Shown piece by piece: positions 1-64,000 of a stretch of 64,000 bases of DNA. The DNA comes from Occallatibacter sp. (lineage in GTDB: Bacteria > Acidobacteriota > Terriglobia > Terriglobales > Acidobacteriaceae). The notes below the pieces were generated by a model. It was given only the letters and a program-made list of their open reading frames with translations. It was not told where the DNA came from and ran no database searches. The DNA lies in contig JARLFZ010000001.1 of NCBI GenBank assembly GCA_031296305.1, forward strand, positions 1-64,000, written 5' to 3'. Positions within the stretch are counted from its first letter, which is position 1. Each line of letters starts with the position of its first letter. The translations under genes and the position numbers were made by a program.

Positions 1-146
1 GAAGGGGAACTCAAGGATTGCATGAGAGAGAACAGAGGAAAACATGCAGAGGCTGCGCCAGAAGGGGAAGTGTCCCAAAACAGGGCAGCAGGTGTCGACC
101 TTGGAGCAGGCCCTTTCTTCGTCTCTGTAGGCCGGTCTACAGCCGA

Positions 147-1205
147 TCAGGCAACTTTAGCTCGTGCTCTCGCTTTCTGTTCGTACATCGCAGCGTCAGC
201 CCGCCCTACAAGCTCGTTCATCTCCTCGTCGGCTCCATGTGCAGCCAGGCCGATCGAAGCATCGACGCGTAATTTGAGAGTCCCGATTTTTCCCGGCACA
301 TCGTAGTTGCCGCAGACCCATTTGCGCAGGCGCTCGGTCTGTGCCTCAGCCTCTTCAAGGCCGGAATCGAAGACCAGAATGAACTCGTCTCCGCCCCAGC
401 GTCCAATCATGTCTGTAGAGCGGCAGGCAGACCGCAACTCGCCGGCAAACTGCTTGAGCAGCTCATCGCCGGTCAGATGGCCATGCGCGTCGTTCACCTT
501 TTTGAAGCCATCTATATCGACGATAGCTACGCAAAAAGTCGCGCAGGATTCAATGCGCTTCTCGATCTGTGCCTCGACGTACACGCGGCTGTTCACGCCG
601 GTCAGCGCGTCGCGCGAAGCAATCTTCTCAGCCTCCTCTAACTTGGTCTGGTAGTCCTCCACCTGTTTCTTCAAGTGGTCGAGGACCTCCTTGCCTTCTT
701 CGGTCATGCGGTCAATCGACGTCTTCAGTTCCGCCGCACTGATGTCGATCGACGTCCGAATCTCTGTCAGGTCTTCAAGCGTGGCGATCGCCCTGAGCCG
801 CTCGGTGACCGCGCTCATCTGGTCCGCGCTGCGCTGATCGCGCGCGCTCACCGATTCCGCAGTGCGCGCCATAGTGAGAAGCATCTCTTTGACTTCGCGC
901 GCCGTCCCCTGGTAGTGACGCGCCGCGCCGCGGCCCCATGAGCGCAATTGTTCTCGCGCCTGTTCACCATGGGCTGCAAGTTGATCGCTCCTCATCGCCG
1001 GAGAAAGCTCCGCTCTCAGCCGCCCAAGAGATTGCTTCAAGGCATCGCCGAGCCCCGGACAGGCATCCAAACTGCAATGGCCCATCTCGAGCAAGGTTGA
1101 GCCGTAGATGTCGAGGGCCGCTGCGAATGGTTGCTGTTGAACGGCCTCAGCGTCCAGGTCAGAACCTGGCGAATTGGAATCGAGATACCTCTTGATTGAA
1201 ATCAT
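147..1205 (-). CDS. Soluble GGDEF diguanylate cyclase
   Basis: Predicted to make c-di-GMP from two GTP in the cytoplasm. The 352-residue protein has no membrane segment. A helical, probably coiled-coil N-terminal half (about residues 60-190) leads into a GGDEF domain with a DALTG start and an intact GGDEF signature. An RSTD sequence lies exactly five residues before GGDEF, which fits the RxxD inhibitory site of feedback-inhibited cyclases. The frame opens at 1289, but the ATG at 1205 is preceded by GAGGAG (spacing is short), while the upstream start has no ribosome site. No sensory domain was recognised. It is divergent from a second GGDEF gene. Confidence 0.85.
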   Translation of the reverse strand: MISIKRYLDSNSPGSDLDAEAVQQQPFAAALDIYGSTLLEMGHCSLDACPGLGDALKQSLGRLRAELSPAMRSDQLAAHGEQAREQLRSWGRGAARHYQGTAREVKEMLLTMARTAESVSARDQRSADQMSAVTERLRAIATLEDLTEIRTSIDISAAELKTSIDRMTEEGKEVLDHLKKQVEDYQTKLEEAEKIASRDALTGVNSRVYVEAQIEKRIESCATFCVAIVDIDGFKKVNDAHGHLTGDELLKQFAGELRSACRSTDMIGRWGGDEFILVFDSGLEEAEAQTERLRKWVCGNYDVPGKIGTLKLRVDASIGLAAHGADEEMNELVGRADAAMYEQKARARAKVA

Positions 1206-1589
1206 CCGCTCCTCGGAAGACCCATATTGGCGGGGCGTTTTCACGCAACACTGGCCTTCTGGTTTATCGGCGGAGTACGGTCGGATCATGAGGAACGCGA
1301 ACCCATTCGCTTATTAGTCTGAAATCTCTCAGGCATTGAAGAAGAGATGTTATTAAGTCGAGAAATCGAAGGGGCGCGGCGCGGCGATTCCTTTTTGAGC
1401 GTGCGCCCATCTCGTTGTCAATACGGGCACTTGCTCGTTTCTTCCCAAGGAAAGCGGCGAGAGATTACGAAAGTGCGCGCCAAATTTAATTCAAAGATCA
1501 ACAAGAGAGCTATCGTGAATATTAGAGAATTGCCGATCATATAGATTGGCAATTGTTTTGCTTCCACACCGCTTGCTGAGGTGGTCCTC
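1206..1589. other. Intergenic region between divergent GGDEF genes
   Basis: About 380 bases without a supportable gene. Short frames on both strands lack family resemblance and ribosome sites. The region should carry both promoters. The only clear structure is the inverted repeat at 1528-1554. Confidence 0.5.
1528..1554. promoter_or_regulatory. Inverted repeat upstream of membrane GGDEF gene
   Basis: Arms AATTGCCGATC and GATTGGCAATT flank an ATATA centre: eleven pairs, one of them G-U. It lies about 35 bases before the GTG start of the downstream gene. It could be an operator or a weak terminator, since GTTTTG follows. Confidence 0.4.
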
Positions 1590-2924
1590 GTGGACTTGAG
1601 CAAAATCCCAGACGTAGCAGCTGTGGCTCTGCTCACCGTGGCATTCTTCTCAGTAGCGCGGCGTGGACCAAAATCCTTTTCCAGCGTGTGGCTCGTTGGC
1701 TGGTTGATGATCGTTCTTCACTTTGCTGCTTTCTTGTTTCTAGGGGCACCAGATAACTTCGGCGTCGCGGCCGCCATTCTGGGCTCGGCAGCGCTCGCGT
1801 GGGCGGGCATCCTTTTTATGTGGGCAGCCGTTCCCTATCGCTGCCGCGTTTCGAGCCGCTGGATGCTGGCCGCGATCCTCTCGACGAACACGCTCTACAT
1901 TTTCGTCACCTGCATCGCGCCAGCTGCTCACTGGCTCCTGGCGCCGGCTGCGATTCTGATCGGCGCTCTGCCGCTCGTCATTTCGCTTTTGAATATACGC
2001 AAGCTCAACCATCCGCTGCGCTGGGGTTCGGTGCTGCTTTACTCCGCGCTTTCCGTCTTTCTTCTGGTGGTCGAGAACCGGCCCGGCAACGGCCCTGACC
2101 TGGCTCTGAACGCGGTGTTCTTCACTGTCTACTTTGGATGCTGCATCCATTTCTGGTATGCATATCGGCGCGCTACCGCGGGAGCCCTCATCACCGTTCT
2201 GGGATTTTTAGCCTGGGCGAGCGTTTTTACCATCGCGCCCGTCATCGGCACGCTTTTCCCCAACTTCCATCTCGAGGGTGAGGTTTGGAATCTGCCCAAA
2301 TACGTGGTGGCCGTGGGCATGATCCTGATCCTGCTCGAGGACCAGATCGAGCACAACAAATATCTCGCGCTGCATGACGAACTCACAGGCTTGCCCAACC
2401 GCAGGCTCTTTCAAGATCGATTGGCGAGTACCCTCGAGCGCGCGCGGCGCACAGGTTCGCAAGCAGCCCTCCTGATGATCGATCTGGACCGCTTCAAGCT
2501 AGTCAACGACACCGTAGGGCATCATATCGGCGACGAATTACTCAAGCACGTCGGCCGGCTTTTCGTAGGCCGGGTGCGGCGCACAGACACGGTGGCCCGC
2601 ACCGGAGGCGATGAGTTTTCGGTGGTGCTGGAAGAGCCCATGAATCGTCCAGATGTGGTGCGCGTAGCACGGACATTGACGCAACTGCTCGAGCCTCCCA
2701 TCCTCCTTGAAGGCAATACGGTGCATATTGGCGCCAGCGTGGGCATCGCGATCTTTCCTGACGATGCAGGCGATGTCGAAGCATTGTGCATAGCCGCCGA
2801 CCTGCGCATGTACGCCAGCAAGCGCGCAGCAAGGACCGACGAAGATCGCGCCGCCCCGGCCCCGATCCCCCCTGACCCTTTTCAGTCGACCGACCCCAAC
2901 TCCCGCCTGCAACTCGCCAAATAG
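1590..2924 (+). CDS. Membrane-bound GGDEF diguanylate cyclase
   Basis: Predicted inner-membrane diguanylate cyclase of 444 residues. About eight hydrophobic segments fill roughly the first 250 residues. They are followed by a GGDEF domain with DELTGLPNR, a DLDRFK metal-binding stretch and an ARTGGDEF signature. RRTD lies five residues before GGDEF, so the inhibitory site looks intact. The frame opens at GTG 1581, but GTG 1590 has GAGG eight bases upstream and is preferred. The membrane part presumably senses a signal, but no named sensor domain was recognised. A strong hairpin follows the stop codon. Confidence 0.85.
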   Translation: MDLSKIPDVAAVALLTVAFFSVARRGPKSFSSVWLVGWLMIVLHFAAFLFLGAPDNFGVAAAILGSAALAWAGILFMWAAVPYRCRVSSRWMLAAILSTNTLYIFVTCIAPAAHWLLAPAAILIGALPLVISLLNIRKLNHPLRWGSVLLYSALSVFLLVVENRPGNGPDLALNAVFFTVYFGCCIHFWYAYRRATAGALITVLGFLAWASVFTIAPVIGTLFPNFHLEGEVWNLPKYVVAVGMILILLEDQIEHNKYLALHDELTGLPNRRLFQDRLASTLERARRTGSQAALLMIDLDRFKLVNDTVGHHIGDELLKHVGRLFVGRVRRTDTVARTGGDEFSVVLEEPMNRPDVVRVARTLTQLLEPPILLEGNTVHIGASVGIAIFPDDAGDVEALCIAADLRMYASKRAARTDEDRAAPAPIPPDPFQSTDPNSRLQLAK

Positions 2925-2949
2925 CGGCAACACGTCACTCGTAAATACA

Positions 2950-2980
2950 AGAAGGCCCGAACCAATCGTCCGGGCCTTCT
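2950..2980. terminator. Bidirectional terminator between convergent genes
   Basis: A perfect ten-base stem, AGAAGGCCCG and CGGGCCTTCT, encloses an eleven-base loop. It lies between the convergent ends of the GGDEF gene (stop at 2924) and pnp (stop at 3007) and can serve both strands. The T-rich tails are short. Confidence 0.8.
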
Positions 2981-3006
2981 CGATTCACAACTGTGTTCGC
3001 TTATCC

Positions 3007-5448
3007 CTACCTGCCGCCCGGACCACGTCCACCACCGGCGCCCCCGCGACGGCGGCGACGACGGGCCGTGCCTACAGGCCGTCCTCCTGCAGCAGGTTGT
3101 TGGCCAACTGGTGCAGGCGCACCATCCACACGATTGAAGTTCGGCTCGTTCTCCTCGTCGAACTCTACCGCGCCATCTCCGTCGAAATCGTCGCCGCCCT
3201 CGATCAGAATCGTGCTCTGATTCGAAGTCGGCTGGCGTTCGTCGAATTCGTGCCGCGGGCGCGCCGGGGCCGGAGGCGCAAGCACTGGAGCGGGCGCGAA
3301 CGCAGGAGCCGCAGTCTCCTCGGTTTCAGCCGGGGCCGACTGTGCCAGCTTTGCCTTCTGCTCCTTGATCAGCGCCTTGCGGCTCAGCTTGATGCGATTG
3401 CCTTCAATGGCGAGAACCTTCACCATCACCTGATCGCCTTCGCGCAGCTCGTCCTTGACCTCCTTCACGCGGTGTTCCGCGATTTCGGAGATGTGCAACA
3501 GGCCGTCGGTGCCCGGGAAGAGTTCGACAAATGCGCCGAACTCTGCGAGGCGCACCACCTTGCCCAGGTAGACTTTGCCGATCTCGGGAACGGCGGTGAG
3601 GTTGCTGATAATCTCGAGAGCTTTCTTGAGGCCTTCAGCATCGCTCGACGCCACGCTCACCTTGCCGGTGTCGTCCACGTCGATCTTGGCGCCTGTCTGC
3701 TCCACAATGCCGCGAATCGTCGCGCCACCCTTGCCGATGAGGTCGCGGATCTTGTCCGTGGGAATCATCACGGTCTCGATGCGCGGTGCATACTTCGAAC
3801 GCTCCACGCGCGGACCATCAAGCTCGGCATCCATCTTGTCCAAAAGGAACAACCGTCCACGCCGCGCCTGCTCCATCGCTTGCTGCAGGATCTCGCGCGT
3901 CAGGCCGCCGATTTTGATGTCCATCTGCAGCGCCGTAATTCCCTTGCGCGTTCCAGCTACTTTGAAGTCCATGTCGCCGTAGTGATCTTCCGCGCCGGCA
4001 ATGTCGGTAAGAATGGCATAGTCGTCGCCTTCCTTCACCAGGCCCATGGCCACGCCGGCCACTGCGCCTTTCAACTTGATGCCCGCGTCAAAGAGCGCCA
4101 GGCTGGCTCCGCACACCGAAGCCATCGACGACGAACCGTTCGACTCCAGAATGTCGGAGACAATGCGGATCGAATACGGCGATTCATCGGCACCCGGTAA
4201 CACGGCAGTGATGGCCCGCTCTGCCAGGGCTCCGTGACCCACCTCGCGGCGGCCCACGCCGGTCATGCGGCCGGTCTCACCCACGCTGAACGGCGGGAAG
4301 TTGTAGTGGAGCATGAAGCTCTTGCGTTGCTCGCCCTCGTAGGATTCGAGGCGCTGCGAGTCGTCCATGGTGCCCAGCGTTGCCGTCACCAGGGCCTGCG
4401 TCTCGCCACGCGTAAACAGTGCCGATCCGTGCGTGCGGGGCAGAACACTCGTCTCAATGCTGATGGGGCGAATCTCGTCGAAGGCGCGGCGGTCGGGCCG
4501 AATGCGTTCCTTCGTCACCTGCTCGCGGAAGCTCCGCTCGCGCAACTGTTCGTAATAATGAGCCAGCTTTTTCTTGGCCGCGGCATCGTCCGCCGGAAGT
4601 TCTGCTGCCAGCTCATCCTTGATCTGCTTGATCAGCGCGTAACTCTCGGTTTTGCCGTGCGTCTTGGTGTCGAGGGCATCCTTCAACCGGTCGCCGATCT
4701 TCGCCTTCAACTCCGCGTAATATGCTTCATCGAACTCGGGCGCTGTAAACGCTCGCTTGGCTTTGCCAGCCTTGGCAACGAGATCATCGATTGCAGCAAC
4801 GATCTTCTTGATTTCCCCGTGTGCAAACTCAATCGCCGCGAGAATTACTTCTTCGGTTTCTTCTTTCGCGCCCGACTCGATCATCACGATGCCGTCTTTG
4901 TGGCCCACCACCATGATGTTCAGCGTGGTCTCCTTGCGCTCGGTGTAAGTGGGGTTCACCACGAACTCGCCGTTCACACGGCCTACGCGCACCGCGCCTA
5001 CCGTGGCGCCAAACGGAATGTCAGACAGAGCCACGGCCGCGGCTGCGCCGTTAATTCCAATCACGTCGGGGTCGTTCTCCTTATCCGCGGAAAGCACCAG
5101 CACAATCAACTGCGTTTCATTGCGAAATCCATCGGGGAAGAGCGGACGCAGGGGCCGATCGATCTGGCGGCAGGTCAGAATCTCTTTTTCGCTGGGGCGG
5201 CCTTCGCGCTTGATAAAGCCGCCGGGAATGCGCCCGCCGGCGTAGGTGTACTCACGGTAATCCACCGTGAGGGGGAAGAAGTCGATTCCCTCCCGGGGAT
5301 CGGGAGAGGCCACAGCGGTGGCCAGAACCACGGTTTCGCCCGTGGTGACCAGTGCAGCGCCAGAGGCTTGCTTGGCCATGCGACCGGTCTCAAAGACCAG
5401 TCGTTTGCCGCCGGCAAGCTCGACGGCTACTTCATGCTTCGTAGACAT
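3007..5448 (-). CDS. pnp: Polyribonucleotide nucleotidyltransferase (PNPase)
   Basis: 3'-5' phosphorolytic exoribonuclease of RNA decay. The 813-residue protein has the two RNase PH-like halves, a KH domain (IGKGGATIRGI motif, about residues 560-620) and an S1 domain (about 625-692). After residue 694 comes an unusual tail of about 119 residues: Ala/Pro/Glu-rich, then acidic, then ending in arginine and glycine runs. PNPases are usually near 700 residues, so the tail is an extension that probably binds RNA or a degradosome partner. GAGG lies five bases before the ATG. It follows rpsO in the conserved rpsO-pnp order. Confidence 0.97.
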   Translation of the reverse strand: MSTKHEVAVELAGGKRLVFETGRMAKQASGAALVTTGETVVLATAVASPDPREGIDFFPLTVDYREYTYAGGRIPGGFIKREGRPSEKEILTCRQIDRPLRPLFPDGFRNETQLIVLVLSADKENDPDVIGINGAAAAVALSDIPFGATVGAVRVGRVNGEFVVNPTYTERKETTLNIMVVGHKDGIVMIESGAKEETEEVILAAIEFAHGEIKKIVAAIDDLVAKAGKAKRAFTAPEFDEAYYAELKAKIGDRLKDALDTKTHGKTESYALIKQIKDELAAELPADDAAAKKKLAHYYEQLRERSFREQVTKERIRPDRRAFDEIRPISIETSVLPRTHGSALFTRGETQALVTATLGTMDDSQRLESYEGEQRKSFMLHYNFPPFSVGETGRMTGVGRREVGHGALAERAITAVLPGADESPYSIRIVSDILESNGSSSMASVCGASLALFDAGIKLKGAVAGVAMGLVKEGDDYAILTDIAGAEDHYGDMDFKVAGTRKGITALQMDIKIGGLTREILQQAMEQARRGRLFLLDKMDAELDGPRVERSKYAPRIETVMIPTDKIRDLIGKGGATIRGIVEQTGAKIDVDDTGKVSVASSDAEGLKKALEIISNLTAVPEIGKVYLGKVVRLAEFGAFVELFPGTDGLLHISEIAEHRVKEVKDELREGDQVMVKVLAIEGNRIKLSRKALIKEQKAKLAQSAPAETEETAAPAFAPAPVLAPPAPARPRHEFDERQPTSNQSTILIEGGDDFDGDGAVEFDEENEPNFNRVDGAPAPVGQQPAAGGRPVGTARRRRRRGGAGGGRGPGGR

Positions 5449-5590
5449 AGAGTCCTCGTTTCATTTTGTTCGCTTGGGATACTTGTGTGGGGATCGCGCT
5501 ACATGCGCGCAAGGAACACGGATGCGCAAGGCCGGGCAGCCCATGCAGGGCGCCGGCCGCGGCTTGGTCCGGTGTTCCGTATCGGATGGG

Positions 5591-5611
5591 GACCGGGACC
5601 ATTGTCCGGTC
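5591..5611 (-). other. Hairpin in the rpsO-pnp spacer
   Basis: GACCGG and CCGGTC arms enclose a nine-base loop in the 195-base spacer, about 140 bases before the pnp start. In enterobacteria the pnp leader folds into a hairpin used in autoregulation by RNase III and PNPase. Whether this one does the same cannot be seen from sequence. Confidence 0.35.
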
Positions 5612-5643
5612 TGGGTGCTTCCGGTTCAACGTGAGCTTTCTGA

Positions 5644-5910
5644 CTACTTGCGGATGCCGAGTTTGCCGATTACGTCGCGATAGCGATCGGAATCATGCGT
5701 TTTCAGGTAGTCCAGCAGGCGGCGGCGCTTGCTGACCAGCATCAATAACCCACGCCGGGATGCGTGATCCTTCTTGTGGGCCTTGAAGTGCTCGGTCAGG
5801 TCGCCGATCCGCTCACTCAGAATCGCGATTTGAACTTCCGGCGATCCGGTATCCGTCTCGTGGGTGCGGAAGCGCTTGATTAGGTCGGTCTTTTTTTGAG
5901 TCGCCAGCAC
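5644..5910 (-). CDS. rpsO: 30S ribosomal protein S15
   Basis: Primary 16S rRNA-binding protein of the small-subunit platform. At 88 residues it is full length for S15 and shows the expected core ([12 protein letters not shown], then [16 protein letters not shown]). The start is GTG at 5910 with an AGGAG site 11 bases upstream. It heads the rpsO-pnp pair on the minus strand, and S15 is commonly autoregulated through its own leader. Confidence 0.98.
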
Positions 5911-6100
5911 GGCGTGAATTACTCCTCTTTTTTCTCGTGTCCACTCTTCAGTGTCTATTGAAAGACTAACATAACGCTGCCGTTGGGCAACTCATGTGGC
6001 AAGATGAACCATAGTTCCAACGTAGTCTGCTCGGGAACGACGCGGGGCACCGCAGTTTGCTCTTGGGCAGTTTTCCGCGCTGAAGTCGCACATGCGGCCG

Positions 6101-7141
6101 CTACGGCTGCGCGTCCAGCCAATAATTAGCCCGTGCCACAATCCGCGCCCCGTAATCCTGCGTCGTCCGCACGCGAATGGTGTGCAGCCCGGGAGACAGA
6201 TCGGTTGGCCTGAAGGTAATCAGATAGCGGTTGCGCGCGTCCTTCGCCGCAGACATCACCCGCGCTTCGAAGCGCTTGTCCCCAACAAAAGTTGTGTACT
6301 CGCCGCCGCTCTCCACAGCTACTTCCTTGGCGACATTCTTTTTGAACGCCTTGATCGCCATCACCAGCGCGGAAACTATGTTCATCGTGGCTTGGTCGGG
6401 CGAGGAGTCCTTGACATCGTGGCCTAACTCGGCCAGCGCCGGCGAAAACGAAACACTCAGCACCAGCACATCAGACTCACCGATCTTCTGAATCAGTTGC
6501 GCCGGCTTGGTGTGCTTGCTGCCGCTGTCGCGCTCTTCACTGATGAGCAAAAGCACGCGGCGGAAGTCCTTGGGCTGCATCTCCAGCAGAGTCACGGCGT
6601 AATTCACGGTGTCCAGAATGGCCGCGCCCCCATCGCCAGGCTCCAGTCTTTTCAGATCGGAGTTGATCTGATCGCCGTCGTGCGTGTAATCCTCAAGCAG
6701 ATGCGGCACGGAATCGAAGCCCACCAGCGCAGCTCTGCTCCGCGGATCGGTAAGAAACACATCGAGCAGCGGCCCCATCTTGGCGAGTTTGTCGAACTCC
6801 AGCACGCTGGCGCCTCCTTGCTCTATGGCGACAACCAGGGCCACCGGCGCAGTGTCCATCTCCTCCTGCACGCGAATCTTTTGCGGCACGCCGTTATCTT
6901 CAAGAGAGAAATCGCCCGCCTTCAGACCGTAGACAATCCCGCCGCCGCGCTTTTCCACGAGTGTCGGCACCAGCACTTCGGTGGTTGTCACACGCAAATT
7001 CGCCGCTTCGCCCTGAGGGACCGGCATGGGCTGCGGAGGCTCGGCGGGAGGCAGTTGTTGCGCGCAAACCGCGGCCACCTGCGCCAGCATGATCCCGGCA
7101 AAAAACAGAAACCGTCGAGTTGTTAACAGGTCGGCGATCAC
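6101..7141 (-). CDS. Secreted VWFA-related protein, MIDAS degenerate
   Basis: About 346 residues if started at GTG 7141. That start gives a signal peptide (TTRR, then a hydrophobic stretch ending VCAQQ). The open frame continues to 7459, but those 106 residues are repeat-derived low-complexity sequence. A VWFA-like fold follows (VALVVAIEQGG, then VGFDSV, then GGAAILDTVNYA, then RRVLLLISEERDSGS). It resembles the VWFA-related proteins expanded in Acidobacteria. The usual first metal-site motif DxSxS is absent (AIEQGGA instead), so metal-dependent ligand binding is doubtful. No ribosome site decides the start. Role unknown. Confidence 0.75.
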   Translation of the reverse strand: MIADLLTTRRFLFFAGIMLAQVAAVCAQQLPPAEPPQPMPVPQGEAANLRVTTTEVLVPTLVEKRGGGIVYGLKAGDFSLEDNGVPQKIRVQEEMDTAPVALVVAIEQGGASVLEFDKLAKMGPLLDVFLTDPRSRAALVGFDSVPHLLEDYTHDGDQINSDLKRLEPGDGGAAILDTVNYAVTLLEMQPKDFRRVLLLISEERDSGSKHTKPAQLIQKIGESDVLVLSVSFSPALAELGHDVKDSSPDQATMNIVSALVMAIKAFKKNVAKEVAVESGGEYTTFVGDKRFEARVMSAAKDARNRYLITFRPTDLSPGLHTIRVRTTQDYGARIVARANYWLDAQP

Positions 7142-7204
7142 TTTGGTGAAATTGACTGTACAGACGAAATCTCTCAGCCCGCTAGTCCCCTTCTCGAGCC
7201 CTGC

Positions 7205-7236
7205 GTTCTTGTTCCCTTGTTCCCTGCCGGGGTCCC
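7205..7236 (-). repeat. Heptad-type tandem repeat (AGGGAAC)
   Basis: On the minus strand it reads as units of about seven to eight bases of the form CAGGGAA, CAAGGGAA, CAAGAA. It lies 55 bases after the stop codon of the 74-residue gene. A further GAGGGACC unit lies at about 7270-7280. It belongs to the same class as the arrays at 11669, 16060, 51349 and 54747. Confidence 0.6.
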
Positions 7237-7290
7237 CGGCGAGCGGTCTTTGCTCGCAGGGGTGGCTTGGTCCCTCGTTACCTGCTGCAT

Positions 7291-7515
7291 TTACACTCGT
7301 TTGCGTGCTTCGCGCTCGAGCTCGCCCGTCCAGGCGAGAAAGCGCAGAAGTTCCCCGCGGCTTGTCCAAAGAAAACCAAGGACGCTTTTGGCGGTCAACG
7401 ATTCGGCACGCCGGCCGGAATAAGTCTCCACGCGCCAGCGCAAATAGGGGCTGCGCCACGGCGCAAACCGGTACCCGCGCGTCGCGTTCCAGAGAAATCG
7501 CACTGCTGCGAACAC
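7291..7515 (-). CDS. Small conserved-looking hypothetical protein (74 aa)
   Basis: A 74-residue basic, tryptophan- and arginine-rich protein with a NATRGYRFAPWRSPYLRWR stretch and a C-terminal WTSRGELLRFL segment. The GTG start at 7515 has AGAGGGG five bases upstream. Its amino-acid composition is balanced, unlike the GC-driven shadow frames around it, and I recall similar short proteins in acidobacteria. There is no signal peptide and no recognised domain. It lies between flgL and the VWFA-like gene on the same strand. Function unknown. Confidence 0.6.
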   Translation of the reverse strand: MFAAVRFLWNATRGYRFAPWRSPYLRWRVETYSGRRAESLTAKSVLGFLWTSRGELLRFLAWTGELEREARKRV

Positions 7516-7566
7516 GAGATCCCCTCTCGCATTCAGTATAGAGAATGCGCCGCAGGGTGCGATTGA

Positions 7567-8478
7567 TCAGTGCAGCTTGGAGAAGAGGTTGTTGGAAGTG
7601 GATTCGAGCTGCGCGATAACGTCTTCCAGAGCTGTCTGCTGGGTTTCCGCCAGGGAGAGTTGCGTCGACACCGTGGGAATATCGGCTTGCATCAGATCGG
7701 TCTGCGCTGTCGTCAGTTGTGTCTTTTCATTTGTCACCGCGCTCGACGCCGCGCCGAGTTGGGTAATCGAATTGTCGACGGTCACACGTTGCTGCGAAAC
7801 GTAGTTCAAGGCCGTTCCCAGGGCTTCTGTGTCGCTCACCGCCTGCGAAGTGTTCACCGTGCCGGAAGAATAATCGGCCACCAGCGCGTTGAGCGCGCCA
7901 AAAACACTGTTCTCGCCGCTGCCCAGAAAAATCTGATCTCCCGGAACATTGAGCTGGATCTTCTGCCCGTTCGGCAGCCCGAGATAATTCACGTCTTCAT
8001 CGCCGCCGTACGTCGTGACTCCGGCCGAAGAGGTTGTCAATGTAGAAAACGGCGCCGTGCTTGTTTGCCCACCGGCAAAAATATATTGGCCCAAGTAACT
8101 TGTATTGGCTAGCGATTCCACTTCGTTGAGAATGCCAGAAATTTGGTTAGCAATCGATTTCACATCGCTGGCGCTCATGGTTCCATTGTTCGCACCGGTG
8201 GCCAGGGATACGGCCTGCGTCAACTCGCTCACCACACTGCCCAGTGCGGAATCGGCCACCTGCAGCTGCCCCGTGACCAGGTTCGAACTCGCAGTGAATG
8301 AGTCGTCCTGCTGAATCTGGTTGAGCAGCAGGACATTCTGGCCCGCCCCCACCGGATCCTTGCTCAATGAGGTGATGCTTACCCCGCTCGACAGTTCCGA
8401 GCTTAGCTGCTGCTCGTTGGATTGCGCCTCATCGAGCGAACCCACAAGGTTCGTAATGTACGAAGGATCGACCCGCAT
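7567..8478 (-). CDS. flgL: Flagellar hook-associated protein 3
   Basis: Second junction protein between hook and filament. The 303-residue protein has the flagellin-like N terminus typical of FlgL (MRVDPSYITNLVGSLDEAQ) and a C-terminal helix rich in Gln, Thr and Leu (SLAETQQTALEDVIAQL). The frame opens at 8559, but ATG 8478 begins the family-conserved N terminus and has AGGAG upstream. It is the last gene of the flagellar cluster, directly after flgK. Exported through the flagellar type III apparatus, so it has no signal peptide. Confidence 0.92.
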   Translation of the reverse strand: MRVDPSYITNLVGSLDEAQSNEQQLSSELSSGVSITSLSKDPVGAGQNVLLLNQIQQDDSFTASSNLVTGQLQVADSALGSVVSELTQAVSLATGANNGTMSASDVKSIANQISGILNEVESLANTSYLGQYIFAGGQTSTAPFSTLTTSSAGVTTYGGDEDVNYLGLPNGQKIQLNVPGDQIFLGSGENSVFGALNALVADYSSGTVNTSQAVSDTEALGTALNYVSQQRVTVDNSITQLGAASSAVTNEKTQLTTAQTDLMQADIPTVSTQLSLAETQQTALEDVIAQLESTSNNLFSKLH

Positions 8479-8597
8479 CTCATAAGCTCCTGGTTTCCAG
8501 CCGCTAGCCTCTCGTTGCTCCCAGCTGTGACCGACCTGATCGCCGCGCATAGAAACCAAGTCCTGTTCTTGGCGACCGTGCCGGTTCTACCTCGATC

Positions 8598-8633
8598 AAG
8601 CTAGTAGCTGGAAGCTAGTAGCTAAAAGCTGTT
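8598..8633 (-). repeat. Heptad tandem repeat abutting the flgK stop
   Basis: Five seven-base units of the form NNNAGCT (AACAGCT, TTTAGCT, ACTAGCT, TCCAGCT, ACTAGCT) on the minus strand, beginning at the base after the flgK stop codon. The sequence differs entirely from the AGGGA arrays elsewhere, but period and position match. Confidence 0.8.
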
Positions 8634-10511
8634 TTACGACACCGCAGTTTCCACGCCCAGGTTCAGCGCCGAGGTCATGAGTGTGTTCAGCAGCGCGAAA
8701 ACTTGCGATGCCGCCTGGTAGCTGCTCTCGAGGGTCGACATCGCCGCCGCTTCATCGTTCAGATTCACGCTCGACAGCGCGTTATTCTGTGTCTGCAATT
8801 GGGTCACTGAGGCATTCTGCGCAGTGTTCTCCGTCTGCACCTCAGAGACTGTTGCGCCGAGCGTAGATACAAAGTTCGAGTAGGAGTCGATCGGCGTCTG
8901 GCTACCCGCAAACCCGTTCTGGCTTTGTCCCGTCTGGGCAGAGGCTTGGGCGCTCTGGTTAATGATCGACGTGCCGTTGGTAGCCAGAAGGTTCCAGCCG
9001 ATGTTCAAATCCGCGGCGCCGTCGGCCAGTCCGGTAAAGCTAAGCGGAATCGAAGAGACGTTGCCAGTCGCGGTTCCTACTGTCTGAGGATTGGCCGCGC
9101 CGGAAGGTTGCACCTGGATCAAGTTGCCCGCTCCGGTAAACGTCATGGTTCCCGTCACCGGCGTTGACACTCCGGAGGTAAAAGCCGATGCCGGGAGAGC
9201 AACTGAGTAGCCCCAGGTGTTCGCGCCCTCCTGGGTACACGTCACTGTGGCTTGGTAACTCTTACCGAGAGTGTCGTACACCTCCACACTGCCCGTCGCA
9301 GTGCCATTCACCGGTGTGGCGGAATCCAGGTTTTGCGTCAGGCTAAAGCTCGTCGTCGGCCCCCCGAGCGGCTCGAACGCCATGCGCGCCATGGCCACGG
9401 CATTGGAATTATCTCCAGTTCCGGCTCCCGCGCCCGCTGCGGCAATCTGGTTGGGGTTGGTGATGATTGCCGTCATGTTGGCCGCGCTGCCGGCAACGGC
9501 GGTGGGCTCGTTAAAGATGTAAATGGGATTGGCGGCCGTCCCTGTTTTACCATCGAGGTCCGTGCCGGAGTTGTTTTGCGCATTCACCGAAGTCGAAATG
9601 CTGTATGCCAGTTGATCGAGCGAAGTGAGCACGCCGGGAATATCCCCATCGCGGGCCGTCAGGTAACCACCCAACTGTCCCCCACCAATAGCGAGTTGCG
9701 AAGTAATGTTGATGCCGCCGACATAGAAGTCCGTAACGCCGTTCACGGCGCCCGTGGACAACTGGAAGTTCTGTCCTCCGGAAACCAGCAAGTGGCCCGC
9801 GGTAGTTGTGATGGAAAGGCCGTTGTTCTCCGTCGTCACCTGGTTGATTCCGATCAGCTGCGAGAGCTGGCTCAGGTCCTGCTGCCGCTGATCTTCGAGG
9901 GTTCCGGCGTCAGCGTTCGGCGAAGTGGATTGAATCTGAAGATTCAGTTGCGCGATGGCGCCAGTCAGCGAGTTCACTTGCTTGACTATTCCCAGTGCGT
10001 CCCGATCGAGCGAGGCGCTCTGCGCATTCAGGCTGTTTGCCGCGCTCGAAAGATCGCCGGCCAGCGTCGACGCCGACGAAAGCACTTGTTCGCGCAACGC
10101 ATTGTTCGTGGGATTGCTTTCCAGGGAGGAAAAGGAGTCGAAAAAGCTTGTGATGTCGCTGCCAATGTCGCCAGCCGTCGAACTGGAGGAACCGGAGTCC
10201 GGCGTAAACAGGGCCTGCATGCTGTTCAGCGCGGTAAGGCGCGCGCTCGAGGCTGAGGCCAGTTGCTGTTGTTGATCGAGCCGCTCCTCCAGAACGCGGT
10301 CACGCTGCGATGTGGAGCCGGTTTCCGTGACGCCATCGCCCACCTGGATTCCGTTCACGTCGATCGGCTGATTCTGCTTCCAGTCAGGCACTTCCACGGC
10401 GTATCCCGGGGTGTTGGCGTTGGCCACGTTGTTGGCTACCACGCTCAGAGCCGCCTGGTCGGCATCGAGAGCTCCCTTGGTCAGGAGCAGCGCAGAGTTA
10501 ATCGTCCCCAT
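8634..10511 (-). CDS. flgK: Flagellar hook-associated protein 1
   Basis: First hook-filament junction protein, exported by the flagellar type III system. The 625-residue protein has the rod/hook-type N-terminal motif (ALSVVANNVANANTPGY) and the matching C terminus (NLNDEAAAMSTLESSYQAASQVF). The frame opens at 10637, but ATG 10511 gives the conserved N terminus and has GGAGGG five bases upstream. Its start overlaps the end of the flgN-like gene by 14 bases, so translation is probably coupled to that of its likely chaperone. Confidence 0.95.
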   Translation of the reverse strand: MGTINSALLLTKGALDADQAALSVVANNVANANTPGYAVEVPDWKQNQPIDVNGIQVGDGVTETGSTSQRDRVLEERLDQQQQLASASSARLTALNSMQALFTPDSGSSSSTAGDIGSDITSFFDSFSSLESNPTNNALREQVLSSASTLAGDLSSAANSLNAQSASLDRDALGIVKQVNSLTGAIAQLNLQIQSTSPNADAGTLEDQRQQDLSQLSQLIGINQVTTENNGLSITTTAGHLLVSGGQNFQLSTGAVNGVTDFYVGGINITSQLAIGGGQLGGYLTARDGDIPGVLTSLDQLAYSISTSVNAQNNSGTDLDGKTGTAANPIYIFNEPTAVAGSAANMTAIITNPNQIAAAGAGAGTGDNSNAVAMARMAFEPLGGPTTSFSLTQNLDSATPVNGTATGSVEVYDTLGKSYQATVTCTQEGANTWGYSVALPASAFTSGVSTPVTGTMTFTGAGNLIQVQPSGAANPQTVGTATGNVSSIPLSFTGLADGAADLNIGWNLLATNGTSIINQSAQASAQTGQSQNGFAGSQTPIDSYSNFVSTLGATVSEVQTENTAQNASVTQLQTQNNALSSVNLNDEAAAMSTLESSYQAASQVFALLNTLMTSALNLGVETAVS

Positions 10512-10902
10512 GTCCGCCCTCCGCTGCCTCACTCCATCCACTCCGGCTCTTCGAGCCACTCGTCGACGGGGACCCCGCGCCGGCGCCGCCCCGTGCCTGC
10601 CGCTCCGTGTACTCCAACCGCCCCGCGCGCAGCTCACGCAGCCGCTTCATGACGTTCAAATTGGAGCGTGTCGCCTCCAGAACCCGCGCGAAGACCGCCA
10701 TATCGGCCTTGGCTTCCCGCGCCTGCCGCGCCAGATCCTCACGCTCCCCGATGTCGTCAGAATCTCGCGCCCAGGTAAGAGCCTGACATGAGAGCGCAAG
10801 CTCCTCCAGCCGCGCTCGGTCCAAACACGCCAACGCGCGCGATGCCTCCACCACGAGTTCTTTGAGCTCCGGATTCGCGGGACGCATTTCAAGCTCCTGC
10901 AT
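10498..10902 (-). CDS. FlgN-like export chaperone (by position)
   Basis: A 134-residue, mainly helical, Leu/Ala/Arg-rich protein with a disordered Gly/Ser-rich C terminus. FlgN chaperones bind FlgK and FlgL before export, are small and helical, diverge strongly in sequence, and usually lie between flgM and flgK. This gene occupies exactly that place and overlaps flgK by 14 bases. The call rests on size, predicted helicity and position rather than on a firm motif. Confidence 0.65.
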   Translation of the reverse strand: MQELEMRPANPELKELVVEASRALACLDRARLEELALSCQALTWARDSDDIGEREDLARQAREAKADMAVFARVLEATRSNLNVMKRLRELRAGRLEYTERQARGGAGAGSPSTSGSKSRSGWSEAAEGGHGDD

Positions 10903-10921
10903 CGCCAGCCCACCGATCCTT

Positions 10922-11230
10922 CTACGACTGGCCCGCTGCCAGACCAGCCGTCAACATCGAATCGATCACCCGGGAAGCCACTGCCGCAGCCGGCACGCTG
11001 TAAGTCCCGGCAGCCAGAGCCGCCTGCACCGCAGCCACCTTGTCGGCGCGAACTCCTTCGCCAGAAGCTGCCTGCGAAACCTCGCTCCCCGCGCTCGAGA
11101 AGGTCGCCCGGTCGCTGTCGAAGCTGCTGGGCGCCGTGGATGTACTGCCTTTACCCTGGGGCGCCGAAGAGGCCGTCGGGTTCACCCCAAGAAGCGACCT
11201 TAACCCGTCCAAACCATTCCGAATGTCCAT
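10922..11230 (-). CDS. flgM: Anti-sigma-28 factor
   Basis: Binds and holds sigma-28 until the hook is complete, then leaves the cell through the flagellar export channel. At 102 residues it is of usual size. The C-terminal helices carry the family pattern (VRADKVAAVQAALAAGTYSV, then ASRVIDSML). AGGAG lies upstream of ATG 11230. Its partner fliA is in the same cluster at 19933-20820. The N-terminal half is flexible, as in other FlgM proteins. Confidence 0.9.
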   Translation of the reverse strand: MDIRNGLDGLRSLLGVNPTASSAPQGKGSTSTAPSSFDSDRATFSSAGSEVSQAASGEGVRADKVAAVQAALAAGTYSVPAAAVASRVIDSMLTAGLAAGQS

Positions 11231-11280
11231 ATCTGTAACTCCTTGCTGGGTGTATCGTCAGAGCTTTTTAATCACTCTAG

Positions 11281-11649
11281 TCATTCAGAGGTCCTCATCC
11301 CATTCCCTTGGTGCAGATTTGTGGTTACTTTCCCGCCCTGGTGCTGATTACCTGGATGGGAAAGTTCTTGGATAATCTGCTTGGCAATGCCCAGGCCACC
11401 ACGTTCGCTCAACGACTGACCCAGCGCTTCGGAGGCAAACTCGCTCAGCGCTCCGCCCGAGCCCGCGCCGGAGTCCGCATCGGCGTCGGTGCCCGTCAGC
11501 GCGTCGCCGTGGGTCATCGGCTTCAACAGTTGTTGCATCATCTGCCCTTCAAATTCGTGCGCCGCCCGCACTAGTCGCGGCGAAGGCGCGGCATGGCCCT
11601 TTCCGGCCTCACCCGTTACCGCATACGCGCCGTTCAGTGTTGCCTGCAT
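11281..11649 (-). CDS. flgJ: Rod-binding protein, FlgJ N-terminal type
   Basis: Helps the rod assemble in the periplasm. The 122-residue protein contains only the rod-binding region (AAHEFEGQMMQQLLKPM, then SEFASEALGQSLSERGGLGIAKQI). The peptidoglycan-cleaving domain found in enteric FlgJ is missing, which is common outside gammaproteobacteria, so a separate muramidase should exist elsewhere. It follows flgI after an AGGGA repeat array and precedes flgM. Confidence 0.88.
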   Translation of the reverse strand: MQATLNGAYAVTGEAGKGHAAPSPRLVRAAHEFEGQMMQQLLKPMTHGDALTGTDADADSGAGSGGALSEFASEALGQSLSERGGLGIAKQIIQELSHPGNQHQGGKVTTNLHQGNGMRTSE

Positions 11650-11668
11650 CCCCTGCCCCCGTTCGCCG

Positions 11669-11718
11669 TGCTCCTTCGTTCCCTGGTCCCTTGTTCCCTC
11701 GTTCCCTTGTTCCCTGCC
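11669..11718 (-). repeat. AGGGAA tandem repeat after the flgI stop
   Basis: On the minus strand it starts one base after the flgI TAA and reads as units CAGGGAA, CAAGGGAA, CGAGGGAA, CAAGGGAC, CAGGGAA, of seven to eight bases each. It fills most of the 70-base gap between flgI and flgJ. Confidence 0.8.
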
Positions 11719-11719
11719 T

Positions 11720-12949
11720 TTACAGCACCTCGAGGTCCGCTTCCAATGCGCCGGCTTCCTTCATGGCCTGCAGGATCGAGATCACGTCGCGCGCTCCTGC
11801 CCCGGTGCGTTGCAATTGCTGGACCAAATCCTCGACGGTTGCGCCTTCTTTGAGGTTGATCTCATTGACTGGCTTGTCCTGCGCCTGCACCGTAGTCTGC
11901 TGCACCACCTGCGTCGTTCCCGAGGAAAGCGCACCCGGCTGCGAGACTTCGACATGGGAGGTCACGTTCACGCTCAGCCCGCCGTGCAGGATCGAAACCG
12001 GCTGCAGACGCACCCTGCCGCCAATCACTACCGTTCCCGTGCGCTCGTTCACGACCACCCGCGCCCGTGGGTAGACGCTGATCTCCACCTGTTCGACCTT
12101 GTCGAGCAATGCTGCGGTATCTTCCTTCGGCTCCAGGGCAATCTCTACGCGCCGGCTGTCGACGGTATGAGCCCGCGGCCCGCCCAACTCCCGATCGATC
12201 GCCGCCGCCATGCCCTCGGCAGTGTGAAAATCGGCGTCATTCAGCACGATGCTCACGGTGTGCATCTCGGCAAGATCGTAAGGCACGGTCCGCTCCACCA
12301 TGGCGCCACCGGGAATGCGCGCCGTGGTCGGGTGATTCACTTGCTTGGAGTTGCCGCCGCCCGCCGCCATGTATCCGCCCAGTACCAGGGAACCCTGTGC
12401 CTGGGCGTAGATCTGCCCATCGACTCCGTAGAGCGGCGTCATCAGCAAAATGCCGCCCTCGAGAGAGCGCGCATCGCCGGCCGATGAGGCGGTGATGTCC
12501 ACCTTGTAGCCGGGGCGGCTGAAGGGCGGGAGCGTGGCCACGACGAAAACCGCTGCCATGTTCTTTACCTGCATATTGCTGGCGCTCTGCGAGCCGGTCG
12601 TCGGCACGGTGATGCCCATGCGTTGCAGCGCGGAGACCAGGGTCTGCGCAGGAAATACGGTCTGCGAACTGTCGCCCGTGCCCTTCAGTCCCACCACCAG
12701 GCCGTAGCCCACCAGTTGGTTGTCACGAATCCCCTCGATGGTCGCGATGTCCTTGATCCGGGAGCGGCGCTCGGCTTCCTGCGGCTGTACTAATGCCATG
12801 GCGACAAGCCAGGCCGCCGCCAGCGCCATCCACCACCAGAAAGCACGATTCGCACTGGCTTTCGCCCTTAGCCGGGCAATGCGCAGTGCGATCTTCCTCT
12901 CCATGAGCGAATCGTCGCTGAATCGTTCTGCGCCTTCGAATCCCCGCAT
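11720..12949 (-). CDS. flgI: Flagellar P-ring protein
   Basis: Forms the ring around the distal rod in the peptidoglycan layer. The 409-residue protein has a long N-terminal region with a hydrophobic export segment (about residues 36-55), then the P-ring core (RIKDIATIEGIRDNQLVGYG, GDSSQTVFPAQTL). It ends in DLVQQLQRTGAGARDVISILQAM. ATG 12949 has a G-rich region upstream; the internal ATG at 12904 would give a more usual signal-peptide length and cannot be excluded. It lies between flgH and flgJ in the assembly-gene run. Confidence 0.95.
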   Translation of the reverse strand: MRGFEGAERFSDDSLMERKIALRIARLRAKASANRAFWWWMALAAAWLVAMALVQPQEAERRSRIKDIATIEGIRDNQLVGYGLVVGLKGTGDSSQTVFPAQTLVSALQRMGITVPTTGSQSASNMQVKNMAAVFVVATLPPFSRPGYKVDITASSAGDARSLEGGILLMTPLYGVDGQIYAQAQGSLVLGGYMAAGGGNSKQVNHPTTARIPGGAMVERTVPYDLAEMHTVSIVLNDADFHTAEGMAAAIDRELGGPRAHTVDSRRVEIALEPKEDTAALLDKVEQVEISVYPRARVVVNERTGTVVIGGRVRLQPVSILHGGLSVNVTSHVEVSQPGALSSGTTQVVQQTTVQAQDKPVNEINLKEGATVEDLVQQLQRTGAGARDVISILQAMKEAGALEADLEVL

Positions 12950-13025
12950 CTTTCTGCCCCCGCCTGTCCCGGCCTATTACGTTCTTCCCTGCTTGCTACC
13001 TCTGCCGTCGCCGGCTGCGCCGGCT

Positions 13026-13772
13026 TTAGAAAATCAACAGTCTTTCGAGAAAGCGCACCAGCGGATTCTGCCGGTAGGTGGAGTCGTTGACGATTCCCTT
13101 GCCCGTCACCTCCAGTTCAAGATCGGTCATGGCCGTGGATAGCACCTGATTCTGGTTGCTCACATCCTCCGGGCGTACCAGGCCGCGTAGCTTGATCAGT
13201 TGCGACTGTTGCGAGAAGGTCAACTGCCTTGTCGCCTGCACCACCAGCATCCCGTTGGGCAGAACATCGACCACTTCAGCGCCGAAGGTGGTGGACAGGC
13301 TCGAGTCGGTCGTGCTCTGCCCCTGCGCCGTCAGCCCGGAAGCGGCGTTGGCGTTGATCAGGTTCTGCAAACTGTTCGAGGCCTTGAGCTTGCCGAAGAG
13401 CGATGTAATGCTTGAGCTGGCAGTGGAGGCGCGTGTGTTCTTGACTTGCCCGCCCGTCGAGGCGGTCAGGCTCTCGCTGACCACAATCATCACCACGTCG
13501 TGGACCCGGAAGGCTTTGACGTCCGTGCCCAGACGCACCAGCTGGCCCTGCGCACTCCAGATCGAGCCCGGGGTCCTCACCTCGGCTGCCTGCTGCGCAC
13601 GCACGTTGGCGATGTAAGTGCGCAAAGCCTCCTCCGGAGGTGTCGTTTTGCTGGCTGCCGCGGCGGCATTCCGCTTCTTGCTGATTGCGTCTGCATCGGA
13701 AGGCAACAGGACGCAGACCGCGATCCCGGCGAGCAATATAGACCGAAGGCAAAACTTCATACCTGCACTCAT
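13026..13772 (-). CDS. flgH: Flagellar L-ring protein, apparently not lipidated
   Basis: Forms the outer-membrane bushing of the basal body. The 248-residue protein has the FlgH core (GSIWSAQGQLVRLGTDVKAF, HDVVMIVVSE, then VVQATRQLTFSQQSQLIKLRG). FlgH is normally a lipoprotein. Here the signal peptide reads LLAGIAVCVLLPSDADA, where the only cysteine is preceded by Val and so does not fit a lipobox. Cleavage after ADA by signal peptidase I looks more likely. The start overlaps the flgA stop as ATGA. Confidence 0.93.
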   Translation of the reverse strand: MSAGMKFCLRSILLAGIAVCVLLPSDADAISKKRNAAAAASKTTPPEEALRTYIANVRAQQAAEVRTPGSIWSAQGQLVRLGTDVKAFRVHDVVMIVVSESLTASTGGQVKNTRASTASSSITSLFGKLKASNSLQNLINANAASGLTAQGQSTTDSSLSTTFGAEVVDVLPNGMLVVQATRQLTFSQQSQLIKLRGLVRPEDVSNQNQVLSTAMTDLELEVTGKGIVNDSTYRQNPLVRFLERLLIF

Positions 13773-14320
13773 GGCGCAACCTCACCCTCCGGCGCGAAGC
13801 TGGCGTGTCCCGGCGAGACCGCAACCACGCGCACCACTTTGCCTCCGATCTTCAATCGCGCCTTGAGATGCGCGCCCTTTACTGCCGGCTCCAATGCCAC
13901 CGCTTCCAGGCGCGCATCGACCACCCCCGTGTGCTCCTCCACGATCAGTGCATCTCCCGTGTGGATTACAGGTCGCACTGCGGCGAACAAAGGCTGCACT
14001 GGGCCGCTGGATATTGCCCTCTGCATCTTCATCAGTTGCCGGGCGAGCACCAGACGTCCCGGTCCGGCAGGGCGGTTTGGGTCGCGCACGAGCAGCCAGA
14101 GGTCGCCGGTCGACGGGTCCTCAATCTGTCTGAATACCTGTCCATCGGGCTCGCGCGCGGTCTCCGGTGTCGCGGCCGCCACGTTCAAGGTTCTCGGCGC
14201 GGCCGCGGCATTGCTGCCTGCTGTCTGGGGGCAACCGCTCACGATCTGCGCTACCATGAGCCATCCCCACCCCACGATCACCCCCCATCCCCGTTTCCCG
14301 CCCATCTTCGCCAATCGCAT
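13769..14320 (-). CDS. flgA: Flagellar P-ring assembly chaperone with lipobox-like signal
   Basis: Periplasmic chaperone for P-ring formation. The 183-residue protein ends in an SAF-type domain (RPVIHTGDALIVEEHTGVV, then GAHLKARLKIGGKVVRVVAVSPG). The N-terminal segment ends VSGC at residue 30, a good lipobox, so this FlgA may be membrane-anchored, whereas FlgA is usually soluble. ATG at codon 6 is an alternative start. It overlaps flgH by four bases. Confidence 0.88.
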   Translation of the reverse strand: MRLAKMGGKRGWGVIVGWGWLMVAQIVSGCPQTAGSNAAAAPRTLNVAAATPETAREPDGQVFRQIEDPSTGDLWLLVRDPNRPAGPGRLVLARQLMKMQRAISSGPVQPLFAAVRPVIHTGDALIVEEHTGVVDARLEAVALEPAVKGAHLKARLKIGGKVVRVVAVSPGHASFAPEGEVAP

Positions 14321-14364
14321 GTTCCTCGCCCCACTGCAAAATTACTTCAAGTTGCACACTACAC

Positions 14365-15153
14365 TCAGTGCGTCATGTTATTGACCTGCGAGTACATATC
14401 GTCCGCGGCTTTGATCACCTTGGAGTTCGATTCGTAGGCCCGCTGCGCGAGTACCATCTGCACAAACTCCGTCACGACGTCGACATTCGAGTTCTCGAGG
14501 TAGCCCTGATTCAGCGTGCCCAGGCCTTCGGTGCCCCCGGGATTTCCCAAGACGGGATCGCCGGAACTTAACGTGGCCGTGAGCAGGTTATTGCCCATGC
14601 CCTCGAGGCCTCCCGGGTTGGGAAACGTGGCGAGCTGAATCTGCCCAAGCTGCGAGGGATTCTGCTGTCCGGCAAGCGTTGCGTTCACCACGCCATACTG
14701 CGTGATGGTCACGGCCGTGGCATTCGACGGAATGGTGATGGTGGGGATCAGCGGGTCGCCGTCCGTGGTCACTATCGTGCCCTGATTGTTTAAATGAAAC
14801 TGTCCGGCGCGGGTGTAGGCGATGGTGCCGTCCGGCCGCTGCACCTGGAAGAATCCCGCGCCCTGAATGGCGACGTCGAGCGGATTGTCGGTCTCGTTCA
14901 GCTCGCCCTGGGTATTGATCACCTCGGTCGCCGCCGGCTTGGTGCCCAGACCGATCTGCAAGCCCGCGGACACGGTGCTCTGGCTCTGCGCCGCGCCCGG
15001 CGTCACCATATTCTGGTAGATCATGTCCTGAAACTGCAGGCGCAACTGACGAAAGCCTGTGGTAGACGAGTTGGCCAGGTTGTTGGCGATGGTGTCGAGG
15101 TTCAATTGCTGTGCGCTCATGCCACTGGCAGCGGTATACAAAGCTCGAATCAT
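14365..15153 (-). CDS. flgG: Flagellar distal rod protein
   Basis: Builds the distal rod. The 262-residue protein matches the family along its length: MIRALYTAASGMSAQQLNLD with IANNLAN at the N terminus, and LAQRAYESNSKVIKAADDM at the C terminus. There is no signal peptide because it is exported through the flagellar channel. It lies 18 bases after flgF, the usual pairing. Confidence 0.97.
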   Translation of the reverse strand: MIRALYTAASGMSAQQLNLDTIANNLANSSTTGFRQLRLQFQDMIYQNMVTPGAAQSQSTVSAGLQIGLGTKPAATEVINTQGELNETDNPLDVAIQGAGFFQVQRPDGTIAYTRAGQFHLNNQGTIVTTDGDPLIPTITIPSNATAVTITQYGVVNATLAGQQNPSQLGQIQLATFPNPGGLEGMGNNLLTATLSSGDPVLGNPGGTEGLGTLNQGYLENSNVDVVTEFVQMVLAQRAYESNSKVIKAADDMYSQVNNMTH

Positions 15154-15171
15154 CTGTTTCCTCGTTTCGGA

Positions 15172-15909
15172 CTAGATTCTCGGCAAGTCTTCTGTGGCGA
15201 ACTTGTTGAACTCGGTGTGAAACACCGTCAATGCGCGCTGCATCATCTCTGCCTGGCGCTGCATCATGACCAGGTCGAGCGAACCCTCGACCACATCCTG
15301 ATTGGCGGCTTCGATGGCGCCCTGGTGGATCGAGGCGCTGGTCGCAGCCGTGGCCTTGGTCCCCGGCGGGGCTACGTAACGGTTCGCGCCCTCCGGCGTG
15401 AGCTGGGTGCCATCGGGAAACGCAAAGACGCCCACCTGCGCGACCACCCCGCCGGCCACTGACACCGCTCCGTCGGCGCCCACTGTGACCTCGCCGGGTG
15501 GAATAGGGATTGGCTGGCTGGTCGCGGAAAGCACCGGCTCGCCGGCCTGGGTCACCAACTGGCCGTTCGGCGCGCGGTGAAACCCGCCGTCGCGCGTGTA
15601 GCGCGGACCGTTGGGCGTCTGCACCATGAAAAACCCCTGACCTTCAATCGCCAGATCCAGGGGATTGCCCGTGGGCTCAAGCGCGCCCTGGGCCATGCTC
15701 AGCCGGTCGCCGCCCAACAGGCCGTAGTTGTTCACGGTTGCGCCCAGTTGCGAATCGGCAGCGTCAGGCCCCAGCAGCACCGAGCGGAAGAACTCACGCT
15801 CCGCGCGGTACCCCGGCGTCTGCGCGTTGGCTAGATTGGCCGCCGCCGTGTCCAAAGCCTGGGTGCGCGCCACCAGTCCCGTCATTGCCGCGTAATAGCC
15901 GCTGTCCAT
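15172..15909 (-). CDS. flgF: Flagellar proximal rod protein
   Basis: Proximal rod component exported by the flagellar type III system. The 245-residue protein has a rod-type N terminus (MDSGYYAAMTGLVARTQALD, AANLANAQTPGYRAER) and ends in a FlgG-like helix (EGSLDLVMMQRQAEMMQRAL). It is paired with flgG on the same strand. The 176-base gap upstream holds an inverted pair of AGGGA repeats. Confidence 0.93.
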   Translation of the reverse strand: MDSGYYAAMTGLVARTQALDTAAANLANAQTPGYRAEREFFRSVLLGPDAADSQLGATVNNYGLLGGDRLSMAQGALEPTGNPLDLAIEGQGFFMVQTPNGPRYTRDGGFHRAPNGQLVTQAGEPVLSATSQPIPIPPGEVTVGADGAVSVAGGVVAQVGVFAFPDGTQLTPEGANRYVAPPGTKATAATSASIHQGAIEAANQDVVEGSLDLVMMQRQAEMMQRALTVFHTEFNKFATEDLPRI

Positions 15910-15992
15910 CTGGAGACCCCCTCGTGCAGGTGCACAGGAGACTCAAGCAGATGGAGGACCAGAAGGAGGGATGGAGAGATTAGTGAATTCAA

Positions 15993-16085
15993 GGCAATAG
16001 GGAGTAGGGAGTAGAAAACAGGAAAAGACTTCCTTGCGCCGTTTGCTATTGGTGGCTGGCTACTCCCTATTCCCTACTCCCTGTC
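15993..16085. repeat. Inverted pair of heptad repeats after cheX
   Basis: The right arm, 16060-16085, read on the minus strand starts directly after the cheX TAA and consists of seven-base units (CAGGGAG, TAGGGAA, TAGGGAG). The left arm, 15993-16014, carries the same kind of units in opposite orientation. The 45 bases between are unique. A transcript from cheX could fold the two arms into a long imperfect stem. Confidence 0.75.
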
Positions 16086-16571
16086 TTATTGCAGGCCATC
16101 GCAGACGATGGTGACCTCGAAGGTCTCTTCGTCAAAGCGATAGCCGTGATGCAGTTGAAACTCCGGGGCCTGCACGTGCAAGTGATAGTCCCTGCCCGTA
16201 ATGACGGCGGGAACCGACAGGCCGCAGTTGGCAGCAAGCTCGGGAACCTTGCCCTTCCACGCGCCAGCAAGCATGTTGCAGATCTCGCCAATGCCGTCCT
16301 TCACCGTGTTATCGACGGAGTCGAACTCCATGCCTGTCATCTGTGCGGCAATCTTCATGGCTGTCTTGGCGCCCGAGCGGAATACACACGCCCCGCTCAA
16401 CAGCCCGCCGAAGCCTACCACGGAGGTGACCGTTTCCTTGTCCTCGACGGCCACGCCGGCCTCGCGCTTGCACTCGATGCTGAGCATCATCTGGAAAACC
16501 TCTTCCACGCTTGCATCCAGGTTTTGCGGATCGGAGACCCGCTGCACAGATTCACGCAACGATACCGCCAT
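16086..16571 (-). CDS. cheX: CheX-like chemotaxis phosphatase domain protein
   Basis: CheX-type proteins dephosphorylate CheY-P. The 161-residue protein shows the CheC/CheX pattern: VVGFGGLLSGACVF, then the helix DGIGEICNMLAGAWKGKV with the E-x2-N pair of the phosphatase site, then a C-terminal strand pair. The frame opens at 16655, but ATG 16571 has AGGGAG six bases upstream and starts a clean helix (MAVSLRESVQRV). It follows a cheY-like gene, its natural substrate. Confidence 0.85.
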   Translation of the reverse strand: MAVSLRESVQRVSDPQNLDASVEEVFQMMLSIECKREAGVAVEDKETVTSVVGFGGLLSGACVFRSGAKTAMKIAAQMTGMEFDSVDNTVKDGIGEICNMLAGAWKGKVPELAANCGLSVPAVITGRDYHLHVQAPEFQLHHGYRFDEETFEVTIVCDGLQ

Positions 16572-16670
16572 CGTCTTCTCCCTTTCGACTGCGCCGCGTT
16601 GGGCCATACGACCCACGTGCCCCGCCACTGCTGCCTCACGCACTCCGTTTAGCACGTCGGTTACCCCCTG

Positions 16671-17054
16671 TCAGGCCGCATGTACCAGCGGAAGCACCCG
16701 CTCTTTCACCTGTTCGGCTGTAAATGGCTTGCGGATGTAACCCTTGGCGCCGGCCTGGATCGCCTGCTTGACATGTTCCTCGCTCGACTCGGTGGTGATC
16801 ATGACCACGGGAACGCCCTCTGCCAAATTCTGCGCGCGGATCTGGCGCAGAAACTCCAGGCCATCCATCGTCGGCATATTGATGTCGGAAAGGATCAGGT
16901 CCACGGGCTTGGACTTCAATACCTCCAGCCCCTCGGCGCCCGAGCCGGCCTCGTGCACCACCAGCGCATCCAACCCAGCCTGGCGCAGCGCCCGCTCCAC
17001 AATCTTGCGCATCACCGACGAGTCGTCAACAATCAGCGCCCGAATCTCGCTCAT
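16671..17054 (-). CDS. cheY: CheY-like single-domain response regulator
   Basis: Phosphorylated receiver that probably acts on the flagellar switch. The 127-residue protein is one receiver domain: VDDSSVMRKIVERAL (acidic pair and start of helix 1), DLILSDINMPTMDGLEF (phosphoacceptor Asp), VVMITTESSEE (switch Thr) and KGYIRKPFT (conserved Lys). ATG 17054 has a G-run eight bases upstream; the frame open to 17198 adds no receiver sequence. No output domain is present. Its neighbours fliM, fliN and cheX support a motor role. Confidence 0.9.
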   Translation of the reverse strand: MSEIRALIVDDSSVMRKIVERALRQAGLDALVVHEAGSGAEGLEVLKSKPVDLILSDINMPTMDGLEFLRQIRAQNLAEGVPVVMITTESSEEHVKQAIQAGAKGYIRKPFTAEQVKERVLPLVHAA

Positions 17055-17175
17055 GCCCAAGCCCCCCTTTTTTCCTATCGGCGTTCTGGCCAGAACCATG
17101 AGGTCCAGGTTCCAACGCCCTCTTCTCCGTCTCCCAATTGCTCTCTCTTGGCAGAAGCCCCAAGCTTGTCCGGTC

Positions 17176-18135
17176 TCAATGTGCGGCGGTTGAAGCAATC
17201 AGGTCGCGAATGGAGCCGGACTGCGGCAGTGGCCCTGCCTGACGCCCAAGCCAGATCCGCAGCCATATGCAATCGTGGATGCGTGCCAGACGTGCCTCCA
17301 CCGGGCGCGTCTCTTCGAGGGCTTTGGCGAGCGCCATGGCCAACGCCTGTTCTGTCGCCGCCTCAATCAGCTCCACGGAGGGAAAGCGCGCCTCCAGAGC
17401 GCGCCCGTGCGCCCTTCGGAAGAGAGAGCCCTGTACCAGACCAGCCTCCACATTCAGCCCGGTGATGCGCTCCGTAGCCAACGCCAGGGCAGGATCAATG
17501 CGGTCCTCAAAGCCCAGGTAGAGAATCCTGCCCGCTGCCACGCGCAGGGGCAAGGCGCCAAAGGCGTCGATGAAGAGCCTTGGCAACAGCACGGTAAGGT
17601 CTTCCGGGTTATGAAACTCCATGCTCAACACCGGGCAGCCCCACTGCAATCCCAGGGCCCGCGTCACCAGTTCCTCGCTCGAACTCCGCTGCCGCACCAG
17701 CCATTCGCCCAGCTTTCCGCTGCCCACGGCGCGCTGCGCGGCAAGCGCAGACCGCAGCTCCCCTTGCGTAATCCAGCCCTGCTCCAGCATGGCGAGACCT
17801 AGGGGAATGCGATGGCGGTAGCCCTCGCGCACCGCGCCGCGTGCATCCATCTCCCGGCGTAGCGCGGCCTCCACGCGCGCCCGCGTGCATGCGGCCGAGC
17901 AGCACCAGCCACCTTCAAAGATGGGAGCCTCGCGGCTGCGCCAGAGCCGAAGCCATCCCGAAGCGCAGCGCGGATTGGCGCATGTGCGCAAAATCCCGGA
18001 CTTTTCCCCTGCCCGGGATTCGCCCGGCCATGTCTGTCCGGCGGAAGACCGGGCAGAATCGTGTGCGGACGTCAACGAGCGCTCCACGCCGGCATCCGCG
18101 CCGGTCCGCGCCTTATGGCGCCTCAGAAGAGACAT
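17176..18135 (-). CDS. Zinc-ribbon plus MshEN/GspE-N-like protein in flagellar operon
   Basis: A 319-residue unnamed cytoplasmic protein. Cysteines at 52, 57, 78, 79 and 83 suggest a metal-binding knuckle. Residues 111-134 (PLGLAMLEQGWI, then L127, L131, Q134) and 141-164 (KLGEWLV, then L161, Q164) fit the repeated 24-residue pattern of MshEN, the N-terminal domain of GspE/PilB-type ATPases that in MshE binds c-di-GMP. The spacer is six residues. The continuation (LPRLFIDAFGALPLRVAAG) also resembles that N-terminal domain. No ATPase domain follows. Arg1 of motif one is Pro, and Gly10 of motif two is Arg. It overlaps fliN by 13 bases; GGAGAG supports the start. Confidence 0.7.
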   Translation of the reverse strand: MSLLRRHKARTGADAGVERSLTSAHDSARSSAGQTWPGESRAGEKSGILRTCANPRCASGWLRLWRSREAPIFEGGWCCSAACTRARVEAALRREMDARGAVREGYRHRIPLGLAMLEQGWITQGELRSALAAQRAVGSGKLGEWLVRQRSSSEELVTRALGLQWGCPVLSMEFHNPEDLTVLLPRLFIDAFGALPLRVAAGRILYLGFEDRIDPALALATERITGLNVEAGLVQGSLFRRAHGRALEARFPSVELIEAATEQALAMALAKALEETRPVEARLARIHDCIWLRIWLGRQAGPLPQSGSIRDLIASTAAH

Positions 18136-18914
18136 CGCACGCTCTCCAGACGCTTCCTGGGCGCAGCAACTTCGGTCACCCGCAGCCCGAAATTGCCGTT
18201 GACCAGCACCACCTCGCCGCGGGCTACAATCTTGTCGCCCACAATCAGGTCCACGGGGTCGGCTACATGGCGATCGAGTTCCACTACATCGCCGGGCCCC
18301 AGGTCGAGAATCTCGCCGAGCGGCATCTCGCGCGCGCCAAAGCGCAGCGAGGCTTCGAGTTCGACATCGAGCAACAGCTCAAGACCGGGAGTGAGCCCGG
18401 GGAGCAGTCCGGGGCTGGGGGCCTCGGGCCGGCCGACCGGCGCTTCTGGTGCGTCCGTTTCCGGCGCGGCCTGCACGGCGGCTTGCGGCTTCGCTGCGGC
18501 TTCGACTACGCGCAACTCGTCGCGAACCAGAATCGTCCAGGTCCGATCGCCGGAGCGGAGTTGAAAGGCGCTTGAGATCTGGCTCTGTTCCGCGATCTCC
18601 TCAACGTTCGCCACCTTGCACTTCTTGCCGGCACGCGCCAGCAGCTCTCCAGCGGCGGCGCCGAAGGTTTCGCCCACCAACTCCTTCCAGCCCGCCTTCT
18701 GATCCATGCCCTCGCCGACCAGCGGCGTCTCAAGAACCGCGCCGTCGACGAGAACGGCAAACCGGCCTTCCACCTCTCCCTCAAGCGTGGCCGCCCAGCC
18801 AAACGCTCCCGCGCCCAGCGGCCTGGGAAGTGACTCTGCCAGCTCCGGCTCGCCGGCCAGGGCCTGCGAGAGGAGCGCTCCGGCCACCTCGGCCCAACAA
18901 TCGAAATAGGTCAT
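18123..18914 (-). CDS. fliN: Flagellar switch protein FliN/FliY
   Basis: C-ring component of the rotor switch. The 263-residue protein ends in a typical SpoA domain (LELLLDVELEASLRFGARE, EILDLGPGDVVELDR, VNGNFGLRVTEV). The N-terminal 150 residues are longer than in enteric FliN and recall FliY, whose N-terminal half is CheC-like, though I see no phosphatase signature. ATG 18914 overlaps the fliM stop as ATGA and has AGGGGAGG upstream. A shorter SpoA protein lies at 26360-26737. Confidence 0.88.
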   Translation of the reverse strand: MTYFDCWAEVAGALLSQALAGEPELAESLPRPLGAGAFGWAATLEGEVEGRFAVLVDGAVLETPLVGEGMDQKAGWKELVGETFGAAAGELLARAGKKCKVANVEEIAEQSQISSAFQLRSGDRTWTILVRDELRVVEAAAKPQAAVQAAPETDAPEAPVGRPEAPSPGLLPGLTPGLELLLDVELEASLRFGAREMPLGEILDLGPGDVVELDRHVADPVDLIVGDKIVARGEVVLVNGNFGLRVTEVAAPRKRLESVRCLF

Positions 18915-19879
18915 CGTGCCTCCCCTCCGGCGATCGGGCGTTCGACCCGCGCCGCGCGATGCGCCCCGTGCCGCATGGCCCGCGCCTCGAGAAGCGGCAA
19001 TCCGCCCACACGCCACTCGGAGAGCGTGTCCGCAGCGGCGGTGAGGCGCAGCGTGTCGCCCGCCTTGAGCTCTTCGAGCGCGCTCGCTGCCAGGCGCACG
19101 GAGGGCAACTGCAGCGTGCAGCCAAAGCGAATGCGCCGCGCCACGGCCTCCATCCGCGTGCGGTTCTCGTCGGAGTGCCGGCTGCGCCGGCCCCAGTCCG
19201 TAGTCAAGCGGCGCAGAATGGTGTTGGCAACCACGGCGGGAAAGGCCAGGTTCAGCAGTCCCGAACTGTGCGGCATGCGGATTTCGAAGCTCAGGCAGAG
19301 CGCCTTTTCCGTAACGGCGATGATGCGCGCCACCTGGGTCTGCATCTGGCGGCGCTCGAAGCTGAACGTGAGACCGACCTGCTGCCAGGCAACCGTCAGT
19401 TCGCGGCAGACAATCTCCACCACGCTGGCCAGAATCGATTCCTCGATGTCGGTCAATTCGCGCAGCGGGCCGTCCTTGCCGTCGCCGCCCAGGAGCAGGT
19501 CGATCATGGGCGGCGCCAACCCAAGATCGAGCTGCAGGACCGAAAGCGCTCCCAGCGGCTCCAGCCGCACCGAGGCCACATAACTGATCTCGGGAATTCT
19601 GAGCAAGAACTCATTGAACTGAATCTGCTCGGCCGAGACCAGGTTGACCTGAAAACGGGTGCGCAGCCATGCCGCCAGGTTGTGGGTGAGGTTGCGCGCA
19701 AAAAGGTCGTTCAACATGCTGATGGCGCGCAATTGATCGGTCGAGATCTGTCCGGCGGAGGAGAAGTTATACGGCACTACGCGGGCCCGCACCTCGGGGC
19801 GCGACGACTCGGGCGATGTGCTGCGCGCGGCTTCGAACAGCGCATCGATCTCATTCTGCTTGAGGGTCTTTTCCGTCAA
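18911..19879 (-). CDS. fliM: Flagellar motor switch protein
   Basis: Central C-ring protein that binds phosphorylated CheY and FliG. The 322-residue protein starts MTEKTLKQNEIDALFEAA; this N-terminal EIDALF segment is the CheY-binding peptide of the family. The middle domain (LRAISMLNDLFARNL, then MIDLLLGGDGK) and a C-terminal SpoA-like segment follow. It sits between fliA and fliN, with a four-base overlap into fliN. Confidence 0.96.
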   Translation of the reverse strand: MTEKTLKQNEIDALFEAARSTSPESSRPEVRARVVPYNFSSAGQISTDQLRAISMLNDLFARNLTHNLAAWLRTRFQVNLVSAEQIQFNEFLLRIPEISYVASVRLEPLGALSVLQLDLGLAPPMIDLLLGGDGKDGPLRELTDIEESILASVVEIVCRELTVAWQQVGLTFSFERRQMQTQVARIIAVTEKALCLSFEIRMPHSSGLLNLAFPAVVANTILRRLTTDWGRRSRHSDENRTRMEAVARRIRFGCTLQLPSVRLAASALEELKAGDTLRLTAAADTLSEWRVGGLPLLEARAMRHGAHRAARVERPIAGGEAR

Positions 19880-19932
19880 TCCCCGCTCCTTTACTGCGTG
19901 TCTTCATTCGTGTTGCCGCTTCAGTTCGGCCT

Positions 19933-20820
19933 TCAGCGCCGTGCCGATTGCCGGGTTCTGGCTTTCAGGCCTTCGAGGCCGGCGGCCGCGGGAGGGATAC
20001 GATCGCGGACTCCGCGCGTCGCCAGGTCACGCAAGGCAGCGCGCAAGTGCACTACCGCCGAGGCGTGCATCTGCGAGACCCGCGACTCGACCACGCCCAG
20101 CGCCAGGCCAATCTCGCGCATGGTCATCTCCTCGTAGTAGTAAAGGGTCATCACCAGCCGTTCGCGGTCAGGCAGATCGGCAATCGCCCCGGCCAGCCGC
20201 TCCTCAAGTTCGCCCCTCAGGCAGCGAAACAGCGGATCCTCCTCGGGGCGGCCGGGCACGTAGGCCAGCTCCTCCTCGCCGGAGTTCTCGTTGCGCTCCA
20301 GATGCAGCGTGCCGATTTCAAGTCCCTTGAGATCGCCCAGCAGTTGCTGGTAATCCTCGAGACCGATGCCCATCTCGGTTGCGATCTCGGCCTCGCCCGG
20401 AGCACGGCCGAAGCGGGCCGTCAACATGCGGATGGCCTCCTCGACAGCGCGACCCTTGCGGCGCAGTTCGCGCGGGCTCCAATCGAGGGTGCGCAGACTG
20501 TCGAGGATCGCGCCCCGGATGCGGAACTGCGCGTAGCTGCGAAACTGCACTTTCTTTTCGGGGTCGAATTTCGCGAAGGCGTCCATCAGCCCGACCACGC
20601 CCGCCGAGACCAGGTCCTCGATGTCCACATGCTGGGGCAAGCGCTCATGGATGCGACGGGCGAGGAAACGCACGATGGGCAGGTGCTCGAGCAGCACGCG
20701 CTCCTGCTCACTGGTCAGTGCCGGCGGCATCCCGCCCGGAGGATAGCCACCCGCCGCCGCGCGGCGCGCGGATTTGGGGTCCCTCATTGCAGCAGTGCCG
20801 TCGACTCCCATCGCTTCCAC
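19933..20820 (-). CDS. fliA: Flagellar sigma factor 28
   Basis: Sigma factor for late flagellar genes. The 295-residue protein has region 2 (HVDIEDLVSAGVVGLMDAF, KVQFRSYAQFRIRGAILDSL), region 3 (RKGRAVEEAIRML) and region 4 (LPDRERLVMTLYYYEEMTMR, then GVVESRVSQMHASAVVHL). The first 35 residues are poorly conserved and Met12 is another possible start. Its antagonist flgM is in the same cluster. flhF and flhG, which often separate flhA and fliA, are absent here. Confidence 0.95.
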   Translation of the reverse strand: MEAMGVDGTAAMRDPKSARRAAAGGYPPGGMPPALTSEQERVLLEHLPIVRFLARRIHERLPQHVDIEDLVSAGVVGLMDAFAKFDPEKKVQFRSYAQFRIRGAILDSLRTLDWSPRELRRKGRAVEEAIRMLTARFGRAPGEAEIATEMGIGLEDYQQLLGDLKGLEIGTLHLERNENSGEEELAYVPGRPEEDPLFRCLRGELEERLAGAIADLPDRERLVMTLYYYEEMTMREIGLALGVVESRVSQMHASAVVHLRAALRDLATRGVRDRIPPAAAGLEGLKARTRQSARR

Positions 20821-20864
20821 CCCTTACACGAACTTTGTGGCGCCGTCTTCCGCCCCTGGCCCCG

Positions 20865-22967
20865 TCAGCGCACGGCGCCTACGGGCCGCAGCCGGATCTC
20901 GGGTGGAATCTCACTGGCGGCGAGCACGGCCAGACGAGGCAACACCGGCTCCAGCCAGCGCTTGACGTGGAAACGCGCCGGACTGGGACAGAGGAGCACG
21001 GGCGGTGCCGCGGCGGATGCCGAGCCGATAAGGGATCTCACAGAATCGGTGAGGCGGCGGACCACCGGGGTTCCCGGGGTTGGAGCTCCGGAAAGCAGGC
21101 GCTGACCAGACTCCGGCTGGATGGCCGAAAGAATCTCCTCTTCGAGTGCGGGATCAAGCAGGAGCACCGGAAGCAGCCCGTCGCTGTCCAGCAGGGGCCG
21201 CACCAATCTGCGCCCCAACGCCTGGCGGGAGGCCTCGACCAGGGCCACCAGGCTCTTGTTTACGGGCGCAGTTTCGAGCAGGGCCTCCAGAATTGTGCCC
21301 ATATCGCGGATCGATACCCGCTCCCGCAGCAACTGCTCCAGGACCCGCGCCACCTCGCCCAGGGTGAGCAGCTTGGGCACCAGCTCTTCGAGCAGTTTGG
21401 GGTGCGAGTCATTCAGGGCGTCCAGCAGGCGCTTGATCTCGGCGCGGCCCAGCAACTCTCCGGCATGCTGGCGGATCAGTTCTCCGAGATGGGTAGTGAT
21501 CACGGTCACCGCGTCCACCACCGAATAGCCCGCCGCGATGGCCTGCTCTTCGAGGGCCGGAGCGATCCAGACCGCGGGCACACCAAAGGCCGGCTCCCGC
21601 GTCTCTTTGCCGGTAAGCGGCCGGCGGCCGGGCTCGCCCGAGACCGCCAGCAGGTGTGGGCCCTCCGTCTGCCACCGGCCGACCTCGATGCCGCGCAGCG
21701 AGATCAGGTACTCGCGCGGCTTGAGGCGCAGGTTGTCGGAGATGTGCACGGGGGGAACCAGAAAGCCCATCTCGGACGCAAGATGGCGGCGCAGGGCGCG
21801 CACCCTTGCCAGCAGTTGCCCGCCCTGCTTTTCGTCGACCAGTGGAATCAGTTGGAAGCCGATCTCGAGCGTCAGGTCCTCGAGGCGAAGCAGCGAAGAG
21901 AGCTCGGAATTCTGCGCGCCTTCGAGTTTCTTTTTCTCCGCCGGCGCCGGCTCGGCCACGGCCGCCGGACCCTCGGCCGCAAGCCGTCTACCGCCCACAA
22001 ACAGCCCTCCGGCCACGGCCAGAAAGGCGATCTTCGGCAGTCCCGGGATCAGGCACATGCAGGCCGACACCGCGCTTGCCATGTAGAGCGTCGCGGGGCG
22101 GCCCAGGAGCTGTTGCCGGATCTCGCCCCCCAGCAGGCCTGCCGAGTTGGCGCGCGTCAGCGTGATGCCCCCGGCCACGGAGACCAGCAGCGAAGGTATG
22201 ATCGTGACCAGGCCGTCGCCCACGGTGAGCACGGTGTAGGTGCGCGCGGCCTCGCTTAACTCCACACCCTGTTGCAGGGTCCCGATCAGCAGGCCGGCCA
22301 CAATGTTGACGCCCGTGATCAGGATCGTGGCCAAAGCGTCGCGCTGGTTGAAGCGCGCCGCGCCGTCCATGGCGCCGTAGAATTCCGCCTCGCGAGCAAT
22401 GGCCTGGCGGCGCCGCCGCGCCTCCGCCTCGTCGATCAGCCCCGCGTTCATGTCGGCATCGATGGCCATCTGTTTGCCGGGCAATGCATCCAGCGTGAAG
22501 CGCGCCGTGACCTCGGCGGTGCGCACGGCGCCGTGTGAAACCACCAGAAACTGGATGGCGACCAGGGCTAGGAAGAGCACGAAGCCCACTACATAATTGC
22601 CGCCCACCACGAATTGCCCGAAGGCCTCGATCACGCTGCCTGCCGCGGCGGTTCCTTCCTGGCCGTGCAGCAGAATGCGCCGGCTGGAGGCGATGTTGAG
22701 CGAAAGGCGGAACAGGGTGAGCAGCAGGAGCAGCGTCGGAAAAACGGAAAGCTCAACCGCACGGCGGATCTGCACTGCCGAGAGAAACACGATCACCGAT
22801 GCCGCCATCGAGAGCGCCAGCAGAAGGTCCAGGCCCGCGGCTGGCACCGGCACGATCATGACGAAGACCACGCTGATGGCCGCCATGGGCAACAGGTAGT
22901 CGCGCAGATGGTGCCAGATCGAGGCCCGGGCCGGAAGCGTTGCCGCGGGCAAGGTCGCTGTACTCAT
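20865..22967 (-). CDS. flhA: Flagellar export gate protein FlhA
   Basis: Nonameric inner-membrane export gate that receives substrate-chaperone complexes. The 700-residue protein has about eight N-terminal membrane segments and the FHIPEP loop region (LSVFPTLLLLLTLFRLSLNI, ALPGKQMAIDADMNAGLID). A cytoplasmic C-terminal domain follows from about residue 330. Length and motifs are normal. It lies between flhB and fliA. Confidence 0.97.
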   Translation of the reverse strand: MSTATLPAATLPARASIWHHLRDYLLPMAAISVVFVMIVPVPAAGLDLLLALSMAASVIVFLSAVQIRRAVELSVFPTLLLLLTLFRLSLNIASSRRILLHGQEGTAAAGSVIEAFGQFVVGGNYVVGFVLFLALVAIQFLVVSHGAVRTAEVTARFTLDALPGKQMAIDADMNAGLIDEAEARRRRQAIAREAEFYGAMDGAARFNQRDALATILITGVNIVAGLLIGTLQQGVELSEAARTYTVLTVGDGLVTIIPSLLVSVAGGITLTRANSAGLLGGEIRQQLLGRPATLYMASAVSACMCLIPGLPKIAFLAVAGGLFVGGRRLAAEGPAAVAEPAPAEKKKLEGAQNSELSSLLRLEDLTLEIGFQLIPLVDEKQGGQLLARVRALRRHLASEMGFLVPPVHISDNLRLKPREYLISLRGIEVGRWQTEGPHLLAVSGEPGRRPLTGKETREPAFGVPAVWIAPALEEQAIAAGYSVVDAVTVITTHLGELIRQHAGELLGRAEIKRLLDALNDSHPKLLEELVPKLLTLGEVARVLEQLLRERVSIRDMGTILEALLETAPVNKSLVALVEASRQALGRRLVRPLLDSDGLLPVLLLDPALEEEILSAIQPESGQRLLSGAPTPGTPVVRRLTDSVRSLIGSASAAAPPVLLCPSPARFHVKRWLEPVLPRLAVLAASEIPPEIRLRPVGAVR

Positions 22968-23004
22968 TGATCGTCTCCTTCACAACTCGAAATTGCGGAG
23001 CGCC

Positions 23005-24132
23005 TCATCGCGGAATTCCTCCTCGGCCTTGACCCGCGGCGCGGACGCGGGCGGCGGCTTCCCGCGCTTGCCGATCCCTGAGTTCCGCCTCCACCCGCTG
23101 GCGGTAGAGATAGGCCAGAATCGCGGCCACGGCAGCATAGAGATCCACCGGGATGGCCTGGCCCACTTCGACCGTGCGGAAAAGCGACTGCGCCAGCGGC
23201 GGATTCTCCACAATGGGCACGCCCGCCCAGCGCGCCTCGGCCTTAATCTCTTCGGCCAGCAGGTTGCGTCCCTTGGCCAGTACCTTGGGCGCCTCCATGG
23301 TGACGAAGTCAAAGCCCAGGGCCACCGCGTAATGCGTAGGGTTGGTCAGGACCACGGCCGCCTTTCCTACGTCCGCCTTCACGCGGCGGCGGCGCATCTG
23401 GCGCTGCAGGTTGCGGATGCGGCCGCGAATCTGCGGATTGCCCTCGGTTTCCTTGTACTCATCGCGCATATCCTGTTTGCTCATCTTCAGGCGCGATTCG
23501 CGGCTCTGCCACTCGACCAGGTAGTCGATGGCCGACCAGCCGAACAGCAGCCAGGCCGCGGCCACGAGCAATCCGTAAACATCCTTGCCGAGAATCTCCA
23601 GCCGCTCAGTTGAGAAGGGTGGAATGTCCAGCTGCCGGGCAATACGCTGCACGGCAAACACGGCCAGGATCGCGGCCGGGATAAGGGACTTGCCGAGCCG
23701 GGCCGCGGCGCGCAGCGAGAACAGGTTTTTGAGATTCGCGACGGGATTGATGCGCTCCGGCTTCCATGCCAGGGCGCTCGCGTGCACGGAGACGCCGCCG
23801 GTCTGGGCGATGCCCGCTCCCAAAGCCCCCACCACGACCAGCGCCATCACGACCGCAGGCGGTGCAAGCACTTCGAGCGTCAGGCGGCGCACGGCGACCA
23901 GCGTCGGCTCCAGTGTTGCCGGCTCCCAATGCGCCGGAGTGCCCAGGGCAAGGAACCCTGCAAAGGCGCCCCGCCATGCCTCCATGGTCCGGGGGCCCAG
24001 CACGCCCAGGGCCATCGCCCCGGCCAGAGTTCCTGCAGCCGCTGTCAGTTCGCGGCTGTGCAGGATGTCGCCTTCACGGCGCGCCTTTTCGCGACGGTGC
24101 TGCGAAGCTTGTTCGGTGCGCTCGCCGGGCAT
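23005..24132 (-). CDS. flhB: Flagellar export switch protein FlhB
   Basis: Inner-membrane protein that switches export from rod/hook to filament substrates. The 375-residue protein has the N-terminal EKTRR-like region (REKARREGDILHSREL), four membrane segments and a cytoplasmic domain with the self-cleaving NPTH motif at residues 264-267. The C terminus is basic. ATG 24132 lies three bases after the fliR stop. Confidence 0.96.
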   Translation of the reverse strand: MPGERTEQASQHRREKARREGDILHSRELTAAAGTLAGAMALGVLGPRTMEAWRGAFAGFLALGTPAHWEPATLEPTLVAVRRLTLEVLAPPAVVMALVVVGALGAGIAQTGGVSVHASALAWKPERINPVANLKNLFSLRAAARLGKSLIPAAILAVFAVQRIARQLDIPPFSTERLEILGKDVYGLLVAAAWLLFGWSAIDYLVEWQSRESRLKMSKQDMRDEYKETEGNPQIRGRIRNLQRQMRRRRVKADVGKAAVVLTNPTHYAVALGFDFVTMEAPKVLAKGRNLLAEEIKAEARWAGVPIVENPPLAQSLFRTVEVGQAIPVDLYAAVAAILAYLYRQRVEAELRDRQAREAAARVRAAGQGRGGIPR

Positions 24133-24135
24133 GGA

Positions 24136-24918
24136 TCAGCCTCCCCCGCCGGGCGCAGCAAGCGAAACCGAGATCAGGCGCTCGGCCATGTCGAGCAGCC
24201 CGCTAAAGCGCGCCCCGATAAAGCGCGGCCAGAGCGCCAGGGAGCCCGTGAGGATCACAAATCCCGTCAAAGTCTTGAGCGGCACGGTCAGCATCATCAC
24301 CGGGAGCTGTGGGCTCAATTTCCCCAGCAGAGCCACGGCGATCTCAAGGAGCATGGTCGCGGCCAGCACCGGCGCGGCCAACTCCACCGCGGCCAGAAAG
24401 ATGCCGCCGGCCGCGCGCACGATGGCCAGTGCCGCCGGGGGCGCGAGCGCGAAGGTTCCGAGAGGTACGGCATGGAAGCTGCGCACCATCGAGGCCAGCA
24501 GAATCCGGTCGAGGCCCGCCGTGATCAGAACCAGCGTGCCCATCAGCGAAAAGAGATCGCCCAGCAGCGGCGTCTGGATGGACGAAGCCGGGTCCATCAG
24601 GTTGACCAGCGAGAAGCTGAACTGCAGGCCTACGATCTGGCCGGCGAAGAGCATCATCTCGCTGAGCAGCGTCAGCGAGAGGCCGTAGACCAGGCCGATC
24701 GCGAGCTCGCCCAGGATGGCCGGGAAACTTATGGCTGTTTCCGCGTGAGGGAGCGTGGCCACCAGCGGCGCGAGCAGAAACGCAACCGCACCCACAAAGG
24801 CCGCTTTCACGCGCATGGGAAGGGCCGTCGACGAAAAGAACGGCGCAAAGGCCACCATGCCGCTGACTCGCACCAGAACCAGCGTCATTGCACTCAGAAA
24901 TGTCGGCCAATCGGTCAT
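24136..24918 (-). CDS. fliR: Flagellar export protein FliR
   Basis: Part of the FliP-FliQ-FliR core of the export gate. The 260-residue, very hydrophobic protein has about six membrane segments and the family order of motifs (VRVSGMVAFAPFFSSTALPM, LALVRV-like start region, SLVNLMDP). It follows fliQ after a strong repeat-built hairpin and precedes flhB. Confidence 0.93.
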   Translation of the reverse strand: MTDWPTFLSAMTLVLVRVSGMVAFAPFFSSTALPMRVKAAFVGAVAFLLAPLVATLPHAETAISFPAILGELAIGLVYGLSLTLLSEMMLFAGQIVGLQFSFSLVNLMDPASSIQTPLLGDLFSLMGTLVLITAGLDRILLASMVRSFHAVPLGTFALAPPAALAIVRAAGGIFLAAVELAAPVLAATMLLEIAVALLGKLSPQLPVMMLTVPLKTLTGFVILTGSLALWPRFIGARFSGLLDMAERLISVSLAAPGGGG

Positions 24919-24929
24919 GTATGTCTCAA

Positions 24930-25009
24930 GCGGCGTTAGCGGAGTTAGCGGTGTTAGCGGAGTTGGGGTTTTCTAGCCCCGCTAACACCGCTAACGCCGC
25001 TAGCTCCGC
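24930..25009 (-). repeat. Inverted nonamer repeats between fliQ and fliR
   Basis: Starting right after the fliQ TGA, the minus strand carries nine-base units of type GCGGNGTTA (three and a part). An AT-containing loop follows, then the complementary units in reverse. The arms are about 33 bases and pair well apart from one extra unit. It fills the 91-base fliQ-fliR gap and would form a very stable RNA hairpin within the operon. Confidence 0.8.
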
Positions 25010-25279
25010 TCACCCCAGGTAGCGGTGAAAGTCGCCCAGCAGCAGCCGCGTGTACGCGGCCATCCTCTCGAGAAACCACGGCATGGCGGCGAGCAGGATC
25101 AGCGCAATCGCGGCCAGGCGCGGGACCGAGGTTAACGACTGCTCCTGCAGGCTGGTCAGAGTCTGGATCAGGCTGAGCACAAAACTCAGCGCCACCGTCG
25201 CAATCAGCAGCGGCGCGGCCAGAATCATGGACTCGCGCATCAGTTGGCGCATCAGCTCGGCAACCAGGTCCGGTGTCAT
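25010..25279 (-). CDS. fliQ: Flagellar export protein FliQ
   Basis: Two-segment inner-membrane subunit of the export gate. At 89 residues it has normal length and pattern (LMRESMILAAPLLIATVALS, SLIQTLTSLQEQSLTSVPRL). It lies 25 bases after fliP. Confidence 0.95.
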   Translation of the reverse strand: MTPDLVAELMRQLMRESMILAAPLLIATVALSFVLSLIQTLTSLQEQSLTSVPRLAAIALILLAAMPWFLERMAAYTRLLLGDFHRYLG

Positions 25280-25304
25280 CGCGCTCCTATTGAAATGCGC
25301 CGCG

Positions 25305-26015
25305 TCAAAAGCTCCGTAACAGGGACCTCGCCAGCAGATTCCAGCCGTCCACCATCACGAAGAGCAGAATCTTGAGCGGCGTCGAAACCACCACCGGCGG
25401 CAACTGGAACATGCCGATCGAGGTAGTGATCGCGGCAGTCACCATATCGATCAGCAGAAAGGGCAGAAACAGTACCGCGCCGATGGCAAATCCTGCCTTG
25501 AGTTCGGACAAGATGTAGGCAGGAATCACCACGCGCATGGGCAGGTCCGCGGCCGTGTTCGGTCTCGGAATATCGCCCGCGGCCGTGAACAGCGCCAGGT
25601 CCTTCTCGCGCGCATACTTCAGCAGGAAAAGCTTGATCGGCTGCGCGCCGCGGTCGATGGCCTCCAACCCCGTGATCTGGCCATTGCGATACGGCTCGAC
25701 GGCCTGGTGATTCACCTGGTTCAGCACCGGCGTCATCAGGAACCAGGCCATCATCAGCGCCAGCCCCATCAGCGTGGGGTTGGAGGGCGCGGTCTGCGTG
25801 CCCAGCGCCTGGCGCAGGAAGTGAAACACGATCAGCAGACGCACCAGCGGCGTCATCGCCATCAGGATCGCGGGCAGCAACGTCAGCAGCGTCAGAACCA
25901 GAAGAATGGTCCACGGCGTCGCATCCGAAGGCCGCAGTTTCGCATTCAGGTCGGGCAAGAGAGGCACTGCCGCCGGAGCCGCTGCGGCCATGCGCAGCAA
26001 CAGGGCGCCTACCAT
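25305..26015 (-). CDS. fliP: Flagellar export protein FliP
   Basis: Main subunit of the export gate pore. The 236-residue protein shows the family motifs (LLTLLPAILMAMTPLVRLLI, VFHFLRQALGTQTAPSNPTL, then LPFLLIDMVTAAITTSIGMF). A short hydrophobic N terminus may serve as the usual cleaved signal. The start overlaps fliO by seven bases. Confidence 0.96.
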   Translation of the reverse strand: MVGALLLRMAAAAPAAVPLLPDLNAKLRPSDATPWTILLVLTLLTLLPAILMAMTPLVRLLIVFHFLRQALGTQTAPSNPTLMGLALMMAWFLMTPVLNQVNHQAVEPYRNGQITGLEAIDRGAQPIKLFLLKYAREKDLALFTAAGDIPRPNTAADLPMRVVIPAYILSELKAGFAIGAVLFLPFLLIDMVTAAITTSIGMFQLPPVVVSTPLKILLFVMVDGWNLLARSLLRSF

Positions 26016-26335
26016 GAGACCCCCCGTGACGTTCTCGGTCGGCCGTGCAGTGCCCCGTTGGCGCCCGCATTTGTCCTGGAATTCGCTGGCTCGTCCAGCG
26101 GATAGAACGCCGGACCGCCTTCGGGCGAGGTAGCCACCAGAATCCTGCGCCCTTCAGCCTCAATCAACGCCAATGACTGGCGCGGCGCGAGGGTGATGCG
26201 CTCGACGAGCGCCAGACGCGGCTCCACGCGCCGCCGGCCATTCCATCTCGCCAGCAGCCAGCCTGCCCATCCACTTGCACGTCCGCTCGCCCATCCATCG
26301 GAACCGCCCGCCTTTTCGCCCGCTCCCCTTGCCAT
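26009..26335 (-). CDS. fliO: FliO-like protein without a clear membrane segment
   Basis: FliO assists assembly of the FliP ring. The 108-residue protein has a FliO-type cytoplasmic stretch (ALVERITLAPRQSLALIEA, RRILVATSPEGG) at residues 42-75. The N-terminal part is Gly/Ala/Trp-rich and holds no convincing transmembrane helix, unlike typical FliO. The frame has no longer upstream start. GAGGAG lies ten bases before ATG 26335. Position before fliP supports the call. Confidence 0.7.
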   Translation of the reverse strand: MARGAGEKAGGSDGWASGRASGWAGWLLARWNGRRRVEPRLALVERITLAPRQSLALIEAEGRRILVATSPEGGPAFYPLDEPANSRTNAGANGALHGRPRTSRGVSW

Positions 26336-26359
26336 CCTTCTGCTTCTCCTCGTCCCGCC

Positions 26360-26737
26360 TTACGCCAGCCGCGTCACGCGCACCGCCAACCGGGTTTCGA
26401 TCACCTCGAACTCGCTCCACGCCAGTTGCACATCGCCTGCGGCCAGAGGCAAATCGTCTCCATGGCTCCATTGCGTTTCGATCACTTGACCCGGTGCCAG
26501 CGCCAGCAACTCGCGCACGCGAAACTCGCGCACGGGGATGCTCACGCCCAACTCCACGGGCAATCGAGGAATCGGTGCCTTGAAACCCGGCTCCTCTTGG
26601 CCTTGCGGCGGCACTGGAACCAGGGCCTGGACAGTCTCCCCGGCGGCTCCGCGCGCTGTCGGCGCTGCTCTCGGATGGGGCACTCCCGATGGATGTGGAA
26701 CCCCCGCAGATACCGGCATTGCTTGCGTAGTCGCCAT
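26360..26737 (-). CDS. Short FliN-like SpoA-domain protein
   Basis: 125 residues if started at ATG 26737. The first 50 are low-complexity Pro/Ala/Ser sequence; the last 67 form a SpoA domain (LPVELGVSIPVREFRVRELL, APGQVIE). It is a second switch- or export-type FliN relative besides the gene at 18123-18914. The frame remains open with a TTG at 26932, but that would run across the divergent promoter region. It is the first gene of the flagellar run. No ribosome site decides the start. Confidence 0.7.
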   Translation of the reverse strand: MATTQAMPVSAGVPHPSGVPHPRAAPTARGAAGETVQALVPVPPQGQEEPGFKAPIPRLPVELGVSIPVREFRVRELLALAPGQVIETQWSHGDDLPLAAGDVQLAWSEFEVIETRLAVRVTRLA

Positions 26738-26937
26738 TCCGGAAGAGTCAGAAGCAGAAAGAGGACCAGAGGAAGATGGAATGGATTGGTTTGGTTTAAG
26801 AATTGCGGGCCGCGCACTGTCCTGTTTCGATCCATAACGCAGCCAAACCGCATCGCTGCTACACTGAGAAGTGAATGATTTTGCGGTTTTCTCGTCCCTC
26901 GTGGATGCGAAATTGCCGCCCCTAGAGGTCAAAGATC

Positions 26938-27891
26938 ATGCCGGAAGCAAATGAAAACAAGAGTCTGACGGGAACCAGCCTGCGCCTGAAAGTGGGTCTG
27001 GCGGAGATGCTCAAGGGCGGCGTCATCATGGACGTGATGAGCGTCGAACAGGCGCGCATCGCCGAAGAAGCCGGCGCCGTCTCCGTCATGGCTCTCGAGC
27101 GCGTGCCCGCCATGATCCGCGCCGAGGGCGGCGTGGCCCGCATGGCCCGGCCTGGCCTGATCAAGCAGATCATTCAGGCCGTTTCAGTTCCTGTCATGGC
27201 AAAAGCCCGCATCGGCCACTTTGCCGAAGCACAGATCCTCCAGGAACTGGGCGTGGATTTCATCGATGAGAGCGAAGTCCTTACCCCCGCGGACGAAGCG
27301 CATCACATCGACAAGCACGCCTTCACCACGCCCTTTGTTTGCGGCGCGCGCAACCTCGGCGAAGCTCTCCGCCGCATCGCTGAAGGCGCGGCCATGATCC
27401 GCACCAAAGGCGAAGCCGGAACCGGCGACGTTGTCCACGCCGTCCAGCACATGCGCCAGATTACACGCGAAATGCGCGTGCTCACGGTGCTCACCGAGCA
27501 GGAACTCTTCGCCGCGGCCAAGGAACACCAGGCCCCCTACGAACTGGTCAGGATGGTCGCCCAAACCGGCAGGCTGCCGGTGCCTAACTTCTCTGCCGGC
27601 GGCATCGCCACGCCCGCCGACGCAGCTTTGATGATGCAGCTCGGCGCCGAAGCCATCTTTGTCGGCTCAGGCATTTTCATGAAGGAGCGCGCGACTCCGC
27701 TCGACGTCGAGAACGATCCCAAGGAGCGCGAAGAAGCGGTCTCCCGCGCCAAGGCCATCGTAATGGCCACCACCCACTGGAACGACCCGAAGATACTGGC
27801 CGAAGTCAGCGCGCAGGTCACCGGCACCATGAAGGGCCTGGCCGCCGCGGCCATTGAGGAATCGCAGCTCCTTCAAACCCGCGGCTGGTGA
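26938..27891 (+). CDS. pdxS: Pyridoxal 5'-phosphate synthase lyase subunit
   Basis: Makes PLP from ribose 5-phosphate, glyceraldehyde 3-phosphate and ammonia in the DXP-independent pathway. The 317-residue protein is highly typical ([51 protein letters not shown] with the catalytic Lys). AGAGG lies nine bases before ATG 26938. The glutaminase partner pdxT, often adjacent, is not in this window. It is divergent from the flagellar cluster. Confidence 0.98.
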
Positions 27892-28083
27892 GCTGGCCGG
27901 TCAGGCAGCCGCTCGCTGATCGCTCGCACCGGCTTTCCTGGTTCCCGCCCTGCGCCAGAAATAAACGCACAAATGGTGCGTCACCCGATCGTACTTATGG
28001 CTAAAATAAGGTCGTCCGGCGGCGGATTCGTTTTTCCGACTGCGGATGTAACATATTTCAATTCGATTAGAAAGGTGAATTAA

Positions 28084-28257
28084 ATGGAAGACTCGAACCT
28101 TATAGGAATGACCCTCGAATTTGAGGACGAACCAGACGAAACAAGAAAGTTTGGACAGATTGTCCATGTTTCCGGAGATGACGGCGTTATCCGACTCATT
28201 AGCAAAGAAAAGGCCGGGTCGAACCCGCGAAGGGTCAGACTACGAGCAAAGCTCTGA
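28084..28257 (+). CDS. Small hypothetical protein (57 aa)
   Basis: A short acidic-then-basic protein (MEDSNLIGMTLEFEDE, then GQIVHVSGDDGVIRLIS, then a basic C terminus). AAAGGTG lies seven bases before the ATG, and an excellent rho-independent terminator begins 35 bases after the stop. Codon use is more AT-rich than in the flanking genes. The central strand pattern could be a small beta domain. No family was recognised. The terminator separates it from the Sel1 gene, so it looks like its own transcription unit. Confidence 0.6.
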   Translation: MEDSNLIGMTLEFEDEPDETRKFGQIVHVSGDDGVIRLISKEKAGSNPRRVRLRAKL

Positions 28258-28292
28258 ACGGAGACCTGGAATAGCAACGATCGACCTCAACC

Positions 28293-28322
28293 AAAAGCCC
28301 CGATCAAAGGATCGGGGCTTTT
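28293..28322 (+). terminator. Rho-independent terminator after the 57-aa gene
   Basis: A perfect 13-base stem, AAAAGCCCCGATC and its complement, encloses the loop AAAG. The 3' arm ends in TTTT and the next bases are TG. A-run and T-run make it work on both strands. Confidence 0.92.
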
Positions 28323-28372
28323 GTATATGCTTGACGCGAGGGTGGTCCTTCTCCAAGCTTCGGGGAGAGTTT

Positions 28373-29344
28373 ATGGCTAACGTGCTCAGAGGCCTCGTAA
28401 CGGGAGTGCGCCAAGGCATCGCAGCCTTGGGCCGCATCCGTCCTGATGAGGATGTGATGCAGGACTTCTCGCCGGAGTATCAGAAGGACTTTGGTGGGAT
28501 GAGGGGATATGCCTTAGAGATCCAGTCCAAAGCAAGGGCAGGTGATCTAGAGTCCATATTTGAGATCGCCAGTGAATATCTGACCGGGGGATGGCTAAAA
28601 GCTAATCCGATTAAGGCGGCAAAATGGATGCAGAAGGCAGCCGAGCTTGGTCACGCGGTGGCCCAGATGCTTTTTGCTTCGATGTGTGCGACAGGAACAG
28701 GGGTTCAGAAGGATGAAATAGCGGCTGCAAGATGGCTCCATGCCGCAGCCGAGCAAGGGTCATCAAATGCGGGATTCGCTCTTGCTGAATTATATGAAGC
28801 TGGTATAGGTGTAAATCGAGACCCTAAACAGGCTGTTTATTGGACGGTTAAAGCGGCCCTCGCAGGGAATGCGGAGGCACAGAATGCCCTTGGGATCAGG
28901 CATATGAACGGGCAAGGGATAGATAAGGACTATCACGCGGCGAAGAGGTGGTTGGAGAAGTCTGCTGAGCAGGGCAACGCCGAGGCTCACTTCGGTCTTG
29001 GCGTCATACATGATAGAGGCTATGACGTGCCGCCCGACCAAGTAGAAGCCGCAAACTGGTATCGAAAGGCGGCCGACCAAGGTCATATCAAGGCACAACT
29101 CAACCTTGGCTTCTCCTACGCGCGCGGCGAGGGCGTACAGCAGGACTACGCGCAGGCGGCGGTTTGGTTCCGTAAGGCGGCCGAACAGGGACAATCCAAC
29201 GCGCAAGCAAACCTCGGCGTCCTCTACCGAAATGGATGGGGCGTGCCGCAGGACGACAAAGAAGCGATCACGTGGCTTCGCAAGGCAGCCGAACAAGGAA
29301 ATGCCGATGCAAAAGCGCACCTCAAGTCGCTATCAGGCGGCTGA
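28373..29344 (+). CDS. Sel1-repeat (tetratricopeptide-like) protein
   Basis: A 323-residue adaptor-type protein with seven Sel1 repeats of about 36 residues (for example AAKWMQKAAELGHAVAQMLF and AAVWFRKAAEQGQSNAQANL) covering residues 60-320. ATG 28373 has GGGGAGAG upstream; the frame open to 28121 runs through the terminator and is not coding. There is no signal peptide, so it should be cytoplasmic. Its first half is more AT-rich than its last repeats. Such proteins scaffold complexes; the partner here is unknown. Confidence 0.85.
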   Translation: MANVLRGLVTGVRQGIAALGRIRPDEDVMQDFSPEYQKDFGGMRGYALEIQSKARAGDLESIFEIASEYLTGGWLKANPIKAAKWMQKAAELGHAVAQMLFASMCATGTGVQKDEIAAARWLHAAAEQGSSNAGFALAELYEAGIGVNRDPKQAVYWTVKAALAGNAEAQNALGIRHMNGQGIDKDYHAAKRWLEKSAEQGNAEAHFGLGVIHDRGYDVPPDQVEAANWYRKAADQGHIKAQLNLGFSYARGEGVQQDYAQAAVWFRKAAEQGQSNAQANLGVLYRNGWGVPQDDKEAITWLRKAAEQGNADAKAHLKSLSGG

Positions 29345-29390
29345 GGATGAACGCCGGTGGCCCCATCCTTCTCCGCCCACCCCAGGCCGC

Positions 29391-29422
29391 TTGACATAGT
29401 CATCTGACTAGTCATATGACTA
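29391..29422 (+). promoter_or_regulatory. Promoter and twin-palindrome operator of the toxin-antitoxin pair
   Basis: TTGACA at 29391-29396 is a perfect -35 box. Directly after it lie two overlapping 14-base palindromes, TAGTCATCTGACTA (29397-29410, imperfect centre) and TAGTCATATGACTA (29409-29422, perfect), sharing TA. The -10 region must lie inside the second. This fits autorepression by the antitoxin complex. A GAAGGAG ribosome site follows. Confidence 0.75.
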
Positions 29423-29443
29423 TATGAGAAGGAGCTCCCTCCC

Positions 29444-29698
29444 ATGGCCTGGCAGGTCTACGACGCAAAAGCTCGCTTTAGCGAACTCCTCGACACCGCG
29501 CTCAAAGACGGCCCGCAAGTGGTCACCCGCCGCGGAGTCGAAACCGCCGTCGTGGTTCCCATCGATGAATGGAAGCGGTTAAAGCCCGAATCGCGACCGA
29601 GCATCAAAGATATTCTGCTCGACCCGAACGGTCCACATGACCTCTATATTCCGCCACGCCGGAGACTTCGCTTTTCACCGCCAGATGAGTCGGCATAG
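29444..29698 (+). CDS. Phd/YefM-family antitoxin
   Basis: An 84-residue antitoxin with the Phd N-terminal DNA-binding fold (WQVYDAKARFSELLDTAL, then PQVVTRRGVETAVVVP, EWKRL). The C-terminal 35 residues, rich in Pro and Arg, should wrap the toxin. It lies three bases before the toxin gene and behind a palindromic operator. It probably binds that operator and represses the pair. Confidence 0.9.
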   Translation: MAWQVYDAKARFSELLDTALKDGPQVVTRRGVETAVVVPIDEWKRLKPESRPSIKDILLDPNGPHDLYIPPRRRLRFSPPDESA

Positions 29699-29701
29699 CC
29701 T

Positions 29702-30109
29702 GTGTACTTGCTCGACACCAATGTGATCTCGGAGTTACGCAAATCCAAACCTCATGGAGCAGTTCTGGCTTGGTTTGCTTCCGTACGTGCGGACGAGATC
29801 GCTATCCCGGCTGTCGTCATCGGAGAGATTCAGGATGGCGCGGAGATCACGAGGAGGCAGGACCGAACGAAGGCCGCGCAGATCGAGGCTTGGTTGGATT
29901 ACATCATGGCCAACTTTACGGTTCTACCCATGGATGGCCCAATGTTTCGCGAATGGGCACGACTATTGGCAGGCAAATCCGACGATCTTAGCGGGGATGC
30001 CATGATCGCCGCCACCGCGCGGGTAAACGGATTGGTTGTCGTCACCCGAAACGTGAAAGACCTCGCGAGTTTCGGTGTCCAGGTCTTCAACCCGTTTTCA
30101 AGCAAATAA
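29702..30109 (+). CDS. vapC: PIN-domain toxin, FitB-like VapC
   Basis: Predicted Mg-dependent ribonuclease toxin of 135 residues. The acidic PIN residues are in place: LLDTNVISEL at the start, IGEIQDG in the middle, DDLSGDAMIAATA and TRNVKDL near the end. The sequence style (ISELRKSKPHGAVLAWF) is that of the FitB subgroup. The GTG start follows the antitoxin stop after three bases. FitB toxins are often paired with ribbon-helix-helix antitoxins, while here the partner is Phd-like. Confidence 0.92.
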   Translation: MYLLDTNVISELRKSKPHGAVLAWFASVRADEIAIPAVVIGEIQDGAEITRRQDRTKAAQIEAWLDYIMANFTVLPMDGPMFREWARLLAGKSDDLSGDAMIAATARVNGLVVVTRNVKDLASFGVQVFNPFSSK

Positions 30110-30140
30110 GTAAAGCGGTACAATCCCAATAACGGCTCGC

Positions 30141-30165
30141 GGCCTCTATGCAAGCAGGCCTTCTT
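30141..30165 (+). terminator. Possible terminator after vapC
   Basis: GGCCT and AGGCC arms enclose a ten-base loop and are followed by TTCTTTTCTC, 30 bases after the toxin stop. The stem is short, so the call is tentative. Confidence 0.35.
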
Positions 30166-30245
30166 TTCTCATTCCCCAACCCTCTTTTCCGATTTAGTGT
30201 GCGTCCAAGAAAGAGTCAGAGTAATCTCATCCTCGCGGGGGCCCT

Positions 30246-31010
30246 ATGCCGTCCATCTTTTCGCCCATTCCGGCCGAAATCGAACGGAAAGCGCCCGGAA
30301 CCGGGGGCAAGCCACCGGTTGATCGCCGGCCTACGGGCGGCGGTGGTGGTGGCGGCGACGACGACTGGAGAAAACCCCGGCGCGGCCCAAGAGAAACTCT
30401 GCACCGCACCCGCGCATTTGTCTTTTGTGCGCTGGCCGGCGACATGATGTTCTTCGTGGTGCTGGCGGTGCTGTTTTACGCGCGCCAGGCCGGCACGCAC
30501 ATGGATCCGCGGACCCTGCGCCAGATCGGCGACTGGCATCCGGTTCTGCTCCCGCCCATCCTCTTTCTCAATACAGCGGTCCTGCTACTCAGCAGCCTCA
30601 CCATGGAGCGAGCGCGCCTGCACATCTTCCGGGAGATAGACGTATTGGAAGAGTGGCTCGGGCTGGGCCGCCCGGCACTGCGCCGCACCCTACCCTGGAT
30701 TGCGATCACTCTGGTCCTAGGGCTGATGTTTCTTGGCGGCCAGGCCTTGGCATGGAAACAGCTAACCGCGCAGGGATTTCGCTTCGATCGCTGGGCCACG
30801 CCGGCAAGTTACTTCTTCTACATCATCACCGGCCTTCACGCCGCGCACCTCATTCTCGGCGTGCTGGCTTTGCTCTTCTGCCTCTGCGCTCTCACGCGCC
30901 TCAAACGCGTCGAGTCCCGCCAGATCGCCGTCGACTCGACAGCATGGTTCTGGCACACCATGGGCTTCGCCTGGCTGCTATTATTCGGGCTTTTGGTGCT
31001 GGGGCAGTAA
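30246..31010 (+). CDS. Orphan heme-copper oxidase subunit III family protein
   Basis: A 254-residue inner-membrane protein with five membrane segments after a disordered Gly/Asp/Arg-rich N terminus of about 55 residues. The pattern is that of cytochrome oxidase subunit III (ALAGDMMFFVVLAVLFYARQ, then YFFYIITGLHAAHLILGVLA, then STAWFWHTMGFAWLLLF). Subunit III supports proton uptake in the oxidase. No subunit I or II gene lies in this window. A G-rich stretch precedes ATG 30246. Confidence 0.8.
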   Translation: MPSIFSPIPAEIERKAPGTGGKPPVDRRPTGGGGGGGDDDWRKPRRGPRETLHRTRAFVFCALAGDMMFFVVLAVLFYARQAGTHMDPRTLRQIGDWHPVLLPPILFLNTAVLLLSSLTMERARLHIFREIDVLEEWLGLGRPALRRTLPWIAITLVLGLMFLGGQALAWKQLTAQGFRFDRWATPASYFFYIITGLHAAHLILGVLALLFCLCALTRLKRVESRQIAVDSTAWFWHTMGFAWLLLFGLLVLGQ

Positions 31011-31083
31011 CACTCGCTGCGTAAGGGAAACTCGTTGCATCGGTGATGGCGTGAAAGGATCGCGTGAAAGCGCACGGATGGCG

Positions 31084-31149
31084 TGAAAGGGCACGACTTC
31101 AGTCGTGCCTCAAAGCCGCATAGAGCTTGGGGCTTTAGCCCCTGAGGGA
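31084..31149 (+). repeat. Dual-hairpin element, family A, copy 1
   Basis: TGAAAGG leads into the palindrome GGCACGACTTCAGTCGTGCC (31090-31109). A variable 19-base spacer, the palindrome GGGGCTTTAGCCCC (31129-31142) and TGAGGGA follow. Other copies lie at 34221, 36961 and 53198. Confidence 0.85.
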
Positions 31150-31187
31150 TGCTTCTGAATAGCACTGGAAGACCTATGCAACTCCAA

Positions 31188-31264
31188 GTGCCCCCGGTCC
31201 CTCGCCCCTGGGGACCGGGGAAGGATGCAGCACCATCGCAGGCTACACCTACTTTGGAATCGCT
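31188..31264 (+). repeat. Palindromic element, family B, copy 1
   Basis: A GC-rich hairpin made of CCCCGGTCCC and GGGGACCGGGG is followed by about 40 bases ending TTTGGAATCGCT. The copy at 40552-40617 has the same hairpin and the same ending. Confidence 0.75.
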
Positions 31265-31283
31265 GCTCGCTCTGGTTCGCTGC

Positions 31284-31595
31284 CTACGCCGTGTGCGGAT
31301 GCAGAAGCGCGCGGAACCGATCGCCGACGGTACGCACTTCAGGGCAGCCGAAATAAATCTCGCGATTGAGGCTCATGAGCAACTGCACGGCTTCCACCTG
31401 AGCGTCGTGCGCGGAAACGGACCCACCCGTGCAGACAAACTCGTCCGTAAGGTACTCGATGGCGTGCCCCAGAATCTCCAGCGCATGGCCCGCCTCTGGT
31501 GAGATCCTGCGGCGACGCATCACCGCGCGGCCCGTCACCGCCGCCGCTGCCGCCAGCCCTATCGGGAACCCACAGGCTCTAGAAGTCGCTGCCAT
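31284..31595 (-). CDS. Hypothetical protein (103 aa)
   Basis: A 103-residue protein started at ATG 31595, which has GAGG nine bases upstream; the open frame extends to 31649. After a short Ala-rich, possibly hydrophobic N terminus comes a convincing acidic helical region (EAGHALEILGHAIEYLTDEF, VSAHDAQVEAVQLLMSLNRE). The composition is that of a real protein and no shadow of another gene exists here. No domain was recognised. It lies divergent from nuoA and convergent to the subunit III gene. Confidence 0.6.
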   Translation of the reverse strand: MAATSRACGFPIGLAAAAAVTGRAVMRRRRISPEAGHALEILGHAIEYLTDEFVCTGGSVSAHDAQVEAVQLLMSLNREIYFGCPEVRTVGDRFRALLHPHTA

Positions 31596-31931
31596 CCTAC
31601 TTATCCTCACCTGAATAATCGGCGCAGCGTAACGCGAGCAATAGATCACGAAAGTGCCATCCCAGTTCGGTACACGTTACTTTACGCACGGTCCAAAATG
31701 GGAAGCTCGTGACGTAACTCACATCAAACCCCAACGATCCCCACCGACGCCCGCTTCTCCGAATCGATGCAATGCCTTATGCGCAAGAAAGCACTTCAGG
31801 ATTGCTTATCGGCTCGATACCTTGACGGGATCAGTCTGAAAACCTAATCTCAAACTAGAATCCTGCGTGTCCGGAGCGCTTTTCCGGCACAAGGGGCGCA
31901 ATCTTATCGATTTCCTTTGGATTAGGCGGCC
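31596..31931. other. Intergenic region upstream of nuoA
   Basis: 336 bases without a gene. The only supported signal is the promoter candidate at 31822-31850. A short TCCGGAGCGCTTTTCCGG hairpin lies near 31870-31890. Confidence 0.5.
31822..31850 (+). promoter_or_regulatory. Candidate sigma-70 promoter of the nuo locus
   Basis: TTGACG (31822-31827), a 17-base spacer and TAATCT (31845-31850) lie 81 bases before the nuoA start. Spacing is ideal and the -35 box deviates at one base. Confidence 0.6.
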
Positions 31932-32336
31932 ATGGTCCCGTACGACTGGCAATATCTCCCGCTTTTGATGCAGATTCTTGCTGCGTTCCTGCTTGGCGTG
32001 GGGATGGTTGCAGCCTCATGGTTTGTGGGCCGTCATCGCAACACCGCGGTCAAGCTCGCTGCTTACGAATGCGGCATCGTGGCCACCGGTGACGCGCGCG
32101 GCCGTTTCAGCGTGCGCTTCTATCTGGTCGCGGTCCTCTTCATCCTTTTCGATGTAGAAATGGTCTTCATGATGCCGTGGGCAGTCATTTACCGTCGCCT
32201 CCCCGCGCTCACCGGCTGCTCGCGCTTCTTCGGGTTCTGGGAGATGCTCGTCTACCTCGGCTTTGTCGCCGTCGGTCTCTACTACATCGTGCGCAAAGGC
32301 ATCCTGAACTGGAGCCAGGACAAGGCGGATCTCTAG
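31932..32336 (+). CDS. nuoA: NADH-quinone oxidoreductase subunit A
   Basis: Membrane subunit at the junction of the arms of complex I. The 134-residue protein has three membrane segments and the conserved loop AYECGIVATGDARGRFSVRFY with FDVEMVFMMPW. AGGCGG lies upstream of the ATG. It is the first gene of the locus and is followed after one base by nuoC, not nuoB. Confidence 0.96.
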   Translation: MVPYDWQYLPLLMQILAAFLLGVGMVAASWFVGRHRNTAVKLAAYECGIVATGDARGRFSVRFYLVAVLFILFDVEMVFMMPWAVIYRRLPALTGCSRFFGFWEMLVYLGFVAVGLYYIVRKGILNWSQDKADL

Positions 32337-32337
32337 G

Positions 32338-32841
32338 ATGGCGAATCAATCACCCACTCTATCGGGCCTGCACGCCGTCCTCGCGGAGATGTCCAGCCAC
32401 CCCGCGATCAAGGCGCTGCTGGCATGGAAGCCCGACGCCTTACTCGATGCCAAATTCGATTTCGGTGAGCTGACTCTCACTGTCGCGCCCACAGAAATTC
32501 GCGCCGCCTGCGCCACCGTGCAGGCGGCCGGCTATAACTTCTTTGAGGACATGACAGCGGTAGACTGGTATCCCCTCGCCCCCCGCTTTCAGTTGAGCTA
32601 CCACATCCTCTCGCACGCCTTCAAGGAACGGATCCGTCTCCGCGTCATGCTCGATGAAGCTGAGCCTAGCGTTGACTCCATCATGCCGGTTTGGGCAGGC
32701 GCGAACTTTTTCGAGCGCGAAGTCTTCGATCTCTTCGGCATCCACTTTGCCGATCATCCCGACCTGCGCCGCATTATGCTGCCGGACGATTGGCAAGGCC
32801 ATCCCCTGCGCAAGGATTACCCGGTGGAGGGATACCGCTAA
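32338..32841 (+). CDS. nuoC: NADH-quinone oxidoreductase subunit C
   Basis: Peripheral-arm subunit of complex I (30-kDa family). The 167-residue protein shows ERFELVY-type sequence and the signature WAGANFFEREVFDLFGIHF followed by LRRIMLPDDW and HPLRKDYPVEGY. ATG 32338 lies one base after the nuoA stop. Its stop overlaps the nuoD ATG as TAATG. nuoB, normally between nuoA and nuoC, is missing. Confidence 0.96.
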   Translation: MANQSPTLSGLHAVLAEMSSHPAIKALLAWKPDALLDAKFDFGELTLTVAPTEIRAACATVQAAGYNFFEDMTAVDWYPLAPRFQLSYHILSHAFKERIRLRVMLDEAEPSVDSIMPVWAGANFFEREVFDLFGIHFADHPDLRRIMLPDDWQGHPLRKDYPVEGYR

Positions 32842-34061
32842 TGACCGAGAATCCTGGCGCGCCTGTCCTCGAACTGCCCGCTTCTGAAAGCACCGGCGAA
32901 CGGCGCATGGTCATCAATATGGGCCCGCAGCACCCCGCGACCCACGGCGTGCTACGCCTGGTGGTTGAGCTAGACGGTGAAATCATCGTCAGCGTCCGCC
33001 CCGAGATCGGCTATCTGCACACCGGCATCGAGAAGACCTGCGAGGCCAAGTTCTATCAGCAGGTGGTTCCTCTCACGGACCGCATCAATTACCTCGATCC
33101 GCTCTCCAACAATCTCTGTTATTGCCTGGCCGTCGAAAAGCTCCTCGACCTTGAAATCCCTGAGCGCGCACAATGGATCCGTGTGCTGCTCACCGAGCTG
33201 AGCCGTCTGAATTCGCATCTCATCTGGCTCGGCACCCACGCCATGGATATTGGGGCGCTCACAGTTTTCCTCTACACCTTCCGCGAACGTGAAGAAATTC
33301 TCAGACTCTTTGAAGCCGTAGCCGGTCAGCGCATGATGACCAGCTACTTCCGCATCGGCGGCCTCGCCATGGAGCCGCCCCTCGGCTGGCTCGATCGCGT
33401 CCAGGCCTTCATTCACGGCTTCCCTGAAAAGATCGACGAGTATTCGAATCTCCTTACGGGCAACCCAATCTTCATGAATCGCTTGAAGGGCGTAGGCTAT
33501 CTCTCTGCAGCCGATGCCATTGCCCTTGGCGTAACTGGCCCACCCTTGCGCGCCTCCGGCGTCGATATCGACCTGCGCCGCGACATGCCCTACTCGAGCT
33601 ACGAGAAGTTCCAATTCAAGGTACCGATTTCCACGGTGGGCGATACCTGGGCGCGGTATGAAGTACGTCTAGTCGAGATGCGCGAGAGCACCAAGATCGT
33701 CCAGCAAGCCCTCGACGGCATGCCCGGCGGCGCAGTCAAAGCCGACGCGCCGAAGATCGTTCTGCCCGACCGCGAAAAAATGAAAACGCAAATGGAGGCA
33801 TTGATCCATCACTTCAAAATCGTCACCGAGGGATTCAACGTCCCTGCCGGCGAGGTCTATCAGGGCATGGAATGCGGCCACGGACAGATGGGCTATTATG
33901 TCGTCTCCGACGGCACCGCCAAGCCCTACCGTGTGCACATGCGTTATCCCTCGTTCGCCACGCTGCAAGCCGTCGAGACCATGTGCAAGGGCCGCCTCAT
34001 CGCCGACCTGGTCGCCGTGATCGGCTCCATCGACATAGTGCTCGGAGAGATCGACCGATGA
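32841..34061 (+). CDS. nuoD: NADH-quinone oxidoreductase subunit D
   Basis: 49-kDa family subunit that with NuoB forms the quinone site. The 406-residue protein has NMGPQHPATHGVLRLVVELD, EIGYLHTGIEK and a C-terminal SIDIVLGEIDR, all typical. The open frame begins at 32691, but ATG 32841 matches the family start and overlaps the nuoC stop. A 273-base gap with two palindromic elements follows. Confidence 0.97.
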   Translation: MTENPGAPVLELPASESTGERRMVINMGPQHPATHGVLRLVVELDGEIIVSVRPEIGYLHTGIEKTCEAKFYQQVVPLTDRINYLDPLSNNLCYCLAVEKLLDLEIPERAQWIRVLLTELSRLNSHLIWLGTHAMDIGALTVFLYTFREREEILRLFEAVAGQRMMTSYFRIGGLAMEPPLGWLDRVQAFIHGFPEKIDEYSNLLTGNPIFMNRLKGVGYLSAADAIALGVTGPPLRASGVDIDLRRDMPYSSYEKFQFKVPISTVGDTWARYEVRLVEMRESTKIVQQALDGMPGGAVKADAPKIVLPDREKMKTQMEALIHHFKIVTEGFNVPAGEVYQGMECGHGQMGYYVVSDGTAKPYRVHMRYPSFATLQAVETMCKGRLIADLVAVIGSIDIVLGEIDR

Positions 34062-34100
34062 CAACCACAGAGTGTCATCCTTGTATCTATCACTCGCGAG

Positions 34101-34136
34101 GGTGCCCCGGGTCCCTCGCACTTGGGGACCAGGGAA
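34101..34136 (+). repeat. Palindromic element, family B, copy 2 (short)
   Basis: GGTGCCCCGGGTCCC and TTGGGGACCAGGG form an imperfect hairpin 40 bases after nuoD. The 3' extension seen in the other copies is absent. Confidence 0.6.
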
Positions 34137-34220
34137 TACACGAACTCAGACAGTTGCTGAACGAAGCGAAGCATCTGCGGTTGCATCTGTTTGTATTCAT
34201 AGAAACCGAATGAGCGGTTT

Positions 34221-34288
34221 TGAAAGGGCACGGCTTCAGCCGTGCCGACAGAGCCGATAGAAACAGCGGGGCTTTAGCCCCTGAGGGA
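34221..34288 (+). repeat. Dual-hairpin element, family A, copy 2
   Basis: Palindromes GGCACGGCTTCAGCCGTGCC (34227-34246) and GGGGCTTTAGCCCC (34268-34281), flanked by TGAAAG and TGAGGGA. It lies between nuoD and the first unknown gene. Confidence 0.85.
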
Positions 34289-34334
34289 AGTTCTTAGCGA
34301 TTAGGACTTTCACTGCATACCGATAGAGGGCCAT

Positions 34335-34751
34335 TTGACGGATTACGGCGAGTTGGCGCAAAAATTGAGCAACCAGCGGTCGCGCGCCCAGTCGGCCCAG
34401 GAGGCGGAGACCGAGCAGGGAATGGGTCACGCCGAAGTTTACGAGCGCGTGAAGCTCCACATCCTGAACGAAATCGAAAAGGCAAACGCGGAGATGCGCA
34501 AGCGGAAGCTTGACACCATCGAACGTGTCCTCGTTCCCTCTTGCCGGGGAAAGCTCTGTCTGACGTACGGATCGAGGCTCCTTTGTACTGTCGAGTTCCA
34601 GGAGGCGAAAGGTCAAATTGCGGCCGTGATCTCGGGACCGCCGAATGCCCTCGAAATCTCCAGAAAAGAATTCCCGTTAATCGAAGGATGCGATCCCGAG
34701 CAGATTGCAGTTGAGATTGTCTCCGGGCTTCTCATGGGAGAATTCTCTTGA
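34335..34751 (+). CDS. Hypothetical protein in nuo locus (138 aa)
   Basis: A 138-residue soluble protein. The N-terminal half is a charged helix, probably coiled coil (residues 8-60). The second half looks like alternating strands (GKLCLTYGSRLLCTVEFQEA, GQIAAVISGPPNAL) and ends in a helix (DPEQIAVEIVSGLLMGEF). TTG 34335 has GAGGG five bases upstream. Its stop overlaps the next gene as TTGA. No family was recognised. The position between nuoD and nuoE suggests a link to complex I, but nothing proves it. Confidence 0.6.
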   Translation: MTDYGELAQKLSNQRSRAQSAQEAETEQGMGHAEVYERVKLHILNEIEKANAEMRKRKLDTIERVLVPSCRGKLCLTYGSRLLCTVEFQEAKGQIAAVISGPPNALEISRKEFPLIEGCDPEQIAVEIVSGLLMGEFS

Positions 34752-35110
34752 CGGTAGGAGCAAGCAGAACTGTCGATGCCGCTCCCGGAGGATATCCGGC
34801 CGCAACGGATCAGCGCGTCTTTGCCGAGCTCTGGATCTCGCTCGCTTCCCTGCTCCGCAGCTACACCGCGGCACACGGATTGCACGACAATCGCCACGCC
34901 ACGATCGTGGCGGACGAGGAAGAAATTACGGTTTACCACCAGGAAAAGTGGCTCCGCCTCGAGCGCGACCTCGCAATCGTGACCTGGACGCGAGAAAATG
35001 GAAGCAGTGGAAGAATGGAAATCTCGGACTCCGGTCGATTGCGGAGCGGAGCGAGCGAGGAAGAGATGGATCTGGCAGCCGAAGCCTGGGCACGGGAGTT
35101 GATGCGATGA
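34748..35110 (+). CDS. Hypothetical protein in nuo locus (120 aa)
   Basis: A 120-residue soluble protein with a helix (AELWISLASLLRSYTAAHGL), a strand-rich middle (HATIVADEEEITVYHQEKWL, LAIVTWTRENG) and a C-terminal acidic helix. TTG 34748 overlaps the preceding stop, and its own stop overlaps the nuoE start as ATGA, so it is translationally coupled on both sides. No family was recognised. The tight coupling makes a role in complex I expression or assembly plausible, as inference only. Confidence 0.6.
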   Translation: MTVGASRTVDAAPGGYPAATDQRVFAELWISLASLLRSYTAAHGLHDNRHATIVADEEEITVYHQEKWLRLERDLAIVTWTRENGSSGRMEISDSGRLRSGASEEEMDLAAEAWARELMR

Positions 35111-35640
35111 GCCCCACAAGCGAAACCATGTCCCTCTTCTCGCCTGCGCTGGCCAGGCGCTTCGACGCGCTCGTCGAGAAGTATCCCGTGAAGCGCTCGG
35201 CGCTCATCCCCATGCTGCTCTACGCGCAGGATGAAGTCGGCTATCTCTCTGACGCGGTCGTCGCCGAGGTCGCCCAACGCATCGGCATTACGGAGCTCGA
35301 GGTTCGCAACGTCGCCACCTATTATTCGATGCTCCGCTTCAAGCCTGCCGGCAAATTCAATATTCAGGTCTGCACTAACATCAGTTGCATGCTGCGCGGC
35401 GCGTACGAAGTTTATGAGCGCTTTCAGGAGGAACTTGGCGTCGGCCCCAAAGGCGTAACGTCCGACGGCCTCTTCTCCGTCGAAGAAGTGGAGTGCATCG
35501 GCGCTTGTTGTTGGGCGCCCGCCATTCAGGTGAACTACGACTTTCACGACGACCTAAAGCCCGATCTCGTCCCCGGCATTCTCGACCAGTACCGGAATCC
35601 AATCCAAGACCAGGAAAAAGACCAGGAAAAGAATGCCTAG
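35107..35640 (+). CDS. nuoE: NADH-quinone oxidoreductase subunit E
   Basis: 24-kDa family subunit carrying a 2Fe-2S cluster in the NADH module. The 177-residue protein has the ligand pattern CTNISC and CIGAC at the expected distance, and the helical start RFDALVEKYPVKRSALIPML. ATG 35107 overlaps the preceding gene; Met8 is an alternative. The end overlaps nuoF by eight bases. The C-terminal tail is Gln/Lys/Asp-rich. Confidence 0.95.
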   Translation: MSPTSETMSLFSPALARRFDALVEKYPVKRSALIPMLLYAQDEVGYLSDAVVAEVAQRIGITELEVRNVATYYSMLRFKPAGKFNIQVCTNISCMLRGAYEVYERFQEELGVGPKGVTSDGLFSVEEVECIGACCWAPAIQVNYDFHDDLKPDLVPGILDQYRNPIQDQEKDQEKNA

Positions 35641-36946
35641 GCTCGTCTCCCATCCCGACGAAATAAAGCTCGTCTCCCGCCGCTTCGGCATGGGCGCGAC
35701 CAACATCGACCGCTATCTCGAGCTGGGCGGTTACGAGGCCGTGAAGAAATGCCTCGCCCAGGGCCCCGAGTGGATCGTCGAGGAAATGAAGGCCAGCGGC
35801 CTTCGCGGGCGTGGCGGCGCGGGCTTCTCGGCGGGCATGAAGTGGTCTTTCGTTCCCAAGCAATCCGCCAAGCCCAAGTACATCCTCGTCAACGGCGACG
35901 AGAGTGAGCCCGGAACCTGCAAAGATCACCTCATCTTTCTGCACGATCCGCATGCCGTCATCGAGGGCACGATCATCGCCGGTCTCGCCGTCGGCGCGAA
36001 GATGGGTTTCATCTACCTGCGCGGCGAGTATCGTTATCTTCTCGAAATCATGGAGCGCGCCGTCGCCGACGCCTACGATCGCGGCTATCTCGGCAAGAAC
36101 ATCTTCGGTTCCGGCAACGAGTTCCAGATCATCACGCAAACCGGCGCAGGCGCATACGAAGTGGGCGAAGAGTCAGCGCTCATGGAGTCGCTCGAAGGCA
36201 AGCGCGGCGTACCCCGCATCAAGCCGCCCTTCCCTGCTGTCGTCGGCCTCTACGGCGGTCCCACGGTCATCAACAACGCCGAAACCATCGCCACCGTACC
36301 CCAGGTCATCACCATGGGCGCCCAAGCGTATGCGGCTTTGGGCACTCCGCGCAATGGCGGCACGCGGCTGTTCTGCATCAGCGGCCACGTGGAACGACCC
36401 GGCGTGTACGAACTGCCCATGGGCTACAACCTCAAAAAAATGATCTACGAAGTAGCAGGCGGCATTCGCGGCGGACGGAAATTGAAAGCCGTCGTCCCCG
36501 GCGGCTCGTCCACGCCCGTCCTCTTGCCTGAAGAGATCGATATCGGCATGGACTTCGACCAGGTGGGCAAAGCCGGCTCCATGCTTGGCTCGGGCGGCGT
36601 CGTCGTCATCGACGATCAGACCTGCATCGTCGAATTCGCGCTCCGCACCATCAGCTTCTATGCGCATGAGAGCTGCGGTTGGTGCATTCCCTGTCGCGAG
36701 GGCACTGACTGGCTCAAGAAATCGCTCACCCGATTCCACGCCGGCTTCGGAACTGACGCCGACATCGGCAACATGCAGTACCTGGCCGAGAACATGCTGG
36801 GCCGCACCTTTTGCCCGCTAGGCGACGCCGCCGCCATGCCCACCATCGCGTTCCTCAAGAAGTTTCGCAAGGAGTTTGAAGATCACCTGAACGGAACGCC
36901 GTGCCCATTCGCGCGGGAAGGTGTACCGCAGCTAACAGTTGTATAG
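35633..36946 (+). CDS. nuoF: NADH-quinone oxidoreductase subunit F
   Basis: 51-kDa subunit that binds NADH and FMN and carries a 4Fe-4S cluster. The 437-residue protein has GLRGRGGAGFSAGMKW (NADH/FMN site), NGDESEPGTCKD, and the cluster ligands SCGWCIPC with a later TFCPLGD. Length and motifs are normal. A family A repeat follows within 15 bases of the stop. Confidence 0.98.
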   Translation: MPRLVSHPDEIKLVSRRFGMGATNIDRYLELGGYEAVKKCLAQGPEWIVEEMKASGLRGRGGAGFSAGMKWSFVPKQSAKPKYILVNGDESEPGTCKDHLIFLHDPHAVIEGTIIAGLAVGAKMGFIYLRGEYRYLLEIMERAVADAYDRGYLGKNIFGSGNEFQIITQTGAGAYEVGEESALMESLEGKRGVPRIKPPFPAVVGLYGGPTVINNAETIATVPQVITMGAQAYAALGTPRNGGTRLFCISGHVERPGVYELPMGYNLKKMIYEVAGGIRGGRKLKAVVPGGSSTPVLLPEEIDIGMDFDQVGKAGSMLGSGGVVVIDDQTCIVEFALRTISFYAHESCGWCIPCREGTDWLKKSLTRFHAGFGTDADIGNMQYLAENMLGRTFCPLGDAAAMPTIAFLKKFRKEFEDHLNGTPCPFAREGVPQLTVV

Positions 36947-36960
36947 GCAGACCGAGGCTT

Positions 36961-37027
36961 TGAAAGGGCACGGCTTGAGCCGTGCCGAATGGAAGAAGCG
37001 AAGTTCGGGGCTTTAGCCCCTGAGGGA
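36961..37027 (+). repeat. Dual-hairpin element, family A, copy 3
   Basis: Palindromes GGCACGGCTTGAGCCGTGCC (36967-36986) and GGGGCTTTAGCCCC (37007-37020) fill the nuoF-nuoG gap. The terminal GAGGGA lies 13 bases before the nuoG ATG and may serve as its ribosome site. Confidence 0.85.
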
Positions 37028-37040
37028 CCGCAAACAACGA

Positions 37041-39365
37041 ATGCCCGATGTCACCTTCACAGTCGACGGCAAAAAGCTCACCGCTCCGGCGGGAACGCTG
37101 CTCATTGACGCTTGCCGCAAAGCCGGTATCGAAATTCCCGCCTTCTGCTATTACCCGGGCCTGAGCCTCCAGGCCGCCTGCCGCATGTGCGTCGTACGCC
37201 AGGAAAAAGTGCCCAAGCTGCAAACCGCCTGCACCACCACCGTCGCCGAGGGCCAGGTTTTCATCACCGAATCGCCGGAAATCGCGCAGGCGCGCAAGGC
37301 CACCATCGAATTGCTCCTCGGCAATCACCCGCTCGATTGTCCTGTGTGCGACGCGGGCGGCGAGTGCGAATTGCAGGACATGACCTTCAAGTACGGCGCT
37401 GGCGAAAGCCACTACGTCGAGGTCAAGCATCACCGCGACGAGCAGCAATGGTCGCCCGCCGTCTTCTACGATCGTCCGCGCTGCATCCTCTGTTACCGCT
37501 GCATCCGCATGTGCGGCGAGGGCATGGACGTCTGGGCCCTCGGCATCCACAATCGCGGCGCAAACTCCGTCATCGTTCCCAACGACCATCAGCAACTCGA
37601 CTGCGAACAATGTGGCATGTGCATTGACGTGTGCCCCGTGGGCGCGCTCACCAGCGGCAGCTATCGCTACAAGACGCGCCCCTGGGAGATGAGCCACGTT
37701 TCGACTGTGTGCACGCACTGCGCCGACGGCTGCAAGGTGACTCTCGGTGTCCGCTCCACCAACGACGGCGCCGAAATTGTCCGCGCCGACAATCGCGACA
37801 AGAGCGGCATCAACAACGATTTTCTTTGCGCAAAGGGCCGCTTCGGTTTCGACTTTGTCGAGAGCCCCGACCGTTTAACGCAGCCGCTGGTCCGCAACGC
37901 AGCCGGCAAACTCGAACCCGCCACCTGGGAGCACGCGCTTCGCGTTGCCGCCGCCAAGCTAAAAGAGATTCGCGATGCGCGCGGCGGCGCGGCAATCGGT
38001 GTCATCGGCTCCGACCGCACCACCAACGAAGAGAATTACCTGCTGCAGAAGTTCGCACGCACGGTGCTTCAGACCAACAACATTGACCACGAGCGTACCA
38101 CCGACTACGCGGCCTTTGCCCACGCCCTCGCCGGAACCGCCGGCAAGACCGCAAGCCTCCGCGACATCTCTTCCGCCTGCGCCATTCTTCTGGTCGGCGG
38201 CAACCCCACCGAGGAGCATCCGCTTCTCGCCTGGCTCTTGCGCACCAACGTGCGCCTCAACCGCGCGCGCCTTTACATCGCCAACTCCAAGCCCATCAAG
38301 CTCGACCGCCAGGCCAAAGCCACACAGGAACTTCCGCCCGACGGCTTTAAGAGCCTCGCCGCGTTTCTCGATCAAGGCACATCCGACTTCAGCAAGTCAC
38401 TCCAAGCTGAGGAATCGCTCGTAGTCCTCTTCGGCGAAGAGTTTCGCGGCGAGGCGGTCGAAAACCTCGTTGCCTGGGGCTTGAAGCGCGGTAATGTGCG
38501 CTTTGCTTATCTTGGCGACCACTCCAACTCGCGCGGCGCTGCCGATATGGGCCTCTTCCCCGACCTTTTACCCGGCTACGTTCCGATCGAAGCACCCGGC
38601 GCATTCGCCGAATATCCCAATCGCCCCGCCGCGCCCGGCAAAACGCTGCCGCAGATGCTCGAAGCCGCTTCGAACGGCGAACTCGGCGCGCTCCTTGTGG
38701 TTGGCGCCAACCCGGTTTCCCGCGCCAAACTCGATCACGCCGCCCTCAAGAACACCTTCATCATCGTGCAAGACCTTTTCCTCACGGAAACCGCGGCTCT
38801 CGCCGATGTCGTTCTGCCCGCCGCCAGCCTTTACGAAAAATCCGGCACCGTCACCAACACCTACGGCGACATTCAGATGGTGCGCAAGGCCGCCGACCGC
38901 GCCGGAGTCAAGCCGGATTTCGAGATTCTCGTCCGCCTCGCCGGAGCCATGGGAGTCGACGTCAGCACTCTGGTTCCCTTCGGCAAACGCGGCACCACGG
39001 GCGATCTCGGCCAGTCGCGCGGCGCGCAGGCCGGCGAAGCCGATCGCCACGCCGTCTGGCTTGAAGCCAACAACCTCGAACCCAAGCTGAGCCCCTTCGA
39101 TCCGCTCGCGCTTCTCGACGAAATCGAGCGCCTTGTCCCCGGCTACACTCTCGATCGCATCAATCTTTTCGCAGGCAACGACGTGCATACGAAACTCGAA
39201 GCCACGCCCGGATTTGTGCCGGTGCAGGCGCTCTCAAACCCGGACCTGATCGTTCCTGCGCACGATACGCTTTTCACCTCGGGAACGCTGGGGCAATACA
39301 GCACAGCGCTCAAGCAACTCACGCAGCACCAAGCCAAAGAACTGGCCGAAACCGCCGCCGACTGA
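37041..39365 (+). CDS. nuoG: NADH-quinone oxidoreductase subunit G
   Basis: 75-kDa subunit of the NADH module. The 774-residue protein starts with a 2Fe-2S domain (CYYPGLSLQAACRMC, then a fourth Cys), followed by the His-Cys3 motif (HPLDCPVCDAGGEC) and two 4Fe-4S sets (RCILCYRCIRMC; CEQCGMCIDVCP). A further Cys group comes at VCTHCADGCK, then an inactive molybdopterin-oxidoreductase-like domain to the end. Length is within the usual range. It is separated from nuoF and nuoH by repeat elements. Confidence 0.96.
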   Translation: MPDVTFTVDGKKLTAPAGTLLIDACRKAGIEIPAFCYYPGLSLQAACRMCVVRQEKVPKLQTACTTTVAEGQVFITESPEIAQARKATIELLLGNHPLDCPVCDAGGECELQDMTFKYGAGESHYVEVKHHRDEQQWSPAVFYDRPRCILCYRCIRMCGEGMDVWALGIHNRGANSVIVPNDHQQLDCEQCGMCIDVCPVGALTSGSYRYKTRPWEMSHVSTVCTHCADGCKVTLGVRSTNDGAEIVRADNRDKSGINNDFLCAKGRFGFDFVESPDRLTQPLVRNAAGKLEPATWEHALRVAAAKLKEIRDARGGAAIGVIGSDRTTNEENYLLQKFARTVLQTNNIDHERTTDYAAFAHALAGTAGKTASLRDISSACAILLVGGNPTEEHPLLAWLLRTNVRLNRARLYIANSKPIKLDRQAKATQELPPDGFKSLAAFLDQGTSDFSKSLQAEESLVVLFGEEFRGEAVENLVAWGLKRGNVRFAYLGDHSNSRGAADMGLFPDLLPGYVPIEAPGAFAEYPNRPAAPGKTLPQMLEAASNGELGALLVVGANPVSRAKLDHAALKNTFIIVQDLFLTETAALADVVLPAASLYEKSGTVTNTYGDIQMVRKAADRAGVKPDFEILVRLAGAMGVDVSTLVPFGKRGTTGDLGQSRGAQAGEADRHAVWLEANNLEPKLSPFDPLALLDEIERLVPGYTLDRINLFAGNDVHTKLEATPGFVPVQALSNPDLIVPAHDTLFTSGTLGQYSTALKQLTQHQAKELAETAAD

Positions 39366-39376
39366 CGTAGAACTGG

Positions 39377-39424
39377 GTGCCCCATCCATTTCGCGCGCTT
39401 TGCGAAATGGGTGGGATAGCACAA
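39377..39424 (+). repeat. Palindromic element, family D
   Basis: Nested inverted repeat: outer GTGC and GCAC, inner CCATTTCGC and GCGAAATGG, with G-rich mismatched joints. It lies in the 104-base nuoG-nuoH gap. Confidence 0.7.
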
Positions 39425-39469
39425 ATGAAAACCTCGGAGTAGCGATCTACTCGTAAAGGCCAAACGCAC

Positions 39470-40516
39470 GTGACCATCCTCGCATTCTTTCTCTGGAGCC
39501 TGGCGAAAGTCGCCGTCATGACGGTGGTGATGCTCATGGGCATCGCCTACACCGTGCTCCTCGAGCGCAAGCTGGTGGGCCGCATCCAGAACCGCTGGGG
39601 ACCCACCCGCGTCGGCCCCTTCGGCCTTCTGCAGCCGCTCGTCGATGGCGCCAAGTCTTTCCTCAAAGAGGATCTGATCCCCACCGCCGTCTACCGCCCG
39701 CTCTATTTGCTCGCGCCCATTATTGCTCTTGGCTGTGCGCTCATCTCCATCTCCGTGGTTCCGTTTGGCGCGCCGGGCATGGGCCCACAAGGCTTCGATC
39801 TTTTTGAGATTTCAAATATCAACGTCGGCCTGCTCGTCATTCTCGGCATCACTTCCATGAGCGTGTACGGCATCGCCCTGGCCGGCTGGTCGTCGAACAA
39901 TAAGTATTCGCTGCTAGGCGCGCTGCGCTCTTCCGCGCAGATGATCAGCTACGAGTTAGCTCTCGGCCTATCGCTCGTCGGCGTAGTCCTTCGCGCCGGC
40001 TCGCTCAATCTCCGCGTCATCGTCGAGCAGCAAGCCACTTACGGCATCGCGACATGGAACATCCTTGGTGGGGGCCAGTTCATTGCTTTCTTCATTTACC
40101 TGATGGCCGCGTTCGCCGAGACCAACCGCTCGCCGTTCGATTTACCTGAAGCCGAAAGCGAACTCGTCGGCGGCTATCACACCGAATACAGCTCCATGAA
40201 GTTCGCCATGTTCTTCATGGCCGAGTACGGCAACATGATCAACGTGGGCTGCGTGGCCACGCTGCTATTTCTCGGCGGATGGACCAGCCCGCTCGGCGAT
40301 CTGATGGGGCCATTCCAGAGCACCTGGATCAATGCGTTGCTCCCGCTCGTTTGGTTTGCGGGTAAAGTTTTCGCTTTCCTATGCCTCTACGTCTGGGTAC
40401 GCGGCACACTGCCGCGCTTCCGCTATGACCAACTGATGAACTTCGGCTGGAAGTTTTTGCTTCCGCTGGCCATTTTGAACGTTGTGGGAACAAGCCTCTG
40501 GCTTGCATATCGCTAA
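39470..40516 (+). CDS. nuoH: NADH-quinone oxidoreductase subunit H
   Basis: Membrane subunit that forms the quinone channel with NuoB and NuoD. The 348-residue protein has about eight membrane segments and the conserved loops ERKLVGRIQNRWGPTRVGPF and ETNRSPFDLPEAESELVGGY. The start is GTG 39470. nuoI, which normally follows, is absent; a family B repeat and a reversed gene come next. Confidence 0.97.
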   Translation: MTILAFFLWSLAKVAVMTVVMLMGIAYTVLLERKLVGRIQNRWGPTRVGPFGLLQPLVDGAKSFLKEDLIPTAVYRPLYLLAPIIALGCALISISVVPFGAPGMGPQGFDLFEISNINVGLLVILGITSMSVYGIALAGWSSNNKYSLLGALRSSAQMISYELALGLSLVGVVLRAGSLNLRVIVEQQATYGIATWNILGGGQFIAFFIYLMAAFAETNRSPFDLPEAESELVGGYHTEYSSMKFAMFFMAEYGNMINVGCVATLLFLGGWTSPLGDLMGPFQSTWINALLPLVWFAGKVFAFLCLYVWVRGTLPRFRYDQLMNFGWKFLLPLAILNVVGTSLWLAYR

Positions 40517-40551
40517 GGATCGCGAGCGCGCCGCACTCTCCGCACATGATC

Positions 40552-40617
40552 GGTGCCCCGGTCCCTCGCTCTTGGGGACCGGGGATGATCGCAACACAAA
40601 CCTATTTTGGAATCGCT
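40552..40617 (+). repeat. Palindromic element, family B, copy 3
   Basis: CCCCGGTCCC and GGGGACCGGGG form the hairpin; the 3' flank ends TTTTGGAATCGCT, matching copy 1 at 31188-31264. It lies between the convergent ends of nuoH and the reversed membrane gene. Confidence 0.75.
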
Positions 40618-40629
40618 CTAAGAAGCCGC

Positions 40630-41430
40630 TCAGAACGCCTTGGGCGCTGCGCCCGTCTTGGCTGCAAGAAAATCCTTAACGCCAATGCCCGCAAAATAGA
40701 GACACGCGAGCACCGATAGATACACCCCAGCGCCAATGGAAATCGCCTGCGACACCTGTTTCGTCATTTCCTTCACCATCGGATCGTTCGGGTCAATCCC
40801 CGTGCCGCCCAAGGCCGCTGCGGGACTAAGGCTGCTGTGCGCAATCAGCCCGACAATCAGCATAAAGAGCAGCGGCAATACTCCGCCCAACACCGCGAGC
40901 TTGTCCTTCCAGAAGTAGCGAACAAACGGCCCAAGCAAACACACAAAAGCCAGAAGCCCGTAGATTCCTGTGCTGGCGCTGCCCGTGCCCGCCTGCATAG
41001 CAACGTCGAGCGCGTTCTTGGCATTGATGAAACCAAGCAACTGCCAGAACGTGAAGCTCATATTGCCGCCCATCGGACTCTGGATGGAAACCGCATTCAA
41101 AAATATCCACCCAATGATCAGAACCAACAGCGCAACCAGGTTGACCGCGCCAACTCGGGCCACGAGGCCAGAGAACATCTCCGCGCCCTTGCCTTTTGCC
41201 GCCAGCAATGCAGCCTGCGCCTGCTCCTTGGTCAACTGCGAATCCTGCACCACAAGCAGCGACACAATCTGCCCCGCATCATTGATCTCCGCGTCGACGG
41301 TCATTCCCACGGCCGGCGGAACTTCCGATCTCCACGTCCCTTCCAACATGAAAGGGTACTGTTGCCCTTCGATCACGACCAGGCCGTTGCCAGCACTCGT
41401 GTCACGAAGAATCTTGCCGCGCTTTGTCAT
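40630..41430 (-). CDS. Membrane protein with N-terminal OB-like domain
   Basis: A 266-residue protein of unknown function, reversed inside the nuo locus. The N-terminal 65 residues look like a small beta-barrel (GKILRDTSAGNGLVVIEGQQ, then VGMTVDAEI) resembling a cold-shock-type fold. A helical linker and four or five membrane segments follow. ATG 41430 has GGAGG five bases upstream; the frame open to 41472 has no such site. It occupies the place where nuoI would be expected. Confidence 0.75.
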   Translation of the reverse strand: MTKRGKILRDTSAGNGLVVIEGQQYPFMLEGTWRSEVPPAVGMTVDAEINDAGQIVSLLVVQDSQLTKEQAQAALLAAKGKGAEMFSGLVARVGAVNLVALLVLIIGWIFLNAVSIQSPMGGNMSFTFWQLLGFINAKNALDVAMQAGTGSASTGIYGLLAFVCLLGPFVRYFWKDKLAVLGGVLPLLFMLIVGLIAHSSLSPAAALGGTGIDPNDPMVKEMTKQVSQAISIGAGVYLSVLACLYFAGIGVKDFLAAKTGAAPKAF

Positions 41431-41823
41431 GTAAACCTCCAGGGATTTTGGTCCGACGAACCGGTCTGGCATGGTTCAGCCTGGCCGAGCAGACTGCGCG
41501 GTGGGCCGTTGGGGCTGAGAGGAAGTGCCATCCAGGGGCACATTGACTTGAAGGCAAAGCTAGAACACTTGCAGACAGTTTGTCCAGCAAAAATTGTCCG
41601 CATGTCTTGCGCACGAGCGCGTGTCGGCCCACCGAAACGTGGCCCAACAGAAATTCCCGGATCCCGGCCCGCGAGGGCCTTCTTCGCCCCTCTCTCGCCT
41701 CTTCGACCGTGATATTCTTGAACTTCCGTGTGCTCCTGAATGAATACGAACTTGGGTCTTGGATCTCCCAAACCGCGCCGGCTCGTGGAATTGTAAGCGC
41801 TTGATTTCGCTCGGTCATTGACG
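41431..41823. other. Intergenic region before nuoJ
   Basis: 393 bases without a supportable gene. It should hold promoters for the reversed membrane gene and perhaps for nuoJ. A direct repeat TTGTCC occurs twice near 41580-41600. No clear promoter or terminator was found. Confidence 0.4.
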
Positions 41824-42369
41824 ATGCACCTGATTTTGTTTTTCCTCTTTGCCGGATTCTGCCTCGCGGGAGCCATCAATCTCCTGTTGCAGACCCATCC
41901 CATCAACAGCGCCCTTTCGCTGATCGTGGTCATGACCTCGCTCGCGGTGCTCTATCTTCTGCTCGGCGCTGAATTTCTTGCCATTGCGCAAATCATTGTC
42001 TATGCCGGCGCCGTGATGGTGCTGTTCACCTTCGTGGTCATGCTGCTCAATGCCGGCCGCGAAGAACGCACCCTCGGCAGCCGCGCCGCGGCACGTGTCG
42101 GCTTTCCCGCTGTGGTAGTCCTCCTCGCGGTTCTTGCCACCATCATTCTCCGCGCGCAGGGTCTCGTCTCGGCCCACCTGGGCGCAGGCCTCACCAATGA
42201 TCCCAACGGCTCAAATCTTGTCGTCCTCAGCCAGGTGCTCTTTCACGAACTGCTTCTGCCCTTTGAGCTGACATCGGTGCTTATTCTCATCGCCATCCTC
42301 GGCGCTGTGGCCATCGCCCGCGCCGACGGATCGAAGGTTGACGGCGCGGAAAGGTCGGCCGAAAAATGA
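41824..42369 (+). CDS. nuoJ: NADH-quinone oxidoreductase subunit J
   Basis: Membrane-arm subunit. The 181-residue protein has five membrane segments ([60 protein letters not shown]). The frame opens at TTG 41818, but ATG 41824 is preferred as the better codon. Neither start has a good ribosome site. The stop overlaps nuoK as ATGA. Confidence 0.93.
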
Positions 42370-42686
42370 GCTTTCTGCATCACGATGTACCCCTTACCTG
42401 GTATCTGCTTCTAAGCGCCGCGCTCTTCTCGCTCGGCGTCGTCGGATTCCTCATCAAGCGCAACATCATCACCGTGTTCATGTCGATTGAGCTCATGCTC
42501 AACGCCGTCAATCTCTCCTTCGTCGTCTTTGCTTACCAGTGGCACGAGGTGAAAGGGCAGATCTTCGTCTTTTTCGTCATGATGGTCGCCGCTGCCGAAG
42601 CCGCCGTCGGTCTCGCCATCATTATTGCTGTCTTCCGTGTGCGCGCCACGCTGGCCGTCGACCGCATCAATCTGATGAAACTATGA
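42366..42686 (+). CDS. nuoK: NADH-quinone oxidoreductase subunit K
   Basis: Three-segment membrane subunit with conserved buried glutamates ([35 protein letters not shown]). 106 residues, normal length. Overlaps both nuoJ and nuoL by four bases as ATGA. Confidence 0.97.
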
Positions 42687-44638
42687 TTCTGTCTCTGCAC
42701 ATTTGGCTGATTCCGCTGCTGCCCCTCGCAGGCTTCCTATTGAACGGAATCCTTGGCTCGCGGCTGCCGCGGTGGCTCGTCTCCACCATCGGCCTGCTCG
42801 CGCCTTTTCTCTCCTTCGTGCTGGTGCTGAATGCCTACGCGCTCACTTCGTACTCTGCCGTGGCATTGCCTTACGTTGAGACCTTTCCCCATCCTTGGAT
42901 CGCCATCGGCGGCCTGCGCGCCGATTTCAGCTTTTTCCTCGATCCTCTTTCCCTCGTCATGCTGCTGGTCGTCACCGGCGTCGGCTTTCTCATCCACATT
43001 TATTCCGTCGGCTACATGGCCCATGAAGAGGGCTACGCGCGCTATTTCAGCTTCCTCAACCTCTTCCTCTTCTTCATGACTGTCCTGGTCCTGGCGGGCA
43101 ACGTTTTGCTCCTGTTCGTTGGCTGGGAAGGCGTCGGTCTTGCCTCCTACCTGCTCATCGGATTCTGGTTTCAAAAACCATCCGCCGCCGCAGCCGGTAA
43201 AAAAGCCTTCATCGTCAACCGCATTGGCGATTTCGGTTTTCTGATCGGGATTTTTCTCATTCTTGCGAATTTCGGCACGCTTAACTTTGCTCAAATCGCT
43301 CAGGTGCTCACTCTCAAAGCGGCCTGGCACGGCGGTGTACTCACCGCCATCTGCCTTTGCCTGCTCGTGGGTGCAGCCGGCAAAAGCGCGCAACTGCCGC
43401 TCTACGTCTGGCTGCCCGATGCTATGGAAGGCCCCACGCCCGTCTCCGCGCTCATTCACGCAGCCACCATGGTCACTGCGGGCGTGTACATGATCGCGCG
43501 TACACATTTCCTATTCGACCGCGCGCCCATCGCTCTCGCAATCGTCGCAATCGTCGGCGCAGCCACGGCCATTTTCGCGGCCACCATCGCTCTCGCTCAG
43601 ACCGACATCAAACGCGTGCTCGCCTACTCCACCATCTCGCAACTGGGCTACATGTTCCTGGCCTGCGGCGTTGCCGCGTATTCGGCGGCCATCTTCCACC
43701 TCGTTACGCACGCATTTTTCAAAGCGCTGCTCTTCCTCGCTGCCGGTTCCGTTATTCACGCCATGGGCGGCGAGCAGGACATGCGCAAGATGGGCGGCCT
43801 GCGCAAGAAAATCCCCGTCACCTTCTGGACCATGACCATTGCGGTCTTCACCATCGCCGGATTCCCACCGCTCGCCGCATTCTTCTCGAAAGACGCCATC
43901 CTCTACGCCGCATTCGTCAGCGGTTCGGGAGGCGTATTTTTGTGGCTGGTTGGCCTGCTCACCGCCTTGCTCACATCGCTCTACATGTTCCGCCTCTGGT
44001 ACATGACCTTCTTCGGCGAGTTGCGAACGGCAGATGCCCATCCACATGAGAGCCCCCGGTCCATGCGCGCGCCGCTCATTATTTTGGCGTTGCTCTCCAT
44101 CTGCGGCGGCTGGATCGGCATCGAGAGTTTCAGTGCGTACCTCGCGCCATCCGTCGGCCTTCATCCCGCAGTTTCGAGCTTCCCGCATCTGGAGCTGATT
44201 CTCACTGCGTTTGCCGTTCTGGCCGCACTTGAAGGCTGGCTAATCGCGGATAAATACTACCGGCGCAAAACGGAACGGCCCGCGCAACTCGCCGCCGCAT
44301 TGCCTGCCGGCTACACACTCCTCGCCAACAAATATTACGTTGACGAAATCTACGACGCCGTCCTGGTCAAGCCGCTATTTAACTTCTCGCGATACTTCCT
44401 GGGCTGGGTCGTCGATACAGGAATCCTCGGTGGCATTGCCTGGCTGCTCGCCGGAAGCGCGAATCTTTCGGGAGCGATCCTGCAGCGCTGGCAATCGGGC
44501 AACCTTCGCTCGTATGCGGCCTGGCTCACTGCTGCGGCCGCGGTGATCCTCTTGTTCGTTTTCCACGCTTCGATCGGAAGCTATCTCGGCGCGCGCGGCA
44601 TTGACGTTCAACTGAATCTGCATTGGATGGGACACTGA
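42683..44638 (+). CDS. nuoL: NADH-quinone oxidoreductase subunit L
   Basis: Distal antiporter-like proton-pumping subunit. The 651-residue protein has the usual hydrophobic core ([37 protein letters not shown] with the conserved proton-path residues) and a long C-terminal lateral helix region. ATG 42683 overlaps the nuoK stop; the frame open to 42539 runs through nuoK. nuoM follows after two bases. Confidence 0.97.
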
Positions 44639-44640
44639 AA

Positions 44641-46221
44641 ATGAAAGCAATCGATCCCATCATCCTCACCCTCATCCTGCTGGTTCCGCTCGCCGGCGCA
44701 GTACTCGTCGCGCTCGCACCCGATCGCGCCAAGCTTCCCAACTGGATCGCGCTCCTCACCTCGCTCCTCACTTTCGTCCTCACGCTTCATCTGCCCGCGC
44801 ACTTCATTGCCGGCCAACGCGGCTTCCAATTTGAAGTCAACATCCCCTGGATCGAAAGCCCCGCCATCTGCTACCACGTCGGCGTCGACGGCCTCAGTCT
44901 CTGGTTGATCGTGCTGGTCGGCCTGCTGGCACCCATCGGCGTCGTCGCCAGTTGGAACGCGATCCATACCCGCCGCAAAGTTTTCTACTCGCTCTTTCTC
45001 GTGCAGCAGACCGCCATGTTCGGCGTCTTTGTCGCGCTCGACCTCATGCTTTACTACGGCTTCTGGGAGCTTTCCCTCGTTCCCATGGCCATTCTCATTG
45101 CCATGTACGGCCGCAAAGACGGCACAAAAGCCGCGCTCAAGTTCTTCCTCTTCACCTTCATTCCATCCGCGCCGCTGCTCGTCGCGATCCTATGGCTCTA
45201 CGCGCGCACGCACACTTTCAACTTCAGCGAGCTTCAGTATCAGACCGCCAGCGGCGTGCTCCCCGCGTCGGCCCTCTCCTGGTGCGCCCTCGCATTCTTG
45301 TTCGCCTTCGCCGTCAAGGTTCCCGTCTTTCCGCTGCACGGCTGGCTCGCCGACACGTACAACGAAGCTCCCGTCGCGCTCGCCATGGTAGTCGCCGGCA
45401 AGCTCGGCCTCTACTCGATGTTGCGTTTCCACGTCGGCCTCTTCCCTGCCCAGGCCCGCGCCATGGCTCCACTTCTCATCGTTCTTGCGGTTATCGGCAT
45501 TCTCTACGGCGCGTGCCTGGCGCTTGTCCAGCGCGATTACTGGCGTCTCATGGCTTTTGCCGCGCTCAGCCACCTCAGCCTGATCGTGCTTGCCATCTAC
45601 GGCCTCACCTTCATGGGATGGTCCGGCGCGGTTTACCAGCTCCTCTCGCACGGCGTGGTCGATGGTGCGATCTTCCTGCTGCTCGGCGCGCTCGAAATCC
45701 GTTACGCCACAAGCACGATTGCCTCCTACGGCGGGCTCGCCGCAAAACTGCCTCGCACGGTGACCATCTTCGTCATCGCCACGCTGGCCATGATTGGCCT
45801 GCCCATGCTCAGTGGCTTCATAGGCGAGTTTGTCATTTTTTCGAGCACGTTTGCTCTCGTGAGCCGCGCCGCGGCAATAGCGGCCGCCCTTGGAGTAATC
45901 CTCGGTGCGGCCTACATGCTTTCGCTGGTGCAGCGCCTCTTCTACGGACCAGAAAGCGCCCTCGTCAGCTCCAAGCCCGCCCACGATCTGCGCATCGGCG
46001 AACTGGCCATACTTACCCCGCTCGTTGTCCTCATGCTCGTCATGGGCCTCGCGCCGTCGCTCTGGCTCAACGCCATTCAAACCGGTGTTCATCCTCCGCT
46101 AATCAAAAACAATGTCATCGTAAGCGGTGCTTGCGCCGCAGCAACGTATGAAGCGCCCAGCCTTGTTGCTACACCCGAACTGGCCGCAAAATGTGAATCA
46201 CTTCAGGAGGCCCAGCGGTGA
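44641..46221 (+). CDS. nuoM: NADH-quinone oxidoreductase subunit M
   Basis: Second antiporter-like subunit. The 526-residue protein has the conserved ELSLVPMAILIAMYG and PVFPLHGWLADTYNEAPVAL stretches with the buried Glu and Lys of the family. ATG 44641 is the family-type start; the upstream frame overlaps nuoL. The stop overlaps the nuoN GTG as GTGA. Confidence 0.96.
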   Translation: MKAIDPIILTLILLVPLAGAVLVALAPDRAKLPNWIALLTSLLTFVLTLHLPAHFIAGQRGFQFEVNIPWIESPAICYHVGVDGLSLWLIVLVGLLAPIGVVASWNAIHTRRKVFYSLFLVQQTAMFGVFVALDLMLYYGFWELSLVPMAILIAMYGRKDGTKAALKFFLFTFIPSAPLLVAILWLYARTHTFNFSELQYQTASGVLPASALSWCALAFLFAFAVKVPVFPLHGWLADTYNEAPVALAMVVAGKLGLYSMLRFHVGLFPAQARAMAPLLIVLAVIGILYGACLALVQRDYWRLMAFAALSHLSLIVLAIYGLTFMGWSGAVYQLLSHGVVDGAIFLLLGALEIRYATSTIASYGGLAAKLPRTVTIFVIATLAMIGLPMLSGFIGEFVIFSSTFALVSRAAAIAAALGVILGAAYMLSLVQRLFYGPESALVSSKPAHDLRIGELAILTPLVVLMLVMGLAPSLWLNAIQTGVHPPLIKNNVIVSGACAAATYEAPSLVATPELAAKCESLQEAQR

Positions 46222-47738
46222 ATCCCGTTCCCGACATCTACCGCATCCTCCCCGAGGTGATCCTCACCCTCACCGGCGCAGCCGTCATGGTGATTGACGC
46301 CTCGATTCCGCCTTCCTGGTCGCGCCGCTATCTTGGCTTTCTCGCCGCCATCGGCACCACCATCGCCCTCTGGGCCAGCGTTGGTCAGCTTGCTTTTCCT
46401 GAAGGAACCGGCTTCTTCGGCACCGTCGAAACCAGCACCTTTACCATCTTCTTCCACGTCCTCATCTGCGGCATCGTTCTAGTGGCCCTTCTGCTCTCGA
46501 TCGATACGCTGCCGCAACACAGCCACCACCAGGGCGAGTATTATGCGCTCATCGTATTTGGCGCCGTCGGCATGTGCCTCCTCACCAGCGCCGTCGAGCT
46601 GCTCGTCGTCTTCATCGCCCTTGAAATCTCTTCGATCTCCACCTACATACTCGCCGGCTACCGCAAGCAGACCGGCCGTGGCCCTGAAGCCGCCATCAAA
46701 TACTTCCTCCTCGGCTCTTTCGCCACCGCGTTTCTGCTTTACGGTATCGCCCTGATCTTTGGCGCCACCGGCACCACGCAGATTTATCAGATCGCGCAGC
46801 TCGCCCCCGTCGCGCAGAACCAGACGCTCGTTCTCGCTGCCCTGGCGCTCATGCTGGTCGGCATTCTTTTCAAGGTGTCCGCAGCGCCCTTCCACGTCTG
46901 GACGCCCGACGTCTACGAAGGCGCGCCTTCGCCCGTCGTCGCTCTGATGTCCACCGCCCCCAAGGCCGCAGCTTTTGCTCTGCTCCTCCGCGTCGTCTAT
47001 GAGATGTTCCCCAATCTCCGCTCCATCTGGGCGCCGCTGCTCTGGATCGTTGCCGTCCTCTCCATGACCGTCGGCAATCTCGCCGCGCTCCGCCAGCAAA
47101 ACGTCAAGCGCATGCTGGCCTACTCCGCCATCGCCCACGCCGGATATTTGCTCGCTGCCTTCGCCGCCGCCAGTGACGCCAGAGGTTTCAGCGAAACCGG
47201 CATCGCCGCCGCCAGCTTCTATATCGCCGCCTACGCCGCTATGAACGTCGGCATCTTCGCCGTCGTCACGCTGGTCGGCGGATACGACGAACATCTTTCC
47301 CTCATCGACGACTTCCGCGGCCTCATGTACCGCTCGCCCTTCCTCGCCAGTCTGCTCATCTTCTTCCTCATCTCGCTCATCGGCATTCCCTTTACCGGTG
47401 GTTTCTTCGGCAAGTTCTACTCCTTCAGCGCCGCGGTAGACGGGGGCGCCATCGCTCTCGCCATCATCGGCCTCCTCAACTCGGGATTGGCAGCAGCTTA
47501 TTACTTGCGCCTGGCCCTCGTCTGCGCGCAGCGCCCAGCGGCCGACCAAACCGTGCCGCCGAAACCGCATGTGGGTATCGCCGTGACGGCCGCTCTGGCC
47601 ATTGCGGTCCTGGCCACAATAGTTCTCGGCATCCGCCCCAACGCATGGCTCTACGCCGCCCAATCGGCCGCACATACTCTGCAAGCCCCTCCACCACCGG
47701 GCGAAGTCCCCGTCGTTCCGCTACAATTTCCACAATGA
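46218..47738 (+). CDS. nuoN: NADH-quinone oxidoreductase subunit N
   Basis: Third antiporter-like subunit, next to NuoK. The 506-residue protein has about 14 membrane segments and the family stretches ALEISSISTYILAGYRK, PFHVWTPDVYEGAPSPVVAL and LAYSAIAHAGYLLAAFAAAS. GTG 46218 overlaps nuoM, and the stop overlaps the lpxD ATG as ATGA, so translation continues into a lipid A gene. Confidence 0.96.
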   Translation: MNPVPDIYRILPEVILTLTGAAVMVIDASIPPSWSRRYLGFLAAIGTTIALWASVGQLAFPEGTGFFGTVETSTFTIFFHVLICGIVLVALLLSIDTLPQHSHHQGEYYALIVFGAVGMCLLTSAVELLVVFIALEISSISTYILAGYRKQTGRGPEAAIKYFLLGSFATAFLLYGIALIFGATGTTQIYQIAQLAPVAQNQTLVLAALALMLVGILFKVSAAPFHVWTPDVYEGAPSPVVALMSTAPKAAAFALLLRVVYEMFPNLRSIWAPLLWIVAVLSMTVGNLAALRQQNVKRMLAYSAIAHAGYLLAAFAAASDARGFSETGIAAASFYIAAYAAMNVGIFAVVTLVGGYDEHLSLIDDFRGLMYRSPFLASLLIFFLISLIGIPFTGGFFGKFYSFSAAVDGGAIALAIIGLLNSGLAAAYYLRLALVCAQRPAADQTVPPKPHVGIAVTAALAIAVLATIVLGIRPNAWLYAAQSAAHTLQAPPPPGEVPVVPLQFPQ

Positions 47739-48790
47739 AGCTAGGTGAATTAGCAAGCCGCCTGGGCGCCGAATTGCGCGGCGATCCCAACCTCGAAATC
47801 ACAGGCGTCAAGGGCATTGAAGAAGCCGGTCCTTCCGAGATCACCTTCGTCGCCAATCCGAAATACACAGCACTCGCCCGCAACACCCACGCCGCAGCCA
47901 TCATTGTCGAGCCGGAGTTTCAGGAGATCGCGGCGGCCACGATCCGCATCAAGAATCCTTATCACGCCTTTTCGCGTGCGCTGGGCCTCTTCTACCAACC
48001 GCCGTCATACGCTCCCGGCATTCATCCCACCGCCGTCATTGATCCCACAGCAGAGATCGGCCCTGAAGCCCACATCGGCGCCTACTCCGTCGTCGGCCCC
48101 AACGTTCGCATTGGATCCCACGCCACGCTCCTGCCCCACGTCGTGCTTTATCCCGGCGTCCAGGTAGGCGACTACTTTTTCGCGCATGCCCATTCCGTGG
48201 TCCGCGAAAACTGCGTTCTCGGTGACCACGTCACGCTTGAAAACGGCGTCATTATCGGCGCGGACGGCTTCGGTTTCTCAAAAAACGACGCCGGCCAATG
48301 GGAGAAGATCCCGCAATCCGGCCCGGTTCGCATCGGCAATCGTGTTGACGTGCAGGCCAATGCCACCATCGACCGCGCAACCGTCGGCGCAACCGAAATC
48401 GGCGACGGCACCAAAGTCGACAATCTCGTCCAGGTGGGCCACGGCTCGCGCGTCGGCAACGATTCGCTGATCTGCGCGCAGACCGGCCTCGCCGGCTCTT
48501 CCATCATCGGCAACAACGTAATCCTTGCCGGTCAGGTAGGCATTGCCGGCCATTGCACGGTCGGCGACGGCGTAATTCTGACCGCGCAATCCGCGGTGTC
48601 GCACGACGTGCCGCCCGGGAAAATGATCTCCGGCTCACCCGGCTTCGACAACCGCGTCTGGCTTCGCGCCGTCACCATCTTCCAGCGCCTGCCCGAGCTG
48701 CTCAAGCGCCTCGACCGCCTGGAAAAGACCGTAGCAAAACAAGTCGCTGCATCGGAGGCCGCGCCGCCCAACGAGGAGACCGGCAAGTGA
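47735..48790 (+). CDS. lpxD: UDP-3-O-acylglucosamine N-acyltransferase
   Basis: Adds the N-linked acyl chain in lipid A synthesis. The 351-residue protein has the N-terminal uridine-binding domain (ITGVKGIEEAGPSEITFVAN, NPYHAFSRALGLFY), then a left-handed beta-helix of hexapeptide repeats with the catalytic His in NLVQVGHGSRVG. A C-terminal helix ends it. ATG 47735 overlaps the nuoN stop. lpxA, lpxB and fabZ, common lpxD neighbours, are not here. Confidence 0.95.
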   Translation: MKLGELASRLGAELRGDPNLEITGVKGIEEAGPSEITFVANPKYTALARNTHAAAIIVEPEFQEIAAATIRIKNPYHAFSRALGLFYQPPSYAPGIHPTAVIDPTAEIGPEAHIGAYSVVGPNVRIGSHATLLPHVVLYPGVQVGDYFFAHAHSVVRENCVLGDHVTLENGVIIGADGFGFSKNDAGQWEKIPQSGPVRIGNRVDVQANATIDRATVGATEIGDGTKVDNLVQVGHGSRVGNDSLICAQTGLAGSSIIGNNVILAGQVGIAGHCTVGDGVILTAQSAVSHDVPPGKMISGSPGFDNRVWLRAVTIFQRLPELLKRLDRLEKTVAKQVAASEAAPPNEETGK

Positions 48791-49161
48791 GCCGCCGCAC
48801 CCGCATGCGCCCTTCGCTGTACGCGGCCACTCTTCTCACCGCTTTCCTTATTTCCGCCTGCCACTCCTACCACATCGACGCCACCATCGAAAACCATACC
48901 GGCGCGCCCATCCAGCTCCTCGAAGTGGACTATCCCACTGCGACCTTCGGCGCGGACTCGTTAGCCGCAGACGCCAGCTTCCATTACCGGTTTCAAGTCC
49001 GCGGCAGTGGGCAGCTCAAGGTGTCGTACACCACGGCGAACGGGCAGACGATCCAGATTTCCGGCCCCACACTGGCAGAGCACCAGCAAGGGAATCTCGA
49101 GATCGTTCTTGAGCCCGCCGGCAAAGCCGAATTCCACCCTCAACTGACGCCTCCGGTCTGA
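48787..49161 (+). CDS. Small putative lipoprotein
   Basis: 124 residues from GTG 48787, which overlaps the lpxD stop as GTGA, or 118 from ATG 48805. A signal peptide ends in the lipobox ISAC, so the mature protein should be lipidated. The rest looks like one beta-sandwich domain (IDATIENHTGAPIQLLEVDY, FHYRFQVRGSGQLKVSYTTA). No named family was recognised. Coupling to lpxD suggests an envelope role. Confidence 0.7.
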   Translation: MSRRTRMRPSLYAATLLTAFLISACHSYHIDATIENHTGAPIQLLEVDYPTATFGADSLAADASFHYRFQVRGSGQLKVSYTTANGQTIQISGPTLAEHQQGNLEIVLEPAGKAEFHPQLTPPV

Positions 49162-49275
49162 TCGGCCAGGCCTACAGCGTTTTCGATTCTGCCCTGAATC
49201 GGCAATGGAAAAAGCCCGCAAAACGTGAAGCCGAAGCTCCTCGTTTCGCGGGGTCAAAGATGTACTCGGTTCTCT

Positions 49276-50232
49276 CTAGTGCACCATCGTCTTGAAAAGC
49301 GGCGATTGCAACAAGCTGTCGAATTCCGCATTGGACGTCGCAAAGTGGACGGTCAATTTCCCAGAACTGGAGCCGATATCGGTATCGCTCAGGGCCTGCT
49401 TTTCGGCATCTGTTGCGCTCATCTTGCGCATCATCACCGCCGCTGACATCAACGACGAGAATGTAGCGGCCGTGAACGTGTCGCCGGTTTCGATCGTCAA
49501 ATCAAATCGTACCCCGTGCTGAAAATCCATCGAGTACCAGGAAGCTTCCAGCCGCTTCTTCACGCTATCGAAGTCGGTCACCGACCCCGCCGCTTCTCCC
49601 AAAAGCTGCTTCATCATGGTCTGCGTGCCCTTCTCGTCCAGAATGCTCCACAGCGGATAGGTGTCGACACTCTGCATGGCATTCATCAGGGAGCCATTGG
49701 TGAGCAGGCTCGCAGTCATTCCGTCGCGTGCATCCAGAGCCCTGGTTACGGCATCCCGGTCGCCGAAAATCATCGTCGAAGGATCGACAAAGCAAAGCAT
49801 CATTCCCGTTCGCCCCATGGGGTACACACTGTTGCCCCGCACCATGGTCACCTTCACCTTCTGGCGGCGGAAGTTGGCGATGATCGTCTGCGTATCGAAC
49901 TGACCCTGGGCGATACCTACGGTTTGCAGCGCATCGCTGCCCGGAGACGGCCGAAAGAGCGCAAAGGCGAGCTCATCCACATCGTGATTCTCGTTCAGGC
50001 CCGAGTGACTCAACGCTTCGTCGAACTGTTTTAGCTCCGGCGGCATCACGCGATTCCGTAAATTCATCGCCGCGGGCGAGTTTTGCATCGCATGGTAGTC
50101 AATCACCACCAACTGCTGAACATCGTGCGGAATGGCTCCGCGGGCATCCGTGGTCAACTGCGCCGCAAAGGCCAGACTGCTTGCCGCCACCACTCCGGAC
50201 GCCACAAAACACTTCATCAAACACTTGAACAA
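49276..50232 (-). CDS. Secreted hypothetical protein
   Basis: 318 residues if started at TTG 50232, which has GGAGG six bases upstream; this gives a clean signal peptide (MFKCLMKCFVASGVV, cleavage after AFA). The frame is open to 50307, but ATGs further upstream lack ribosome sites. The mature part is an alpha/beta protein (QQLVVIDYHAMQNSPAAMNL, DVDELAFALFRPS) with no recognised domain or catalytic motif. It ends facing the lipoprotein gene. Confidence 0.7.
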   Translation of the reverse strand: MFKCLMKCFVASGVVAASSLAFAAQLTTDARGAIPHDVQQLVVIDYHAMQNSPAAMNLRNRVMPPELKQFDEALSHSGLNENHDVDELAFALFRPSPGSDALQTVGIAQGQFDTQTIIANFRRQKVKVTMVRGNSVYPMGRTGMMLCFVDPSTMIFGDRDAVTRALDARDGMTASLLTNGSLMNAMQSVDTYPLWSILDEKGTQTMMKQLLGEAAGSVTDFDSVKKRLEASWYSMDFQHGVRFDLTIETGDTFTAATFSSLMSAAVMMRKMSATDAEKQALSDTDIGSSSGKLTVHFATSNAEFDSLLQSPLFKTMVH

Positions 50233-50370
50233 TTTCTTCCTCCAACCACAACACATGTTTGTTAACAATCGCCGATTCATCAAATTACCGGGCGGCTCGC
50301 GCCTCACTCAAACCCCGAAGGCGCTCGCCACCCTATCACCATTCTACCGGCGAATCACCAACGGAACCCC

Positions 50371-51309
50371 TCAAACGGTGCGAACTCGTCCTTCGTTTCC
50401 CGGCCACGCCAGCGGGCGTTGCAGGCGATGCTCCAGGATCTTCGTCTCTTCATCAAACCCTACTAATTGACGCATCCACTCGCTTTCCCGCTCACAAGCT
50501 GCTTCGGGAATCAGGCCAATCACCTCTCCCTCGGCAAGGCCAACCTTGAACCGGGCAGCCAGGCTCGACACCCTCTGGTACACCTGCGAGATCGGTGTCG
50601 CCTCGAAGTCGGTGATATTCATGGAAAGCTGGGCGCGCCCGTGGGCCATAACACCCATTGCCTTCACGCGCTTCAAGCCTCCGCCCGCAGCCCGGATCTC
50701 CCGCGCAATGGCGCGCGCAATGGCCACGTTCGCCGAATCGAAGTAGATGTTGTATGCCACCAGGAACTTGCGTGCCCCCACGGCGCAGGCACCCCCGGTG
50801 GGATGCAGACCCGGCCCACCCAGGTCGGGGCGTCGCGATGGTTCTTTCTCCACGGCGTCTCTGAGCTCCTCGAACTGCCCGCGACGCACGTCTTCCAGGT
50901 TCACCCGGTCCGGCCGCATCGCGGCCGCCTCGTAAAAGAACACCGGAACCCCGAACCGCCGCCAGATCTCCAGGCCTGCCTGCCGTGCCAACAGCACGCA
51001 TTGCTCCAGCTTGATCCCCTTCACAGGCACAAAAGGAATCACGTCTGCCGCGCCGATGCGCGGGTGCACGCCCTCCTGGCGGGTCAGGTCGATAGTCTCC
51101 GTTGCTTTGCCTGCCGCGCGCACCGCTGCTTCCACAACTGCGGCCGGCTCTCCTGCAACCGTCACCACCGAGCGGTTATGGTCCGCGTCCATCGACCAGT
51201 CGAGCAGATGCACCCCATCCACCCGCATGGCAGCCACAATCGCCTCCACACAGGCGATGTCAGTCCCCTCTGAAAAATTGGGAACGCACTCGATGAGCGC
51301 ACTGCTCAT
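50371..51309 (-). CDS. ftcD: Glutamate formimidoyltransferase
   Basis: Transfers the formimino group from formiminoglutamate to tetrahydrofolate, the last step of one histidine-degradation route. The 312-residue protein matches the formiminotransferase part (LIECVPNFSEGTD, DADHNRSVVTVAG, HPRIGAADVIPFVPV, GHG-like MAHGRAQLSMNITDF). The cyclodeaminase domain of bifunctional FTCD is absent, as usual in bacteria. No hut genes lie nearby. Confidence 0.92.
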   Translation of the reverse strand: MSSALIECVPNFSEGTDIACVEAIVAAMRVDGVHLLDWSMDADHNRSVVTVAGEPAAVVEAAVRAAGKATETIDLTRQEGVHPRIGAADVIPFVPVKGIKLEQCVLLARQAGLEIWRRFGVPVFFYEAAAMRPDRVNLEDVRRGQFEELRDAVEKEPSRRPDLGGPGLHPTGGACAVGARKFLVAYNIYFDSANVAIARAIAREIRAAGGGLKRVKAMGVMAHGRAQLSMNITDFEATPISQVYQRVSSLAARFKVGLAEGEVIGLIPEAACERESEWMRQLVGFDEETKILEHRLQRPLAWPGNEGRVRTV

Positions 51310-51348
51310 TATTGCTCCCTTGCTGTTCCCGCCCCAGCTCCACGGTCT

Positions 51349-51385
51349 TTCTATTCCCTATTCCCTACTCCCTATTCCCTGCCTT
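51349..51385 (-). repeat. AGGGAAT heptad repeat after the PagL-like gene
   Basis: On the minus strand, two bases after a double TGA, come four exact seven-base units (CAGGGAA, TAGGGAG, TAGGGAA, TAGGGAA) followed by TAG. It occupies half of the 78-base gap before ftcD. Confidence 0.85.
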
Positions 51386-51387
51386 CA

Positions 51388-52182
51388 TCATTTCCAGAAC
51401 GTGTACCCAACCTGTATCTGGATGCTGGCATTGACGCCCGGGTTACGGTCGCCCAGTGAGGCGGAGGAGATGTGAACCCCGTTCACGCCCAGATCAATTG
51501 ACCTCTTCGGACTGAGGAAATAGTGAATTCCGCCTCCGCCCTGCGGTGAAAAATTCCACACCGACGTTCCACCATTGATGCCGGCTGCCTTGTTGGTGAG
51601 GAAATTCGGCGGAAACTTGTGCGTGGTGTAGATCAGCCCGCCCGCCGCCTGAAACCACGGTTGAATGCGGTGCGAACTGGTCGCGAAGTTCCAGCGAAAG
51701 ATCACCGGGGTAAGGCTGACTCCATAAAACGTCCCGCCGCCGTAAGGCAAAGTGCACGAATACGTCAGGTGGGTGACAGGGTCGACGCACGTCTCCACCT
51801 GCAAGTGCGGGGCCGGCGTGTACGCCTGCCACAAGGGCATGATGTTCCCGGCCAACTGAAGCTGCCCGCTCAAGATCCCCGCATGCACCACAGGCGTCAG
51901 CACCTTGCCCAGTTCGAATCCTGCAGATAAGAACTTGAAGTCCGAACGGTCCCCCACTCCCGTTCCCCAATTAATAAAGGGGCCATACTCCCAGCCCCGC
52001 TGATTGCGCACCTGGCCCACCGAGTCATCGGAAGCGGGAGCGCCAGCGACCATCATCGTTTTCTCGCCAGAACCCGCCGAGATCGGCACCGAGTAGTTTC
52101 CGGTTTGCGCTATTGCCGACATCGCTCCCATCATCGCTGCCGCTATCAAAACCCGCCGGACCTCGCACATATCCCACCGCAT
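51388..52182 (-). CDS. PagL-like outer-membrane protein
   Basis: A 264-residue protein with a signal peptide ending at about IAQ, then beta-barrel-like strands and a terminal aromatic residue region (VGYTFWK). The C-terminal part (VHISSASLGDRNPGVN) aligns with the active-site region of PagL lipid A 3-O-deacylases, with His237 and Ser239 in place. The position of the third catalytic residue, Glu in PagL, is Asn251. It may be an inactive or differently acting relative. ATG 52182 is chosen because the longer frame would run into the yebC terminator. Confidence 0.65.
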   Translation of the reverse strand: MRWDMCEVRRVLIAAAMMGAMSAIAQTGNYSVPISAGSGEKTMMVAGAPASDDSVGQVRNQRGWEYGPFINWGTGVGDRSDFKFLSAGFELGKVLTPVVHAGILSGQLQLAGNIMPLWQAYTPAPHLQVETCVDPVTHLTYSCTLPYGGGTFYGVSLTPVIFRWNFATSSHRIQPWFQAAGGLIYTTHKFPPNFLTNKAAGINGGTSVWNFSPQGGGGIHYFLSPKRSIDLGVNGVHISSASLGDRNPGVNASIQIQVGYTFWK

Positions 52183-52187
52183 CCTAG

Positions 52188-52213
52188 CCTCTTCCTTGTT
52201 CCTCTCGTTCCCC
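52188..52213 (-). repeat. Degenerate GGGAAC-type repeat before the PagL-like gene
   Basis: On the minus strand the stretch reads GGGGAACGAG, AGGAACAAGG, then AAGAGG: imperfect units like those after flgI. It lies between the yebC terminator and the next start codon and may supply its ribosome site. Confidence 0.4.
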
Positions 52214-52222
52214 GCCCTTACC

Positions 52223-52250
52223 AAAAAAAGACCGCCACAACCGGGCGGCC
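52223..52250 (-). terminator. Rho-independent terminator of yebC
   Basis: On the minus strand the arms GGCCGCC and GGCGGTC pair over seven bases (one G-U) around a seven-base loop and are followed by seven Ts. It begins 26 bases after the yebC stop. Confidence 0.9.
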
Positions 52251-52275
52251 TCGTCTTCTGCTGCCGCACTCCCGC

Positions 52276-53022
52276 TCAACCGGCCGCGTGCTCCATCTGC
52301 TCGGCGTCCATATCGAAGTTCGAATGCACGTTCTGCACGTCGTCGAGATCTTCCAGCGTCTCAAGCAGTCGCACCATCTGGTTTGCTGCGGTACCTTCCA
52401 GCTTGTTGTAGGTCGAGGCCACCATCGACACCTCGCTCATCACCGTAGGAATGCCCGCAGCCTTCACGGCATTGGCCACCGCTTCATACGACCCTGTTTC
52501 GGTAATGATCTCCCACGTTTCGCCCTCGTCCTTCAGGTCCTCGCCGCCGTGCTCCAGCACTATGTCCATCAGTTGCTCTTCCGTAGCAGCCGATTTCTCC
52601 ACAGCGATCAAGCCCTTCTTGGCAAACATGAACTTGACTGAACCGGTTTCACCCAGGTTTCCGCCGTTCTTCGAAAACGCATGGCGGATCTCGCTCACGG
52701 CCCGGTTCCGGTTATCGGTCAGCACGTCCACCAGAACAGCCACGCCGCCGGGTCCATAGCCTTCGAAGGTCGCCTCTTCGTAGCTGACCCCCTCCAGTTC
52801 TCCGGTACCGCGCAGGATCGCCCGCTTGATGTTGTCCTGCGGCATGTTTTCGGCCTTGGCGGCGGCCACAGCGGTTCGCAGCCGGGCGTTCGAGTCAGGA
52901 TTGCCCCCGCCCTTTGCGGCGACTGCAATTTCCTTCAGGAGGCGAGTGAAAATCTTGCCGCGCTTGGCATCCAGCGCGCCCTTCTTGTGCTTGATTGTCG
53001 CCCATTTCGAATGGCCGGACAT
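52276..53022 (-). CDS. yebC: YebC/PmpR-family protein
   Basis: Member of the YebC family, variously described as DNA-binding regulators and as translation factors that relieve ribosome stalling. The 248-residue protein begins MSGHSKWATIKHKKGALDAK and has LRTAVAAAKAENMPQDNIKR and the acidic middle typical of the family. ATG 53022 has GAGG five bases upstream. It stands alone with its own promoter region and terminator; ruvC, a common neighbour, is not present. Confidence 0.96.
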   Translation of the reverse strand: MSGHSKWATIKHKKGALDAKRGKIFTRLLKEIAVAAKGGGNPDSNARLRTAVAAAKAENMPQDNIKRAILRGTGELEGVSYEEATFEGYGPGGVAVLVDVLTDNRNRAVSEIRHAFSKNGGNLGETGSVKFMFAKKGLIAVEKSAATEEQLMDIVLEHGGEDLKDEGETWEIITETGSYEAVANAVKAAGIPTVMSEVSMVASTYNKLEGTAANQMVRLLETLEDLDDVQNVHSNFDMDAEQMEHAAG

Positions 53023-53040
53023 AGGAACCTCAAAACGATC

Positions 53041-53071
53041 AATATAGCGGTGTTCTGTACACACCCGACAA
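53041..53071 (-). promoter_or_regulatory. Candidate yebC promoter
   Basis: On the minus strand, TTGTCG (53066-53071) and TATATT (53041-53046) are separated by 19 bases, 18 bases before the start codon. The spacer contains GGTGT and ACACC as an inverted repeat. The spacing is long, so the call is tentative. Confidence 0.4.
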
Positions 53072-53105
53072 GCGAGTATACCATCGGCGGCGATGGTATA
53101 CTCGC
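53072..53105. promoter_or_regulatory. Perfect 15-bp palindrome upstream of yebC
   Basis: Arms GCGAGTATACCATCG and its exact complement enclose GCGG. It ends one base before the candidate -35 box of yebC. No T-run follows on either side, so an operator or a mobile palindrome is more likely than a terminator. Confidence 0.6.
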
Positions 53106-53143
53106 GTCGCTCGAAGATCGGAAGTTCCCTGATTTACCCAGCT

Positions 53144-53268
53144 TTGAAAGGGCACGACTTCACAGGGTGCGGAATAAGCCAATAGATACTCACTTTTTGA
53201 AAGGGCACGACTTTAGTCGTGCCGTAAAGGCAACAAATATAGATCGGGCCTTTAGGCCCTGCGGGAGG
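53144..53268 (+). repeat. Dual-hairpin element, family A, copy 4, with degenerate partner
   Basis: A full element spans 53198-53268 with palindromes GGCACGACTTTAGTCGTGCC (53204-53223) and GGGCCTTTAGGCCC (53246-53259). Just before it, at 53144-53171, lies a broken copy of the first half only. Compared with the other copies, stem changes are matched on both arms. Confidence 0.8.
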
Positions 53269-53283
53269 CTCTCTCTCCTGACC

Positions 53284-53829
53284 TCACGCGAAAACCTCTG
53301 CATCCCGCAGCCTTGCGCCCTTTCGATCCTTTTCGGAAACAATCAGATCGCCCTCCGCCACCGGCCACGCAATAGCCAGCTCCGGATCGTCCCACACAAT
53401 CGTCCGCTCACCTTTTGGAGCGTAATAGTCCGTCACCTTGTAGGCGAACCCCGCCACCTCGCTCAGCACCAGGAATGCATGTCCGAAACCCTCGGGAATC
53501 CACAGCATCAAGCCGTTTTCCCCGCTCAGTTCCACCGCCACATGCCGGCCGAACTCCGGCGAGCTGCGGCGCAGGTCCACAGCCACATCCAAAACCGCCC
53601 CATGCGTCACGCGCACCAGTTTTCCCTGCGGCTGCAAAATCTGGTAGTGAATGCCGCGCAGCACGTTCTTTTTCGACAGCGAAAAATTATCCTGCACCCA
53701 GTTCGACGGCAGGCCGGCCTCCGTCATCTGCCGCAAATTGAAGGTCTCGCAAAACGCGCCGCGATCGTCCCGGTAAACGGCCGGCGTCAGCAGCAGCACG
53801 CCGGGCAAGGCAGTGGCTTCGATCTTCAT
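53284..53829 (-). CDS. rmlC: dTDP-4-dehydrorhamnose 3,5-epimerase
   Basis: Third step of dTDP-L-rhamnose synthesis. The 181-residue cupin protein has the catalytic His in LRGIHYQ, a conserved [11 protein letters not shown], and [16 protein letters not shown] 53829 overlaps the rmlA stop. rmlD, needed for the last step, is not in the window. Confidence 0.95.
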
Positions 53830-54722
53830 AGCGATTCAATTCCCGCCCCAAAATAAGGCTCGCGCAGCAGTTTCATCAGATATTGCCCGTACCCGCTCTT
53901 CGCGATCGGTGCGGCCAGGGCCTCAAGCTCTGCGGCGTTGATGAATCCCTGCCGGTACGCGATCTCCTCGGGACAGGCGATGTTCAACCCCTGCCGCCGT
54001 TCGATGGTGTGTACAAACAAAGCGGCTTCAAGCAGTGAATCGTGCGTGCCCGTATCCAGCCACGCCATACCGCGGCTCATGATTTCCACCTTCAGCTTCC
54101 CTGCTTCGAGATACCGCCGATTCAGGTCCGTAATCTCGAGCTCTCCACGCGCCGATGGCTTCAGCGTTTCGGCAATCCGCACCACGTCGCGATCGTAAAA
54201 ATACAAACCCGTCACGGCATAGCGCGATTTCGGCGCCTTTGGTTTCTCCTCCAGGCTCACTGCGCGACCAGCTTTGTCGAACTCGACCACACCGTAGCGC
54301 TCCGGGTCTTCAACTGGATACGCAAACACTGTCGCGCCATCCTGCAATTGTGCGGCCGTCTGCAACTGTTTTGAAAATCCCTGCCCGTAAAAGATGTTGT
54401 CGCCCAGCACCAGCGCACTGGCCTCCCCAGCAATAAAATCACGCCCGATGAGAAATGCCTGGGCCAGCCCATCCGGGCTCGGTTGCACTGCGTAGCTGAT
54501 CTCCAGACCCCATCGCCGCCCGTCGCCAAGCAGTTCTGCGAAGCGCCCCGTGTCCTGCGGCGTCGAGATGATGAGAATCTCTCTCAGCCCCGCGAGCATG
54601 AGCGTGCTCAGGGGGTAATAGATCATCGGCTTGTTGTAGACGGGCAGAAGCTGCTTCGACACAACATGTGTCACGGGATAAAGCCGCGTCCCTGATCCGC
54701 CGGCAAGAATGATGCCTTTCAT
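53826..54722 (-). CDS. rmlA: Glucose-1-phosphate thymidylyltransferase
   Basis: First step of dTDP-rhamnose synthesis. The 298-residue protein has the nucleotide-binding signature [20 protein letters not shown], then [14 protein letters not shown] and [10 protein letters not shown]. Length and motifs are normal. It is expressed with rmlB upstream and rmlC downstream (four-base overlap). Confidence 0.97.
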
Positions 54723-54746
54723 AATCGAACCCTCTAACCGCAGTGC

Positions 54747-54780
54747 CAGTCCCTAAGTCCCTAGTCCCTTAGTCCCTGCA
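54747..54780 (-). repeat. AGGGACT repeat forming the 3' end of rmlB
   Basis: On the minus strand the units CAGGGAC, TAAGGGAC, TAGGGAC, TTAGGGAC run through the last eight codons and the TAG stop of rmlB into the gap before rmlA. Confidence 0.85.
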
Positions 54781-55862
54781 TTTCTCCGCTCCCCGTAATT
54801 CTCGGTGAGCCATTCGCGATAAGCGCCAGTCCGCACACCGTCGATCCACTCGCTATTCTCCAAGTACCACCGCACCGTCTTCCGCAGCCCGCTTTCAAAC
54901 CGCTCTGCCGGCTTCCAATTCAGTTCGTGCGTAATTTTGCCCGCGTCAATGGCGTACCGCCGGTCGTGTCCCGGCCGATCTTGAACGTAAGTGATAAGCT
55001 CTCGCCGCGCCGCCGCCCCAGCTTCCGGCCGCATCTCATCCACCAGATCGCAAATCGCCGTCACTACATCGATATTCGCGCGCTCGCTGTTTCCGCCCAC
55101 GTTATAGGTCTCACCGGGACGGCCGCTTTCGAGAACCCTCCGAACGGCCGCGCAATGATCTTCGACAAACAACCAGTCGCGCACATTCTTCCCGTCGCCG
55201 TAAACCGGCAGCGGCTTGCCCTCCAGCGCGTTCAAAATCATCAACGGGATCAACTTCTCCGGAAACTGAAACGGTCCGTAGTTATTCGAGCAATTGGTCG
55301 TCAGGACAGGCAGCCCGAAAGTATGAAAGTAGGCTCTGGCCAAATGATCCGACCCCGCCTTCGACGCCGCATAAGGACTGTTCGGCGCATAAGCTGTGGT
55401 TTCGCTAAACGCCGGATCGTCCGGCCCGAGCGTTCCATATACTTCATCCGTCGACACGTGCAGAAAGCGAAACCCCGTGCGCCCGCTCTCGTCCAATTCC
55501 GACCAATACGTTCGCGCCTGCTCCAGCAGCGTGAACGTCCCCATCACATTGGTCCGGATAAATGCTTCCGGCGAAACAATGGAACGGTCCACGTGGCTCT
55601 CGGCTGCAAAATGAACAATCGCCCGTGGCCGATGTTCGCGCAAGAGCGATCCCACCAGCTCCGCATAGCAAATATCTCCGTGCACAAATGTGTAATGCGG
55701 ATCGGCCTCGACGGACGCAAGATTTGCGGCGTTGCCCGCATAGGTCAGCAGGTCGAGATTGACCACCGCCGCGCTGTTCGCCTTCATCCAGGTGAGCACG
55801 AAGTTCGAGCCAATGAACCCAGCCCCGCCCGTCACCAGAATTGTGTCGTTGATAGTGCTCAT
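54753..55862 (-). CDS. rmlB: dTDP-glucose 4,6-dehydratase
   Basis: Second step of dTDP-rhamnose synthesis, NAD-dependent. The 369-residue SDR protein has TGGAGFIGSNF near the start, DEVYG, and the catalytic Tyr-Lys pair in YAASKAGSDHLARAY. The frame opens at 55925, but ATG 55862 gives the family start. The last residues (NAGTKGLGT) are translated from a tandem repeat array, so the native tail has been replaced or extended. Confidence 0.95.
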   Translation of the reverse strand: MSTINDTILVTGGAGFIGSNFVLTWMKANSAAVVNLDLLTYAGNAANLASVEADPHYTFVHGDICYAELVGSLLREHRPRAIVHFAAESHVDRSIVSPEAFIRTNVMGTFTLLEQARTYWSELDESGRTGFRFLHVSTDEVYGTLGPDDPAFSETTAYAPNSPYAASKAGSDHLARAYFHTFGLPVLTTNCSNNYGPFQFPEKLIPLMILNALEGKPLPVYGDGKNVRDWLFVEDHCAAVRRVLESGRPGETYNVGGNSERANIDVVTAICDLVDEMRPEAGAAARRELITYVQDRPGHDRRYAIDAGKITHELNWKPAERFESGLRKTVRWYLENSEWIDGVRTGAYREWLTENYGERRNAGTKGLGT

Positions 55863-56134
55863 TCGAACCGAGTATACGTTACAAAACACGCCACATGCGC
55901 CGCATAAAGCCCCTAAGTCGTGCAAATCCGTCCCCTATATTGAAAAGGAATTTCGACGTTGACGACGGTTTTTAGTTATATTAAAAACAGCGCAGTTCCG
56001 GATGCGCCCGGAGTTGCTCAAGCAAACCTCTCGATCCAGCGGCAATGCGGTTTTCATGCCTGAAATCGCAGAGTGGTTGTGTATTTGGCGCTTGAAGTCA
56101 CTCCGCTACGAAAATTCTGCAAGCAAAGGCTGCC

Positions 56135-60719
<4,585 letters not shown>

Positions 60720-60727
<8 letters not shown>

Positions 60728-62195
60728 GGTCACAGGCTTTCTGGAAATCGAACGAGCACAGCCCACGCGGCGCAAGCCCGGCGAGCGCATCAAGGATTGG
60801 TTCGAAATCTACGAGCCCTTCCCCGAGGAAAAGCAGCGCGAGCAGGGCGCTCGCTGCATGGATTGCGGTGTGCCCTTTTGCCACACCGGCTGTCCGGTCA
60901 ACAACCTCATTCCCGACTGGAACGATCTCGTCTACGGCAACCGCTGGGAGGCTGCCATTCGCCGCCTCCACTCGACGAACAATTTTCCCGAGTTCACTGG
61001 TCGCATCTGCCCCGCACCATGCGAAGCCGCGTGCGTCCTCGGCATCAACCAACCGCCGGTTTCCATCAAGCTCATCGAGCGTTCCATCGTCGAGCGCGCC
61101 TGGGACGAGGGTTGGATTCACCCCGAGCCTCCCGAGCAAGCCACCGGCAAGCGCGTAGCTGTAGTCGGCAGCGGCCCCGCAGGCCTGGCAGCCGCGCAGC
61201 AACTGCGCCGCGCCGGTCACTCCGTCACGGTTTTTGAAAAGAACGACCGCATCGGCGGCCTGCTCCGTTACGGCATCCCGAACTTCAAGCTCGAGAAACA
61301 TATCGTCGATCGCCGCATCGAGCAGATGCGCGCCGAAGGCGTGGTCTTTCAAACCAACGCGCACGTCGGAGTGAATGTTTCGGTGGAATCACTGACCGAC
61401 GGCTTCGACGCCATCCTTCTCTGTGGTGGCTCCGAGCAGCCCCGCGATCTGCCCGTTCCCGGCCGGGAACTCAAGGGTATTCACTTCGCCATGGAGTTTC
61501 TGCCCCAGCAGAATCGCCGCAACGAAGGCGACTCCGAAGACGCGCTTCTCAAATCCATGAACGCCGCTGCGCCCATCCTCGCCACCGGCAAGCACGTCAT
61601 TATCATCGGCGGTGGCGACACCGGTGCCGACTGCCTCGGCACCAGTCATCGCCAGGGCGCAAAAAGTGTTCATCAATTCGAAATCATGCCCAAGCCACCC
61701 TCGGACCGCGCCGCCAACACGCCGTGGCCGCTCTGGCCGCTGCAACTGCGCACCGAAAGCTCGCATGAAGAAGGCGGCAATCGCGACTGGAGTATCGGCA
61801 CCGTAAAATTCACGGGCGACGCCAATGGGAGCGTCCAGCAGCTTCACGCCATTCGCGTCGGCCCTCCGCCCAAGTTTGAGCCCATCGCAAGCAGCGAGTT
61901 CACACTCGACGCCGATCTGGTATTGCTCGCCATGGGCTTCCTCGGTCCCGTTCGCAACGGCATGATCGAGCAGCTTGGCCTGGCGCTTGACCCGCGCGGC
62001 AACATCGCAACCACCAACTACATGAGCTCCGTCGACGGCGTCTTTGCTGCCGGCGACATGCGCCGCGGTCAATCGCTCGTAGTCTGGGCCATCGCCGAGG
62101 GCCGCAAAGCCGCCGCCGCCGTCAACGAATACCTGGCTGCCAAAGACGAACCGTTAGCTCGCGTTCGCTACTCCACCACCGTCAGCTCAAGGTAG
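60720..62195 (+). CDS. gltD: Glutamate synthase (NADPH) small subunit
   Basis: Feeds electrons from NADPH to the large subunit through FAD and 4Fe-4S clusters. The 491-residue protein has N-terminal cluster ligands ([28 protein letters not shown]), an FAD site ([17 protein letters not shown]) and an NADPH site ([15 protein letters not shown]). It closes the gltBD operon and is followed by a double hairpin. Confidence 0.97.
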
Positions 62196-62199
62196 AAAT

Positions 62200-62253
62200 T
62201 GTAGCGCCGGTCTCCAGACCGGCTGTAGCGGGGGTCACCAGACCCCCGCCGGC
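62200..62253. repeat. Double-hairpin element, family C, between convergent genes
   Basis: TGTAGC is followed by the palindrome GCCGGTCTCCAGACCGGC; a second TGTAGC is followed by GGGGGTC, ACCA, GACCCCC. Its place between the convergent gltD and metallophosphoesterase genes would let it act as a two-way terminator, although no T-run is present. Confidence 0.75.
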
Positions 62254-62328
62254 AACCCGATCGCAGAGAGATTCCGTCTCCCAGGCCATCGATACATCGG
62301 CGAAGAATCTCCGGCCGGCCTCGTTACC

Positions 62329-63801
62329 TCACTTCACCATGCTGCACACACATTCCCGATAAACATCGGCCGTCGCATTCGTCAGCGAGCACACGTACGG
62401 ATGCCAAATCAGCGCCATCATCCGCATATCCACGCCCGTCATGTAATACCGCAAATAACTCTGGCTCGCGCTCGTCTGCGCCGACGCATCAGTCTTGAAG
62501 CCGCCGATCAAACTCTCCACTGTGGCCGCGGTAAACGCTGGCTCATGATAAGCCTTTGCAAAATCGTATTCTTCGCTCCACTTGGCATCGATCCCGGTTT
62601 GATTTGAAGCCGCAATCACGCGATAGTCCTCGAGGATGGCACGCGCCGGATCGATCGTCGCCATCGTGAACGACGGATTGTTCCCGTCGATCGGCGAAAT
62701 CGATGCCACCATCTTCAAGGCAACAGGTTTCTGCACCGCGTCGGTCTTCGCCGGGATCAGCAGCCGCACCTCATCCATGTGTGTGTGGGCGAAAATCGCC
62801 AGTTGCACCACGTCGCCGTATTCTGCAATCACTTCAGGCAGCGCCTCCGAAGAAAGGAACATCTTCGGCTTGCCGCCTGCGCAAAGAGCCATCCATTTCC
62901 TCGCCGTCGAATACGAGTCCACGCCCGGCGGAATGTGCGCCATCACCCATACTTTCTCTTTTTTGTCGCGTGCCTCATTCAATTGTTGTTTCAGCCACGC
63001 AATTTGCGCATCTGCAGGCGCCGCATCCGTCTTGCCACCGCAGGTCTGATAGCGCTCCGACATAAATAGATCGTCCAGCACAAGCAGCCGCGTTTTCTCA
63101 ACCGGCGCACGCAGGCTCACGCTGTAATAGCCGCCGGCCGCAAAGTCTCGCAGCGCCTGCGCCTTTTCCGCGCCCTCTAAATCGGCTGCAAAAACCTGCC
63201 CGCTCTCTTTCAGAAATTTGCTGTTGGCGTCGAGTTGATAGTCGCCGCAGTCGGAATCGTTATTGCCCAGCGCCGCATAGACCGGAACTCCAGGAAGCGC
63301 CGCACGCAAGTTAGCCATCACGTAGACGATGGTCTTCTCCACAAAAGCCCTGTACTCCGCCGGCGTCGCTTTAGGAAAAACCGCGGCGAATTTGCAGGAG
63401 AAGTTGTGCGCAATCAAATCGCCACTCACGAGGACAAACTTCGCCTCACCGGCCTGCGCGTGGATGGCATGCAAACTCGATTGATACAAAGCGTAAGAAG
63501 TGTCATAGCCGCGCGTCGGGCAAGCTTCGTCGAGCTTCGTCCACTGCGCCGCGCCATCGGCTGACGCCGGAGCCGCCAGAATTCGATTCCAGTCCTCAAC
63601 CGGCGCCGCTGCCAGTTGCGCGGCCTTTCCCGGATCACGAAACGGCTCAAAGTGGATATCGCTGACAAAGAGGGCCTGAATCGAATTCGCGCCGCCATTC
63701 GCTACTGCTTGTGCCGGAATCCGCACCGCCAATGCCGACAGGCCTAAAACGAAAGCCGAAGCATACGCGCAAAATCTTCCGGCCTTCAACACGCTTTCCA
63801 T
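62329..63801 (-). CDS. Secreted metallophosphoesterase, ASMase/Ppn1-like
   Basis: A 490-residue exported protein with a signal peptide ending near AQA. It has the calcineurin-like metal motifs in order: SDIHFEP, GDLIAHN, GNND, AHIPPG and FAHTHMDE. The GNNDSDCGDYQL context is that of acid sphingomyelinase-like and endopolyphosphatase-like enzymes, so a phosphodiester or polyphosphate substrate in the periplasm or outside is likely. ATG 63801 has GAGGAG five bases upstream and is preferred to the frame opening at 63834. Confidence 0.85.
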   Translation of the reverse strand: MESVLKAGRFCAYASAFVLGLSALAVRIPAQAVANGGANSIQALFVSDIHFEPFRDPGKAAQLAAAPVEDWNRILAAPASADGAAQWTKLDEACPTRGYDTSYALYQSSLHAIHAQAGEAKFVLVSGDLIAHNFSCKFAAVFPKATPAEYRAFVEKTIVYVMANLRAALPGVPVYAALGNNDSDCGDYQLDANSKFLKESGQVFAADLEGAEKAQALRDFAAGGYYSVSLRAPVEKTRLLVLDDLFMSERYQTCGGKTDAAPADAQIAWLKQQLNEARDKKEKVWVMAHIPPGVDSYSTARKWMALCAGGKPKMFLSSEALPEVIAEYGDVVQLAIFAHTHMDEVRLLIPAKTDAVQKPVALKMVASISPIDGNNPSFTMATIDPARAILEDYRVIAASNQTGIDAKWSEEYDFAKAYHEPAFTAATVESLIGGFKTDASAQTSASQSYLRYYMTGVDMRMMALIWHPYVCSLTNATADVYRECVCSMVK

Positions 63802-63927
63802 GACAGCTCCTCTACTTGCTCGATCCTTTATCATTCGGATTTTCGTAGGATAACCCGGACACCCGGCATTCGCGTTTCTCTTCCGTCAATCCCCGCGCCC
63901 CGCCCGGAATATGCTATACGTTTCCTA

Positions 63928-64000
63928 ATGACTAAGCTTGGATCTTTTCCTGTCCTGGTTCTTGCCGCTGCGTGTCTCGTCTCGCAATTCAGCCTCGCGC
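63928..64000 (+). CDS. Start of an exported protein, cut by window end
   Basis: The first 24 codons encode a signal-peptide-like sequence (MTKLGSFPVLVLAAACLVSQ) and run off the window. No earlier in-frame start was found. The class of product cannot be told. It is divergent from the metallophosphoesterase gene. Confidence 0.55.
   Translation, partial: MTKLGSFPVLVLAAACLVSQFSLA

Follow-up and report, generated by a model that had tools for sequence, protein, structure and literature searches.

A candidate stand-alone c-di-GMP receptor of the MshEN type encoded next to fliN in flagellar operons of Acidobacteriota

The window analysed here, a stretch of 64,000 nucleotides from Occallatibacter sp., carries on its minus strand a flagellar cluster in the order flhB, flhA, fliA, fliM, fliN, a gene for a protein with an MshEN (GSPII) domain, cheY, cheX, flgF, flgG, flgA, flgH and flgI (Table 1; the last four were named from similarity and position). 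An earlier sequence-only reading had proposed the MshEN protein as a candidate c-di-GMP receptor and placed it at 17176-18135. These coordinates were correct; the plus-strand frame over the same interval is interrupted by stops, and the coding strand is minus. The overlap with fliN described in that reading is real (13 nt), and the cheY and cheX genes that it named downstream were seen in the domain scan. The overlap was exactly 13 nt in all 12 loci compared (the window and eleven public loci), which suggests that translation of the MshEN gene may be coupled to that of fliN. A GGAGAG upstream of the ATG was found in the same 12 loci (GGAGAGT-type variants GGAGAGC/GGAGAGT), and the start M(S/P)xL was kept in 12 of 12 loci examined. 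The FliN protein of the window has an N-terminal extension of ~170 residues with no Pfam match.

Table 1. Coordinates of the features discussed (window positions unless a locus is given)
Feature	Position	Strand	Details or basis
Diguanylate cyclase candidate	147-1289	-	GGDEF motif intact
Diguanylate cyclase candidate	1581-2924	+	GGDEF motif intact
flgF	15172-15909	-	Next flagellar gene in cluster; domain scan
cheX	16086-16571	-	Domain scan; start approximate
cheY	16671-17054	-	Domain scan
MshEN protein gene	17176-18135	-	319 aa; ATG start at 18135
C-terminal segment, residues 246-319	17179-17400	-	No recognised fold
MshEN C-terminal subdomain, residues 167-245	17401-17637	-	PF05157 positions 3-82; PilB profile-profile comparison; fold matches
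MshEN motif II, residues 141-164, KLGEWLVRQRSSSEELVTRALGLQ	17644-17715	-	K1, L2, G3, V17, L21, Q24; R at Gly10
MshEN motif I, residues 111-134, PLGLAMLEQGWITQGELRSALAAQ	17734-17805	-	P at position 1; L2, G3, L17, L21, Q24 present
Four-Cys knuckle, C52-x4-C57 ... C79-x3-C83, zinc-finger-like	17887-17982	-	Invariant in alignment
fliN/MshEN gene overlap, 13 nt, ATGnnnnnnnTGA	18123-18135	-	Sequence
GGAGAG, Shine-Dalgarno-like, inside fliN	18142-18147	-	6 nt before ATG; sequence
fliN	18123-18914	-	FliMN_C at residues 180-249; long N-terminal extension
fliM	18911-19879	-	Domain scan
fliA-type sigma factor	19933-20820	-	Domain scan
flhA	20865-22967	-	Domain scan
flhB	23005-24132	-	Domain scan
HDOD-type neighbours	L069:8631-9338; L133:4787-5470; L116:6293-7246; also L117, L118		

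The MshEN domain covers residues ~105-245. The tandem 24-residue pattern previously noted at residues 111-134 and 141-164 was borne out by profile searches. The NCBIfam c-di-GMP_motif profile (NF053729) matched residues 111-163 with an E-value of 9.1e-8 (31.8 bits, under the curated cut-off of 38), and the best NCBIfam match was NfrB (E 2.7e-9, residues 103-234). The Pfam MshEN family (PF05157) gave a weak match to residues 167-245 (17.4 bits, under the curated cut-off of 23.1). Thermus PilF was the best solved relative by sequence (E 2e-17), and a profile of 18 family members detected PilF at E 1.2e-33, PilB at 7e-18 and MshE at 3.3e-11; both MshEN subdomains aligned with acidobacterial PilB in profile-profile comparison. 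Thus, the HMM check proposed in the sequence-only reading gave significant matches, and the E-values rule out a chance motif match. Pfam and NCBIfam scans of the 319 residues gave only MshEN-type matches and no RecA-like ATPase domain, as had been claimed. In the Pfam scan, neither a PilZ match, as in YcgR-type brakes, nor a Response_reg match, as in Cle-type REC proteins, was obtained. A PilB-type N-domain lacking the ATPase domain might be what is left of a decayed type IV pilus ATPase, with no function. However, the full length, the exact overlap and the invariant residues are conserved across many families; because of this conservation, such decay was rejected as extremely improbable.

The predicted structure agreed with the profile searches. 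An AF2 model of a trimmed construct, built from a shallow alignment, had pLDDT values of 87-94 over the four-helix ligand region (construct mean 63), and the full-length model had a mean pLDDT of 52. The solved structures closest to the modelled ligand subdomain were c-di-GMP-bound PilF GSPII-B (Z 13.6) and MshE (Z 13.2), whereas the first unrelated structure had a Z of 2.9; Foldseek agreed. The fold predicted is that of MshEN, with confidence over the four-helix part and not over the Cys knuckle or the C-terminal segment. The cysteine cluster reported earlier was confirmed as a four-Cys set (C52, C57, C79 and C83) that is invariant in the family alignment, and the C-x4-C ... C-x3-C pattern occurs in 115 of 118 family frames, other families included (some frames are duplicate loci). 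This arrangement is reminiscent of treble-clef or FCS-type zinc fingers, and metal binding would be expected from the pattern. The C-terminal segment was also compared with the N2 domain of PilB, of which it could have been a remnant. Distant homologs aligned in the right register, but with an E-value of 0.076 and a probability of <1%, and since this comparison was not significant the relationship is not claimed.

In the MshEN motif, positions 1 (R), 2 (L), 3 (G), 17 (L), 21 (L) and 24 (Q) touch c-di-GMP and position 10 (G) forms a turn; replacement of this loop glycine with Leu or Ile weakens MshE (PMC5013675). The window protein has acceptable residues at all six key positions of both motifs, and the loop position is Gly in motif I and Arg in motif II. 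The spacer between the motifs has 6 residues, versus 5 in MshE. The two weak points raised earlier, Pro at position 1 of motif I and Arg at the loop glycine of motif II, are indeed both present; however, the second reflects a relaxation throughout the clade and the first has a precedent. In PilF GSPII-C, motif II starts with Pro, yet this domain binds c-di-GMP at ~0.5 uM (PMC11731258), and by this analogy Pro is not disqualifying.

To describe conservation of the site, residues were tallied in non-redundant family members (36 from the same genus, 26 from other genera of the same bacterial family and 12 from other families). With conservative residue classes and Pro accepted at position 1, the contact positions of both motifs were kept in 36/36, 25-26/26 and 11-12/12 proteins, respectively. 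Gly3 and Gln24 were present in both motifs of all 36 own-genus proteins and of all 12 from other families; in the other genera Gly3 was kept in 26/26 for both motifs, and Gln24 in 25/26 for motif I and 26/26 for motif II. Positions 2, 17 and 21 were hydrophobic throughout, with few exceptions. In the own genus, motif I begins with Pro and motif II with K/R, and proteins of other families mostly carry K, R or L as the first residue of motif I, in agreement with the extended consensus given in PMC11731258. In motif II, the loop glycine was kept in 6/36 own-genus proteins, 1/26 from other genera and 11/12 from other families. Mean entropy of the contact columns was 0.54 bits versus 2.05 for the remaining domain, and in 100,000 random draws of columns no set reached this degree of conservation. 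Loss of the motif in homologs, which the sequence-only reading had named as evidence against itself, was therefore not seen. All ten other-family homologs scanned (L064-L067, L116-L118, L120, L122 and L123) exceeded the NF053729 cut-off of 38, whereas the scanned own-clade and second-flagellum copies stayed under it. Thus, the ligand site looks ancestral and retained, and the clade of the window protein may bind c-di-GMP more weakly, judging from these scores.

The gene follows flagella closely. Among 35 other genomes of the genus, it was found in 24 of the 27 with FlhA and in none of the 8 without; two of the three FlhA-containing exceptions are contig ends, and the third has lost the flhA-flgG stretch. 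At L078 (G035), flhA is joined to flgG by deletion or misassembly, and fliA, fliM, fliN, the MshEN gene and flgF are gone. Own-genus loci have the order flhB-flhA-fliA-fliM-fliN-MshEN gene, with fliN directly upstream in the loci examined, and in other families the MshEN gene lies between fliN and flgF. A survey of the order fliN-gene-cheY, also proposed earlier, thus gave a mixed result: the place after fliN is fixed, but cheY and cheX are often, not always, next. This bears on whether a c-di-GMP receptor of this kind might use its Cys knuckle to regulate CheY/CheX or the expression of flagellar genes, instead of the motor itself. Both genes lie downstream in most own-genus loci, L123 has the arrangement CheX-CheY-CheX, and MshEN fusions with CheX and CheA have been reported (PMC5013675). 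However, cheY and cheX are not adjacent at L039, L041, L057 and L073 or in other families, while fliN stays upstream, and no DNA-binding domain was recognised in the protein; we consider such an output quite unlikely.

Across Acidobacteriota, the full-length protein was detected in 55 of 396 genomes. FlhA was present in 54 of these carriers versus 78 of the 341 genomes that lack the protein (Fisher p 1e-28, uncorrected for kinship); it was ≤7.2 kb from the gene on the same contig in 51 carriers, and the gene was inside a flagellar cluster in 54 of the 55. In G233, G271 and G369 the gene is beside other flagellar genes. The G369 locus (L128) has fliM-fliN-MshEN gene without upstream flhB, flhA and fliA, in a genome without FlhA, and flagellum loss or an assembly gap is possible. 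One clear exception was found, in G293 (L127:6246-7070), where a Cys-knuckle-MshEN homolog with near-canonical motifs is located outside a flagellar cluster, between tatD and secF/secD. No match was obtained in 78 of the 132 flagellated genomes of the sample (each absence call being based on the six candidates scored in a genome), so the gene is specific to certain lineages rather than a universal flagellar part. L079, L083 and L133-L135 were also checked directly, and no copy was found. HDOD-domain proteins are encoded beside fliN or beside the MshEN gene, both in second flagellar systems and in acidobacterial families other than that of the window; the order at L116-L118 is fliN, an HDOD-type gene, a small coiled-coil protein (DUF2802-like in L118) and the MshEN gene. 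In another flagellar cluster, the C-terminal domain of FlhB is encoded on its own (L122:13151-13441), close to a FliK-like gene.

In three genomes (G008, G031 and G014) there are second flagellar operons, and each of these operons includes a divergent MshEN gene of its own. In the two full-length copies (L069 and L070), motif I is missing Gln24 and motif II is missing Gly3, and because of these losses they should bind c-di-GMP poorly if judged by the mutational rules of PMC12002112. Uncoupling of the second flagellum from c-di-GMP would be one explanation, and a ligand-free role of the protein the other; given the loss of contact residues in these copies, the protein may have a ligand-independent role too. 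As a tentative extension, there might be one Cys-knuckle-MshEN module translationally coupled to fliN per flagellar system, responsive on the main flagellum and unresponsive on the second. Pairs of near-canonical and degenerate copies in two-flagellum genomes constitute a natural test.

The persistence of these second-flagellum copies raises the possibility that the MshEN fold is kept as a scaffold of the C-ring or export apparatus and that the response to c-di-GMP was lost in the clade. The scores of the window protein under both curated cut-offs (17.4/23.1 and 31.8/38) and the absence of the motif II loop glycine from 30/36 own-genus proteins would fit such an adaptor, and XpsE and PilF GSPII-A are known MshEN domains that do not bind. 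However, Gly3 and Gln24 of both motifs, which are lost in non-binders, are invariant in the own genus, where the first residue is also still Pro (motif I) or K/R (motif II), and within the domain conservation is highest at the contact columns. Loss of binding is thus unlikely in our view. The candidate receptor reading is supported by the profile match, the MshEN fold and the contact motif kept in homologs; binding of c-di-GMP is very probable for the family as a whole and fairly probable for the window protein.

Other components of c-di-GMP signaling are encoded in the same genome. The two diguanylate cyclases previously noted in the window correspond to two GGDEF proteins with intact motifs, ~14-17 kb from the MshEN gene. 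The genome (84% complete) has 12 GGDEF matches and six PilZ matches; in the three PilZ proteins scanned of these six, no YcgR-type N-domain was recognised. One other c-di-GMP_motif match was found in the genome, inside a 535-residue frame.

We suggest that the protein acts as a stand-alone c-di-GMP receptor of the flagellum, on the switch or the export apparatus, a role that its sequence and gene position make somewhat likely; the assignment of switch or export machinery as the target is held with similar, modest confidence. One c-di-GMP would be bound by the MshEN domain between the two 24-residue motifs, and binding would reorient its N- and C-subdomains. When PilF binds its ligand, a turn of a helix unwinds and the C-terminal subdomain changes its orientation (PMC11731258). 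A change of this kind could alter contacts with FliN or FlhA, with the Cys knuckle and/or the C-terminal segment anchoring the protein to the C-ring or export gate; FliN would be the first guess. High c-di-GMP might then alter motor switching, speed or export. Such a mode of action would be YcgR-like, but the receptor would consist of an MshEN domain and a four-Cys knuckle.

Direct c-di-GMP control of flagellar motors is known to occur via PilZ proteins and CheY-like proteins. YcgR and MotL would share with the window protein the proposed job of a small c-di-GMP effector of the flagellar motor; however, they carry PilZ instead of MshEN and are not homologous to it. MotL serves one of two flagellar systems (PMC8203827). 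Similarly, Cle proteins of Caulobacter are c-di-GMP effectors at the flagellar motor (PMC5677366), but their fold is CheY-like. The MshEN domains of MshE, PilB and PilF are homologous over both subdomains and have the same fold and motif pair, with near-complete correspondence of contact residues. The window protein differs from them in the absence of the ATPase domain, the N-terminal four-Cys knuckle, the Pro at position 1 of motif I seen in its class and the location in an operon for flagella, not for pili or a T2SS. The E. coli protein NfrB, a glycosyltransferase with C-terminal MshEN, likewise has this domain outside traffic ATPases, but the window protein lacks the glycosyltransferase domain. 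MshEN is also tied to chemotaxis modules in the associations with CheX and CheA (Wang et al. 2016, PMC5013675), whereas here it is a separate gene after fliN, with a Cys knuckle. FssF of Caulobacter, a C-ring accessory protein, was considered as well; it is a FliN homolog unrelated to the MshEN protein. The open-access literature searched, which also covered acidobacterial flagella with c-di-GMP and GspE N-domains in flagellar operons, contained no report of an MshEN flagellar effector of this kind.

Should c-di-GMP binding and contact with the C-ring or export gate both hold for this protein, flagella would be controlled by a further type of receptor, one built into the operon, in a phylum of soil bacteria that are abundant and little studied. 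It is thus a candidate for the part that passes the swim-or-settle signal to the flagellum in many Acidobacteriota.
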